A DNA stretch of 64,000 bases, from the NCBI GenBank assembly GCA_025201805.1, contig MU619248.1, forward strand, positions 153,403 to 217,402, written 5' to 3'. The translations under genes and the position numbers were made by a program. The notes under the pieces are model-generated. The model did not search any database. It was given only the letters and a program-made list of their open reading frames with translations, and had not been told where the DNA came from. Shown here one piece after another: positions 1-64,000 of the stretch. The DNA is from Parasitella parasitica (lineage: Eukaryota > Mucoromycota > Mucoromycetes > Mucorales > Mucoraceae). The first letter of the stretch is position 1; every line of letters starts with the position of its first letter.

Positions 1-1067
1 TCTCCAAGTTTGTCGATCTTGTTCAATCTGATGATGGTTACAAGCCTGTTGTTGATCTCTTGAGTCAACCTGGTAATTACACTTGCCTTGTCCCTAATGA
101 CCGTGTTATGAATAAGCTTCTGAAGGTTTGGAAAGCTTATTCAAAGGCGAAAGGCCTCAATGCAACCACTTACCCTCCTGCCAACTTGACCATTGAAAAC
201 CTTACTCTCGCCGACGTCGTTAGCTATCATGTTCTCAATGACAAGGTTCAACTTGCCAATATGAGCAACTATGTTAATGTTGCTCATTCTATCTTGAACA
301 CTTCTAATGCCGATCATCTTGGTACTGGTTTGCCTGTTCTCATTGAGAATAATGCTACTTGGAGCCAATTCAATAATCAAACCTGGTTGCAATCCTATGG
401 CCAATATCTTGAGTACGAAGTTGGCAATGGTAATGATGATGCTGACGTCGTCTACAAGGATCTTGAAGCCTCCAATGGTTATGTCAATGTCATTTCATCT
501 GGTAAGCTTATTTTGCTCATGAGCTGTTCGCTTTAATTTGATTTATTAAACACCATCTACTCAGTATTGATTCCTCCTATGAAACCAAGTGTTGTGCTTG
601 AAGAAACTGATGATGTTGAAGACATTGCTGACCTCCTGGCTCAATATCCTGACATTGCTGCTCATCTTGATAGTATGAATAACTTTACGTTCTTTGCTCC
701 GAATGATAGAGCCTTGAAAGGCGTCAATTTCAGGAATATGGATAACGACACTATCAAGGAAACTATCTTGAATCATTTTGTTCAGGGTGTTTACTACACA
801 ACCAACTTTACTGCTCTTGGTACTTCTAACAATGGCAGATTCAATTTGACCACTTTAAATAACGGTACTTTGCCCGTTTTTGTCAACGGCTCCACCATCA
901 CTTTGAACAACACTGCTCGTGTTGTTGAACCCAACATCTTCTTCAACAATGGTGTCATGCACGTCATTAACAAGAAGTTAAATGCAACAAGCTCTAGCAG
1001 CAGCAATAGCACTAACGCCAGCAGCAGTGTTGTCAGTACCGCTAGTGCCACAAACACTAATGCTTAA
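1..1067 (+). CDS. Fasciclin (FAS1) domain protein, 5' part outside the window
   Basis: The gene enters from the left edge, open in frame from base 3. Exon A runs to 501, the intron is 502-564 (GTAAGC...CAG), exon B is 565-1067 with a TAA stop. The spliced protein shows the end of one FAS1 domain (LVPNDRVM near the start; GYVNVIS then VLIPP at its close, across the splice) and a second complete FAS1 domain (FFAPNDRAL at the start, NGVMHVIN at the end). The tail is about 27 residues of Ser/Thr/Asn and should be O-glycosylated; no clear hydrophobic GPI-anchor segment is seen. There are many N-x-S/T sites, as expected for a secreted or wall-associated adhesion protein. FAS1 proteins mediate adhesion in many organisms; the function here is inferred from the domain only. 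The signal peptide would lie upstream of the window. Confidence 0.9.
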
Positions 1068-1483
1068 ATACATGTATCCTCTTTACTTATAAAAAACAAA
1101 CCCTGTTCCTTGTAAATTCCTTGATCCTACCTTTTTAATTTGAATAAACTCTCATAAAATGCTACGAACCCTAGGCTACAACCCATGCATAATATTGCTA
1201 AGTTTTCCAGTGGATATGTTTGAGATTCCACTTCGTATAGATTCAACTATGAAGTAATAATGAACCAGGAAGTTTCGAAATGTCCATATAGATTTCTCTT
1301 TCAATTTGGAACAGTAGCAGACTGCCTCCAATTGATAAAAACCACCTAGGTTTTCTTTTGGAAAACTCTTATTTATTAAAATGAGGGAACATCTTTAATT
1401 TTTCATAATGCGTAAGTTTACCCAACATACCATATTGGAATTTACATGATATTTACAGGATATGTGTATGATATCAAGGTATC
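1068..1483. other. Intergenic, convergent 3' ends
   Basis: About 415 bases between the fasciclin stop and the asparagine synthetase stop. It is AT-rich with AATAAA-like words near 1121 and 1256 suitable for polyadenylation on either strand. I see no open frame or structured element. Confidence 0.6.
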
Positions 1484-3587
1484 TTAGCGAATCACAGCTT
1501 CTACAATGTCATGTTCATGTTGGTTCCAGGTGGCAATATTGAAACGCTGAGCAAGAACAACATAAGACATCATCACCAACATTTCTTTGAAAAGCAAGAA
1601 ATCACCGTTTTCCAAATAAAGATTTTTGCTTTCAAGGAATTTACTAGTATTGAGCCACCCCAGTTTATCAAGGTTTTCCTTAGTGATGAGTTTATTGACC
1701 AGGGCAATAATCTTGGGTTTTCGGCCTTCTGGGGAAGGGGCCATGTAAGGGTGCTTGGTACGTTTATACATCTCGTCGGTAATGTACGGCTTGACAGCTT
1801 CTTTGAGGACCCACTTTTCATTCAGGGAGCCATCTTGCTCGCACTTGATCTTGAGAGACGGAGGAAGATGATTAACATATTCACAAAGGTGATGGTCCAA
1901 AAAAGGCGTACGTGCTTCGATAGAATGTGCCATTTCGCTACGATCACCAAGCAAGTTACAGAGATAGTTTGGAAGCATAGTATGATTTTCAAGATACAGG
2001 GCTGTGTGAAGAGGATGCCAAGTACTGTTGATCTTCTTGCGCGCAATGTCATTAATGCCTTTAGCTATAGTGAGCGCAGGATTGGGAAGCCCAAATTGAG
2101 AAACAGCAGCATCAGCAAAAATTTCGTCTTGAACGGCAAGAGCCTTTCCCAACATCGTGTGGATGCTGACATTATTGAGCATCTTGCGAGTTTTGCTGGC
2201 TTCATGGATGTCAAGACCTAGGAACAAATTCTCGCTGTTATTTTTGAATTCATCTTGATTATCAAATAGCTCAAGTTTAGCTTCTCGCTTTTCGTCCGAA
2301 AGAGTGCCAAACCCATCAGGCGAGGCACGATCGGGCTCACGAAGATAGTCACCGCCAAAGAAATCATAGCCTCCAAAATGCTCGTCTGAGCCCTCGCCGG
2401 TCAGCACTACCTTGTAACCTTGATCACGAACATGTCTCGAGAGAAGGAACTTGCCAACAAAATTCAAGTTATAGGCAGGCTGCTCAACATGCCATACAGA
2501 TTCTTCAAAACTATCCAGAAGATCATCCTCCGTAAGCGACAGCTTGTCAAATTCAGCTTGGCAGAATTTAGCAGTTTTCTCAGCAATTTCAGATTCATCA
2601 AATTTATCGCTCTCCACAAAAGATATAGAGAAGGTTCTCAGCTTAGCGTCAGGATCCTTCTCTCGCAAAATTAAAGACGCGATACCAGCAATACACGAGC
2701 TATCAATACCGCCACTGAGATACACGCCGACAGGCACATCAGCCCTCATTCTATGCCTAATTGCCTCGAACAAATGATCATGTACTCCCTTCACCATGTC
2801 ATCTACAGTGCGCACTTCCTTGACGTTCTTATCAGGGTAATTAGCGTCCCAATAAGGGCAGATTTCTATAGATCCAGCCGAACTAGCAATCAAATAATGG
2901 GCGGGAGGTAACTTGTAGACGCCCTTGAAACAAGTCCTCGAATCAGCGACATGACCACCGTTCATGATGGAGTCGACATCCCACTCCGGCTTCCACCCTA
3001 AAGGAATGAATGCCTTGATTTCACTAGCAGCGACCAAAGTGCCATTGTAGACCGTATAGTACAAAGGCTTGATGCCGAAACGATCGCGAGCAGCAATGAA
3101 AAGATCTTTTTTGGCATCGTAAATGTTCAAAGCAAATTCACCACGAAGATGGTTGACAAACGATAGGCCGTACTCTTCGTAAAGATGGAGAGCAATTTCG
3201 CTATCACTGTTCGTGATGAATTCATGCCCCTTGGCTTGCAATTCGCTTCTAATGCTTTCAAAGTCATACAGTTCACCGTTGACGACAGATTGGATAGTGC
3301 CAGAAACATTACAAAGAGGCTGTTGGCCACCATTTAAATCGATAATGGAGAGACGAACATGGCCAAGGCCTGTATGTATGGCCGCAGAAGAGCAAAAATG
3401 TTAGTAAAACATGGAGTCCAACTTTGAGCACTGTATACTTGCCGCAGCGGCCGTTGGGAGAGATGTATCTTCCACGAGAATCAGGGCCGCGATGATGAAT
3501 ACTTTGCAAGGCAGTATCGAGATCAAGGTTGGGAAAACTTTTGTTGTCAGAGGTGTCAAAATGAAAATAACTACAGAACCCACACAT
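1484..3587 (-). CDS. Asparagine synthetase (glutamine-hydrolysing), AsnB type
   Basis: Converts aspartate, glutamine and ATP to asparagine. Two exons: 3587-3443 and 3369-1484, giving 676 residues. The N-terminus MCGFC puts the catalytic Cys at position 2, as in class II glutamine amidotransferases, followed by HHRGPDSRGR and, after the splice, GLGHVRLSIIDL. The synthetase half has the pyrophosphatase loop VYLSGGIDSSCIAG, GEGSDEHFGGY, and the C-terminal SIEARTPFLDHHLCEYVN. The protein is longer than the roughly 550-590 residue plant/animal form and looks like the longer bacterial-type AsnB group. Only a GC donor (G|GCAAGT at 3442) with the AG at 3371-3370 keeps the frame, so the single intron appears to be GC-AG. 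A GT donor 4 nt downstream would shift the frame. The start is fixed by the essential Cys2. Confidence 0.93.
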
Positions 3588-3947
3588 GTTGTATATACCG
3601 TATATGAAAAAAACGATAAAGGCGCGTTAGGCTCATCAAGTGTCTATTTTATATTTACCGTTTTGTTTCAATTTACGGTCTGATGTTCAAGGTTACACGC
3701 AGTTTAGGCACGTACATGTAAACTAGCAACTTGCGCTGATAATGGAACGATGAAACGAAACAAGATGCCATACATATTTTAAAAGCAAAAAACCCAAAAA
3801 AAACTGTTGACATGCATACATAAAATATGTGATCAAGCCAAACATGTCATAGATCATGAGAGGCGTCCAAGAAATATACCTGTTAATGTTTTTATTGTGG
3901 ATAATGACGATATATAAAAAAGGAGTGGATGCGTGAGTAATGGCATT
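3588..3947. other. Intergenic / promoter of asparagine synthetase
   Basis: Upstream of the minus-strand asparagine synthetase and downstream of the F-box gene. It is AT-rich, and I see no coding potential or recognisable regulatory element. Confidence 0.5.
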
Positions 3948-4760
3948 CTAGGCACAAGTAGTTGGTCTTTTGTCATATATAATAAATTCTTGATTCGACA
4001 CTAAAGGAATTTCCAGTGGCACTGGCATTCTATTCATGATCTGCTTCAATTTTTCATGCAGTAAGGCTTCTATATCGTTAGTCTGTATTGACTCAAAATG
4101 GATGTTGGTTTTTGACAGTAGATATATCCTTTTTATGTCTGGGTAAACGTTGATTAACCTGAGCACATGTTCATTTAGCCATGTTTTGCGACTCGCGAGC
4201 ATAAGGAGCTGCAAATCGTTGCTTGTAGGTCTTTTCTTTTCCAATACTGTGATGAATGTTTCTGCATGAATATGTATCTCACAGCCTAGTACAAGATTAG
4301 TCATCTCAGGTGACTGCAGCAGCAGGTTACCCAGCGTATATGCATCTACTGATACAAAGTTGGTCTGCTGCGATGAGCCAATGAGCTCCAGTGTCTTGAT
4401 CTTGAGTGATTGGGATGGAAATAGCCTTAGGCAGTGATCTGACAGTGTTGTCCAGCCACATATCGTTAAATGTTGCAAATTCGGACATTGACCCAGCAAA
4501 TACTGCACAATATTGTCACGAACACCCCATATGCGGATAGATTGAATGTGAAGCAGATGGGGATCGATAGCGTCTTTGAGTTCTGTCAGCTTCCAGAGTT
4601 CTTGCAGTGAGGATGGCTGTAAATCAATCGACTTCCAATTCATAGGCTGATCACAAAAGGTACGCATGAATTTGCAAGTGAGCCTTAGCGATGACAGGTC
4701 TTGGCAAGACAAATGCGATGCGACATTAAACAGCAACTCTGAAGGTAAATTGCCCAGCAT
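3948..4760 (-). CDS. F-box protein with leucine-rich-like C-terminal region
   Basis: Single exon, 270 residues. The first ~45 residues form a recognisable F-box: MLGNLPSELLFNVASHLS, then DLSSLRLTCKFMR and W at the usual place. F-boxes bind Skp1 and make the protein a substrate receptor of an SCF ubiquitin ligase. The rest contains spaced Leu-rich segments (CPNLQHLTICGWTTLSDHCL, LKIKTLELIG, MTNLVLG) resembling degenerate leucine-rich repeats that would bind the target. The target cannot be inferred. It lies 254 bases downstream of SSL1 on the same strand. Confidence is high that it is a gene and moderate for LRR folding. Confidence 0.85.
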   Translation of the reverse strand: MLGNLPSELLFNVASHLSCQDLSSLRLTCKFMRTFCDQPMNWKSIDLQPSSLQELWKLTELKDAIDPHLLHIQSIRIWGVRDNIVQYLLGQCPNLQHLTICGWTTLSDHCLRLFPSQSLKIKTLELIGSSQQTNFVSVDAYTLGNLLLQSPEMTNLVLGCEIHIHAETFITVLEKKRPTSNDLQLLMLASRKTWLNEHVLRLINVYPDIKRIYLLSKTNIHFESIQTNDIEALLHEKLKQIMNRMPVPLEIPLVSNQEFIIYDKRPTTCA

Positions 4761-5014
4761 TTTATGTATATAAAGAGTTTAGTGTATGTAATCCAAGAAG
4801 GAAAAGGCGAGTTATCTTGGGGTTCTCTTTTTTTACTGAAAAAAAAAAAGCACATTTTATCTACAAGGGTTGGTAAAAAAAAAAAAAAAGAAAAAGAAAC
4901 TACTACCGTTTCATCTACACACCAAATGAAAAAGGGATCGGCATATGCGCCATTTTCAAGACTGTGCACATCATTGATCGATATTGGTATTGACAACGAA
5001 ATATTGCCGAGACA

Positions 5015-6300
5015 TCAATCCTTGGTCTTCTTCTTTTGGCCAACGCTCCAGCAGCCGGGGCAATTATGTAATACTTCATGGACAAAAATATCGCACTCTG
5101 CACAGAATTCCTGCTCACATTTAGGACACGAAAATTTACTTGCAGCCTCTGTCTTGTCGAATTCAATTAAACACGAGAAACAATGGATATCGCGGCCGCT
5201 GTTGTTCTTGACTTCGTCAAAATTATCCACTGGAAACAAATGATGGTAGGATCTGGCCAAGTGAGGCGAGGATACGAGCGTGAGTCCACAAATGTCGCAA
5301 TCGCTCGGCAATTCGCACACCTTGGACTTGCATCGAGGGCAAATGTATCCCCCCAATGTTAGCTTTGAATGGCACACGCAAAAACTAGGCTGGTCTTCTA
5401 TCAATCTTTTGGGGAATCCCATTGTCACCAAATTCGATGTGTTTTTGCTAGGCAACACTGCTGGTGGCGGCACAACCTCAAACAAGAGGTCTTTATAGTG
5501 CGCTTCGTTCAATACAACACCGTATGTTCCCTTGGTTGCTTCACATAATAATCGACATATCTGTACTTCAGCAGCTAGACCAACAATATTCACTCGCACC
5601 ATCTCTTTCTTCAACAAGTCCATGGTTTCATGAATATCATAGGGGTCACATGTAGTCAGCGAACCAAAAACCAGTAGCACTTCTTTTGATCCATGGCTCG
5701 GCACACCGAGCATACTAGCTCTAGCTAACTGCAGCGAATTCTGTAGCGAGGGCTCCCCGCTAGTTTCTGTATTTTTTTTGGTTTTCAGCGCTTTGATATG
5801 GTCGGTTGGATTTCCACTGAGTTCTGTTAGTTTCTCGGCAATGCCGTCTCTGGTGACAATGATGCCAAGTTGGGATATAGGGTTTTGGTCAAAATACTCA
5901 ATTACAAACTGCTGCGCATAAGTCAACGTCAACTCTACGCGACTAGGCCTCAGGTCCTTTTCGTTCATTGCCTCTGACAAGTCGATGACAAGAAATAAAT
6001 GCCGGATGATACCTCGTTGTATGATTGCTGTGTCTTTCAATAATCTATATGATGAATATGTGTTAGGTAGGATATGCTTTGCAGCCGTTTCTGTGAGTAC
6101 CTTCGTCGTTTTCTCTGTTGTTGCAACTGCGATACGACACTGCTTAGTCGACCTTCTGAATCTTCTTGCAAGATGTCCCAGGATCTCTTGTATTCTTCCT
6201 CCCAAGCATAACCCCCATTTCCAGCATCATCGTCTTGGTTAGCGTCATATGTATCGTCGACATCGATATAATCATCGTCTGCTGGCTTTCTTGATGCCAT
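5015..6300 (-). CDS. SSL1: TFIIH core subunit Ssl1 / p44 (GTF2H2)
   Basis: Two exons, 6300-6101 and 6044-5015 (intron 6045-6100, GTACTC...TATAG), 409 residues. Ssl1 belongs to the TFIIH core used in RNA polymerase II initiation and nucleotide excision repair, where it stimulates the Rad3/XPD helicase. Order of features: acidic N-terminus (DDDYIDVDD), basic linker QQQRKRRR, the hallmark DTAIIQRGIIRHLFLVIDLS across the splice leading into the von Willebrand A-like fold, EKDLRPSR, a first zinc cluster (CHSKL..GGYICPRCKSKVCELPSDC) and a C-terminal C4-type RING-like cluster (CFSCL...CPKCEQEFCAECDIFVHEVLHNCPGC). Length agrees with human p44 (395). Ends in a basic KKKTKD tail. No anomalies seen. Confidence 0.96.
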
Positions 6301-6860
6301 TTTGAGTCTTGTCTACGGAAGCAAAAGAGAAAGTACTGGTATGCCGCAGAAGGCAACTTGACTGTCCCAGAAGGACTTTTTTTTTTTTTTTTTCTTAGTT
6401 GCTTGAATGGGATATCATCAGGGGTGATCACGGAGAGAGACTTTTACACTGCTACATAGTAAACCTCTCAAAATCTGTGCAGTAACAGCCATTTTTGCCC
6501 GAGATTCCGTGTTTATCTGGGCCACTTGTTTGCGGTGACGCTCAGATAATCATTTTCAGCGAGCATTGCTTCACTCTCTATCTACCGGATGTTTGAAGAC
6601 TCTGCCCAGTTTTTTGACATTTTTGACGGATTGAATTACTCCAAACAATCAGACCAATTTGATCAGCATCTCGAAATAAATCGGCCGTAATTTGCCGTTA
6701 CTTCTTGGCTCATTCCCTGGATAACAGACCAAGTCCAAGATCTTCTCAACCAAATCGATCACGTTCTCAAAGTTTGCTCTCGGTAAGTTGGCTTTACTGG
6801 CAGCATCGCGTCAAGAGATTGAATGTAAAAATGGTGCTGATAATAAATACATACCGTGCC
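6301..6860. other. SSL1 upstream region; possible short decayed ORF on the plus strand
   Basis: Contains the SSL1 promoter and, from 6589, a plus-strand frame beginning MFEDSAQFFDIFDGLNYSKQ that ends at TAA 6688. The same frame stays open after that stop to a good donor, GTAAGT at 6783. An alternative 41-nt intron starting at GTAATT (6687) would bypass the stop and join a Ser/Arg-rich stretch (PSPRSSQPNRSRSQSLLS). Neither reading matches a family I know. It may be a decayed exon or part of the adjacent transposon relic. Confidence 0.3.
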
Positions 6861-7370
6861 ACATTCAGATCTGTAGCCAAAATGCTTGTAGGCAATGTGA
6901 GATCAGGTATGAGGACGCTGTTAGTCCCTGAATTTCTCGCGACATACATATTGATAACACTAAAAGGTGCAAGACAGATATTGAGACAAGCACAGCCAAT
7001 AATACAACCCCAAATAATAACTAATTTTAAGAACAAATGTGAATAACCATGATAAAAGCAATAGTAGCGATGTAACTGCACTCAAGGGCAATAGCTTTAT
7101 ATTGGTAGCAATGGATCTCTTGCCTAGATTTGTTGTATTACAACCATCACCCAACAAATCAGCGTCTACAGTTGCAAAAAAATTAGCATCAATATTTTCT
7201 AGTTTATTTAACATCCAGCTTTTGCTTCTCATGATTATGGAAAGAAATTGTCATTTCAGCTAGTAGAGAGTATAGCAGTAAATGCTCAAATCGAATAACG
7301 TCGCCATAGTATAAGGAAGCAGCAGTGAAATCTACCAAGCACTTGTTATCAAAATGTTAGGCGGTTGTGA
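6861..7370 (+). mobile_element. Decayed Ty3/gypsy-type retrotransposon integrase fragment
   Basis: Plus-strand frames read like an integrase core broken by stops and frameshifts. Around 7080-7210 the frame gives NSFILVAMDLLPRFVVLQP then NKSASTVAKKLASIFSSLF, matching the usual integrase pattern (Y-ILVxVDxxSRFVxLRPLxDKSAxTVAKxLxxIF) including the first catalytic Asp (D in AMD). After a frame change (~7230) comes HDYGKK..QLVESIA..AQIE, which fits the second-Asp DNGxEF block with N replaced by Y. Upstream, a Cys-rich piece near 6865-6905 (NACRQCEIR) may be the remains of the zinc finger. No LTRs recognised. Clearly non-functional. Confidence 0.7.
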
Positions 7371-9023
7371 ATTTATCCCTCAATAGTATAGCTCATAGTC
7401 TAGATTTGCATAAATCGAGATTATTTAGGCAAACGTATCACTCTCTTTTGGAATAAACCTGCGGCGCATTAGCAATTGTTGCAAAACTTGTCTACAAAAG
7501 CTTTCATTGAACATTGAAAGACAAACCACAACGTGAATTGATGAGATCCTTGTACTTGCTATATTACAGAAGAAACAGAAAACTAATGCTGCTTACTTGA
7601 AGATATGAAATATTAGAAACCCCTTTCCCATGGAAACATCAGTCTTAATAAAAATGTAGAAAGCTACAAAAGCATCTTTTATAGTATTCATAATGGCTGC
7701 ACAAAAATGGTAGCTACAATCTAAAAGACAAAACCAATATGTGAAATACATTCACTATAATGATCTGCATTTCAGTTCTAGATTCATTCATTTATCTTAA
7801 ATTGACATAGACTACATATGTAACAGTTGATAAGATGTACAATACAGTTTTATACTATATAAGATTTGTTCTTAACATGTGTATTCAGAGTCTCTATATA
7901 CGCACTACAAGACATATACTTATATTCATGGTACTACCGGTACTAGTATTAGGATGCATACTTGCATTGGACCCCAAATCCATACGCAAAGTTGAAAACT
8001 GAAAATCAAATACGAGGTTTGGGGTCCAAACATAGCAAAATCTGAAAAATGGTCAGAGATGCATGAAACTCGGATATGTTGTAGAATGGTGCAAAAAAAG
8101 AAGATTTTAGCTGAAGGTTATGTCTCCATCGCTTAATAATTTGTAAAGACACAAGAGATCGAAGCTTAGACGTTTAAGCTGGGGGAAAAGGTAGTATTCA
8201 TGGTCAAGTGGCATTAATTGAACCAAAACATGAAGCTACATACAAATAGCCCTTGAAGTCATATTCTACAGCAACTTGGCTATTAATTCATATCAAGACA
8301 TAACCAGATTGCTTATGGAGTTCATGTTTTGCCTCTCTATTGAAATAAATGCTTCACTGCTAAAGGCCTATATTTATATATTCGTAATGGTAATTCAAGC
8401 TCAAAAATATGCTGCCGTTGCAACTTGCGCACATCCCTAATTCTCATTGCTTAGTACTTCAAAAAATAAGAGGTATAATATTATTGCAATTTTTTGCTAA
8501 ATGTTTTTTGTCAGCCTTTGAATCCTGTGTTATGCGCAGAAGAGGATATATGAATATGATCTATTCAAAAAATGTAAAACTTGTATCAATAAAATCAGAC
8601 GCAAAAACTAATGACTTTATTGATAAGAAAATGCCATCCTTTTGTGCTAGATTATATATATTGTAGTACTATTCTTTTTATCGTGGTTAAACATTGAACT
8701 TGGTATTATTGCACATCAAGGGCTTACCCTTTGTCATTGTATACAAAGAATTGTTAATCTAGTAATTGCTTAATCTTATGCCTCCCTGGCATAACAAAGA
8801 GAGCAATTCACAACCGCTTTATTTGAATAATTTTATGCCCTAGGAAATAAACTAGTTTATGATAGTACATAATATAAATACATTTACAAACAAGTGTCTA
8901 ATAACATCTGTTGTCATTTCAGAACTTGATAGCCTATTGTACTGATGTGACCGTATAAATAGCAACATTTGGATTGCAATACTCTTTTCTTTTTCCCTTC
9001 ATCAGTGTCGTCGAGAATTGACA
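7371..9023. other. Gene-poor AT-rich stretch
   Basis: No convincing gene. The longest plus ORF (8409-8666) has no recognisable motif and biased composition. Contains the inverted repeat listed separately at 7967-8029. The last ~100 bases before 9024, with a pyrimidine-rich CTTTTCTTTTTCCCTTC tract, form the promoter/5' UTR of the following gene. Confidence 0.5.
7967..8029. repeat. Inverted repeat, 12-nt arms
   Basis: TTGGACCCCAAA at 7967-7978 is the exact reverse complement of TTTGGGGTCCAA at 8018-8029, with a 39-nt AT-rich spacer. Could fold as a hairpin or be the terminal inverted repeats of a tiny non-autonomous element. Confidence 0.6.
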
Positions 9024-9534
9024 ATGGCGAAAATACGTGCAGCTAAATTAACTCGCATCTCAAATATATCTCGACCAACTGTATACCCTCTCAATACTCC
9101 AGCTATTGAACGAAACTTAGAATGGCAAAGATCCCACGTGCAATTGAGGAACTATCTAGACCGAGCACAATATACAGAAGCCAGAGTATTATTCTCAGAA
9201 ATAATTAAAACTGCAAAATACCCTCTGGAAAGTATTTGGAAAGTAAGTTTCTTTATGTTTATACGTTTATTTGCGTGTATGCATATTTTTACTTAGACCA
9301 ATCCTTTTAGATTGGTGTCGAGATAATAAGTAAAACATCGTCCAACGATTTGACTGACTATCTCAAAGCAGTATATATTGGCTCTTCAGAATCGTTGGTA
9401 TGATGAAAATCAGTTTTTAAATGATAAAGCTAGATACCAATACTACCTTAGGCTCCAATTACATTCAACGTCTATATCGATCAACTAATGATTATTGAAA
9501 ATTGGGATCTAGCACTTGAAGAGATGGAGCTGTC

Positions 9535-9611
<77 letters not shown>

Positions 9612-10780
9612 CCATCGACCTGCGTTCCATCATCCTATTTTGTTACGAAAGATGGCATTCTGTTCATATAATCAATGGAAAGCAGCAAAGGAAAAACTAC
9701 CGGAAACGTATTTTGAGGATGAGGATTATGATGCCGACGACTCTTTGGCCTATAGATATGTAAAATTGACGAGAACAGCTAGTAAATATCTTGCTGAAGC
9801 CCACAAAGTGTACAAATTGGATGTTGAATTATTGGATATATATTTGATAGTATGTATTTCTCAAATAAAACTAGAGCATTGTCTAATTCATGCCTAGTTC
9901 CTAAACACAGCAACAGATCGAGATAAAAAAGAGGTAATTTCAATAACGTTGCAAGCATTTAAACAGAACCCGGATCGCTATATGTTATCGTAGGTCTACT
10001 TTTTTTTTTTTTTTTTTACAAAATATCAAAGCGCTAATATGAGTGTGTAGTTACCTGCTTAAAATTAACCAAGACGATCAATATTTCAAAAGCAAACCTT
10101 TTGTTCTACACATGTACGAGTGCGACCCTTCATTAAAGCCAAACGAGATGTTGAAACAGTATATTGAAAAGACTTGCAAACAAATCAGTAAGCATAAACC
10201 AGTTGAGTTTTATAGCAGATAGGTAATCAATTTAAAGGTCGTCTAAAAAAGAAAGAAACACCCAATGCCGATAAGATGCTCAAATTTGAAAAACGGCTTC
10301 AGAGAATCTACCTTATCTTTTTAGCACAGTTAGAGAGCAACAATGCAAATAAATCATTTGTCAAGTTGATCAGAAAAAATCTATTCAAAAGAGCAATAAG
10401 GTAATTTGTTGTTACTACTTTATTGTAGAGAGATAGGCATTCACCACTGTCCAACTAGTCGGCAAGTCTGTGAAGCGTATCAACGCAGTTCGGCTTATCA
10501 ACTCATGAGGAGCTCCTACGACAAGAAAATCAAGGGTTTGGCAAAAACTATCAAACAAGATGTCAAAAAATACTTGAAGCGTGACATGATTGATCATAAT
10601 CAGTCAAAAGAAGAGGAGCAGATCGTGATAAAACTAGAAGGAGAACAAGAAAACAATATTGATTGTGCCGAAAAAGAATCTATTATTGAGATGAACAACG
10701 AAGATTATATGCACGTTCGAACTGAATTGTCTCTCTTCCAAAAATATTTACAGCATCCTTTATTTAATAATACTAAATAA
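9024..10780 (+). CDS. Probable RNA polymerase I initiation factor subunit, Rrn11/TAF1A-like
   Basis: Hand-spliced, eight exons: 9024-9242, 9311-9397, 9452-~9536, ~9610-9849, 9898-9989, 10051-10187, 10238-10400, 10429-10780; all other junctions keep frame with GT-AG introns. The N-terminal half has YLDRAQYTEARVLFSEII, SIWKIGVEIISK, then FNVYIDQLMIIENWDLALEE and DSLAYRYVKLTRTASKYL, helical TPR-like segments. The pattern of a helical repeat plus 'W-K-I-G-x-E-I-I' recalls fungal Rrn11 (SL1/core-factor component). The C-terminal third is Lys/Glu-rich (KKYLKRDM, EEEQIVIKLEGEQEN). Between exons 3 and 4 a run of 72 T interrupts the frame; no AG acceptor exists between the T run and the following open frame, so this join is unresolved. 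Family assignment is from memory of the pattern and only moderately sure; that it is one gene is well supported. Confidence 0.6.
9537..9608 (+). repeat. 72-nt poly(T) tract inside a coding gene
   Basis: Uninterrupted T run. The reading frame before it (..EEMELSV) would continue directly into the frame after it (YHRPAFHHP..) if the run length were 1 modulo 3 (for example 1 or 4 T). Its length may be an assembly artefact or a genuine homopolymer expansion. Confidence 0.95.
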
Positions 10781-11851
10781 ACAATAAAATGTTCAGATTG
10801 CAAATTTGACCATTCCACAAAGGCCTTGTTGGTTTGGTATACGTGTTGGGAAATGCAATACCCCAGATATAGATGAAGGCTTTATCCATGTTTTGAGATA
10901 CTCAAGCACTAAATTTTTTTTTCTATTGTTATGATAATTTTGGAATACATTCTACCGACTTTTTGGTTTCAAATGCCCGTTTTTTCCCGTTCCATAAATG
11001 CATTTTGAAGCATTAAAATATGAGCTTTTTCAAGCATTTCCCGTTCTCGTTGTTCCTGGATCAAAGGCAGTATAATCAATGGCTTATCTAATGTCTTTTT
11101 GATTCAACAGCACAGCTAAACATCCATCATATAAATTATACTGCTGTGAAGTTGTGATTACTTGTTTTGTTGTGCTTGTCTTAAATTTTTGGTTTAACAG
11201 CCCCTGGGTCATATATTTTAATCCGAATCGGGTACTCGCTTCACTGCTTTCAAAAACAATTGCCATTGTAATTATTGATTCACCCGTTCATAATATTAAA
11301 TTGACACATATATCAATTTTTTTTACCATTTAGCAAGAATCTAACAGTTGCGTTTATCGACATCTTAATAAATCTTGATTGCAGCCTGAATCAAAAGCAT
11401 GATACTATGTTCAGAACTATCATTAGAAGAAGCCAAACTTCATCCCAAGGCCCATAAATCACGTCATATCTCCTCTCCATTTTTTTTTTTTTACCCATTT
11501 TTTATGAAAGAGTGCGGGACACATTCGGAACTATCCGTGAATAAAAATCAAAGATGCCTACATGAAATGCTGGTGTTTTTTGCATACCAGCCATCTCATT
11601 TTGTCAGCCGTAAAGGGTATAATTCGATGTTCCCTTTTGATTGCTGTAGCCTTCAGTTGTATCGAGCTGGCAAAAGACGAGAAACGAATACACAAAAATG
11701 CATTCAAGACAAATTACCTTCAAATGTCAACAAGATCAAACGGCACTTCAAGTAGCACCGGGCAAGTTTCATGACGAGATTTGCAATAAATACAGTATAA
11801 AAGAAGCGTAAAAATCTTGTTAAATTAATTCAAGTAATACCTACCTATATT
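10781..11851. other. Intergenic with possible small unrecognised minus-strand coding pieces
   Basis: Between the Rrn11-like gene and the sugar transporter. On the minus strand an ATG at 11266 opens a 60-residue frame (starts MAIVFESSEASTRFGLKYMT, ends in LLNQKDIR at 11084), and just downstream a second frame reads LPLIQEQREREMLEKAHILM (about 11080-10975). I could not join them with a normal-length intron and do not recognise the product. Either a small gene whose exon structure I misread or a relic. The 11270-11790 part has no clear content; the plus ORF 11399-11755 looks spurious (poly-T derived Phe run). Confidence 0.3.
11796..11803 (+). promoter_or_regulatory. TATA-like element of the sugar transporter
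   Basis: TATAAAAG lies 49 bases upstream of the transporter ATG, giving a plausible short 5' UTR. Inference from sequence and position only. Confidence 0.4.
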
Positions 11852-13421
11852 ATGGAATCTCGAGACAAACTCAAGCCGTTTGTGGTTTTTTGTGTTGCTA
11901 TTGCAGCACTTGGTGCTCTCAACAACGGTTTTAATACATCTGCATTGAACATTCCAGCCGCATCTCTTACAAATTGCCCTGGCGTGCCCTTTGGCACAGT
12001 TACATATTATCCAAATTCACCATTACCTCAATGTATTCCAATGTCTGATTGGATTTTGTAAGTAAATAGCCATTGGCTCGAATTGATACATGTGCTAAAC
12101 AGTATATAGAGGTACAGCTACTGGTATGTACGCTATTGGCGGTCTTTTAGGCGCCATGATTGCTGGCTGGATGGCCCAAAAATACGGTCGTCGCGATTCT
12201 ATGCTTATCATGAATACTACGTTCTTTATCGGTGCCATCTTGCTTTCTCTTTCTACAGAGCCTGGCCAGTTTGCTGTTGGCCGCATCTTTGTTGGCATCG
12301 GCTCTGGCTTTATGACTGTAGTGATTTCTATGTATATTGCTGAAGTTTCTCCGTCCAAGTATCGTGGAGCGCTTGGTTCCTTCCTTCAGCTTTTCTTGAC
12401 TATTGGTATTATCATAATCGAAGCCATCGGTCTTGGTCTTTCCTCTGCCATTGGTTGGCGTATCGTTGTCATCATAACAGTTGTTCCTGCTATCGTTCAA
12501 ATGCTCTGTTTACCTTTTTGTGCTCGTTCTCCACGTTGGTTAATTTCTCAAAACCGCATTGATGAAGCTCGTGTACAATTGATGCGTCTTCGTTATGGCG
12601 ATGTTCAAGACGAGTTCTCTGAAATGATTTTATCTCTTACCAAAGGCGGCCAAAGTGATAGCGCCAAAGAGGCCCTTCCTGAGGGTGAACTCGACGACAA
12701 GAACAGTTTTGACGACGCCCCAAATGAAGAAGCAAATGAAGCTTTTGAAGGAGAAGAATCTTTGTCTATACGTGAGATTTTCTCCAACCGTTGCTTAATG
12801 ATTTTAACCTTGAAAATGATTGTCGTGCACGCCTCTTCTCAATTGACTGGTATCAACGCTGTCATGTATTATTCAACTAACATATTTGAAAACTCTTTTG
12901 GCGATGTTGCTAAATATGTTACCATTGGTGTTTCTGGTCTTAACATTGTCATGACCATCATCGGACTCGGTTTGATTGATCACTTGGGTCGCAAAATTTT
13001 GCTGGTTGTCTCTGCCTACGGCATGATGATTTGGTCTGTTCTTATGACTGTTGGCTTGAGATTTGACGTCTCTGCTCTTCAAGTTGTGTCCATCTATATT
13101 TTTGTCGCTTGTTACGCTGTAGGTCTCGGTATGATTCCTTTTGTCATCACTTCTGAAGTTTATCCTACTTATGCTGTTTCGGCTGCCTCGTCTGTCGCTT
13201 TGGCTGTTAACTGGCTTTGTAACTTTATCATTGGTCTTGTTTTTCCTGCACTCCAAACAGCCTGTGGTCCTTATGTTTTCTTGATCTTTACAGGCCTCTC
13301 AGCCTTGGCTGGTACTTTTATTCTTATGTTCATTCCTGAAACCAAGCAAAAAACCATTGATCAACTTGGACGTGAACTTGGTTGGGCTGATATTAATCTC
13401 GATGATGTTCGCAAAAAGTAA
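11852..13421 (+). CDS. MFS sugar transporter, hexose/GLUT type
   Basis: Exons 11852-12057 and 12110-13421 (intron GTAAGT...TATATAG), 505 residues. Twelve membrane segments are visible. Family motifs: NGFNTSALNIP in TM1, GRRDSMLIMN (loop 2-3 GRR), VGRIFVGIGSGF, YIAEVSPSKYRGALGS, then a long central cytoplasmic loop with an acidic insert (EGELDDKNSFDDAPNEEANE), QLTGINAVMYYSTNIF in TM7, DHLGRKILLV, and the closing FIPETKQKTIDQL (PETKG-type motif). The QLTGIN/YYS pair marks sugar porters and suggests a monosaccharide such as glucose, but substrate specificity is not readable. Overall it resembles animal GLUT-type and short fungal sugar porters more than yeast HXT. It should sit in the plasma or vacuolar membrane. 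Convergent with the next gene. Confidence 0.93.
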
Positions 13422-13621
13422 ATCAGTACCCTCACTCTTCTTTGACTGTGTAGTTTCTCTCAGTTTTGTACTACTATCATTATCTTTGTAGATTATTCAT
13501 GCATAAATTGCAATATTATTAAATTTCATCGCATATCGTCTTTTTTTTTTCAACATCAAATTGGGAGTGTTACTCGTAAATAGTCATTAAATAGTTCTAA
13601 TATACATTGGACAGTGCTGTT

Positions 13622-15647
13622 TTACTCAACAGCGTCTAAAGCCTTTGAAAACATGGACAGTAACTTGTCTCTGTCTTCTAAACCGACACTAACACGGACT
13701 AAATGGCGGGCAACACCATACTTGGCAGCCCAATCAAGTTCCGTATAATGGGCAAGAATAGTGTAGGGACTACATAATGTGAAATTGGTGCCGAGAGATG
13801 GACCCTTGGCGCAACTGAGGTTATCATAAAAAGTGGCAGCGCTCGTTTCATTTTTTAAAACCACAGAAAATAAACCACCGTAACCTGCATCGTCCGAATC
13901 AACCTTGACGGCATCAAAATGATTCCTACATGTGAACTTGGGGTAAAAGACTTGCTCAACTACAAAATGTGATGATTCAGTATGTCTAAATATCGAAGAG
14001 TCTATTTTTGTTTACCTTTGGGATGATCTATTAAAAAGTCGCACAAGGCTTCGGTGTTGCCATTGATAATCTTTGAACGTTCTTTGAAGGTGCGAGAATT
14101 ACGCTCTAAAAAGACGGCGTCTTCTGACCAAACAAGATCTTCGTAATCCCTCTTTAAACCATCTTTCAAATCTGTATAACGAGGTCCATTTGGATTCAAA
14201 GTCATACTGGAAAAAACAAGTTTGAGATGCCATTTAGATTGTACCATTTTGACGTCGAATTTTACCTTCCACCCATCACATTAGAGTCCCCAGAAAATAC
14301 TTTGGTCAAGCTGCTAACGACCATATCAGCCCATTCAAGCACAGCAACATTACAAAAATTACCAATGGTTTCATCAACGACAATCAAAAACTTGTATTCG
14401 TCTGCTAGCTTACGAAGACGCTTGATATCAGGAGATTTCAGCAATGGATTCGAGGGGAATTCGCAAAACAAACTCAAAATCCTTTCGCCAGACTTCAAAA
14501 GTTCTTCAAACTCATCCAAGCTTTTATCGTCTCCGAGGCCATAAAAGTGGCAGCCAGCGCCCCATTTTTGCAAAATCTTCAAGGTGTCAGTATAAGGAAA
14601 CCTGCATATTATGCAATTATGAGAATTTAGGCTCTACTTGAACTAACTAGCATATACTTACCCAAAACAGACACTCTTAGCAGTTTCGTCACCAACAAGC
14701 ATGGAAACTCGATGAGCATGATAAATAGCGCTCATGCCACAAGGGTACAAATACACATCCTCCTCAGACAAACCTCTAATTCCACGATCACCCTTTAACT
14801 TACGCTGCTCCTCCAAGTCAGTACTGGATGTCTTGTTTTCCTTGTCATTGACTTCACTTTCCCCACGCAGCACTCCTGCAATACGTCTTCTCAATGCAAC
14901 CTTTGCATTGTTTGAGAACTTGACAGGCAAGTTGCGTCCATAGCGTTCTTCCAAATAAGTCGTTTGCTCGACGGCCTCGTCTTCCTTGTCTTGTCCAAAT
15001 TTTTGAGCCGACTTGGAGCTGTAATGACTTCTACTGCGACTTCCCATAGTTAACTTTGGTCTATACAAGTCATTTTCACTGGTTAAAGCGTCTTGTAAAG
15101 ACTTTTGCTGGTTGTCATCCATGATACGTAAACAATACTCGGCCATGCGAGAGGAAATAATGTCACCAGAATGCTGCCAAAATTGCTTAGCAACAGGGAA
15201 TGCATCCTGAGGGAATAGGACAATGTGGAGAGGAACTGGCTGGAGCTCGGTGGAGGGGTTGATGGGCGCAATTTCGAATTCTGCAATGAGAACAGTGCCA
15301 GTGGGATTTTCGTAGTAGCGTTCCATGAATGATCTGCATTGTTCCGCTACTTTATGTGAGGGAAAAAGCATGCCTGTGTCGGTTTTCTTGCCAAATTTAG
15401 CGACCAAACGAGTGCATAGCTGAAAAGAGAGATGTATTATTACGCTGTACCATATCAAGAAAGCTGCACTTACCTTCTGGATGAGAGGATGAATGAAAAA
15501 ACGAGGATATCCACATTCCATCTTTGCAGTGACAATGGGATTGCCTTCTTCGTAGTAGATGTTGTCTTGCCATTTCGGAAACATGACAGATACCGCATGA
15601 GGTGTGTGGGCTGGGATAGCAGCACCAACTTGAGTAGGAGGTTCCAT
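13622..15647 (-). CDS. STR2: Cystathionine gamma-synthase, fungal type
   Basis: Five exons: 15647-15474, 15419-14662, 14601-14266, 14206-14016, 13959-13622; all introns GT-AG, spliced length 598 residues. PLP enzyme of transsulfuration that joins cysteine and an acylated homoserine to cystathionine. Evidence: start [20 protein letters not shown] (typical fungal CGS N-terminus), a long N-terminal extension domain, [20 protein letters not shown] (cofactor phosphate site), [15 protein letters not shown] across a splice, [20 protein letters not shown] (PLP-ring Asp) and [16 protein letters not shown], where the Lys should bind PLP. The C-terminus [15 protein letters not shown] matches the family's RLSVGLED. 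About 600 residues is usual for fungi. The 5' UTR is purine-rich on the plus strand (see the GA tract). Confidence 0.95.
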
Positions 15648-15703
15648 GAGAGAGAGAGAGAGAAATCAAAAAAGTCAAACACAAAGAGAGAGAGAGAAAC
15701 CAA
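15648..15703. repeat. Two GA-rich simple-sequence tracts
   Basis: GAGAGAGAGAGAGAGA just upstream of the cystathionine gamma-synthase ATG and a second AGAGAGAGAGAGA about 20 bases further. On the gene's strand these are CT-rich, a common feature of fungal promoters and 5' UTRs. Confidence 0.7.
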
Positions 15704-15900
15704 AGGGTCCCCGTATACTTTAATTTTTATAGCTTCGAACTATCAAATAAGACGAGAGGATCTCATCAATCTAGAATGCGAGCTTTCAAACTCCTTGTGA
15801 AAATATATACCATCATTATGCTGTTGGACAAAGTATACATTATTGGTCATATAGGGGATCATGATTTGTTTATCAAATTATACATATATTATTTACAGGA

Positions 15901-16704
15901 TTATAATTTATTCACAAGCCCTTCAACCATTTGCTTGCACTCTTGAGCGCTGAGATATTCAGAGTTTTGGATTGCATTTGAGATCAAGATGGTATTTTTC
16001 ACTTCTTCAGAATTAATCCAGACACGGCCGTTCATTCCAACCGCTGTTTCAAAAGGGAAATGCTCTCCCAGATAGCTTAAAATCGGTGTATTGGGGTTTA
16101 ACAGTCTGCAGACAATGTGTCAGTCAATGGACGTCGTGAACTTGAATCTCTTATATATCCTCACCTTCGACAAAGCCCAAGCGAGCATTTGAATGCAAAT
16201 CCACCCACCAACTCACCAAAGCCATCTGCCTTTCCAGTTTTAGGATTGACGCATTCAAGCTCTGGCTCCATGTCAGGGTTTGCCAAAGACACTCTACAGT
16301 ACACTAACGATTGTACGCTCAGATTGGGTCTATTGCGTTTTGTGGCTCCCTCAAATGCCATCATGGGCAAGACGGCTGAATGTGCTGTTCCAATGTCTAC
16401 TCGAAAATACTCCCCCATTTTGGCAATCACTGTTCCAACCACTGATTCTCCTGTTGCTGCAATATACTACAAGATGACTCAATAAAACACGATGGCTTTG
16501 TCTGGCGGCTTTACTCACTCTCTTTTGATTGCTCTCTATCCAGTATCGATTTCCGACTTCCAAATGCTGCAAAATGCCTGCTTTTATAGCGACGATTTGG
16601 TCGCCTTCTTGTCTCAAGCCTGGGCCCAAGACAATGGCAGACTCCTCCTCTACATCAATAACATCTCCGGGCAAGACAATGCGTGGATCAACCTCCATTA
16701 CCAT
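15901..16704 (-). CDS. RRP40: Exosome complex cap subunit Rrp40 (EXOSC3)
   Basis: Three exons: 16704-16519, 16466-16165, 16105-15901; 230 residues (a second ATG at 16698 would remove two). Rrp40 is one of three S1/KH cap proteins of the RNA exosome in nucleus and cytoplasm. Features: N-terminal VLPGDVIDV; the S1 region from VVGTVIAKMGEYFRVDIGTA through VLPMMAFEGATKRNRPNLSV; the diagnostic ANPDMEPELECV and GKADGFGELVGGFAFKCSLG of the KH part; C-terminal GMNGRVWI. Length matches human (275) and yeast (240) roughly. Head-to-head with the Gemin5 gene, 161 bases apart. Confidence 0.95.
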
Positions 16705-16865
16705 GTGTTGTGTTGTGGAAAGAAGTAATGCTGCAATACATGACTGGAAAAAATTTGTTACATGTTTTTTATTTGGACTGGTTTTCTTGCACTTTAGATG
16801 AAAGTAAATGGTACTGTACCTAACCATCGGCTTTCAAGGCCTTCTTGCTTTGACCAGACATACAA
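16705..16865. promoter_or_regulatory. Shared divergent promoter of RRP40 and GEMIN5
   Basis: Only 161 bases separate the two ATGs, so both transcripts must start from this interval. It contains poly-T/poly-A stretches but no clear TATA. Both products act in RNA metabolism, so co-regulation is plausible (inference). Confidence 0.6.
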
Positions 16866-18665
16866 ATGGATTTGATCTACCCAAAGTACAGATGCTATCC
16901 ACCAGCGGCCAATTGGTATTCTTTGTATGCAGCTGCAATCGTTGAACCGAATTTCTTTTTGTATGCTAGCAGAAATCTTGTTGTTGTTCTCGGCTTGAAG
17001 GATCTCAGGTACTATAATTCCTTCACCGCAGCAGAAGACAAAGTCGACGTTATAGCAGCATACGGAAACTATTGCTATACAGCAGGAGCAGAAAAGACAG
17101 TGAGATTATGGGATTTTACGCTGGGATCTATGCTATCAACCCATAACGAGCATGATGTAAGCGGCACATCCCACGAAATACGAACCTAATCTGACATTTA
17201 TGCAAAATGTTAACTTAGAGAGATATCACTGTTTTAAGTATCATACGTCAGGGGGCTGTTGTTATATCGGCTGATAAGGCTGGAAAAATAGTATTGTCAG
17301 ACACTTTCTTGAAGGCGTCCAAACGCCGAGAGATCGATGTTGGTTCTGCAGTTACATGCATTGCCTCATTGCAAGTCGAGGGCCGAGACTACATAGCTGT
17401 AGGCTATGAAAATGGCATGGTATTCATTTACGAGATTCAAGGCGATCTTTCAATGACTATTGTAGGCCAAATCATGGAAGATACGGATCCAATTCAGTCT
17501 GTAGACTGGCAGCCATTGAGCCAGCCTTCCGAATGGCCCTTACTAGCCTTTAGCACAAAGCGTAAATCACAGATATTTTTTTGGGATTTTCCATCACAGT
17601 CCATCGTGTCTTCGCTCAAGTTACCTCGTCCTCCTGCGCAGATCACCGAAAGTCAAAAATCTGCCATCTGGGTCACAGTGATCTGGCAGCAAGGCCACAG
17701 AAACATGCTCTATTTCTCTAGCTATTTGGGCTCGATACTATGCGCTGATCTTTCAAATCCGCAAAGACCAAAGATAAACAACAAAAAGAGAATGGACATG
17801 CATTCTAGGCACGTCTTCGCCATGAATTTCTTTAACCAGGGCACCAACTTGATCAGCATTTCAATGGACGCACAACTGATCAAGTGGGACGTTGAGCTTG
17901 GATTGGATGTCCAGGCTATCAAAACACAGACCAAATATCCTTACTGCTTGGAGTCGGTCGCATGGGATAAAGGGCAGCTAGCGATTGCTATGGGTGAGAA
18001 GGAGGTCAAGTACTGGAAGTTTTCCACTGCAGATGATGTTGTGCAGCCTCAGTCAGCCCCCAATTACTACGCTGCCACTATTATCTGGAAAGGGCTGCAG
18101 GGGAAAATTCAACGAGTAAGTTTATATTGGGCACTGATTCATTCGCTTTCTTATTTCAGTTTTTGAATCAGATAAGCGGGCACCCCTTCATAGACGGCGT
18201 GGTAGCCTATTCTAATGAATTTGGACACGTGGGTCTATGCGACTCTTTCATAAAGAACAATGCTGTAAAATTCAGCAAACATCATACAATGGAGAATGCG
18301 CCATTCATTGATTGGGGCCCTAATATGTGCGAGATATTGCAAAGAGAGGATATGGAGGCTCCGCTAATATCGTGTGGTGGTGATGGCACAGTGCATGTAT
18401 ATAACATGAATTCGATCAAGACACCGCCAGTGAGACTCTGTGACATGATGAACAAGCTGAATCCTGCTTGGTTCAACAAGCTCAAAAATATTGATTCGCA
18501 TCGCCATGCAATGAAAATAGATCAAAAATCTACGTTCATAGCTTTTGGGCATACAAATGGGTTTCTTGAAATCTACAAGTTGAAGACACTCAAGCTGATT
18601 TACACCACAGACTATCAAAGACAATGCATCACATCACTTGCTTGGAAACGTAAGTTGGCTTATTG

Positions 18666-18696
<31 letters not shown>

Positions 18697-20417
18697 GGTA
18701 CTGATAAAGCCAGGCCGCTAATCTGCAGATCTTGGAGACAAAGTATACCTGGCAGCAGGATGTCGTAATGGTCAAATTGTTGTTTACGACATGGCAAATC
18801 TTGATCTCGACAGCAAGGATGGTAATTCGCTGTATAGTTCTGTATGTAATAATTTTCTAAAAACAAGCTTAGATGTACCCATGTTGGGCCAGCACAACTG
18901 CTTGATTGAATTCAGTCTACACAAAGAAAGCGTCAACAGCATTAAATGGAGTTTACACAATGACAAAGCCCTGCTTGCTTCAGCTTCAGATGACAATTTT
19001 GTTTATGTGTGGAGCGTGGATAAAACAACCCCTATAGCCGAGTTCAACGAGCATCGAAGTCGCGTATTTTCTATTGAATGGAATCACATTGACTTTGATG
19101 TGCTATTTAGCGGAGGACAAGATAAATTCATATATGAGTGGAATTTTCTTGATTTTATGTACCAGGAAAAGAAAAACATCGAACCAACAAAATATCACAG
19201 AGAGAGATTCGTACTGCAGAATAAAAAGAAAAGAAAAGAAACAGCCTCATCAGCATCTGCGATTAATGACAGATCAGCGCCAGCAAAGAAAAAGCAAACA
19301 ACATCAACGAATTCCTTGCAGTGCACATTGAATGTAGCCCGAGCTTCGGAAAACTCGACTAGCCGCATTAAACGAGAGCAATATTGTATGAGTTTAGCTA
19401 ATAAACTACTCGATGGAAAAGTTGAAAAAGCAGTGGAATCTATCAAAAGTATGCTGAGTGCCGATCAAATCCAAGATGCGATTGTCAATAGATATTTAAG
19501 TCTGTGGGACAATAACAATACACAAAAAGAACAACGCCAAAACATTCATGAATTACTATATGGCGACAAAAACGATATTCGCCGTTTAATTGAGCTTGAA
19601 GGTAGCACATTTTTTCAATGTGAATTAAATTCGCAGGCGACTAATACTTTCAGTAGTGGAAGCCGTAGACGACGATGACACGCAAAGCTCGTCAGTTTTG
19701 AGCTCTGAAGTGGAGCAGATTGTGAAAAACAAGCACAACGTCAAGCTGGCTATGGACATCATGCGCTGCCATTTTACTACATTTGATCAGGACGCAACTA
19801 ACAACGAGGCAAGCAGCTGGTTGACAGATTGGATCATGTTGGCTCTGAGTCCGATGGGTAAATACGACGAAATACTGTTTGGGTTCAGTCCTCTAAAGTA
19901 TTGAATTTAGTGAGCAAAGAAAAGTGGTTGGACCTCATGTACAAACAAGCAAAAAAAATGGAATCGATAAAGCAATTCCATTTGGCGGCAGCATGCTACA
20001 TTGCTTGCAGTCATGTCTACGATGCCATTGAAATGTACAAACAATATGATATGTTTCGAGAAGCTATAGTCCTCGCCAAGTTAAGATTACCACCTGCCGA
20101 TCCAATCATCAGTTCTCTTTTTACTGAATGGGCCAAAGTACTCCAAAAGGGAGATCAAGATACACTGACTGCGACGTGGTAAGCTTCTGCAAAAGAAAGG
20201 TATTGAGGTTCTAAACTTCTATTCTTCTAGTTACCTTTTGTCTAATACTAAAGGCTCTATTGAGATTGCAATGGATTGCATTGCTAGAGATGGCAAAGAA
20301 TCTGGTTTATTTTATGCCGCTTGTTTGGCTTTAGCTACTCAAGATCATACCAAAAAGCAGCGTCTAGATCTTTGGCTCTCAGTAATGACAGAACGTTTAG
20401 CAAACAAAAGTAAATAA
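16866..20417 (+). CDS. GEMIN5: Gemin5-like SMN-complex WD40 protein
   Basis: Seven exons: 16866-17156, 17219-18115, 18160-18649, 18729-19601, 19654-19857, 19911-20178, 20231-20417; 1069 residues, every junction in frame. Gemin5 recognises snRNA (m7G cap and Sm site) and delivers it to the SMN complex for snRNP assembly. The start matches the family (PPAANWYS, then YASRNLVVVL). At least 12 WD40-type blades follow, e.g. EKTVRLWDFTLG, CRNGQIVVYDM, DDNFVYVWSVD, DKFIYEWNF. After a Lys-rich linker (KKKRKETASS, SAPAKKKQ) comes a helical region: FHLAAACYIACSHVYDAIEM and FREAIVLAKLRLPPADP, close to the human TPR-like segment. The protein is shorter than human (1508) and ends soon after the helical region, so the C-terminal RNA-binding part seems absent. 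One intron carries a long T run (18669 onward). Convincing by order of domains; not verified by search. Confidence 0.85.
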
Positions 20418-21305
20418 ATATATACTATCATCATCAAGTTTCATTAGGTAGTAACATTAAAACTGCTGCATTTGTCTTCCTTTTTTATTTCACATTAGCT
20501 AAAATGATAGCTTATTTTTCAACAAAGCATCGAGGTAAGAACTCCCGGTACTCGACGCTCTCGCCCTCCCTTTGCAATGTTCAATTTCAAATTTAGATTT
20601 CAACCACACAAACCAGACGCTTTTACTTGGTTTCTATAATGTTTTAATTAAGATATCTATTTTTGGTAATTTGAAAAGTTATCTAGGTGAACCAAATGGA
20701 GGAGAAGCAATCACTTATGATTCTTGCTGGTAAAATATTAGAGGTATAACATATTCCCGAATTTTGAAAATGCATCGAGTCTTTCATTACAATACAGGTT
20801 CAATGACAATGTTCTTTGAAAACGCTATTTCTTATTTAGGTTTATTTTTTTAATAGCTTCGCATATTGTAGACTTGATTTTGACATGAGAGAATGGATTC
20901 CAATGTCCATCCAAGGGTGGAAATCATTTAATATATAGAACCCAAAATAGTGTTTCAATGTTCATAATGGAAGTTGCTCTCAAAAGAATCTCTGTCAGCA
21001 ATGAGTAAACGGCAGAACAATGCTCCCAAACCATTCATCATTATTAGACACAGCATCCATGGCAAATAATTTCTCTTATGCGAGATCCAACGTACAAAGT
21101 GTTTTGCAAATTACGATAAAAGCGTATTCCTTAGTACGGAGTTCTTTTACTAGGCACCTTTGTTTGGCGAACTGTAAATTAACTTGTTCTCTGGTTGCAC
21201 TAAAGCTAATAAAAGGGGAACCTTTTTGAGTTCTTGCCCTCTCTCTCTCTCTCTCTTTTCCTTTTTTTATTTCTTTTTTTTATAAAAAAGAGATAAATTT
21301 TAAAA
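20418..21305. other. Intergenic, flippase upstream region
   Basis: About 890 bases with no credible ORF. It ends in a CTCTCTCTCTCTCTC pyrimidine tract (about 21239-21255) and T-rich sequence, a probable promoter/5' UTR. A 5' UTR intron ending at AAAAG just before 21307 is possible (see the flippase start). Confidence 0.45.
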
Positions 21306-23115
21306 GTGGCTTCATATAATAACAATAGCAAAAATCCAAATCCAAACCCTTTCGAGGACTCATCCGAGTCAGGGCTGGATTCATCTCCTTTTGATTATTC
21401 AACACAACAGCAGCAACATCAGCAACATCAGCAACAAGACCTCATAGACTTGCGACAAAACCAACAAGTTTTTTCGAACTCGACATCATCCTCTACTTTA
21501 CAACAGAAAACCGAGTTAACTGCGCCTGCTTATACTCATCAACATATAAAAAGAGGCGACTCATCGTTTGCGCTTGACGAAGGTAACCATTTTTTTAAAA
21601 AGGAGACAGAAATATGGAAATTTGGCGAGAGAAACAAGAGGGGCCACAAGAGGGAGGGAGTGTAAGATGTTTTTTGTTGAATATTGGATCATATTATTAA
21701 AAAGGGGAGACAATTTTAATTATGGAGTTCTAATTTGATATTGCTTCAAATACCAGGTTCATTCTATGACGAGTCAGTGATACATCAAGACGACGATGAT
21801 AACCTACAGTTGTTAACAAACAAAAGCCCTATTGCGGGTCGTGGCAAACAGCAGCAGCTACCATCAGCCCCATCAAATACAGACAATATACCTTTGCACC
21901 GAGCCACATCACAACCTCAAGTGACCCAAAGAAGAAAAACTTTTAATCTCAAAAACATCATCAACGGGCTACTAGGAAAATCCAATGCTGCTTCTGGTAC
22001 CGCTGGCGAAGGTGGTGAGCGCATTATTCATCTCAACAACAACGAATTAAATGATCAACAAAAGTTTCTCCACAATCGTGTATTTACAGCAAAATATACA
22101 GCGTTCACCTTTTTACCCAAATTCTTATATGAGGAGTTTTCCAAGTATGCTAATCTTTTCTTTTTGTTTATTTCTGGAATTCAGGTACGCAATTATAATC
22201 AATGCCAAGAGTGTATGCTCAGGAGATTAAAATAATTTTTTTTCAAGCAAATCCCGGGTATTTCACCTACTAGTAGATACACCACTCTGGTGCCTTTGGT
22301 CATTGTTTTAGTCATCACTGCCGTGAAAGAAGTCATTGAAGATTGGGTAATTTGTCAAATCAGCAAGGAAGCATACAGTGCTAACCCAATACATTATATC
22401 ATAGGGTGTTCATCGATCCGATGCTGAGCTAAATGCCAGAAAATGCAAGGTATTGGAGGGCACACAATTTGTCGAGAAGGCTTGGCGTGATATCAAAGTT
22501 GGAGACGTCCTTCGTGTAGAAAGTGGAGAAAATTTTCCAGCAGATTTGATATTGATGAGTAGCTCAGAACCAGAAGGTCTTTGTTATATTGAAACCAGTA
22601 ATTTAGACGGTGAAGTGAATCTCAAGATTAAACAAGCATTGACACAAACATCTTCCATCTTGAATCCTGTTGATATGAGGCAGCTACAAGGTACCATTCG
22701 CAGTGAGCAGCCCAACAATCGCTTGTACAACTACGATGGCGTATTTTCTACTAGTTCCATAAACGAAGTCGGCAAATCTCGAGATTATGCTTTGGATCCT
22801 ACACAACTATTACTGCGCGGTGCTCAGCTTCGCAACACATTGTGGATCTATGGTATTGTTGTATTCACAGGTCATGAAACAAAACTTATGTTAAATTCGA
22901 GGTAAGGAATTGTAATGCTTATTATTTATGTTGAATATGATTCTCATTGTAACTTTAGCAAAAAACCCTCCAAGATATCCAACGTAACACGTATTACCAA
23001 CAGAAATATCTTGTATCTGTTTGCTATTCTGGTTGCTATGAGCGTTGCCTGCGCTATAGGTGGTTTGATCTTTACAGTAAGTTGATCTCTGTGCATCCTA
23101 GCAAAATTATTGAAG

Positions 23116-23147
<32 letters not shown>

Positions 23148-25935
23148 TCCCACAAACAACAGATTACCAAAAGCGGCTATGTCGAAGGATATTTGCACTT
23201 GGGTGCTGAGCTTTCCCGTGCGCAAGCATTTGGCTATGATATTCTCACTTTTTTGATTTTATTCAACAGTTTTATTCCCATTAGTTTGATGGTTACTATG
23301 GAGATTGTCAAATTTGTGCTCTCCTTTTTGATTCAGGCCGATTTGGACATGTATTACGATACTACTGACACTGCTGCAGTCGCTCGTAGTAGCAGTTTGA
23401 TTGAGGAACTGGGCCAAGTTAAATTTGTGTTCTCTGACAAGACGGGTACATTGACATGTAACGAAATGCAGTTCCGTGAGTGTTCTATTGCTGGTATTTC
23501 GTATGCCGAAAAGGTGGAATCAGACAAACAAGCTACAGATGGTGCTGATGATCCGACACTCCAGTATAATTTTACTCAACTTCAAGATCATTTAAAGACG
23601 CACCCAACTGCCAATGTCATTAATGAATTTTTGACATTACTGGCAACTTGTCATACCGTCATTCCTGAAGCACAAGAAGGCTCGGATAAAATTACATATC
23701 AAGCGTCTTCTCCAGATGAAGGTGCCCTGGTCAAAGGTGCTAGTGATTTGATGTACAAGTTCCACACACGAAAACCGAATTCAATTATCTGTACTCAAAG
23801 GGGACGAGAATGCGAGTATCAAGTATTAAATGTCTGTGAATTCAACTCGACTCGTAAACGTATGTCTGCCATTATTCGCGGGCCTGATGGTAATATCAAG
23901 CTTTATTGTAAAGGTGCTGATTCTGTCATTTTGGAGCGATTGGCTGAAAACAACCCATTTGTCGAGAACACACTGATTCACCTTGAAGAGTTTGCTTCTG
24001 AAGGTCTCCGTACTCTCTGTATTGCTATGCGCGAAATCCCTGAAGAAGAATATGCCAGATGGTCGCAAATCTATGACAAAGCTTCTACTACTTTGGTTGA
24101 CCGTGCTGATGAACTAGATAAAGCAGCAGAAATGATTGAACAAAACTTGTTTTTATTGGGTGCAACAGCTATTGAAGACAAATTGCAAGATGGTGTACCT
24201 GATACAATCCATACGCTGCAAGAAGCAGGCATACGAGTTTGGGTTTTGACTGGTGATCGACAGGAAACTGCAATTAACATTGGCTATTCATGTAAACTTT
24301 TGAATGAAGAGATGAGTTTGATCATATGTAATTTGGATAGCCATTGGGAAACAAAGAGCTTCTTGGAATCCAAATTAAAAGATATTAACGGTGCGATTGA
24401 ACGAGGAGAAGACTTGGAAGTAAGTTTATGCTGTTTTTTTCTCTTTGCATCATTTTAACCTCTCTTTTTTTTTCAATTTAGCCACTAGCATTTGTTATTG
24501 ATGGCAAAGCCTTAACATTTGCATTGGAAAAGGATATAGAAAAACTGTTGTTTGATTTGGCTGTATTATGTAAAGCTGTGATCTGTTGCCGAGTGTCCCC
24601 GCTTCAAAAGGCCTTGGTTGTGAAACTCGTGAAGAAATATGATAGATCCATTTTATTAGCCATAGGCGACGGCGCCAACGATGTATCCATGATTCAGGCG
24701 GCACATGTTGGTGTTGGCATAAGCGGTGTAGAGGGCCTCCAAGCAGCTCGTAGTGCGGATTTTGCTATTTCGCAATTCAGATTCTTGAAAAAACTCTTGT
24801 TGGTACATGGCTCATGGGCGTATCAGCGTTTGAGTAAGATGATCTTCTACTATTTCTACAAAAATGTAGCCTTGTATTTGACACAGTTTTGGGTAAGTTG
24901 CATACAGACCAGGGGCGATAGGTGATTAATGCGAGTATATTTAGTACGCATTTTACAACGGATTTTCGGGATCTACACTGTATGAGTCATGGACAATGTC
25001 TTGTTTCAATGTCATTTTCACCTTTTTACCGCCATTGTGCATTGGCGTTTTTGACCAATTCGTCTCGGCGAGAATGCTTGATAAATATCCTCAAATGTAT
25101 ATGCTTGGGCAAACAAACGAATTTTTTAATCAAAAGAAATTTTGGGGTTGGTTTGGCAATGCTGTATTTCATTCTTTGGTAAGTATTTAACAAGACTGAC
25201 AAGACTGACACCAGGCTCATTTTTTTTTTCCTTGTTTAATCAGATCTTGTTCTTCCTTGGTGTGGGTATGCTAAGTACAGATGGTGTGTTTGGAGACGGC
25301 CGAGTGGGCGGTCAATGGTGGGCAGGCACAGCTGTATTTACAGCTGTATTGGGTTGTATCTTGTGGAAGGGAGCATTGATTACAGAGTGAGTTGTGTACA
25401 ATTCTATTGAACATAGCAATCTAACATTTGTCTACAGCATTTGGACAAAATACACTGTTATTGGTATTCCAGGGTCAATGCTCGTTTGGTTCATATACCT
25501 ACCCCTTGTCGCATTTATCGGACCCGCTATTTCAGTTGATGTGTTTCCCGAGTACTATGGCATTGTCCCAATGCTCTGGGGAAATGTCAATTTTTGGCTG
25601 TTTGTACTGTTAGTGCCGTTCGTCTGCAATCTGCGAGATTTCTTTTGGAAATAGTAAGTCTGAGGCTCTTTTCTCTGTATAGATTACTTACTCTTTGGGT
25701 ATATAGTGCAAAGAGAATGTATCGTCCGCTCCCTTACCATTTCGTTCAGGAGATCCAAAAGTATAACTTACCTGACTATAGACCCCGTATGGACCGTTTT
25801 AGGCAAGCAGTGAACAAGGTCCGTCGGATACAACGCCTCAAAAGAAATCGTGGCTATGCTTTCTCTCAGAACGACAGTGACCAAACTAAAATTATTCGTG
25901 TTTATGATACCACCCAACAGAAGCCTCAAGGTTAA
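21306..25935 (+). CDS. DRS2: P4-type ATPase phospholipid flippase, Drs2 family
   Basis: Eleven exons: 21306-21582, 21757-22184, 22248-22346, 22405-22901, 22959-23076, 23163-24419, 24482-24892, 24945-25178, 25244-25386, 25438-25653, 25707-25935; about 1302 residues. Moves aminophospholipids to the cytosolic leaflet of Golgi/endosomal membranes, normally with a Cdc50 partner. Motifs: disordered Gln/Asn-rich N-terminus; [13 protein letters not shown] in TM1-2; A-domain [15 protein letters not shown]4 [14 protein letters not shown]; phosphorylation site [41 protein letters not shown]-terminal [12 protein letters not shown] and [17 protein letters not shown], diagnostic for Drs2. Two oddities: the usual DGET is DGEV here, and the first exon has no ATG (GTG at 21306, stop 12 bases upstream), so the start is either GTG or an ATG split by an upstream intron (A|TG). 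Confidence 0.94.
23121..23147 (+). repeat. (TC)n microsatellite in flippase intron 5
   Basis: About 13 TC units just before the acceptor CAACAG at 23162; serves as an extreme polypyrimidine tract. Confidence 0.9.
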
Positions 25936-26081
25936 CCATTTTCATTTTTACCTATTTTCCTTACTATTATAATTATATATAAAGCTTTTTTCTTGCTGTA
26001 ATCTTGTCCGCATTGGCGAATTTGAATCAATGTGATTCCACATTTTGTTTGCTATTTGAAACACTCCAAAATTGGGCATAT

Positions 26082-26763
26082 ATGCTTGCATACATACACA
26101 TATATAAGGCGCCACTTTCTTTGATATGTATCAATACACTACATTACGATAAAACGCAACATATCGATGAAAAGCAACTGTACATCGATGATGAATATCG
26201 TTTCGAGTTTGTAGCCTCGTACATGGAATTTGGTGGAAGGGACATCAAGGCTATCCAAGGCATTGCTGAAAAAGATGTGTCCTCTTGTCCCTATCCTCAT
26301 TGATTGTGTCTACAAAAAGCAATTTAAATTTGACATTACAAAGAAGCTTTTCTTAACCAAGAATGAGGGTTTCGAAGGCGAAATCGCCAAGTCTCTTGAT
26401 GAATTGACGTTAGATCATCCTCAGATCAAGTTCCGTGAGGACTTACTGGGCAAGTACCTAATTCATATACTCGAGGACCCTTACGATGATTGCTTTCTCA
26501 AGTATCTCGATTGGCTTGCCAAAACTCTCACCGATACTTCTGACAAAAAGAGTACGATTCATGTTGACTACATTTATCTTAACGCCTTGATGGGTTTTGT
26601 TGATTCTGCCATTATTAATGCTGTTCGCACTTTGCGTTTAGAACGTAATAAAGAAGGCGATGTTCTGATTGCATTCAATAATCGGATGCGGATTCAGAAT
26701 GATTACTATGCAAAGTATTACATGAACCCTTATTTCATTAATTTCATGGAAAAAGAAGTATAA
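26082..26763 (+). pseudogene. Protoglobin-family protein with a one-base frameshift
   Basis: Two overlapping plus frames together read like a protoglobin (heme globin-sensor fold), roughly 190 residues from the conserved core. Frame 1 (to 26303): HIDEKQLYIDDEYRFEFVAS, MEFGGRDIKAIQGIAE. Frame 2 (to 26763): PLVPILIDCVYKKQFKFDIT, then FLTKNEGFEG, SLDELTLDHPQIKFREDLLG, CFLKYLDWLAK, VDYIYLNALMGFVDSAIINA and RIQNDYYAKYYM. The switch falls at the AAAAAG run around 26271-26276 and needs one base skipped, so it is a real inactivating change or a sequencing error. The first in-frame ATG is 26082, but the 20-odd residues after it are not family-like, so a short 5' exon may be missed. Starts about 150 bases after the flippase stop. 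Family recalled by pattern; no structure or search available. Confidence 0.75.
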
Positions 26764-27197
26764 AGATGAAGCTGGTCAAGAGAGCCAAGCTCAAAAATAT
26801 AATATTGAGCCTATTTTCCATCATTATTGGTAGTTTGAGCTTCTGGATGTCTGCGAACAGACACTAGATTTAAACTGTATTATGTTTATAAGCATCAATC
26901 CTCCATTTATCTTCCTTTTAGCTATAGCTTACACTTTGAATTCATTTATGTTGGTAAATAGCACAAAAATGCGCGTATTTTAACGAAATCAAATACTATC
27001 CCAAAGCAAAATAACGTTGTGCGATTACTACTAAGGGCAAACTAGTTGCTTGACATCTTTGCGCAAGGATTTGACACATCAGTGAGACAATTATGCTCGA
27101 TGTTCATACTATCTTGCGCTTCCTTCCACACGATGCATTAATATACGCCAGACAGTTTCAGCAATGTATCGAACAGAATATGGCATATTTATTCAAA
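26764..27197. other. Intergenic, convergent region
   Basis: AT-rich, no credible ORF or structured element seen. Confidence 0.5.
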
Positions 27198-29452
27198 TCA
27201 ATATTCATCTGTAACAGCACCTTCACTTGCACTCTTCACAGTCATGCAGTACTTGGCTAGGACTCCCTTTGTATATTTAGGAGGCTTTGGCTGCCAGCCT
27301 TTTTTACGTTCAGCGAGCTCTTCATCAGAGATATGCAGTGTCATTTGTCTTGTATTCGCATCAATTGTTATCTTATCACCGTTCTGGACAAGAGCAATAG
27401 GACCACCTACTTGCGCCTCAGGACACACATGCCCGATGATAAAACCCTGTAATAAATCAGTTTGAATTATAGCTTGTACTTATAACCAAAGTAATGCTTA
27501 CATGCGAAGCACCAGAGAAACGACCATCAGTAACTAAAGCAACATCCTTGCCGAGACCAGCACCCATGATTGCAGCAGTTGGCTTCACTATTTTAATATT
27601 GTATTAAACCCTTCGCAAGATCATATATTTACGAAAGAAAGACTTACGCATCTAGTAAAAGTTCTATTAGCACGTAATATATGATATGTAGTAATACAAA
27701 TGCTTTACCTCTGGCATGCCAGGGCCACCCTTAGGGCCTTGATATCTAACTACAACAACAGACCCTTTAGGGATATCTTTTCTTTCCAGGGCATCAAATA
27801 TTTGATCTTCCTCATCGAATACTCTGGCGACCCCGGTGAATTTGAGGCCTTCTTTACCTGTGATTTTGGCAACTGCACCCTGAATATCCAGTATGTCATG
27901 TGCGATTTTAGTGACACAACTCCCAATATTACTTTAGATCTGTACAACTGTACCTCAGGAGCTAAATTTCCTCGTAGAATTGTCAAATGTCCGGTTGGCT
28001 TGATGGGATTCTCGATGGGATTGATAATTTGCTGACCCTCGGCAAGATCGTCAACTTCTGCCAAATTTTCTGCCTGAGTCTTTCCTGTTACAGTCAAACA
28101 ATCGCCATGTAGCATGCCCTTTCCAAGGAGGTATTTCAATACGCCTGGAACACCACCTACATTGTGAAGGTCTTCCATGACATATTTGCCACTTGGCCTT
28201 AGATTAGCTAAAAAGGGGGTCTTGTCAGAGATTGTCTGGACATCATCAATGGTGAAATCAACATCAGCAGCTTTGGCCATAGCAAGCATATGAAGCACGG
28301 CATTGGTAGACCCTCCTAAAACCATAATTGTGACAAATGCATTTTCAAATGCTTTTCGAGTTAAAATGTCTCTGGGCTTGATGTCCTTTTCTAACAGGTA
28401 GTAAATAGCTTTACCCGCACGGAGACACTCTTGAGCCTTCAATGGACTCTCGGCAGGGGTGCTGCTTGAATATGGCAACGATAAACCAAGCGCTTCAATG
28501 GCACTAGACATGGTGTTGGCAGTGAACATTCCACCGCATGCACCGCTGCCAGGACAAGCGTTCCGGATGATATCTTTTCTCTCTTCTTCCGTAATTTTGC
28601 CACTAATGAATTCGCCATTACACTCTAATGCATTACCAATGTCAATTTCACGTCCCTGACAAGATCCAACTGTGCCATATCCCTTTTTCATTGTGCCACC
28701 GTAAATAACCAATGACGGACGATTAAGACGAGCAATTGCCATGACAGCTCCAGGCATGTTTTTGTCGCATCCTGGGAGGGATATATTAGCATCGTACCAC
28801 AAAGCACTCATCACCTTGGTACACGTTATTGCAGTTTAGCGGGTAGTTTCATGCAGGCCTTTATTTTAAAAATCCGCGCTTACCGTTTCGATCGAGTCTG
28901 CAATCACATCTCTGCTGGGTAATGAGAAAGACATGCCAGCACTACCCATAGGGATTGCATCACTAACACCGATGGTATTAAATTGATAACCAACCAAACC
29001 AGCTTTCCACACGCCATCACGAACTTTGTGAGCCAAGGCATCAATATGATTGTTGCATGGATTACCATCATACCCACTATTTCAAAATGTTAAGATTCGA
29101 CGATTTTTACGCACGCCACCATTCAGTTCACGCACAATGAGGTAATACCGACTTGAGCTTTGCCCATGTCTTTATCAGTGAGTCCAGTGGCGTATACTAC
29201 ATTAATATGCATAGAAAATCAGTAAAATAAAAAGGCAATTTGTATTTAGAAATACACTACATTGAGCTTGACCCGCGCCAGCAGATGGCGTTTGAGTGAT
29301 TGCACGGCTGTACTTGTTCATGATACCTGCCTTACTTGACACTCCTCGATCTCTTGGGGCTAATTTGTGACTTGAAGGTACGTATGAATTGTTAAGATAA
29401 TCTTATAAAATGCTTAAACGAACTTGACTTACATTTGAACTTCTCCGGCCAT
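27198..29452 (-). CDS. ILV3: Dihydroxy-acid dehydratase (Ilv3)
   Basis: Nine exons: 29452-29433, 29370-29261, 29196-29136, 29076-28884, 28814-27954, 27879-27709, 27651-27648, 27587-27502, 27446-27198; 584 residues. Fourth step of valine/isoleucine synthesis, an Fe-S enzyme. Motifs: [29 protein letters not shown] and [17 protein letters not shown], whose three Cys ligate the cluster; [66 protein letters not shown]. The seventh exon is only ATGC (4 nt), flanked by TAG acceptor and perfect GTAAGT donor; it supplies the Met and first base of Leu in GMPEML, a conserved stretch that cannot be encoded otherwise. The first exon encodes just MAGEVQ plus two bases, and the N-terminus has no clear mitochondrial presequence, unusual because fungal Ilv3 is mitochondrial. 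A G-run lies in the 5' flank (29475). Confidence 0.95.
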
Positions 29453-29734
29453 TTGCTATGATTGAGAAGAGTGAGGGGGGGGGGGAGAGACGCTGGTAAT
29501 TGATTAATTTATGAAAGCAACTAAAGAGAAAGAAAATTGTAGATGAGATCTTCCTTTTATACTTGATGACACTCTAAACTTGTTTGCATACTCTCACGGT
29601 GAAAGGTACAGAATTATCCACCGCCACTCTCTTAATAATCGCGGTTGACTTGGTCAAAAGTGGGAAAGCTATCTGCTTTTCCTGAAACACAAGAAAATAA
29701 ATAAAGGTTTTTTTTTTCTGCGCAATCACCAAAG

Positions 29735-29979
29735 CAATGCAAACTGTGGTCAACCCATCCTTTGCTGTTTTCTTGAGGGATCTCATGAGTACTCTGCCTA
29801 ATGTGCCCAATTATTTTTTTGAGCCTCTTAAATTAAGCTCACCTTTGACCAAGGTTTTCGACTTGGGAAAACATCCCTCGATAGGGTTAAGGAAAGGAGA
29901 GTACGGGGGCAAAAAGCATATTTGATGGATTAAATTTTTTAAAGAGTTCTTTTACAACAGGTGATTTGTGAATTATAAC
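29735..29979 (-). mobile_element. Tc1/mariner (IS630)-type transposase relic
   Basis: Reading the minus strand from 29979: VIIHKSPVVKELFKKF, a frame change, then CFLPPYSPFLNPIEGCF, the hallmark block containing the last catalytic Glu of Tc1/mariner DDE transposases, then SKTLVKGEL and a stop. A further frame change gives GTLGRVLMRSLKKTAKDGLT, which fits the C-terminal helix. At least two frame breaks, so it is dead. The ORF seen on the plus strand here is its antisense. Confidence 0.7.
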
Positions 29980-30451
29980 AAAAAAAAGAAAAAAAAGACC
30001 AATTCCCAATCGATTTGGTGGTTAATCATTTATTTAACCTATTAATCATATGTCGTAATGCGTTTTTTAGTTTTATTAGAACTACTTTTCAAGTGATATA
30101 ATCTAATTACGACGCGAACAAGAATCAGAAATGAACATTTATTTAAAGAGATTCGATAATTTTGCTTTAGATGATCGAATGAGTTGCTCATGAACAACAA
30201 AATACTTTTAACTTAACAAGCGTTCATTTTATTAAGCAACACACTGTGGTAGAAGCATTTGAATTGACCAAATATGATCAGATAACGAATGTATTGCACA
30301 GTTCATTGCACGAAATACAAAATTATCCAAGAAATGAGCCAACTGAACAATCAATATGCCCAAATCGCATGAAGAGTTGTATATACTCATGCTTTATTGA
30401 TTAAAAAATAACCGTAGTTAAACAAATCGATAATCAAAATAGTGGGTATGT
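29980..30451. other. Decayed AT-rich intergenic stretch
   Basis: No open frame. Short coding-like fragments with many stops; probably continuation of the transposon relic or other decay. Confidence 0.4.
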
Positions 30452-31120
30452 CTAATCAAAGGAGACAGTCCATTTGCTATTGTCGTCTGTACCCTCAAAA
30501 GCAGAGACTTCGTTTTCATCGTCAGACAAATGGACATCATGTGAGTGAAGGAGCTTGCCAGTTTGGACATGGCGAATGATGACAGGTTGGTCTACTCGCC
30601 AGAACTAGATGTGTATGTACATATTCTGGTCAATCACCGCTAATTCTGTTGTTTTACCATCATATACTTACATCGTCATACTGTTCATCGTCCTCGTCAA
30701 ATTGGAGAACCTCCCAGACATCATTCTCATCCGACTCATTATCATTACCAAAGCAACTGACTTCTTGCTGACCAGAAGTAGGACTCTCAACTACGTGAGA
30801 GTGCAAGTTGGCACGAGTAGGAATGTGCTTGAGACGGATCTTATCCTCAAAGCCAACCTCGTAGCCAGGTTCTTCGTCGGTTTCTTGAGGGGGAAGGACA
30901 ATCCAGGAGGTTTCATCTCCTAGCAAAGTTGCAGAAGAGAATACCTTTTGTTGTTGAGAACCACCAGCATAATGCTCACCACCTCTGGAGGAAAGGAAAC
31001 GATTTGTGGTAACATGCTTGAGTGAAATATGATCACTTTAAAGTTGTTAGTTTCGTGATTTGGATTGTATACCTCTACTTACCCGAAGCGAATAATACCA
31101 TCTTCTTGAGGACGAGACAT
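30452..31120 (-). CDS. Small cytosolic-looking MIR-domain protein
   Basis: Three exons: 31120-31083, 30984-30672, 30604-30452; 167 residues. Begins MSRPQEDGIIRFGGGEHYAG with no signal peptide. The core GFEDKIRLKHIPTRANLHSH then GQQEVSCFGNDNESDENDVW and VIIRHVQTGKLLHSHDVHL with ENEVSAFEG and WTV at the end are two MIR (beta-trefoil) motifs like those in Sdf2, protein O-mannosyltransferases and IP3 receptors. The known relatives are secretory, so a stand-alone MIR protein without signal peptide or membrane segment is noteworthy. Possible ligand is a sugar or phosphoinositide; that is not shown by the sequence. The gene model is sound (all junctions in frame, family patterns cross splices). Confidence 0.85.
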
Positions 31121-33515
31121 TTTGTAGATATAAACTCAAAGATAAAGATATATGTACGATATGTTTGTTGCTTGGGGGGTATTTATAGTGAAAGCTATAG
31201 CGTGGAGTTATATATAGGTAAGTTGATGGAATTTGAAATCGGTTTCATTGCGCAGTTAGAAACCTTAACGTTGACCACCATTAGGTATTGCCTATTTAGC
31301 AGCCTCAAAGGGAACATTCGACATCTAGCATTGCTAAATTGCTAAATTAATTGGTAAAAAAAATATTACTATCATTATCCAAAGTATCACGCAATGCATT
31401 TGCAAGTATGAAATTTGCACAACCTCAATTACGTACATCTGTCGTCCATGGTGCATTATATGCTTGTGGTCGTGTTGCAAACGTATCACCTTTAGCCTTT
31501 TTATCTCCGTGAAATAGTGCAAATCTAAAATTATCTATCATTGTAAATACAGAGGTCCGGTTTTATTAAAACGTAATAGAATGTCATTATCAGCAGAAAT
31601 CTTTAGTACATTTCTCAGCGTGAGACCACTGCAAAAATCAAGCTTACTTCTACAATTTATAATGTATTGGTTTTTTATGAGAACCTTGTACTACCACTGT
31701 TTGTTACAGGAAAATGAGAAAAATAAATGAGAAAAGTTGATAAAGAAGGAAGACATTGATATAACTGAGCGCTAGTAATTTTGCTAAGATTCCTACCTGA
31801 TGTTGCGTGCATTGTCCACATCTCGTTGCCATACAGGTCCACAATTTTTCAGACTAGAACGGAATGCTTTGTTGCTCCCAAGTTTCAGAGTTCCAAGTTT
31901 GTGCACAGACTAAAACTGATTGACTTGATCAAGAGCGTGTTTCCTATACACAGATAATGGTCTGGATACTATAATTTTGCACGTAACTTTTTCATCGCAA
32001 TATGTTTTCACTCAAAATCCGAAATCAAGTTTCCTATTAAGCTTACTTTTCGCATGGTTTTATTATGCCCCTTATGCTCGTTAATTTTCGGTTATCACAT
32101 TCCTATGCTTGATAATTTGCATTTTGTATTCAATGATTCTATTACGCTTTCTCCTATGCTTCTTGGTGATTTTCATCTCGTAACTCCTGCATTACGATAA
32201 GCACATATTATCAGATGTCTGAATGCAAATATGGAACTGTAGATGGTGTAAGAGATCGAGTATCACGTTAATGATTTTATTACTAGAGCTTTAAATAGAT
32301 TGCCTAGCATTACTTTTGGTTTAGTGTAAAAGATTATGTTCTATTAGGTTAAAAAAAATAGATACATTCATTATTTTTCACGTAAAAAGTATGGACTCGT
32401 TTGTTTTGGCTCATAGTATTTCTTTATATAGAGAATAAAATGTACAGTATTTGCGTCCATAGGAGGAAAATGAAGTAAAATCTATTCTGTATGCATTTCA
32501 AAGCATTATGAGAATAAACCCTCCTGTCAGTCTTGCTGTCCTCATTAAAAATTCACTTATTCTCAATAATTTGAATGTTATCTTCATTGAACTGAAACCT
32601 TCTCTCATTTTCTGGAAAAAGATAATGAACAACACCTTAATCTTATTGCTATGGTAGCCTGGGAATTATAAGTAGATTCTCGAACTGTGCTTGATCACCC
32701 CGAAAGAATACAAGAAATTGGACAGTTAGAAATGTGGAAAATGCTCTTTCTATTGGCGTGTAGTAAAGTTACTTTTATGCACGACATGTTTTCCTTTTTT
32801 TTTTGTCAATTGCACGCTATCTTCAGAAGCATGAAAACAAGAGCTTTTATTTACTTGTCCAAAGTAGTGTGGGCTTTGAGCAAAGAATATATAGATTATG
32901 CTAAAAACTTTTGTGCAGTAGTTAGGCTCGACTCGATTAATAAGCATTAAAGAAAGAATCAAGTGAAAGACCCCCAGAAATAACTATATCAAAGGAACTT
33001 CTTCAAAGAGTTTGATAACGGTTCTTGTTAAACAATTTCAGGAACGAAAAGTTAGCTGCACTTGTCAAAGCTTGGAAAAAGAATATCAATGGTCGAATGC
33101 ATTAAGTATTCAAATAGCCGTAGTTTGTGAAGGATGCACGTTTAAAAAATTAAGATTCAAAATTCGCTTTAAAATCGGTCTATTTGCGTCAAAAATGTTG
33201 GATTTGATATTTTTCTCTTCACTTTTGCGTCGTTTGAAGGAACTAATTGATAGTCGAGAAAATGTAGCGCAAAAAAATCCCTTAGCTAGACACGATAAAA
33301 ATTGAAAATGGCTGAAAAATCTAATATATAACAAAGATGAAATACCGGTATGGTCATTGTAAAAGAAAAAATCATACGATTTTATGTATGAATAGAATTG
33401 CGATTGTAGCAATGGAACGTGTATGATTTTTAGATTTACAGACAAGAAATAAATAATAATAAAAATAAAATAAAAAATAAACTATATAATGATGATATGA
33501 ATGATAGAACGTAAT
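31121..33515. other. Long gene-poor region
   Basis: About 2.4 kb without an intact gene. Promoter of the MIR gene at its left end (GTTATATATAGG near 31206), the decayed ORF at 32591-32950, and AT-rich fragments with scattered coding-like pieces (e.g. SMLLGDFH-type readings near 32160). Nothing else recognisable. Confidence 0.5.
32591..32950 (+). pseudogene. Unidentified decayed coding region
   Basis: One plus frame reads TETFSHFLEKDNEQHLNLIA then MVAWEL, a TAA at 32668-32670, and continues without shift as VDSRTVLDHPERIQEIGQLE and MWKMLFLLACSK, ending at 32950. Amino-acid composition is protein-like on both sides of a single internal stop. I do not recognise the family. Confidence 0.4.
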
Positions 33516-36500
33516 TTAAAGAGTAAGGGTATCATTAGCGTGTGCGATATAAGACTGAATGCGTTTTTTACAACTAGCCAATAATGATTTTGTATACGGT
33601 GATTCCATATCTTGTGTAATTTGGTCGCGAAGTTCAGCAATATAGACTGAAAATTGACTTGCAAGCAATGTCTTGTTTTCATCTTGAATGTCGAGGGTTT
33701 TTGTAGTTGTTTGCTGTTTAGTAACTAAGGCTTTTAATGTTCTCAAATGAACAGACAATGTGGAGAGGACAAGGACGCTTGCTTCAAAGTTTTCATTACA
33801 AAATTGAGTTGAAGTGGTTGCAATTTGTTCAATGCACTCACGAGAAGCAGATCTATACTTGGCAGCTTCTTTGAGAAACTGGGGGACTTGATCGGCATTG
33901 GCATTGGTTTGCAAAGCAGAGGCGGCCTCCAACATGTGATAAATCATAGCATAATGACGACGCAACAGATTAGAAGAAAGATGACTAACAGTGGGGGACT
34001 CGGCTCGGATGTATTCGGCAAGAGCATCTAAATGTTCCTGTTGAGCGTTATCGCTCAAAGATTCAAGGGCTAAACCAACACGAATCCACCATTGTAACAT
34101 GCAACCAGGAGCAGTTGTTGTAGCAGAAACATAAAGTGGATGTTCGAGCTGCTTCTTGCTAAATACAGAACGAGAACCGTTTAAATAAGAGTACCAGCAG
34201 TCTTGAATGTTGCCAACCTGCTGCCAGTATAGAATCAAATCCAAAGGAGATGTAACATAAGGGAGTACAAATGAATAGAATACATTTCTGCAATTTTTTT
34301 CATTTGTGCTACCGACGAATCCGTTTCGGGACTCTAGCATCTGTAACACTTGTTGATGACAATTAACACTGAGCAATTGGTTTTTTGTGGTAACTTGTTG
34401 ATCAGGCTCGATAGCTTGCTTTTGATCCTTGATAGCAGAAAACACTCGCTTCCAACAGAGCGGAGTAATATAGCAAGAGATAGACTTGGGCAAACAGAGT
34501 TCAAGCTGTAGAGCAGCAGTAGCGTACACTCGAGCCACCGTATTTTGTTCGCAATAAATGTCATGATTCTCATCGCGCTTCATCTTGTGTAATTGAGCGA
34601 ACATGCTGACACAAGAATGAAACATGCCGAGCCGTGTTATACCTGGATTAGCTAATATATTTTTAAAAAAAAGGTGAGTACAGTCATAGAGCAATAGCGT
34701 GTATTCATAACGCATTTACCACCGAGACATTCAACTTCATTTAGACGAATCCAAGCACCTACATAAGTTAATTCTTCAGGGCAACCAACTGGTTTAGCAC
34801 GTTTGTGGAATACAACCAACAAGGGACGAGGAATGAGCAAAGAGAGGCTGTAGCGGATGATAGCGTAGACACAGGCCACTATGTCAAAAAGAGCAGCACT
34901 ATTGGGGTCGCACTTGACAACAGAGTATTTGTTGACGATGCAAACAAGATTTGTATAAAGTCGACTCCATGCAGTTGAAACCTCACTAGCGTAATGATGG
35001 TGAGTGAGACATTTTTTGGGTCTGCTGATAGGACGGGGACGAAGCCATCTGAGAAGGATTGGAACGAGACAAATATAGATAATGCCAGAAGTATAAACCA
35101 AATAACGAATGGTTTTCCTAGAAATTGTACATAACATCGTTAAACTTTGAAGCTAAAATATGAACAAAAGTTGTAGCTATTACCAGTAATCAGCCGGAAC
35201 TGATGCTGCTGAATCCAATGAACGGGAATCTGCGGTGGTAGTGCTTTGATAGATGTCATAAGTACTGCGATGATGAGATGAGGATGGATTACTTGAGGCA
35301 GATGGGGACAAAGAAAAGAGCGTTATGCACAGGAAAGCAGCCATAAACGTCTTGTTACCATTGCCGTCTTCATTAGGTGAGGATTTCTTGGAGGCAACTT
35401 TAGTATTCTTTGACGATTGTCTACGGCGATAGGGTCTCCTTTCAGGTTTAGGCAGTAGTTGCGCCAAGGCAGCTCTTTGAGCAGCACGCTCACGCAATAT
35501 GCGCTGCCTTTCAGCTTTTTCGCGTTCCTGAGCTTCACGACGTTCCTGGGCCAAACGGTCTTGTTCGAATCTCTCAAATTCGCTTTTCTGGCGTAAAAAA
35601 TGAGCAAGGACATCATTTCCACCAGGCATTTGAGCAATGATTTGTTGAAGCATCATGTTTTCTTGCTCTGTAGAGTCATTTGTATTCTTAAGGAATTGAA
35701 TATATTCAGTTGCTTTGCGTAAAATGGTAGCTTTGTTTAATTTTTTGGCGACTTCGACACCACCAACGATTTCTTCGCTGCCTTCTTCACCGCCGGATTC
35801 AACGCTAGAGTTATCTTCGTCTCCCTTATCTCGGAGCCGCGCCTTGCACAACGCTGGTACAACGTTCTGTAGCTCTTGGATACGATCATTAATGTTATTT
35901 CTGTATCTTCTTTCAATAGCGTTATGAGCTACTTTTTTCAATTGCTTTCCAGGCTCTAAGAAACGGTTGCGTTCTAAAAAGTTTGAGGTTGGTTGCTGCA
36001 ATTGCTGATGCCTAGTCAATGTCTTTCTCCAGTTTCTTGTTTCGTGCTGATTTGTATCTAATGGGTGAACGCCATTTGATTCTACAATAAATGTTAATAA
36101 AAGAAAAGAACGTATTTGGCATACAAATTAGCATGATTACCTTTGAATTGGCTCCATTGATCAATTGCTATAAATGCCCCTGAAAACATATTGTCTTCCA
36201 ATGGAGGTGATGGTAGATTCGAGGAACTAGGTACATTTTCAGTAGTGGGTGTTGTTGGAATGTTTATCCCTGGTACGTTGTGAAGATGAGATGAGAACAT
36301 GGGCTTTTTCCCAAAGAAACCAGCAAGTGCTTTACTTGCTTCATCCTGTATATGCTGATTATATGAATAAAGTGGAGGGCTATCTACCATTTGGGGAGAT
36401 AACGAGTTTGATGTGTATCCATCTGAAGACGGTTGAGGTGAATTTAACGGCGACATTTGCATTGTAGATTGGTTGCTCTGTGGCTGCGGTGTCAAATTCC

Positions 36501-36741
36501 AGTCAAATATGTCAAAGTTCTGCTGTTCCTGGTTATATTGATGATACAATTGCCTATTTGTGTTGACATTGCTTCCATTCAATAACGCATTAATGGATGT
36601 TGGTTGTTGTTGCTCTTGTTGTTGATCATTATGATATAGAATATCACGGGGATTCTGTTGTTGTTGTTGAGGCGGTTGTTGATTTGACGATGCCACATCA
36701 AAATATGTGTCAAAATCCAAATCTGTCAAATCTTGGAGCAT
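33516..36741 (-). CDS. SRE1: SREBP-type bHLH transcription factor with membrane anchor
   Basis: Four exons: 36741-36141, 36081-35184, 35117-34720, 34651-33516; 1010 residues. SREBPs sit in the ER membrane and release an N-terminal bHLH activator of sterol/hypoxia genes when sterols fall. Order: acidic Gln-rich activation region (DLTDLDFDTYFDV), bHLH AHNAIERRYRNNINDRIQEL with the SREBP-specific Tyr in ERRYRNN, loop with acidic insert, helix 2 KLNKATILRKATEYIQFLK, coiled coil (FERFEQDRLAQERREAQERE), first hydrophobic segment TFMAAFLCITLFSL, a Ser-rich luminal loop holding RSLD (a possible protease site, inference), second membrane segment YLVYTSGIIYICLVPILLRW, and a ~550-residue cytosolic C-terminal regulatory domain. 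Such a complete animal-like layout (about 1150 aa in mammals) contrasts with yeasts that lost it. Start chosen at the first ATG after upstream stops. Confidence 0.95.
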
Positions 36742-39644
36742 ATTCTATGAAGAATAGTGGTAAAAATAAAATAAAATTAAAATCTATAGAAAAAAAAAGA
36801 GAAAAGAAACAAGATATATCCAGATTAAACTGATTAATCTTTATATGTGCATTTAGCAGTTGGTTCTTTCAGAGAAACTGGGGTAATACACACAACAGGC
36901 CACTTTTTTTAGAGATTATATTTTAAGCATAAGTGGAAAATGACGATTTGATTGGTAGACAAATCCTCACCTCATTTTGTTTTTTCATGTTAAAGGGCGT
37001 CTGGAGCTTGATATATTTGTATCAGAATACAAATACTGTACCATAACAAGTATGCGTGAATATCCCAGCTCTGTTTGTTATAAACTTAAAAATCAAATGG
37101 TTTATAACCATCTACAAGGAAATTCAGTTGCCCTTTTACGTTAAGCCTATTACTTACTCTATGACATATTCTCTCTTTTTATCTTCTTAACATTTTTCAC
37201 ATTGTATGCGTCTAGACACTGAATAACATATCCTTATTTTTTTTCAAAGGAATGATCTGATATTTACGTTCCACAAAAAGCATTGCTACCAGTAGGAGAA
37301 TCAACAAAAGAGAAAAAGAAAAATGGTAAATGAATTTTCCAGAGAATGAACTGTCTTTGGGAATAGTAATTAGGAACCCTCTAGATGATCTGCCCCATTT
37401 TTATGTTTTCTATCGTCTTACACATCACTGGAAATTATTGCCATATGTATGATACCTCTTGTTATTTGAGAGTTTATAATATTTAAAATAACAACGCGTT
37501 TGCTTAATCATAATGACAAAAGTCGGATAGAATGTTCTAAAATCAAAAATAACATTTTGCCGACAAAAGAACATTAAATTGGGAATTATCAACAATGATC
37601 GTATAAAACTGTATAGCCTTGACACAAATGTTGCACACAATTAGTTGATGAGTATTAAGTCGGGGACATTCTTGTAACAAAAAGGAATGTACAAATGTGA
37701 GCACACTCGCTTTTCGTCAGATTCCTGGAAAAGTTTATTTATCTACTTGAATGCATTTCGGTAATCAAACGATCTTAAAAATACAAAGTACATGTAGTGC
37801 TAATTAATTGCTATCCATGTATTGCTATATTATGTGATTCTCTTCAGTTCTTGTTAAGTTCTATAAAATGCGAAGGCTTTATTTCTGTGAGATTACCATG
37901 GAAGAAGCTTTTTGTGCTTCTTTCTTCTAGAGTAAATTTTTTAGTTGAAGCAAGTTTCCATTAGTGTGCACTCTCAAGTTACAAACATTTTCACAAAATG
38001 TCAATCAACAACAAAGATACCAGATTCAGTCCTGACTTCGATAAATAATTGTTGATACTTTCAAGAGGCAGAATACACACCATACATCGAGATGCTTTTC
38101 TGAAATTTCACATCTTAATTTCAAGTAGCTATTTACAGCTACTCTAAACATCTACTTTGCGCAATTTTGTTCATCAGCATCATATAAGCAGCCCCATTAT
38201 TGCAGCAATAATAACAAAACAAAGAAAATCATGTGGAGCTTGTTATTAAAAACAACATACGTTTTTTTTCTTTCTAATGTGATAATTGCTCTTCAAACGA
38301 TCAGTAATTGCTCAGCAATACTACGTTTAAACGCTGAACTGGACATGAAACAGGCGTGAATGTGCTATTAAAAAAGTATTGGATGTAAACCTTCATTTAA
38401 TATAATCCCGCTCACAGAAAGTGTCTACAACATGGATCGTTTATCGATCTAATTATTTAATAGCTTGGAAACAAATGTAAATTTCCCACCATCCTGCCAC
38501 TAGCTAAATAAGATGGATGATGGAAATTCCAAAACCAGAGGGTTGGAATTTTTAATGGCGCTATATCATCAATATCTCTAAAATACTAACAAATATGCAT
38601 TAATATTAAGAGTGCATCTGTGGACAATTATACGCTCATTGAAGATATAACCTTTCAAGGAAATTTTCTGTGTAGACAGTAGATCAGCCTTTCTAATCCC
38701 TGGTCAACGCTTGGTCAAAAAGCTTAATGAGGTTTCTACTTTTGAGACAATCTAAGACACTTTATATCTCCCAAAGTAAAAAAAAAAAAACCTCTCACTA
38801 ATTCCAGACGTGAAATCTGCAACAGTATTCATGACTAAAATTAAAACGCTGCAAAGAACATTCGCGGCAATTTGGCGTATGACTTTGCAAAACAACTAAT
38901 GTCCCTTTTGCTATAGACATCCTGATTGATGTATTTGTCTACGTATTACCGCTTTCTAACGACATAAATACTTGTTTGCTCAACTTCTTCAAACAACAAA
39001 TAGATCTTTTATGTATTAAAGCGTTTGAATCTTGCATTAAAACACGGATACAGTCTGTGACCCTGACTCTAATTAATCGAAAAGCTTGAAAATGAAGACT
39101 GCCGAGAAAATCTGAGTAATGACAGGATGCAGTACATTTCTTTCAGTCTACTGTATATTTAATAGGTAGTGCAGATCAAATTATCATGATAGTACCTGAA
39201 ACTACCGAAAATTAAAGTTCATCAGCAAAGGTAAACTGCCCCATTACAGAGAAAAGATAAAGCAAACAAATAAAAGAGCACATTGATTGTCTTTAATAAA
39301 GTACTATCATATGAAGTCAAATGTTGAAGAAATTTGTTTTATGTTGTGGTTAATTTTTTAACTGTACCTCTCAAACAGAAAAGATCTAAATACAAAAAAG
39401 AAGGTAGTATGTAGCAAAGGGATCGAAAAAATTACTTTTCGACGTTTCCACGTCTTTCGAGAAATATATAATAAACTCTATAGTTGATGGATTTCAACAT
39501 ACAAAAATACACCTGCATTCGGAGTACGAGTGCTATCACGTTATGAGTATTAACGAACGAAACGTTTCTCTCCAAAAAGACCATCAGTGTTTACTGATCT
39601 ACATGTTTTATGCAATGTTTGGAGGATCTTTTGTTTGATCTGAC
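36742..39644. other. Long gene-poor region between SREBP and the small secreted ORF
   Basis: About 2.9 kb. SREBP promoter on the left; the decayed ORF at 38672-39089 is listed separately. The rest is AT-rich with no convincing frame, no tRNA and no terminal repeats that I can see. Confidence 0.5.
38672..39089 (+). pseudogene. Unidentified decayed coding region
   Basis: Plus-strand frames switch but keep protein-like composition: VDSRSAFLIPGQRLVKKLNE then a stop, KIKTLQRTFAAIWRMTLQ, and a 64-residue ATG-less frame with TTNVPFAIDILIDVFVYVLP, CLLNFFKQQIDLLCIKAFES and a TGA at 39087. Looks like a gene or transposon ORF broken by stops and frameshifts. Family not recognised. Confidence 0.4.
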
Positions 39645-39836
39645 ATGAAATCACGGCTGTTTTTGCTGGGCGTTGCATTTTTATTATTGTTTTCGTGTAT
39701 ATGGGTCTATGGTCTCACGCAGTATTACCATCAATACTGTCTGTTTACAACAGGTGCATGTATTACGATAAATACTATATTATTTTTTCTTGAGCTTCAT
39801 ATACACAGGAACCTGCTCCTTCTCTCTTGCAACTTG
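39645..39836 (+). CDS. Possible small secreted peptide (45 aa)
   Basis: ATG at 39645 opens a strong signal-peptide-like start (KSR then LFLLGVAFLLLFSCIWVYG). A donor GTGCAT at 39754 and acceptor ACACAG at 39807 join, in frame, to a second exon ending at TGA 39836. The mature part would be about 20 residues with two Cys (YYHQYCLFTTGTCSF). Unspliced, the frame runs to 39863. No family recognised and no homology support; could be chance. Confidence 0.3.
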
Positions 39837-40021
39837 AGTGTTTGTTCTCCTTGGACCCCTTGATTTGCCCTCTCCTCGTTTTTCTCTTTCATAATGTGGT
39901 CCCTCAATTGTGTAAAATTGTACATATATAAATATAAATATGAGTTTATTATTATACGATAAGAATGACAATACATATCTTTTATAGAAGTTATTAAATA
40001 AGCAGAAATGACAGAATTGCC

Positions 40022-41113
40022 TTACTGCTTGTTGGTATTCATGTCGATGACCTGGTGAGCTGGTTCCGTTGTATCTGCAGTGCTATGCTTCTCTCCCTCA
40101 CAAACATTGACTTTTTCTTCTTGGTTGTTAGGATAGTTGCTAGGGGTTTCAAACTCATCAGCATCAACACCAGCACCATCGTAGTCAGTGTCGTGTAAAT
40201 TGACTTGAGGGTCATACATTTCAATTCTGACACGCTGTTGAGAATCGTAAGAGTAATAATTTGCTTGCTTCTCATCTGACAATACACCAGCATTATCGAT
40301 TAATGTGTTTGAAGGAGAGATTTGTTGGTTATTAGTGGTGTTAGGTAAAGGTGGATGATCTAATTGCTGCTGAAATTCACCTGCAACAAGACTCGGACTG
40401 AATGCAAGTTGAGGAGAGTATTGAGACTTGAGCATAGAGAGCGAGTGTTCGTCGACCAATGTATCCGCAGTCAGTCTCTTCTCTCGCTTGGATGTGATGG
40501 TGGTGGTATAGGCGGGAGGAGGTTGTAGCATGTGGATTGACTTCTTTTCCTCTTCCAACGGAAGATTGGCAGCAGCTGTATTGATTGTGCTACAACTGGC
40601 CCAGCTTGCATATTTATTGTTTGTGAGAGGTTGATTACGGCGAGAAGACGAGTGATCAACCTCACGACGTTTCGTTACTCTTGGTGATAGTTTATATTTA
40701 CGGCGACGTATGAAGAATATGATTGCAATGATCAAGACCCCCACTGCACCCAATACGCCCAACAAGGGAGCCAACCATGATACGCTATTGTTATCATCTA
40801 CCTTATTGTCAAAAGAACTTTCACGAAGAGGTGGAGGAGGATTGATGAATGGAGGTAGTCTTGCAATGACTGGAGATGGCATTGAAGATGCGAAAGCACT
40901 GTTGCTTAAACTTGTGCTATGTTGATTATGGGTTGGTACAACTGCAGCTGTTTGTACCATCTTCAATGATTTGGTGGCAGCAGCAGTGGCAACGGCTGAT
41001 CCCTTTTTTGAGCTACTATTGATAGTAGCTGTAGCTACTGCTAGAGTATTAACAACCTGTGGTGTTACATAAAAAGCATGGATTGGAGGATGTCCAGGTT
41101 GAATATGAGACAT
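40022..41113 (-). CDS. Single-pass membrane protein with Pro/Ser-rich ectodomain
   Basis: Single exon, 363 residues. No signal peptide; about 120 residues of Ser/Thr/Ala-rich sequence (TPQVVNTLAVATATINSSSK, FINPPPPLRES) precede one membrane segment, WLAPLLGVLGAVGVLIIAII, followed by RRRKYK, which sets N-out/C-in topology. The ~200-residue cytoplasmic tail is rich in Asn, Gln and Tyr (e.g. YDPQVNLHDTDYDG) with no catalytic motif. The layout resembles fungal Skg6/Axl2-like wall-sensor or polarity proteins, but I see no specific motif. Divergent from the bZIP gene, 328 bases apart. Confidence 0.8.
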   Translation of the reverse strand: MSHIQPGHPPIHAFYVTPQVVNTLAVATATINSSSKKGSAVATAAATKSLKMVQTAAVVPTHNQHSTSLSNSAFASSMPSPVIARLPPFINPPPPLRESSFDNKVDDNNSVSWLAPLLGVLGAVGVLIIAIIFFIRRRKYKLSPRVTKRREVDHSSSRRNQPLTNNKYASWASCSTINTAAANLPLEEEKKSIHMLQPPPAYTTTITSKREKRLTADTLVDEHSLSMLKSQYSPQLAFSPSLVAGEFQQQLDHPPLPNTTNNQQISPSNTLIDNAGVLSDEKQANYYSYDSQQRVRIEMYDPQVNLHDTDYDGAGVDADEFETPSNYPNNQEEKVNVCEGEKHSTADTTEPAHQVIDMNTNKQ

Positions 41114-41441
41114 TTTTTCCAGAAGAAAGAAAATAAAGAGAAAGTGAGAAGAAACGATGCAGTCTGTTTTTATATTATTTTATCATTTTATAATTGCATA
41201 ACATGCATGCCTCTTGTGTGTGTGTTTTTTTTACTACTTGTCAGGGCATCTTGTTTCTAAACAAACGTACAAAAATGTCGACCCCTTTGTAAGCATTTGG
41301 GATTGCTCGAGAGTAGCTCCAAGGTGTTTGAAATTTATCAGATGAGAAAATATTACTAAAAATGCATTTTTCACCCTTCCACACTCTCTCTCATTCACTC
41401 TCTTTTTTTCTCTTGAAAAACATAAAGCCTACAGATAGAAT

Positions 41442-42047
41442 ATGACCATATCAGAAGAAAATACAAAGAAAAAAGCCAAACTGGAGATCCAGCAAGATGG
41501 AAAGGGGCAAGAAAAACATCCATCCTCTACAACACCAGTAACTACACCACCATCCCCATCATCAACAACAAAAAATCAAACAGCGGATACCTTGCTGATA
41601 ACACCATTGAATATAAGCAACTTACCAGCCAGTATCTTGCAGCATCTACACCAACAAAATCTAGGAAACGTAATCACTAGTTTTACTACAGCACATGACG
41701 ATAGTCATGACTCTGACGAAAGCACACCTACACTGATACCATCTATAGCAGCAGCTAGTTTAATAGACACCAACAAAGTAAACAACAAAAACTTGACGGC
41801 GGACGAAAGGAGACAGCGAAGATTATGGAGAAATCGAGTTGCAGCCAAGGAATGTCGCAAGAAAAAGAAATTATATGTACATGAATTGAAGGAGACTATT
41901 TCAAGATTGGAGAACGAAAATTTAGCGTTACTCAAACAAGCTGATGATATCAAGATGAAGTTGGCGAAAAAAGATCAAGAGCAGCATGAAAATTTTAAGC
42001 TAATGAAACAGGTTGAAGAGCTGAACGCTAAGCTTGGGAATATCTAA
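41442..42047 (+). CDS. bZIP transcription factor, CREB/ATF-like
   Basis: Single exon, 201 residues. The C-terminal half is a classic bZIP: basic region RRLWRNRVAAKECRKKKKLY (N-x(2)-A-A-x(2)-C-R signature) followed by a zipper with Leu/Val at heptads (VHELKETISRLENENLALLK). The N-terminal half is Ser/Thr/Pro-rich and disordered with no clear activation motif. The NRVAAKECRKKKK core is of the ATF/CREB type, expected to bind TGACGTCA-like sites. Regulated pathway unknown. Short 3' UTR with an AATAAA-like word near 42074. Confidence 0.92.
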   Translation: MTISEENTKKKAKLEIQQDGKGQEKHPSSTTPVTTPPSPSSTTKNQTADTLLITPLNISNLPASILQHLHQQNLGNVITSFTTAHDDSHDSDESTPTLIPSIAAASLIDTNKVNNKNLTADERRQRRLWRNRVAAKECRKKKKLYVHELKETISRLENENLALLKQADDIKMKLAKKDQEQHENFKLMKQVEELNAKLGNI

Positions 42048-42741
42048 TTTTTCAGCAAAGCCTCACCATCTCAATAAAATCATTTTTGTGAATTAAAAAA
42101 GTCGGTTTCTATATTTACTTGTGCTTTGCGGGAGTATATAGAGTATAAATTTGAAGCCGGTTCTTGGTAGATCACCTGGAGAAACACTATGACTAGCATC
42201 CTTTTGTAGTATATATAGTGAGATCAATCCCTTAAACCAACCGGAGCCTTCAGCCATAATACACCTGGGCCCAGGATGGTGGTAACTGCTCAATGTAAAA
42301 ATTTGGAATTTTATTGTTTGTAATAATTGATTAATATAGACCTTCAAAGACTCGTCGTTCCTGTCCTAAAAAGTTTAAACAAGAATTCGAACTGTCCTTT
42401 TTAGTACAATGCTAAAATATTTATTTGATAAATCGTATTTGCATCTACTTTTGCTGCTTACGATATTTCAAGTCTCTCCACTTCTGGAGCAACCAAAGCT
42501 TAGAGATAATGTGTTTTGGGCTTTGCTATTATAATCAGTATGTTTATCTTGTATTGCGGTTTGTGCCACACTGTATTTTTGCTACTATTAATACACGGAC
42601 CTCCGTTTGAAATGCAAANNNNNNNNNNAAAAAAAAAAAAAAAAACCTTATAAAAGAAGGACCCTTCAAAATGTGATCCTTTAATTCCACATTTCTTCTT
42701 TTTCTTCTTTTCCTCCTGCAAAAAAAACGCATATAGAAAAA
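42048..42741. other. Intergenic with a 10-N assembly gap
   Basis: No credible gene. Bases 42619-42628 are N, followed at once by 18 A. The true sequence across the gap is unknown. The following ATG (42742) has a pyrimidine-rich leader. Confidence 0.85.
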
Positions 42742-44163
42742 ATGTTGCGCTCACCAAAGTTTGTCTTGGCTACGTGCTTGATGGCATTGGTTTTGACCAT
42801 ATCTCTAGTCGTCTATACATCCACGCAAACGATGAGCGTTCAGTTGCAGTTTAATATAAGCCCCGTCAACCCCACACCCACAACATCATTGCACAGCACA
42901 GAAAAAAAGGAGGAGAAATACATTACATTTTTACCTCATTCCGGTCTTCACAACCAGCGCATTGGCCTTATCAATGCAATGGTCTTGGCCAAAGCACTCG
43001 ACCGTACCCTACTTCTTCCTGACATGAACATTGGAACGGCTGTGTGGTGGAGAGCTACCCCAGATTCTGAATTTCGTCTCGGGGAATGTACCAATATTCA
43101 ACGGCGAGCAAACTCCATTTGCAAAGACTTTAAAAAATATCTGCCCGTTTCGGTTGAATCCATCTTTGATTTGTCTGCTGTCCATGCTGCTGGTATCCGC
43201 ACTGTTCAACGCTCAAGCATGTCATCAGGCTACTTTCAAGACGTATTAGGTGCTTCTGAGCAAGACATTTACCGCTTGAATGACAATACTCGCTACTCTT
43301 ATCGCATTTACGACTCCAAGGACAACTATGATGACATCCGCACATTCGAGCATCGTCTTGATATGGAAGATTTGCGCCAAAGAGAAGAAAAGATCATGGT
43401 ATTCGGATCTTTGCATTACACGCTGCGTCTCGCTCTTCAAGATCCTTATCTGATCTGGTTAGCCCAGCATTTGAGAGAAGAAACAAACTTTGCTCATCCC
43501 ATAGTCGTGCGTCAGGCTCTCAGTGTGATCCCATTGTTGGGCGGCCCTGGCAACTTTGTAGGCGTTCATTTGAGACAGGGAGATGGATTTTTCAGGGCAC
43601 TGCAGGACGAAACGTTAAATACACTTCGAGCCACATTAGAGCAAACTAACTTGAATCAAGAGCAGCTGGAGCAAATCAAATTACAACAAGGGCCTTTACC
43701 GCTTGTAAATACACCTCTTTCAGTCCAAGATGAGGAGCGCATTGCCATCCTCAAAGACATTGACAACAGCTCTTTGGACAAGACGGAACTATTGAACCAA
43801 TGTATCGCTTGGCATAGCACAGAGAATCATCCAAGATTACGTCTTATCTACATGGCAACTGACACACGCCAGCCTCGTACAACGCTAAAAGCACTCTATG
43901 ACGAATTTCCATGTATCTTTACGCTTTCCGATTTCCCACAAGTGATTGAAAGTACATTAACCATGTCGCCTATGCTTACGGGTAATCAGCTTATCGACGA
44001 TGAAATGACTCTTTTAGATGCAAGGATTGCTCCTCTTTTGTTTCCAATGATTGATGCTGAAATTGCTTCTCATGGCTCTACTTTTATTGGCACAAGGAAG
44101 AGCACGTTCTCTCAGTACATCAACCACCAGTACAACAGATTCCGTAAGATGTATCCCCATTAG
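42742..44163 (+). CDS. GDP-fucose protein O-fucosyltransferase-like type II membrane protein
   Basis: Single exon, 473 residues. N-terminal anchor FVLATCLMALVLTISLVVYT (residues ~7-27) indicates a Golgi/ER type II protein with a short cytoplasmic MLRSPK. The catalytic region has YITFLPHSGLHNQRIGLINA, the nucleotide-sugar motif start of O-fucosyltransferase-like enzymes; FVGVHLRQGDGFFRAL (the H-x-R acceptor/donor site motif); LRLIYMATDTRQPRTT; and a C-terminal GSTFIGTRKSTFSQYI. This set matches the O-fucosyltransferase superfamily. Substrate in fungi is uncertain: fucosylated glycans are known in Mucorales walls (knowledge), so a cell-wall or glycoprotein role is likely (inference). Confidence 0.88.
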   Translation: MLRSPKFVLATCLMALVLTISLVVYTSTQTMSVQLQFNISPVNPTPTTSLHSTEKKEEKYITFLPHSGLHNQRIGLINAMVLAKALDRTLLLPDMNIGTAVWWRATPDSEFRLGECTNIQRRANSICKDFKKYLPVSVESIFDLSAVHAAGIRTVQRSSMSSGYFQDVLGASEQDIYRLNDNTRYSYRIYDSKDNYDDIRTFEHRLDMEDLRQREEKIMVFGSLHYTLRLALQDPYLIWLAQHLREETNFAHPIVVRQALSVIPLLGGPGNFVGVHLRQGDGFFRALQDETLNTLRATLEQTNLNQEQLEQIKLQQGPLPLVNTPLSVQDEERIAILKDIDNSSLDKTELLNQCIAWHSTENHPRLRLIYMATDTRQPRTTLKALYDEFPCIFTLSDFPQVIESTLTMSPMLTGNQLIDDEMTLLDARIAPLLFPMIDAEIASHGSTFIGTRKSTFSQYINHQYNRFRKMYPH

Positions 44164-44742
44164 ACAGTACTTTATTATTTATTATACATATCTTTTACAT
44201 AGCACACACACATTCAATAATCTGTTATATATTTAAGCACCCATCCCATTCATTCCACATTTCATCTCCATATATACTTTATAGATGGAAAAAAAATAGA
44301 ACAACCTTTTTTTAGACCGTGTGCTACACTCTGGTTTGATGATAGGTCAAGTTTTTCTATTCTTCTATTTTTAAAAATGCACTGTTCATACTTGTACATT
44401 ACTTAGCAAAGCCCAATAAAAAACAATGATAATACTTCAGCCTGAAAAAAAAAAAAGCATGCATATTAAAAATCGATTTTTATAAGCCCTATTCTATTGA
44501 TAACATGATGCAAAAGCTTGGTCATTTGGCTGATAATTATGTATCAAATGCTCTTTTCTTGCGTGCGACTAGCCTCTTTTTTAGTCGTGTAACCGAACAA
44601 CAATAACTATCCTAAAGCGGCACTGTAAATGTAATGATAACAGTGTATAGTAACACAGTTTTTCAGTTACATTTGAGACTGATAGAAATTTTAAAAAATG
44701 GACTAGGTTAACTATATTCCGGGCCAAAGCTACGGTAGTTTT

Positions 44743-45021
44743 ATGATAGAGAGAATGAAAGTTGATGAGGTTACTGTTGAGTTCAGCGACATTGAGATGC
44801 TCAGGGGAAATGAGTACCTCGTAAAAGATATTTCTCAAAGCGCAAAAGATAAGAAAATGGTTTTAGAGCTGGAGGAAATGACTATTACTAAAGCCAAAAC
44901 ATTTAAATAGTATGGGCCTGGGCAAATTGCACGCTTTATTCACATACAGTATTTAGAGGAAACAGAAGCCACTGTATCAAAAGCGGCTGAAGCTCGTGGC
45001 ATTATTCAGAAACCCGGTTAA
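44743..45021 (+). mobile_element. Decayed N-terminal part of a DNA-transposon ORF
   Basis: A plus frame starts ATG 44743 (MIERMKVDEVTVEFSDIEML, 55 codons), has TAG at 44908-44910, then continues in the same frame as YGPGQIARFIHIQYLEETEA and TVSKAAEARGIIQKPG to TAA 45021. The second piece has the character of the helix-turn-helix start of Tc1/mariner-like transposase families common in Mucorales (R/K-F-I-x-x-Y...A-A-E-A-R-G-I). Recognition is by pattern only. Everything beyond is missing, so this is a 5' remnant. Confidence 0.5.
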
Positions 45022-45326
45022 GTAAACCTCTTAAAATCATGATCTAGTAGTGTAGATATATCACATTATTATTAGTGTTATCCACATAAAGGCTACATAT
45101 GTTCAATCTAACATAGCTACTTGTATGGGATCATGACATTCATTGTTGGTAATTCGTTTACAAATAAAGAATAAGCTACAAGTTGTAATTGAACCTCTTG
45201 CAAGGTTTTAGGCTTGCTCAAAAATCACATCAAGGTCAGATCGTGGGATGTAGGGGAGACATCTTGCTCACGTCTTCTCTTTGATGTAATATAGTTCTGT
45301 TCCTGGTAAAATGCTGCGATTTGATA

Positions 45327-45351
45327 ATGTTTGACACTTTCTGTCAAACAT
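45327..45351. repeat. Perfect 10-bp stem hairpin
   Basis: ATGTTTGACA (45327-45336), 5-nt loop CTTTC, and exact complement TGTCAAACAT (45342-45351). No T run follows, so it is not an obvious terminator; role unknown. Confidence 0.7.
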
Positions 45352-46202
45352 CAGGTGTTGTGGACAAACATTGATTCAGATATATTTTAGCGTAAATAGA
45401 GATCATATCTTATGTCAATAAAGCCTTCAGAGTTGTATCTGGGTTTACTCAGAAAGCCTTTATCACTTTAATATAACATTTACATAACATTTCGCTGCGC
45501 CCTTTTACACTGGCACGAAAGTCCATATCTTAGTATAAATCTGTGTTGTACATCTTTACCGCACACATGTTTAGGCTGTATCATTTGAGGTAACTGGATG
45601 AGCCAATTGGAATTCAGATCACTATAGTGAATGTATTTTACATAATGTATATGGAAAAGCATTTGAATCATGTCATTACCGCACCTCTTTTGCAAGATAT
45701 ATCCATTTTTTTTTGACTGTGTCGTACATATGCATTCATTAGCTCGTTTTTAATAGCTGTTTTTTAGACGTATGAATATCATCATGCTTTAATAGGTGTG
45801 TTACTCAAAGGTGAGAAAAATGGTTAAAAATTTATTATTATCAATCTTTTTGGGATTGATTTCGTCCTTGGCTGGCTTTAACGCTTAAAAAAATAAAATA
45901 AAGACATTTGGCTTGCCCTTAAAAAAGGCACTTCTTCAAAAGAGTTGCGGTACCATTTGATTGAGGCGATATCATCGCATCATTAAACCAGAAGGCATAT
46001 TGATCTCCAAAAGAGTCTCCAATAACATTTTGATATAAACTATTGGTATTGTAGTTGCCTCATGCCACTGCATTTTTTCATTTCTTTTGCAGTACCTCTT
46101 TTGGACTTGTAATAGTCTAAAATGAGATTATCAATGTAATCTAAGCACAGAAATATGCCTTGAAAAGGTTTATTTTTTTAGCCTATATTAGAGATGAAAA
46201 TC

Positions 46203-48288
46203 TTACAACTTGGGTCTACTATCTGTGTTATCCTCTGCATGTGCATTATCACGCAAGACGCGACGAAGGATTTTTCCAGACGGACTCTTTGGAATAGCAT
46301 CAATAAATCGCAAAGAACGAAGTTGCTTGTAAGGAACAACCTGATCTGCGACAAATTTCAAGATTTGACGAGCAACATTTTCTGAAGCTGTGGTTCCTGA
46401 AACAAGTGTTACATAGGCACGAGGCATTTCTGTAGCTTGAGCACTATTATATACACCAACTACAGCACAGTCTGCCACGATGGGTGATTTGAGCTATATG
46501 AACAACAAAGAAAATGATTCAGTACACATGGATAATAGTATCTGGTAGAAACTTACTAGAATTCCTTCCAGCTCTGCAGGAGGCACCTATGTAGTAAGAA
46601 AATAGATCAGTATTCAGCTGATGAATATCAAGTTACGGCCTGCGTGCATAATCTTACTTGGAAACCCTTATATTTTATCAGTTCCTTGATACGGTCAACA
46701 ACAAAAAAGTGTTGATTTTCATCAACGACCACAACATCGCCTGTATGGAAATAACCCTCTTCATCAATACATTCCATAGTAGCTTTTGGGTTATGCAGAT
46801 ATCCCTGAAAAGAAAAAAACATCAATAAACAAATGACAATTGGATTGACAGGTGTCTTTATATTTACCTTCATAACATTGGGTCCCTTAAGCCATAATTC
46901 ACCACGCTCACCCTGTGCAACTTCTATAAAAAATTTCCTTTAATGAAAAGCAGCCTAACTATGCAGATTACTTGTTACCTTTTCCATTCTCATCGACAAC
47001 CTTTGCAGTCATATTTGGAAGCAAGACACCAATGGAACCATCAACAACACGGTCAAGCGGCTCAGCAATAGCAGCTGGAGAAATTTCGGTCAATCCATAG
47101 CCTTGTTTGATAGACAATTGGGGCAAGCGTGCCTTGACTTCTCTACCCAGACTTCCACTAAGTGGAGCAGCGCCAGAAATACCAATCTTAAGAGATGATA
47201 AGTCGTAGTTCATGACAACTTCTTCTTTGGCTAGTAAAACATAGATAGGGGGCACAAGAGGAGCAATCGTAATATTTTCCTTTTGGACGATTTCACAGAA
47301 TTTGATCAAGTCAAATCGGGGTAACACATGTACAGGAATACCCCAATATACGGCGGTGTGCAAGATGGCAGAAAGACCGAAGATGTGAAAGAAGGGCAAA
47401 ACTGCAATCATACGATCTTTACTGAGGTCTACAAATGGGTCATCGATAGATGTCCATTGACACGTATTGGCAGTGACATTTGCATGCCTGTCGATATGTA
47501 AGTAATCCTTCCACACATTTCATCCAAAATATGTATCTTACGTTGTCATTACGCCTTTACTTTTACCAGTGGTTCCCGACGAAAAGCACAAGTAAGCGAC
47601 CTTGTCCTTGGCTTCTTCATATGTAAGCGCATCGGGAACAGCTCTTCGCGATCCTAATAATACTTTTCCAAATGGTTGGATACCGCTAATAGTGGCATCC
47701 CCAAAGACAAAAATGTTCTTTCTGTATATGCCCACTCGATCTGCTGCCTTCAACGCAGTTTTAACATTCTCTTCATGGCAGATGATGACCTTTGCTCTAG
47801 ACATTTCCAATTGATACGATAACTCTTCGACATTATAGTTTGGATTTGCTGTTGTTGCAGCTCCATCTACCGGTGATTTAGTGTAAATAGCTTAATTTTG
47901 CGTGAATGTGCGAGTATGTGTCTTACTTGCGGCTAGTGCTCCAAGTATAGGCACAAAATAGTTGTACTATATATTTTTATATATACATATATGCATCAGT
48001 TGCTGCTACCAAGTATAAATACGCAATTAAATGTCTTTACTGTATACGAACCTGGTTTGGAGCATAAACTGCGACAACATCATTTTTTTGGAATCCACAG
48101 ATATCTTGAAGACCAGCGCCAAATCGAAGAACTTGATCTTTCAACTGAGCAAAGGTGAGAAATTTGCCATCATTGGCATCGATCAAGATAGGTCTGTCCT
48201 CGGGTGTATTGAATTTGTTTGCAAAGAGGAACTGAATGATGCCCGACTTTGGTAAGTCAAGAACTGGAAGTTTAGAAGAATATACCAT
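46203..48288 (-). CDS. Acyl-CoA synthetase, 4-coumarate-CoA ligase-like, probably peroxisomal
   Basis: Eight exons: 48288-48052, 47966-47927, 47866-47542, 47487-46979, 46923-46868, 46804-46658, 46586-46557, 46493-46203; 544 residues, all GT-AG and in frame. Adenylate-forming enzyme that activates a carboxylic acid to its CoA thioester. Motifs: [21 protein letters not shown]-binding [59 protein letters not shown]-like [38 protein letters not shown]; catalytic Lys in [14 protein letters not shown]. The C-terminal RPKL ends in PKL, a conservative variant of the SKL peroxisome signal. Substrate (phenylpropanoid, fatty or oxylipin acid) cannot be read from sequence. Exons of 40, 30 and 56 nt are short. 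Confidence 0.92.
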
Positions 48289-48911
48289 CGTATGTATGAG
48301 AATGTCCGAAAGGAATACTTCAGTTACAAAATAGTTGTGTAGCTCTCTTTTTATATTTACTTATCACAGAATGTAACAGTGCGTTGAATGTTTTCGGATT
48401 ACACAAAGGCTGTACAATAGCACTAGCCAATCAATGTAGATCCGTGTAAGTGCTGTGTGAAATATTTGAATAACTATTTAGCGATGTGAATTATTTAAGC
48501 GCTGGTCTCTCGGATTTTGAGTTATTTTAACCCAGAGCATTTACTTTCGTATAGCAACTTACGTAAAAATGCATTTGTCTTGACTTTTATTGAGGAGGAG
48601 AAGTACATTTAGAGCAACCGCAATGCAGCTTCCAGCAGATCAAGGTCAGTTTGTCATTATATCAGATTCAAGGGCAAAATGATGTATATATAAAAAGTAT
48701 TACTGGTATACAATGCCCTGGGAATTTTTAATACAAACATGTACACATAATACACTGCCTTCACAACCAATAGGATCATGTTCCCTTATGTTTACAAAGA
48801 TCAAAATGCTCATTCATATTAAATTCCCCACACATTCAAATTGCATAATGTTTATATTATTTATTAGCACATATTCTCATGTGGTAGGGTACATTTACAA
48901 AAAAAAAATTC
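48289..48911. other. Intergenic
   Basis: Promoter of the CoA ligase gene on the left and 3' flank of the FUSC gene on the right. The plus ORF 48713-48928 has no family features. Nothing else seen. Confidence 0.5.
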
Positions 48912-49222
48912 TTATACACGTGAAATAATCCAGTCCTCTGGATCTTCGATACCAACAAGATCCTCAGTAACTGTCAAAACTGTTTGCAACTCGTCGACAA
49001 AAACTAGGCTATTCATCAAGTAGGCGCTATAACTTGGAAACGACGGATTGGCAAGATCCTTGGGTTCAATCATTATCTTTTTCTCTAAAAGATTGACAAA
49101 TCTCTGCCTTGATTCAACAGGTGATATCATATAGGGCGGAAGCGATGACTTTGCTGCAAGCGTCGTTGATACAAGCTTCAGACTGGTAAGAATAGAGGAA
49201 AGCTACACATATTCATAATTTC

Positions 49223-49286
<64 letters not shown>

Positions 49287-52200
49287 CATTAAATAGTAGC
49301 ACTATAATATGATCACCATCCACTTACGTATTCTTTTCTTTCTTTCATCAAAATGGAGCCAATGCTCTTTCGCCATTCCGGATGAACTTGTCTCAATGCA
49401 TAACCCTGTATATGTGTATTGAATACCTTTTGATCCATCTACTGTTACAAACCTAATTTCTTACCATATTTGTAACTAAATCAGACATATTATCCATCTT
49501 TTCCACAAGTGTTTTGTAGCTTGCAGCTGGAAAATAGCCACGTAGTGGTGGCTCGTAGGCTGCATGTTGAAGAAGAGTTTGCTCATCCGCGACTTGTCGG
49601 CGAAGCTCAAGCGCAAGGGCCTCAAAGGCCCTGACAACGTGAGGTCCAGCTCTTTGACCAGTAGGCGAAACAGCACCTGCGCAAAGAATCCCAAAGCATT
49701 TTCCAATATCACGGATGGTACACGATATTTTCTTTCTCAATTCTACACGGCCCATTGGAGGAAAAGGGATAGCCATTAGAATACCCGATGCTGCGATACC
49801 AATAATAACAAGCAGCAAACGCTACAATAAACGCCATGTTAGGCATAATTCTGAGACGTTTTTCATTCACTTCAAACCTTTCCTGCAACTGTATAGACTT
49901 TATCATAAGTAGTGAGGCCTTGAACAATGTAAGAGTACTCGTACGACACAACCAACAACATTGTAACAGTGCTCATCAATGCAGCAACTCTGTATTTTGG
50001 CACAAAGAAGAAAACATGATACAATGGAAGAAATACGACAAAGCAAACAACAGCCACGCCGTAAGGATTGCCTCGACACATTTCCCAGATCACAATACCC
50101 AAAACAGCACCCACAACAGACCCAACAACTCTATCGATCAACCTACAAATATATACATAGTTAGCGTATAAAAGATGATTGTATTTTGGTTACCAATTCC
50201 ACCACATACCCAAATATAAAAGCGCCAGTCATAGGGAACATCCATAGAACAAGTGTAATCATTGCCCATTGTCCTCTCCAATCCATATACCAGGCGTGAT
50301 CTTGAGGCCTGAATGCAGGAACTGCTAGCATTACAACGCCAACAGCAGTTTTGAAAGCAAAAAACGTAGTTGTATCAGTAAGCCATTTCCCAGCAAGATA
50401 CAAGCCGTAAAAGAATTTTTGAGTAACTGTAACGGGTGCTGATACATCTGGATCTCCAAGCTTATCCTTATGTGCAGGCCTTGCTTCAAATATATCGCCA
50501 TCTTCATCCTCAGTACTACTCCTATTATCGCCGCGAGTGCCTACTCGCACCAGGTCATCTCCTCCTCCTTGGATTTGGTATTCACCCTCATCAGCACCTA
50601 CTGAGCCACCTACGTTGCTATTCGACATCATCCACTTTTTCAAAGTTTGATGAGGAAGCCAGAATCTCGCTTTTTTTCGGTCGGTTTCCAGTCGTTCGAT
50701 CAGTTCAATCAGCCCAGCGACCTTTGTAGCATGTGTCTTTAGGTTGTAAATGTAAAGAAATATCAAGTAAAGTGGTCCATTTCTTGGAATATCGGCAGTA
50801 TTCATGTCCAAAAACTTTTTAAACACAACATCGCTTTTAGTCACTTGGTCAAAGCGATAAATAAGTTTGTGCAATTGAGCAGATGTTGTTGCCGATGATG
50901 GTAAGTTTTCCAACAACGCTGTGCTTTTTGGCTTTGACACCCAAAGCCGGGGAAAAGGCCAAAGAATGCTATTGAGTGCTGTTCGCGGGTGGTAGTGAAG
51001 ATTACCGAGACGCACAGAGGCCTCATTGGTGGCAGCATAACATAGACTGGACAATTCTGCGGCAATAGGTTCGAGTCCTTCGACCGAGCTTTGAAATGCA
51101 TCCAGGATGGCGGGCTCGTTGAAGCGTCTAAAGTATATGTTCTTTGTCTCTGAAAAAATATAGTTGTTTTTCATTATCAGAGCTAATCCAAGTCCATGCA
51201 GAGAATTTCTCATGTTGGTTACAGTTTTTGACAGCTCGCTACAATCCACATCTGAGATACGGGAATACAGGATTTCTCTTTTGACGGCTCGTTTACACTC
51301 AATCATCAACAACACGCCATTTTTGAGTCTTGCATTCAATGAGGGGAGTGTCGCATGATTGGCTGCTTGTGAATTTGAGAGAAATGCTTCAGAATGCTCT
51401 TTGAAAAAAGCATTGTATCCTGCAAGTGTCTTTCTGGTAATGCCCAGAAAATTGTTGATGCTGTCATCAGGCCAAATAAAGTAGTTGACCGCCAAACAGA
51501 TGGCTCCAGCAACTGCCACAGGTCGCAAAAATAACCACTATATACAGTACATTTCACAAATAATAAGCAAACACATATACCTCTAGATGAATTTCCTTGC
51601 ACCTACCATAATAGTGGGCACCATGGGCGTGTAACCCGCAGAATACGTCATAGTGAACTAATATAGAGCTACACATGTCAGTAAAATGATCATCATCGTT
51701 GCTCACCCCGCATTCCTTACGGTCAACACAATACACGCAATAACACACCCGAAATTTGCTATTTCAACGCATTCAATTTCTTCAACATCTATACCAGAGC
51801 ATTGCTTTACAAATACCTTTAGGGATTTTCATGCGGATGATATTCAACACAAAGGTCCCAAAAAACAAAAATACTGCCAACACAGCACAAGCACCAGGCT
51901 GCACTGGATTGGGTTCTGACCGATTTCGAGCAAGACTTGCAAGAAATGCACCTAAAATTGAATAATAAAGCTAATCAATCGACTGCTTCTATATGTAATG
52001 TTATGTGTCAGCTAGAAGCAGAAATATTTCTACCTAGAAAACTCCATGCGGTTGCCAGCAGACCTCCCATAATTCCTAAAAAGACGGCCTTTGACATTCA
52101 TATCGCACTGATTAGACTAACTTCGAGTGCTATATAGTTTTATTACCTCAGTCTGAATCCCTACATTATACACACATTAAGCTTTATATGGCAAAGAGCC

Positions 52201-52745
52201 CGTTTTCATGATGATTTACCAATTGTCCTCACTGGAAAGAAGAATATGGTTACGATAGCCACAAGTAAAACAGAACTTCCAACTGCCTCCCGAGTATGGA
52301 AAGAGAAAATAAACACTACAGCAATCAAAAGAGCCATGGACGCCTTGACAGTTCTTCTAAATTGAGAAAAAAGTGGTAACGATGATTTTAAGCGTGCAAA
52401 CAAGGTTGGTTTAGACGATGTTGTAGCATCAGCATCAGTAGCAGCAGCATCAGCAGTGGTAGTAGTAGTAGTTGCATTAGAATTTACAGCATTGGGCGTT
52501 GCATGTGAGGAAGATGATATAAGACTTGGATTGTTATGGGTTTTCGAATATTTTTCGTTAGAATTCAATTTGTAAAACGATTGCCTTTGTACAAGTGATG
52601 GTGGCGATTTTGTGCTGAAAGCCGCATCTTGGCTGTACATAGTTGATTGAGCAAAGGAATGCTCTGTTTCGTTGGTGTACCAAGAAGATCGCTTAGGATC
52701 TCTGGGGCAAGGAGACAGCTTGTCCATCTCCGTCTTTTGGTTCAT
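48912..52745 (-). CDS. Multi-membrane FUSC / aromatic-acid-exporter-like protein
   Basis: Eleven exons: 52745-52220, 52160-52147, 52088-52034, 51951-51817, 51758-51721, 51657-51607, 51537-50210, 50142-49878, 49821-49465, 49405-49328, 49202-48912; 1045 residues. It fits the fungal membrane family with an N-terminal six-TM block, a central cytosolic domain and a second TM block (aromatic acid exporter/FUSC fold, linked to brefeldin-A sensitivity genes). N-terminal 130 residues are disordered (Thr/Ala/Asp runs); TMs include MALLIAVVFIFSFH, VLLVAIVTIFFF, AVLAVFLFFGTFVLN; the second half has MWWNW-region splice alternatives resolved as FIFGLIDRVVGSVVGAVLGI, YHVFFFVPKYRVAALMSTVT, LLLVIIGIAASGILM. 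Exon 2 is 14 nt. The last intron holds a 62-nt A run (plus strand). Transported compound unknown. Confidence 0.85.
49224..49285. repeat. 62-nt poly(A) tract in the last intron of the FUSC gene
   Basis: Uninterrupted A on the plus strand, T on the gene's strand, upstream of a normal TAG acceptor at 49203-49204. Length accuracy is doubtful. Confidence 0.95.
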
Positions 52746-53371
52746 CGTGGAAAAAAAGAAAGTAAGATAAGAGCCTAAAAAAAGATCTTTTTGACGTCTC
52801 AGATTTTATGCAAATAAAAGGAAAAACATTGCCACATGGACCAAATATGGTAGGTAAAATAGTTTAGCCTTTGCGTTTAAAGAAGGGCTTGGCGACACAC
52901 TAGATGACAAACATCAATTGAAAACCACAATAATTGTTGCCTGTCAGCTCTATAACTAGTTTTTTTTTTTTAGGATATGAATGCAAAACAGACCGGAAAA
53001 CATCAGCAAGCTAATTTATTTCATGCCTACAAAGCTACGAACTCACTAGATCCAACATGGTGTACTTTTTATACTTAAAAACTACTTCTTTTATCTAATA
53101 TTAGCGAAAAGCTTTACGGAGTGAACGCTACACTTTCCAATCAAGAGTTTACTTGTTTTTTTTTACAAAAAAAGAAAAAAAAACGTTGTTACTCGGCTCA
53201 TAACGACTTATTTTCAAAATGTTTGGTTTATTTCTGTACAAAATAGTAGTTTTAAAGATATTACAGAAGAAAATGATTTCTAGAGGTAAGAAAAAAATGT
53301 GAATAAATATAATCTATAAAGTAAAATGCAAAAAAAAAGGGGTAAAATAAGAAATTGTAATTGATATGCGA
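52746..53371. other. Intergenic
   Basis: FUSC gene promoter and the 3' flank of the ABC transporter. AT-rich with A/T runs; no ORF. Confidence 0.5.
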
Positions 53372-56300
53372 TTATCGCTTGGCCTTTCTAAGCAAAAAGA
53401 CAAAGAACATAAAAGCAAAGATGTTAAAGACAGAATAGGCGCAGAGAATACCGAAATCACGCCATCTGTTGTCGAAACGCCAGCCAATTCTATCTTCATA
53501 AAACTGGTTACCCATGGTGTAAGGACAATAGTTGCAGACATCAGTAGACGAGTTGTTGCTAATGTATCCATTTCCGCCAGCAGCAAAGAAGTCAGCCATG
53601 TAATCACCACAGTTTGTGCCAGGAGGAGGGATAATCTTGGTAAAGTCACTATCACCACAATGAACTTCAACGCTATCCATGACATTAACCACAAGACCTT
53701 CAATCACATAGTGGTATGGATCCAACCAGTACATCCAGGCTCTCCAGAAATAAGGCATCGAGTTAGGAGGTTGCATAATACCAGCAAAAAGAATCAAGAT
53801 GGAGGTAAAGAAGGGATTAATGACAGCAGCCATAGGTGGAGTAGCAGAGAAGGCAGCAATCATGAAGCCCAGAGATACAGAATAGAACAAAAAGACTGTA
53901 AAGTGAATGTAGAAGAAGCCAACGCGATCAGAGACGTTTTGAAGACCTGCAGTCCAATAGAAACAGAACAAGAAGATAGCAGAAAAGACAATCAAGTAAG
54001 GAATCTCAACGAGGACGCAAGAAAGTGCAAACGGGGCCCAGCCATAGTACTTGGAAGCATATTCACGACGGAACCAAGAACGCTCTTGCATGAAACGAGG
54101 CTGAGCCAAGATAATCAAAGCATTGGACATCAAAAGAGTAGTAAAGACAGAGAACATACGGTTTTGCATGTCAGCAGGAGTGTTACCCAATTTCCAGAAA
54201 CTGAAGCCAGAGATGAGACCAATGAAGCAGACATTGAAGAGCCTGCCCATATTGTAAGTAGGACAACGCCACCAAGAGACATTCATACGCTTGTATACGA
54301 GCCAAAATTGTTGGGCAAAGGTGAGAGAATAAGCACTGTTGTGGTTATGCTTGCTAGAGTCAATGCTTTGGTGAATCTGTTCAAGTTCAGCATCCAGAGC
54401 CTTTGCTTGGTCAGAGGCAGTCCATACTTCAGACCAATCCTTGGTAGCCTTACCAGCAGTACCAGCACCAACACATTCAAGAATATATTCAGCAGGATTA
54501 GCTTGAGGGGAGCATTTGGGTCCACCGTTGGATTCAAAGTAATCAATCATAGTACGAGAGTTGGGACCGATTTCACCACAATAAGCTGTCTTTCCGCCAC
54601 GGACCAAGAGGACGAGATGATCAAAATGTTCAAAAAGAGTAGCAGAAGGCTGATGAATGGTACAAAGCACCGGCCAACCAGCGTCTGCAAGCTTACGGAT
54701 AAAACGAACAATATTGAAAGATGATTGAGCATCAAGGCCGGAAGTAGGTTCATCCAAGAATAGAAGCTTGGGCTTGCCGACCAATTCAGTAGCAATAGTC
54801 AGACGCTTACGTTCTTCGACAGAGATACCAACGCCAGCTTCAAGATCGCCGACAAGCGCATCAGCGATTCTTTCCATCTCCATAAGACGAATGATTTGTT
54901 CAACATAAGAGTCCTTTTCTTCCTTGGGAACAGAGGCAGGTTGACGAAGATAAGCAGAGAATTTGAGAGCTTCGCGAACAGTAGCATTGGGATTGTGGAC
55001 ATCCATTTGTTCACAATAACCGGTAGTACGCTCAAAATCAGGACCAAGAGGCTCACCATTCAAGTAGATGCGGCCTTCAATCTTGCCAATGGTCTTGCGC
55101 TTAGCCAACACGTCCAAGAGAGTCGTCTTACCAGCACCAGAGGAGCCCATCAATGCAGTCAAATGGCCAGGACGGACAATACCGCCAATGTCGTTCAAGA
55201 GCTTTAGCTTACCACCCTTGACAGGAACAGTGTAGTCCATATGGTGCCATGAGAATGTAGTACCGTCATCAACAGCTTCCATCTTTTCGTCGTTATCAAC
55301 AACAGTTTGTTCAAGAGCTTGGCTTTCATCAATTTCTTTGGGAGCACGACCAGCTTTGTAGACCTTAGTAATGGAACCTTCCTTCTGAAGGTCAATATAT
55401 TCCATGGCAAGAGCAGTGAGAATAGTAAACAAAAAGAAGAAGAGCAAGACAGCGACAAAGTCGATCCAACGTTGCCAGGTTTCATAGCCGTACGCAGTAT
55501 GTAGATAGTCATCACCGAGAACATAGGTTTGGCCAGGCACAGCACCAGGAAGGTTACAGGTTTGATAGTCGGTGTTGTTGTAAGATGGACCATAAGGAAC
55601 AGAATTGTAGCCTTCACAAGTGAAATGCATGCCATGCAACTCGTTCGAGATCAAAGCCTTGTAGCCGTAAGCAAGAGGATTGATCCAGTATATCCACATG
55701 AGCCAAGGATGCATTTGGTTATAGGGGATTTGGTAACCACAATACACAAGACAAGCAATCAGGAGAATACTAGACAGTTGAGAGGCAGTGAAGAAATTAG
55801 GAGACACAGCACCCCAGAAACGGAAGAAGCCATTCATACATAAATTGGTAACAACAAGGATGATAAAGAATGTAAAGAACTATCAAACAATAAAGTTAGT
55901 AAGATCTATAAAACCAGGACAAGTGATTGATAAACTTTACCTTTCCAGCATCAAGTACTAGACCCATCATAAAGTAGACACAAAGTTCAAACACAATAAC
56001 TTGAATAAGAGCCAAAGGTATATCAGCAATCACAGTGGCAATATAAAAGGCAGAAGGATGGTACAGAGCAAAATGCTTGTGCTTTTCAAGCACACGACGG
56101 CCTTGCATGAAAGCAGACAATTCAGCTTGGGCAATCAAAGCATTAAACAAAAGAGAAAACAAGAATGAACCACCACGAGAGAAAGCACCACTGGCATCAG
56201 TAGGCATCATATAGAAGACGGAAGCCATGATAAGACCCTTTACAATAACACCACCATAACGAGAGATGAGAGCACCCTTGTCACCAAGAATTAGCTCAAA

Positions 56301-57827
56301 TTGACGAACAGTAAGAGATTTGACCTGGTTGAAGTAAGTAGCCACAAAAGGAGAGTGTTTAGGAGCATACTTTTGATGAGCATCGAGGAAAGCTTGACGA
56401 AACTTCTCGTCAGGACGGTCTTGGTTGATCTTTTGTTCATATTCATCGCGTTCTTTCATCATCTCAGTATACAGAGCAGATTCCTTGTAAGCCTTTTCAA
56501 ATTGGACAGAATTAACAGGCACCTTGGACTTGTAACCTTCACGGTATTCACGCTCATTCATGTTACAGAGACCAGTCAAAAAATCTGGAATAGATTTACG
56601 GTTAGGACAAAAGAAACCCATATCTTCAAAGTAGGCTTTAGCAGTGTTGGTGGGGCCAAAGTAGATACAGCGACCTTCGTCAAGAACCATAACCTTGTCA
56701 AAGAGATGGAAGATACTGTCGGAAGCCTGATAAAGAGTAGAGACGGTAGTTTTGTGCAAAATATCAGTCATGATTCGAAGCGAACGAACATAATCAAGAG
56801 CAGAAGAAGCATCCAAACCACGAGTAGCGCAATCCCAGCAATTGATAGAACTACGAGTAGTCATTTGTTCAGCAATAGAAAGACGCTTACGCTCGCCACC
56901 AGAAAGACCACGCACAAAGGCATTACCAACCATAGTGTTCATTTGTTTAGTCAGACCAAGCATATTACCAAGCATGTACAGAATCTTGTTGATAAATTCA
57001 CCCTTACTTTCACCATCTAGACGCTTACCGGGAGTCTTGTTTTTGAGAGCAAAACTCAGGGTTTGCTTACAGGTCAGAGTAGGATAATGGAGATCTTCTT
57101 CTTCGTTGTAGCAAACTTCGCCACGGAAATGTTTTGCAAATTCTTGAGCTTCAATGCCACCATAATGAACAGTGCCTTCAATGTTGGTATAAGAAGCACG
57201 CATGTTGGCAATGACACGCAAAAGCGAAGAACAACCAGCACCAGGACGACCAAGCACCAGAAGCATCTCACCGTCTTTACAGAAACCATCGTTGCCCTTG
57301 AGGATAGTAAAGTCGTGACCTTCATGCTTTCCCCATTTCCAGAATTGAAGTGAATCACGGAGCCACGTATAGTTGGTAGGAATGACTTTAGCATCGGCAC
57401 CAAGGCCTTGTACAACCAAGTTTTTCCAAACAACGCCCATATGCTTGGGGTGAAAGCCTTGAGATTCACCGGATTCGGTTTGGTCCCGCAAAAAATCAGT
57501 TAAATCGAAATCTTTGACATCGCCCTCTTCAGCTTGACCAGGAGTCATTGATTTGCGACGAGAGATACGAGATTGCTGCGTTAACTCTCTGCGAATCTCT
57601 TCATAATTGGACATGGCTGCCTCAATGTTGACAGCATTACCTTCTGATTCACCAAATGCACCGCCATTGGGATAGTTTGCTGTAGATGTTTCATTGTCGC
57701 TGTTGATTTCTTCCTTACCGTGAACCTCGTCAATAGTAGATTCATCAGAAAAGTGGTTTCTATGTTGATATTCTTCATCACGATTGTGTCGCTCTTGCGG
57801 CATACCTTGCAAGGCTGGCATATCCAT
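53372..57827 (-). CDS. PDR-type full-length ABC transporter (ABCG)
   Basis: Two exons, 57827-55941 and 55879-53372 (intron GTAAAG...GATAG, phase 0), 1464 residues. Pleiotropic drug resistance pumps export hydrophobic drugs, lipids and sterols across the plasma membrane; layout NBD-TMD-NBD-TMD. NBD1 has a degenerate Walker A GRPGAGCSS (Cys in place of Lys, normal for PDR), signature RGLSGGERKRLSIAE and Walker B CWDCATRGLDAS. TMD1 follows with RYGGVIVKGLIMASVFYM. NBD2 has canonical Walker A GSSGAGKTTLLDVLAKRK, a degenerate signature VGISVEERKRLTIATE and LLFLDEPTSGLDAQSS. TMD2 includes FMEERSWF-type loop FMQERSWFRREYASKYYGWA and the luminal Cys-rich loop near the C-terminus. These asymmetries are typical of PDR proteins. 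Substrates unknown. A TATA-like TTATATAAA lies near 57975 on the plus strand. Confidence 0.97.
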
Positions 57828-58019
57828 TTTGGATGTTTAACGTTGATTTACTGTTTGATTGATTAAAAAAAAAAGAGAGGGATATATAATGTCAAGGAAA
57901 ACAAAAGGAAAGGTTGATTAGGATTAACCAGTACGAATGAAAAATTCTATGAGAATATGTTTCTAAATGTTGCCTTTATATAAACTTTTTTTGATTTAAC
58001 AAACTAGTTCTTCGGGTAA
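57828..58019. promoter_or_regulatory. ABC transporter promoter region
   Basis: 192 bases immediately upstream of the minus-strand pump. It contains a TATA-like word (TTATATAAA near 57975) about 145 bases from the ATG and poly-A stretches. No drug-response element recognised. Confidence 0.35.
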
Positions 58020-58022
58020 ATT

Positions 58023-58307
58023 TTGGAGGGCTTGAATGATTTTACCACTTTTGATCTTCCGTCTGGAGTCTATTGCGGTAAAACCATTCAATTTTACATT
58101 GGCAGTGTAACACAAATTTACATTACTGACTTTCAACATGGCATTCACAAAACTTCTCAAACTTTTGCAACTCCCAACGGCCTAAAATGTGAAGATATGT
58201 GTGATCAATTTAAACATGTTTTTGCCTTATTGTATAAGATTACAAGGAGGCAAAATCTACCTAGATGGCTGAAAGAAGAGTTTGCAGCGACATCTCCGTT
58301 TAAATGA
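58023..58307 (+). other. Unrecognised ORF, possibly part of a decayed element
   Basis: Plus frame opens without an ATG (first codon TTG at 58023): EGLNDFTTFDLPSGVYCGKT then IGSVTQIYITDFQHGIHKTS, ending LKEEFAATSPFK at TGA 58305-58307. Composition is protein-like, about 94 codons; no family recognised. Lies between the pump and a repeat-rich end, so it may be a transposon or gene fragment. Confidence 0.35.
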
Positions 58308-59439
58308 TTTTGCCAGTAATAAAGAAGAAATTCATTTGTAACAGCGAGAACTGGCGGCCATTTTGTCTTTTCTAGACGGTAAAATTGTTCTTCATATCTT
58401 TCTTTTTGCGTCATAGTTCCTATTATTATTGTTTATTTGTGGGTTATCTGAATCATGCACACACGACAAGCATTATGACAGAGTCTGATTTGTTCTGGTA
58501 GAACTTTTTGCTTTTACAAAAGAAAATCATATGTACAGTATGTACACATTCCAAAATTACATATCACCGTGGAATCGGCATCATGTCGGGAGAACCCCGA
58601 TCACTTCCTAAATGGAAAATGGATCATAACTATATAAATCTATGATGCAAGAACAAAACACAATCGTGCCAATAATTTGTAGTTTTTATGCTTCAATTGA
58701 TATATACAGTGAATATACATCACATTACATGCAAAATGAAGTTGTTGTATTAGTCTTCAGGAAAAATTGATAGATGTAAATTAATGAAAAGGAAAACGAG
58801 AATCGTTGTAACACACATTACATTGTAAGCAACATTTGTAGAGTACTATATTTTATTTGGATCTCTCCGCATCAAATTCATCTTAAATTCTGTTGCTTAC
58901 ACGGTAGAACAAGGCCTGATGCCAAGTATTTCGTTCATGTAAAAATGTATACAAGGCAATTATTTCTGCATTCCTGTTTGATTTGCGTCTCACCACAACA
59001 TCAGTTTATTCATGAAACTACTGATAAGGTTTGTCTATCTGCCGGATGATTATTCTACCTATCGAATTTTCATTAGCCAAGAGCTGCCAAATTATTTCTT
59101 TTCTTGTTGCAGAAAGGAGAGCGAAGCACGATATTCAACATTATTACAGGATTTACTAGATATCAGATGTATAATATTTAATCTTTATTTATATTGTATA
59201 ATATTCCTGCTTATCAGATGCGTGTTGTCGTGATTTTCAATACCGAAATTGCATTTGAGCAAAGGTAGAAAGAACATGCACATGAGTTAAAAACACGTTT
59301 TATATGGTTTTATCTTTATCCCGAAAGTGACTCAAAAAAGAAGGTGATCCTCAACATTTTCCTTTCGCGTAGAATTGAATTGTTCTTCCAGCACTTTTTC
59401 AAGAGGCAACTTGAATAGCTGCTTTGGCAAATTATTATC
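58308..59439. other. Gene-poor stretch
   Basis: About 1.1 kb without a convincing gene. The plus ORF 59012-59233 is the longest and has no family features. Confidence 0.5.
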
Positions 59440-59746
59440 ATTGGTTGAGATACGATTAAACAACAAATTTTATTATAAAAATTAAATATAAAAATAGCTG
59501 GTGAGCACAGAATAACCAAATGTATTGTGTTGCCCTAGCCAGTTCTGGTTGGAAGAGAAAGAAAAACCTCTTACGAGTAAAGAGGAAAATGAAATAATTT
59601 AATAAGACCTAGAAGCAGTGAGGGAAAGGAGGGCACCACTATGATAGCCAGTTCGCCATTTTAACACCAGGCTGGGGAAGTTCAGAAGGAAGTTGATCAT
59701 GAAACAGATAATCCAGTTCATGTAAGAGAAAGCAGACAGAAGGCCT
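59440..59746 (-). repeat. Diverged tandem unit, downstream copy (fragment)
   Basis: Bounded by the direct repeat TTGGTTGAGATACGATTAA at 59441 and 59748. On the minus strand it carries the last ~35 codons of an ORF, HELDYLFHDQLPSELPQPG then MANWLS and stop TAG near 59641, homologous to the C-terminus of the ORF in the next unit. Its 3' flank contains a shared GCATTGCCCTAG-like word on the plus strand (TGTTGCCCTAGCCAG near 59529). Confidence 0.7.
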
Positions 59747-60294
59747 ATTGGTTGAGATACGATTAAAGAAGAATTTTATTAACTAAAAAATAATTAAATG
59801 ACTGTGAGCACATAGCATTTTTCATCTGCTGCATTGCCCTAGTCAGATCGCGTAGTTTATATGAAAGAAAAACCTTCCCAAAAGACAAGGAAAAAGAAAA
59901 AAGTATTAAAGTATTTAGAAAAAAAAAAAATAAAAAATAAAATAGAGAGATTTAGGAACAGAGCAAAGAGACATTAACACTTTTACACGAGCAACCAATT
60001 CACCATAGAGGCACCAGGATCTTGTGGGGTAGAAGGAGGGACTTGTCCATGAAATAAATGATCCATTTCATGCATGATTCTGCAGATTTCAGGCCAACGA
60101 ACCGGCCAAGGGAAGGCTTGCTGGGGATTTCGTGGTTTTTTTGAAAGTAGATGATTCAATAAATATGATAGCGGATCATCAACTGATAGAGGCATTTGTA
60201 GTCGACTGTGCATATGAAGACATTCGATAGCATGTTTACGAGTAAAGTTTTCAAAAGGATGGTATATACAGGGACTAGGAATACCACCTGGCAT
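59747..60294 (-). repeat. Diverged tandem unit, upstream copy with 103-codon ORF
   Basis: Same unit structure as the preceding entry. The minus ORF 60294-59983 (103 codons) begins MPGGIPSPCIYHPFENFTRK, contains PRNPQQAFPWPVRWPEICRI and ends MHEMDHLFHGQVPPSTPQDP plus MVNWLLV. The C-terminal ~30 residues align with the other copy (HE-D-LFH-Q-P, MxNWL), and both are followed by a ~200-bp AT-rich 3' flank ending in the same 19-bp direct repeat. Looks like two ends of a repeated gene or LINE-like ORF; family not recognised. Confidence 0.65.
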
Positions 60295-60633
60295 ATACAG
60301 TATTTTTACTTTTGGAAGATTTCATTTATTTTCTGGACGAATTCACCTAGCTAATTTAGACAGATGTGATATATTTTTAGACGATTTTTTTTGTAGACCT
60401 TTTTACTTGGAAATTTAAAGAATCACAAAATGGGCTTTATTCACTATACAGTGATTTGACGAAAGATATGGTAAAGGACTCTCCAAGCCGCGCTTTTTTT
60501 TTACTTGCAAAAAAATTTTAATATAAATAATACATGAAAGAATGATCACTTAATGGAATATGGATATAAGATATGGATATAACATGGATATAACATGAGA
60601 AGGTTATAGACATATCAATCACAAATATGATTA

Positions 60634-62333
60634 TTATTTTAAAAAGTATTCAGCAGTAGATTTGGATGGTAACTTTCTAAACCCGCAATTTTCATCCAGG
60701 ATTAGACGATCCAATTTTCGTTGTTCAATTAATTCATTATAAATGGTAGCCAACATCTCGAAAATGATATTCCAGTTGCTTCGTAGCTCCCAGGATGTGG
60801 GGACACAAGCTGATCTCAGCTCCACAAGCCTCCATCTTCCTGCTTTTGTTAAGTTTAGTTTGGTTACTGTTAGGGTCTGCTTTATCACTTGTATACCAAA
60901 TGTACACTTTTTCGTCATTGTTTCCATACTAGCTCTTTTGTTCTGTTTCAATATATGGAGTAACGAGTTGCTACATTCAACTAATAGCTTTAGGGTATCA
61001 TCCAGGGAGTGCCTTGTTATCTCATTATCAAATCCGCTGCTACATTCAATGAAAAGCTCTTCGTTGTTTGTTGTCCTAAACCATCCGCATATTTTCTATC
61101 TGAGAAACTAATGACGAAGTCATTGCATTCGGAAACCGCTAAACCTTGTGATTCAATCATTTTCTCGCACCAGTAGAACTCTGTCAAATTAGATTCTTGA
61201 CTTAAATATTTGAACATGGGGACAATGTATTTGACAAAAGGTGTACGCTCATGGTTGTTACTATTGCGCAATTCTTGTTTGCAATTTGAGCTGAAGTCTG
61301 TAAGAGTATAACAAACAATGTCCATGAACGTCCGAGTGGTACCAGTAGCTTCAAGTCTTTTTTCATGGTTCCAAAGCATTCTAATGAAATCTTCTTTATC
61401 AGCACTTAATACATCTTGAATAAATTCAGTAACACCGGGAAAAGAGTCGAATGAAGCAAATTTATTTTGATCCACAACGTGACCCTTGTATTCATCCATT
61501 GCTTCCTCGTTTTTATAATTATCGTCATCAATCAAGAACTCCATCCCAATTTCACAGAAATCTCTGATTTTCTCTCTATCAATGTATTGGATCTTCGGTT
61601 TATGTGGTGCTGTGAAGAATGTAGCTGGATTAAAAATGACGAATTTCTTTTGATTTTTATCCAACGTACAGGTCTGAAAGAAAAAAAGAAATTAATTAAT
61701 CGCGTGAATTAGCATTTTATATTTTCAAGTTACCTTTTTTGTAGGTGATGTGTATGTTGTTGTTTCTACTGTTGTTGAGATTCGAGTGGCTTCATCTTCT
61801 GTTGTTCCTGAGACTTGTGTGGCTGCCTCTTCTTCTGCTGTTGAGCCTGTTGTACCATCAATATATTGATCTTGGAATTCATTAAGGCCTCTCATTGTCA
61901 ACGCATTTCCAAGTCTTTGTGCCTTTTCATACGCTTCTTGTCGTTCCTTTGCAATTTTTCTTTTTCTTACTCTTGGCTCATTCTCGTCTATCGTACGTTT
62001 GTATTCCTTGATAAAACGGTCTTTTGTTTTTCGAAGTGAGAAATAACTATACACTTTTTGAATAAATATATTGATATTTGAAGGCAGCGCTACCGACTGA
62101 TCTTTGCTATTCATTGTATTATAAAGTGCGGCTTTAATATAGCTGTATATTTCCTCAGGATTGTCTTTCATCAATTCATCCTCTGGAATGCAATCAATGT
62201 GGTATTGTAGATCGCCAAAGCTGCTAACTGGCATTGTCAAAATGTAGTTACATTCAGTAAACTTGTTTCGCACTTCTGGAGTTAGTGTATATTCTTTATC
62301 ACAATCGCGGGGGAATTTTGGGGAGCCAACCAT
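60634..62333 (-). pseudogene. Multi-domain family protein of unknown function, with a frameshift
   Basis: Exon 1 62333-61734 (200 codons), intron 61674-61733 (GTAACT...TTTCAG), exon 2 from 61673. Exon 1 encodes MVGSPKFPRDCDKEYTLTPE, a basic segment PRVRKRKIAKERQEAYEKAQ (nuclear-signal-like) and a Thr/Glu-rich linker. Exon 2 gives TCTLDKNQKKFVIFNPATFF, DFCEIGMEFLIDDDNY, SFPGVTEFIQDVLSADKEDF and DIVCYTLTDFSSNCKQELRN. Near 61074-61090 the frame must change: one frame ends 61017, while the next continues NNEELFIECSSGFDNEITRH, SLDDTLKLLVECSNSLLHIL, GRWRLVELRSACVPTSWELR and ends LK at TAA 60634. The second part resembles a gene family I recall as abundant in Mucorales (I cannot name a domain). One frameshift over about 545 codons suggests a recent pseudogene or a sequence error. 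Confidence 0.6.
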
Positions 62334-62354
62334 TGTAAAAGTTACAGCAAAGAT

Positions 62355-62393
62355 AAAAACTTATCAAAATGACGGTCATTTTGATAAGTTTTT
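62355..62393. repeat. 39-bp perfect palindrome
   Basis: Arms of 19 bases (AAAAACTTATCAAAATGAC at 62355-62373 and its exact complement at 62375-62393) with a 1-base centre. It lies 22 bases upstream of the ATG at 62333, so it would form a very strong hairpin or cruciform in the promoter/5' UTR. Confidence 0.9.
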
Positions 62394-62483
62394 CAATTTC
62401 GTCTGTTACGTCATCAATAACTAAACCATTTATGATTTATTTTTTTTACACACCAGTGTAATATTTTTACTTTTCACATCGTT

Positions 62484-62795
62484 AAGCCTTATAAAATTCC
62501 AAGAGGATCCACCCATCTTGGTCCTTGGTTAATAGAGATAAAAGCCAGCCTCTCAAGGATTGGGATGGTCCCTGCAACTCTTGGTGAGGTATGCAATAGT
62601 TGGCGCGGGCTTGCTGACGACCTGTTACGATGTATTATTACCTAGCTTTGAAAGCCTTATAAAATTCCAAGAGGATCCACCCATCTTGGTCCTTGGTTAA
62701 TAGAGATAAAGGCCAGCCTCTCAAGGATTGGGATGGTCCCTGCAACTCTTGGTGAGGCATGCAATAGTCGGCGCGGGCTTGCTGACGACTTGTTC
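62484..62795. repeat. Tandem direct duplication, 168-bp period
   Basis: About 142 bases beginning AAGCCTTATAAAATTCC at 62484 recur from 62652, differing at about four sites, all transitions (AAAAGCC/AAAGGCC, GGTATG/GGCATG, AGTTGG/AGTCGG, GACCTG/GACTTG). On the minus strand each copy encodes an open stretch that ends in the same WVDPLGIL and stop. The second copy's ORF extends from 62857 (MSSIYKYLVNPASFFVLPRH, 66 codons). No gene family recognised. Confidence 0.85.
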
Positions 62796-62857
62796 AAATG
62801 TCTAGGTAAAACAAAGAAACTTGCTGGGTTTACAAGGTACTTATATATAGAAGACAA
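62657..62857 (-). other. Short ORF over one copy of the tandem duplication
   Basis: 66 codons, MSSIYKYLVNPASFFVLPRH, then SASPRRLLHASPRVAGTIPI and LERLAFISINQGPRWVDPLG IL. The C-terminal ~45 codons are duplicated in the neighbouring copy with two changes (R to Q and A to T), so selection or a recent origin is possible. No functional assignment. Confidence 0.3.
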
Positions 62858-63439
62858 ATTTCAAGTATAATTATTAATACTTATTTGATGTGCTGTTGTA
62901 CAATGAATGTACGAGGAATTAAAATTTAGGTAAAGCTTAGTATGTCTTATCAATATTTGAAGTATAATCTCAATTTCGACATTTATGAAATTAAGATACA
63001 TGGAATAATCAAAGTGGAAAATAAACCATACGTGATGATCAGGAGAAATAAAGATAATAAAGATTGGATGAAAAAAAGGTTATTTTATTCACTTCTGTAA
63101 GTATCGTTATCTCTTAACGAAAAGCATCAATATTTTCCATTAATTGCTCTGTTTACACTGTACTAAATTTTCTTTTTTTGACCTCCTTAGTGTTATGCAT
63201 CATGTTACGAGCAAAACTGTTTCTTTTCTTCTTTTTTTTCTTGTATTTAAGTGAAGACTCATCAAACTTTAATAATAATAAAAAAAAACTTAAATGAATT
63301 AGCCTTTCATCGTATCATTTTTGTCAGAAGAGTCTGATGGCAAACGTTTTGTATCAAGCAAACTTTGGGATATCATTACATGGCTCAGTAGCTAATATTA
63401 ATAGGACATAACGAGTTGGAGGATACCGATGAGGCGATC
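62858..63439. other. AT-rich stretch
   Basis: No credible gene; several poly-T/poly-A runs, none recognisable as a terminal repeat. Confidence 0.5.
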
Positions 63440-63710
63440 TTAGTATATCAATTTAGTATGTTGACGTGCTTCTTCTGATAAAGTAGATAGTGTAAGGCTG
63501 CAGAGTTTTAGAAGGATCGGTTGGTCAAATTTAGGAATGGAGATATTGAAGTTTTCCAGTTGGGTGTAGACATGATTGTTATAATCCTCATGGGTGAGAA
63601 GGCTTATATCAAGGATATAATTGTATTTTTTTTATGTTAAGCGAATCTAGAGAATTTGTGTCGAGAGAGGGTTTGTGCTTGGAACGTAATCGTGTGTTGA
63701 TGGGATTGGC
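63440..63710 (-). pseudogene. Unidentified decayed coding region
   Basis: Reading the minus strand: ANPINTRLRSKHKPSLDTNS then SLNIKKIQLYP, a stop/frame change near 63614, then LDISLLTHEDYNNHVYTQLE, NFNISIPKFDQPILLKLCSL and TLSTLSEEARQHTKLIY to TAA 63440. About 58 codons without stop in the second frame, with protein-like composition. No start codon, family not recognised. Confidence 0.4.
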
Positions 63711-64000
63711 TGTCAATATTTTGGGTTTTGGTTTAGATATTTTACAATATCCACATTGGTAATACTCCGTTCGAGGTGTTTGCTTGCGTTGGCATATTAT
63801 CTACATACCCTATCCTATTTTCAAGTTAATGAACGGTATCTTTTAAAGGGATAATATTATGATATGCAGAGCAATTCTACATAATTTTGTGATAGTTTAA
63901 TCTTTACGGTTGAGGAAAATGTTGTTGGGTCCAAGTCTTTTTTTTAGATAGACCTTCTATCCAGGCATAGTGGAAGTATAGTAGTAATTTGGAGCGCCAC
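63711..64000. other. Window end, AT-rich
   Basis: No gene seen. A short minus frame near 63940-63998 has no features and would need sequence beyond the window. Confidence 0.4.

Follow-up and report, generated by a model that had tools for sequence, protein, structure and literature searches.

An ILV3-like dihydroxy-acid dehydratase (DHAD) gene is located in the window, that is, the whole stretch of 64,000 nucleotides of Parasitella parasitica DNA that was analyzed. The gene model and the features around its smallest exon are:

27198..29452, minus strand: ILV3-like dihydroxy-acid dehydratase gene model, 9 exons, 8 GT-AG introns, 584 aa
27709..27879, minus strand: exon 6, 171 nt, ending in GMPE (...CCAGAG, last base 27709); Glu472 corresponds to Arabidopsis Glu463 in the alignment
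27652..27708, minus strand: intron 6, 57 nt, GTAAAG...CTAAT...TACTAG, with an in-frame stop if retained
27648..27651, minus strand: candidate 4-nt microexon ATGC, exon 7 of 9, encoding Met473 and contributing the first base of codon Leu474
27588..27647, minus strand: intron 7, 60 nt, GTAAGT...TTAAT...AAATAG, with an in-frame stop if retained
27502..27587, minus strand: exon 8, 86 nt, phase 1, starting with TGAAGCC, where TG is the rest of the Leu474 codon
27583..27587, minus strand: alternative acceptor (...GTGAAG/CCA), which with the donor at 27708 gives an in-frame skip of the microexon that deletes Met-Leu-Lys

The nine joined exons encode 584 aa with zero internal stops, and all eight introns are of the GT-AG type and 55 to 74 nt long. 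The exons match the Pfam families ILVD_EDD_N (PF00920) and ILV_EDD_C (PF24877) over five exon stretches. Among the matches listed, the nearest protein is from Parasitella parasitica, with 96% identity, followed by Mucor species with 92–93%. Since both Pfam domains are present and the closest listed homologues are DHADs, the minus-strand gene at 29452–27198 is identified from its sequence as a dihydroxy-acid dehydratase, as the first-pass annotation had proposed. The N-terminus of the 584-aa model matches that of the Parasitella protein P0001. An earlier gene model with the start MNKYS was dropped in favor of the nine-exon model, since the relatives have a longer N-terminus. The protein begins with MAGEVQIHKL and has no obvious presequence by eye.

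After the first 29 or so matches, which are fungal and the closest, the DHAD matches listed are mostly bacterial or unnamed, at about 65–68% identity. A second type of DHAD, reading GMREMLKPS, is found in some Mucorales (P0064, P0083, P0103 and P0105). Translated in all six frames and searched with PF00920 and with P0105, a paralogue from Mucor mucedo, the 30.7-Mb assembly showed this DHAD locus and no second one, but these searches score the best candidates only, so a diverged second copy could be missed. The ORF adjoining ILV3 (26215–26763, plus strand) matches the Pfam family Protoglobin (7.4e-17), which is better known from prokaryotes. At 53372–57836 on the minus strand, two long ORFs in different frames match a PDR-type ABC transporter (ABC_trans_N, PDR_CDR, ABC2_membrane).

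The first-pass annotation had also placed an exon of only four bases, ATGC, at 27648–27651, preceded by TACTAG, followed by a consensus GTAAGT donor and flanked by introns of 57 and 60 nt. The sequence agrees with this on the minus strand, with the introns at 27708–27652 and 27647–27588. At 4 nt and with GT-AG introns on both sides, ATGC falls within the ultra-short class of microexons (≤15 nt, proper introns on both sides). Joining across it gives GAG-ATG-CTG-AAG, which translates to E-M-L-K and completes the block GMPE-M-L-KP. Both the frame and the conserved residues are thereby restored, although the frame alone has other solutions. Exact skipping of ATGC leads to an immediate stop (GAG-TGA), and retention of either intron leads to a stop as well. 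Branch-like motifs are found 15 bases from the end of intron 6 (CTAAT) and 16 bases from the end of intron 7 (TTAAT); a simple scan for branch motifs gave a match in 6 of the 8 DHAD introns, with none in introns 4 and 5.

The position of these four bases in the enzyme was examined by alignment to the Arabidopsis chain 8hs0_A, in which the Glu of GMPE corresponds to residue 463 and is followed by Met464 and Leu465. Residues C139-D140-K141 and E463 of this chain, used here to assign membership of the DHAD family, all have identical counterparts in the query. According to the available text of PMC11528067, E463 of the Arabidopsis enzyme is a Mg2+ ligand and helix 465–474 is part of the substrate channel. 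The numbering of that paper is taken as that of 8hs0_A, because its C139 and D140 coincide with the CDK motif there. The Mg2+ ligands are described as conserved across the family (PMC5770437, available in part), and a role in cluster and Mg2+ binding is given for the CDK motif (PMC11528067, PMC5770437). The Met of the putative microexon is thus placed directly after the Glu aligned with the Mg2+ ligand. Since M-L-K is next to this Glu and at the substrate-channel helix, its loss should be harmful to the enzyme.

The possible splice products from exon 6 to exon 8 were enumerated, allowing one or two introns of 30 nt or more, with GT or GC as donor and AG as acceptor. This gave 314 in-frame products free of stops, with the ATGC product ranked first. 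Since the yardstick of the ranking is the window's own product, the ranking leans towards the ATGC product, and independent support rests on the conservation count among homologues. PEMLKP is present in exactly one of the 314 products, the one using ATGC; one further product contains EML and also uses ATGC, but lacks 18 residues downstream. Single-intron products account for 22 of the 314, including one in which M-L-K is lost through a 126-nt GT-AG intron. The initial statement that the conserved block can be assembled only with ATGC is therefore correct, whereas the reading frame is kept in all 314 products. Similarly, each neighboring exon had been described as one residue short, whereas the bases lost without ATGC are the entire Met codon plus the opening base of the Leu codon; the downstream exon holds the remaining two.

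How often such an exon could arise by chance was estimated with 20,000 dinucleotide shuffles. A frame-restoring, stop-free microexon of 1–30 nt was obtained in 6,501 of them, and frame rescue was discarded as evidence for being too cheap. Any 4-nt microexon of the form AG-N4-GT appeared in 1,463 of the 20,000; ATGC or ATGT in place, with both introns of at least 40 nt, turned up in 19, and never together with a consensus donor. A control with random pieces of the window (24 of 20,000 with ATGC or ATGT in place, 10 of 20,000 if a consensus donor is required) was discarded as a chance estimate, because the real site itself can be drawn. The pattern AGATGCGTAAGT has a single match in the window, where 0.01 would be expected (a match in 1 of 100 shuffles). 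The looser AGNNNNGTAAGT (AG-N4-GTAAGT) occurs 4 times against 1.13 expected, so the splice pattern by itself is weak evidence. Pattern scans of a viral and of a bacterial/archaeal collection, made in search of genomic DNA of relatives, gave 1 and 31 loci, which were all dropped since none was DHAD-like around the match in the frame of the pattern.

For the homologue search, 8000 candidates were scored and the best 120 were examined. E-M-L is present ungapped in 110 of these 120. The ten exceptions (P0001, P0004, P0005, P0007, P0008, P0009, P0010, P0020, P0025 and P0027) are all Mucoromycota gene models, from Parasitella, Mucor, Pilobolus, Absidia and Endogone, that are broken at this point. 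A close comparison was made with 30 sequences (P0001–P0029 and P0060), that is, 29 Mucoromycota models and the transcript-like record P0023. The microexon site carries an indel in nine of them and a substitution in P0004, while internal indels elsewhere, with end gaps uncounted, are found in six of the 30 (P0017, P0021, P0023, P0024, P0027 and P0028). Errors at or near the places of other introns were observed in P0021 (near intron 3), P0023 (at intron 8) and P0028 (around intron 3), so the microexon site stands out as the most affected place without being the sole one. EMLK is read by 20 of the 30, P0023 included, which fits the presence of the microexon or the absence of the introns alike.

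Pairs of close relatives differ at precisely this place. The Mucor lusitanicus models P0002 and P0004 agree over their 561 aligned residues except for 2, which both fall at the microexon site, and the intact P0003 and the broken P0008 differ in 1 of 556 residues, at the site, plus a gap there. The broken models take several forms: GMPE/PT in P0001 (Parasitella) and P0020 (Pilobolus), and GGP/VKPT in the four Mucor models P0005, P0008, P0009 and P0010; the window permits the same escape product in each case. The VMK of P0004 might derive from the GT four bases into the GTAAGT donor, which is only a guess, and a simple splice shift fails to explain either P0007 (VSIK) or P0025 (MK). These broken models suggest that the genomes of the relatives share the intron-microexon-intron layout, and that gene finders took a path around it. 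The damaged active-site motif in ten public Mucoromycota DHAD models is probably an annotation error.

P0023 is an ENA ORF from a contig of 1878 nt. It shows no indel across the places of introns 2–7, reads EMLK, and was taken as a transcript because these six introns are missing from it. Its end, GASH-VNIELLKKIM, looks as though it reads into the last intron. Compared with the Mucor plumbeus model P0005, it is identical up to residue 479 except at the microexon site, where P0005 is broken; the overall identity is 98.1%, with 9 differing columns, 8 of which are within the odd tail of P0023. On the simplest reading, it would be a partly spliced transcript from Mucor plumbeus or a very close species.

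From these data, ATGC is very probably a real coding microexon of 4 nt that is used constitutively in the dihydroxy-acid dehydratase gene. A slightly shorter enzyme could be obtained if the microexon were skipped and the donor at 27708 joined to GTGAAG/CCA. This junction is in frame, uses a GT-AG intron of 126 nt and gives the form that databases carry for P0001 of Parasitella and P0020 of Pilobolus, without Met-Leu-Lys. Nevertheless, it would remove the residues just after the Mg2+ ligand, at the start of the substrate-channel helix; it contradicts the intact EML of 110 of the 120 homologues (the best of 8000), it needs an intron well outside the 55–74 nt of the model's eight, and P0023 has EMLK. 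It was therefore considered very improbable. Even less credit is given to the use of a 132-nt GC-AG intron whose donor lies within GGP/GMPE. Its product, GGP-VKPT, can be obtained from the window and is the form seen in P0005, P0008, P0009 and P0010, but it lacks GMPE, including the Glu aligned with the Mg2+ ligand, and a working enzyme is unlikely with that Glu deleted. In addition, among the models with this form, P0008 differs from the intact P0003 at this site only. A pseudogene or an assembly error in the stretch is likewise highly unlikely, since the nine exons give 584 aa with no internal stop, the same spot also troubles the gene models of other species, and the only Ns of the window (42619–42628) are 15 kb from the microexon.

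It was also considered that the microexon is real but that its inclusion is regulated: skipping, or retention of either intron, would end translation early, and the enzyme level would thus be set by splicing. This reading overlaps with that of a constitutive exon. Exact skipping and retention of either intron all give stops, and the assembly searches match a single DHAD locus. However, mis-splicing is expected to yield stops around every exon that does not hold a whole number of codons, and regulation of this type is regarded as unlikely.

Returning to a constitutive ATGC exon, each flanking intron would be recognized across itself (intron definition), which the shortness of all eight introns makes likely here. 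The U1 footprint on a donor covers about −3 to +6. Introns 6 and 7 would probably be removed one after the other, since the four bases belong both to the acceptor side of intron 6 and to the U1 footprint on the intron 7 donor, which could hardly be occupied together. The full GTAAGT donor may offset the poor exonic context TGC, and selection against products without ML, which would be rejected because the block is so conserved, may retain the microexon. An exon of this size had been flagged at the outset as a problem both for annotation and for exon definition. The former is evident in the 10 of 30 related models damaged at the site, while the latter is probably not at issue here, since the introns are all 55–74 nt.

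Exons of this kind have precedents. Exon 2 of human MPC1 is a constitutive 4-bp microexon (PMC9929638, available in part); like ATGC, it is 4 nt long and not a multiple of 3, and its constitutive inclusion is reported. MPC1 is a different gene, in which the exon was proven by experiment, whereas the ILV3 ATGC is known from sequence; moreover, exon 2 of MPC1 has long introns and is reportedly spliced by exon definition that depends on flanking intron sequence, unlike ILV3 with both introns of about 60 nt (PMC9929638). In Fusarium, a 1-nt exon is described in CYP621A P450 genes, with RNA reads from two Fusarium species (PMC12940212, available in part). It resembles the ILV3 case in being fungal and ultra-short, in rebuilding a conserved motif and in the database models being wrong there, but it has 1 nt with RNA support instead of 4 nt from sequence (PMC12940212). 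The 1-nt microexons of plant APC11 and VPS55, verified by RNA-seq and RT-PCR according to the available part of PMC8831610, are likewise tiny coding exons missed by annotation, and the VPS55 donor is a conserved GTRAGT; unlike ILV3, they are from plants and RNA-verified (PMC8831610). Xlr2 of Trichoderma contains, in the available text of PMC11121469, a glucose-regulated microexon of 20 nt; both this and the 4-nt ILV3 exon are from filamentous fungi (PMC11121469). Neither a microexon report for Mucorales nor the ILV3 ATGC exon was found among the open-licence PMC papers that the searches listed. Thus, 4-nt exons are already known as a kind, and the ILV3 case comes from a lineage for which a described example was not found.

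The finding would add a likely 4-nt constitutive coding exon for Mucorales. Gene-finding software is often wrong on coding pieces this small, and the site gives a concrete, repeated annotation failure, with the active-site motif damaged in 10 of 30 related models in public databases. The ILV3 microexon would also be a compact natural test of how the spliceosome handles two introns with four shared bases. More tentatively, and with rather low confidence, the 4-nt microexon may have been kept across Mucor, Parasitella, Pilobolus and perhaps Endogone in what is possibly the sole DHAD gene of this genome; with exact skipping or retention of either intron leading to a stop, the making of branched-chain amino acids would rely on the correct splicing of these four bases, which may also serve to tune it.
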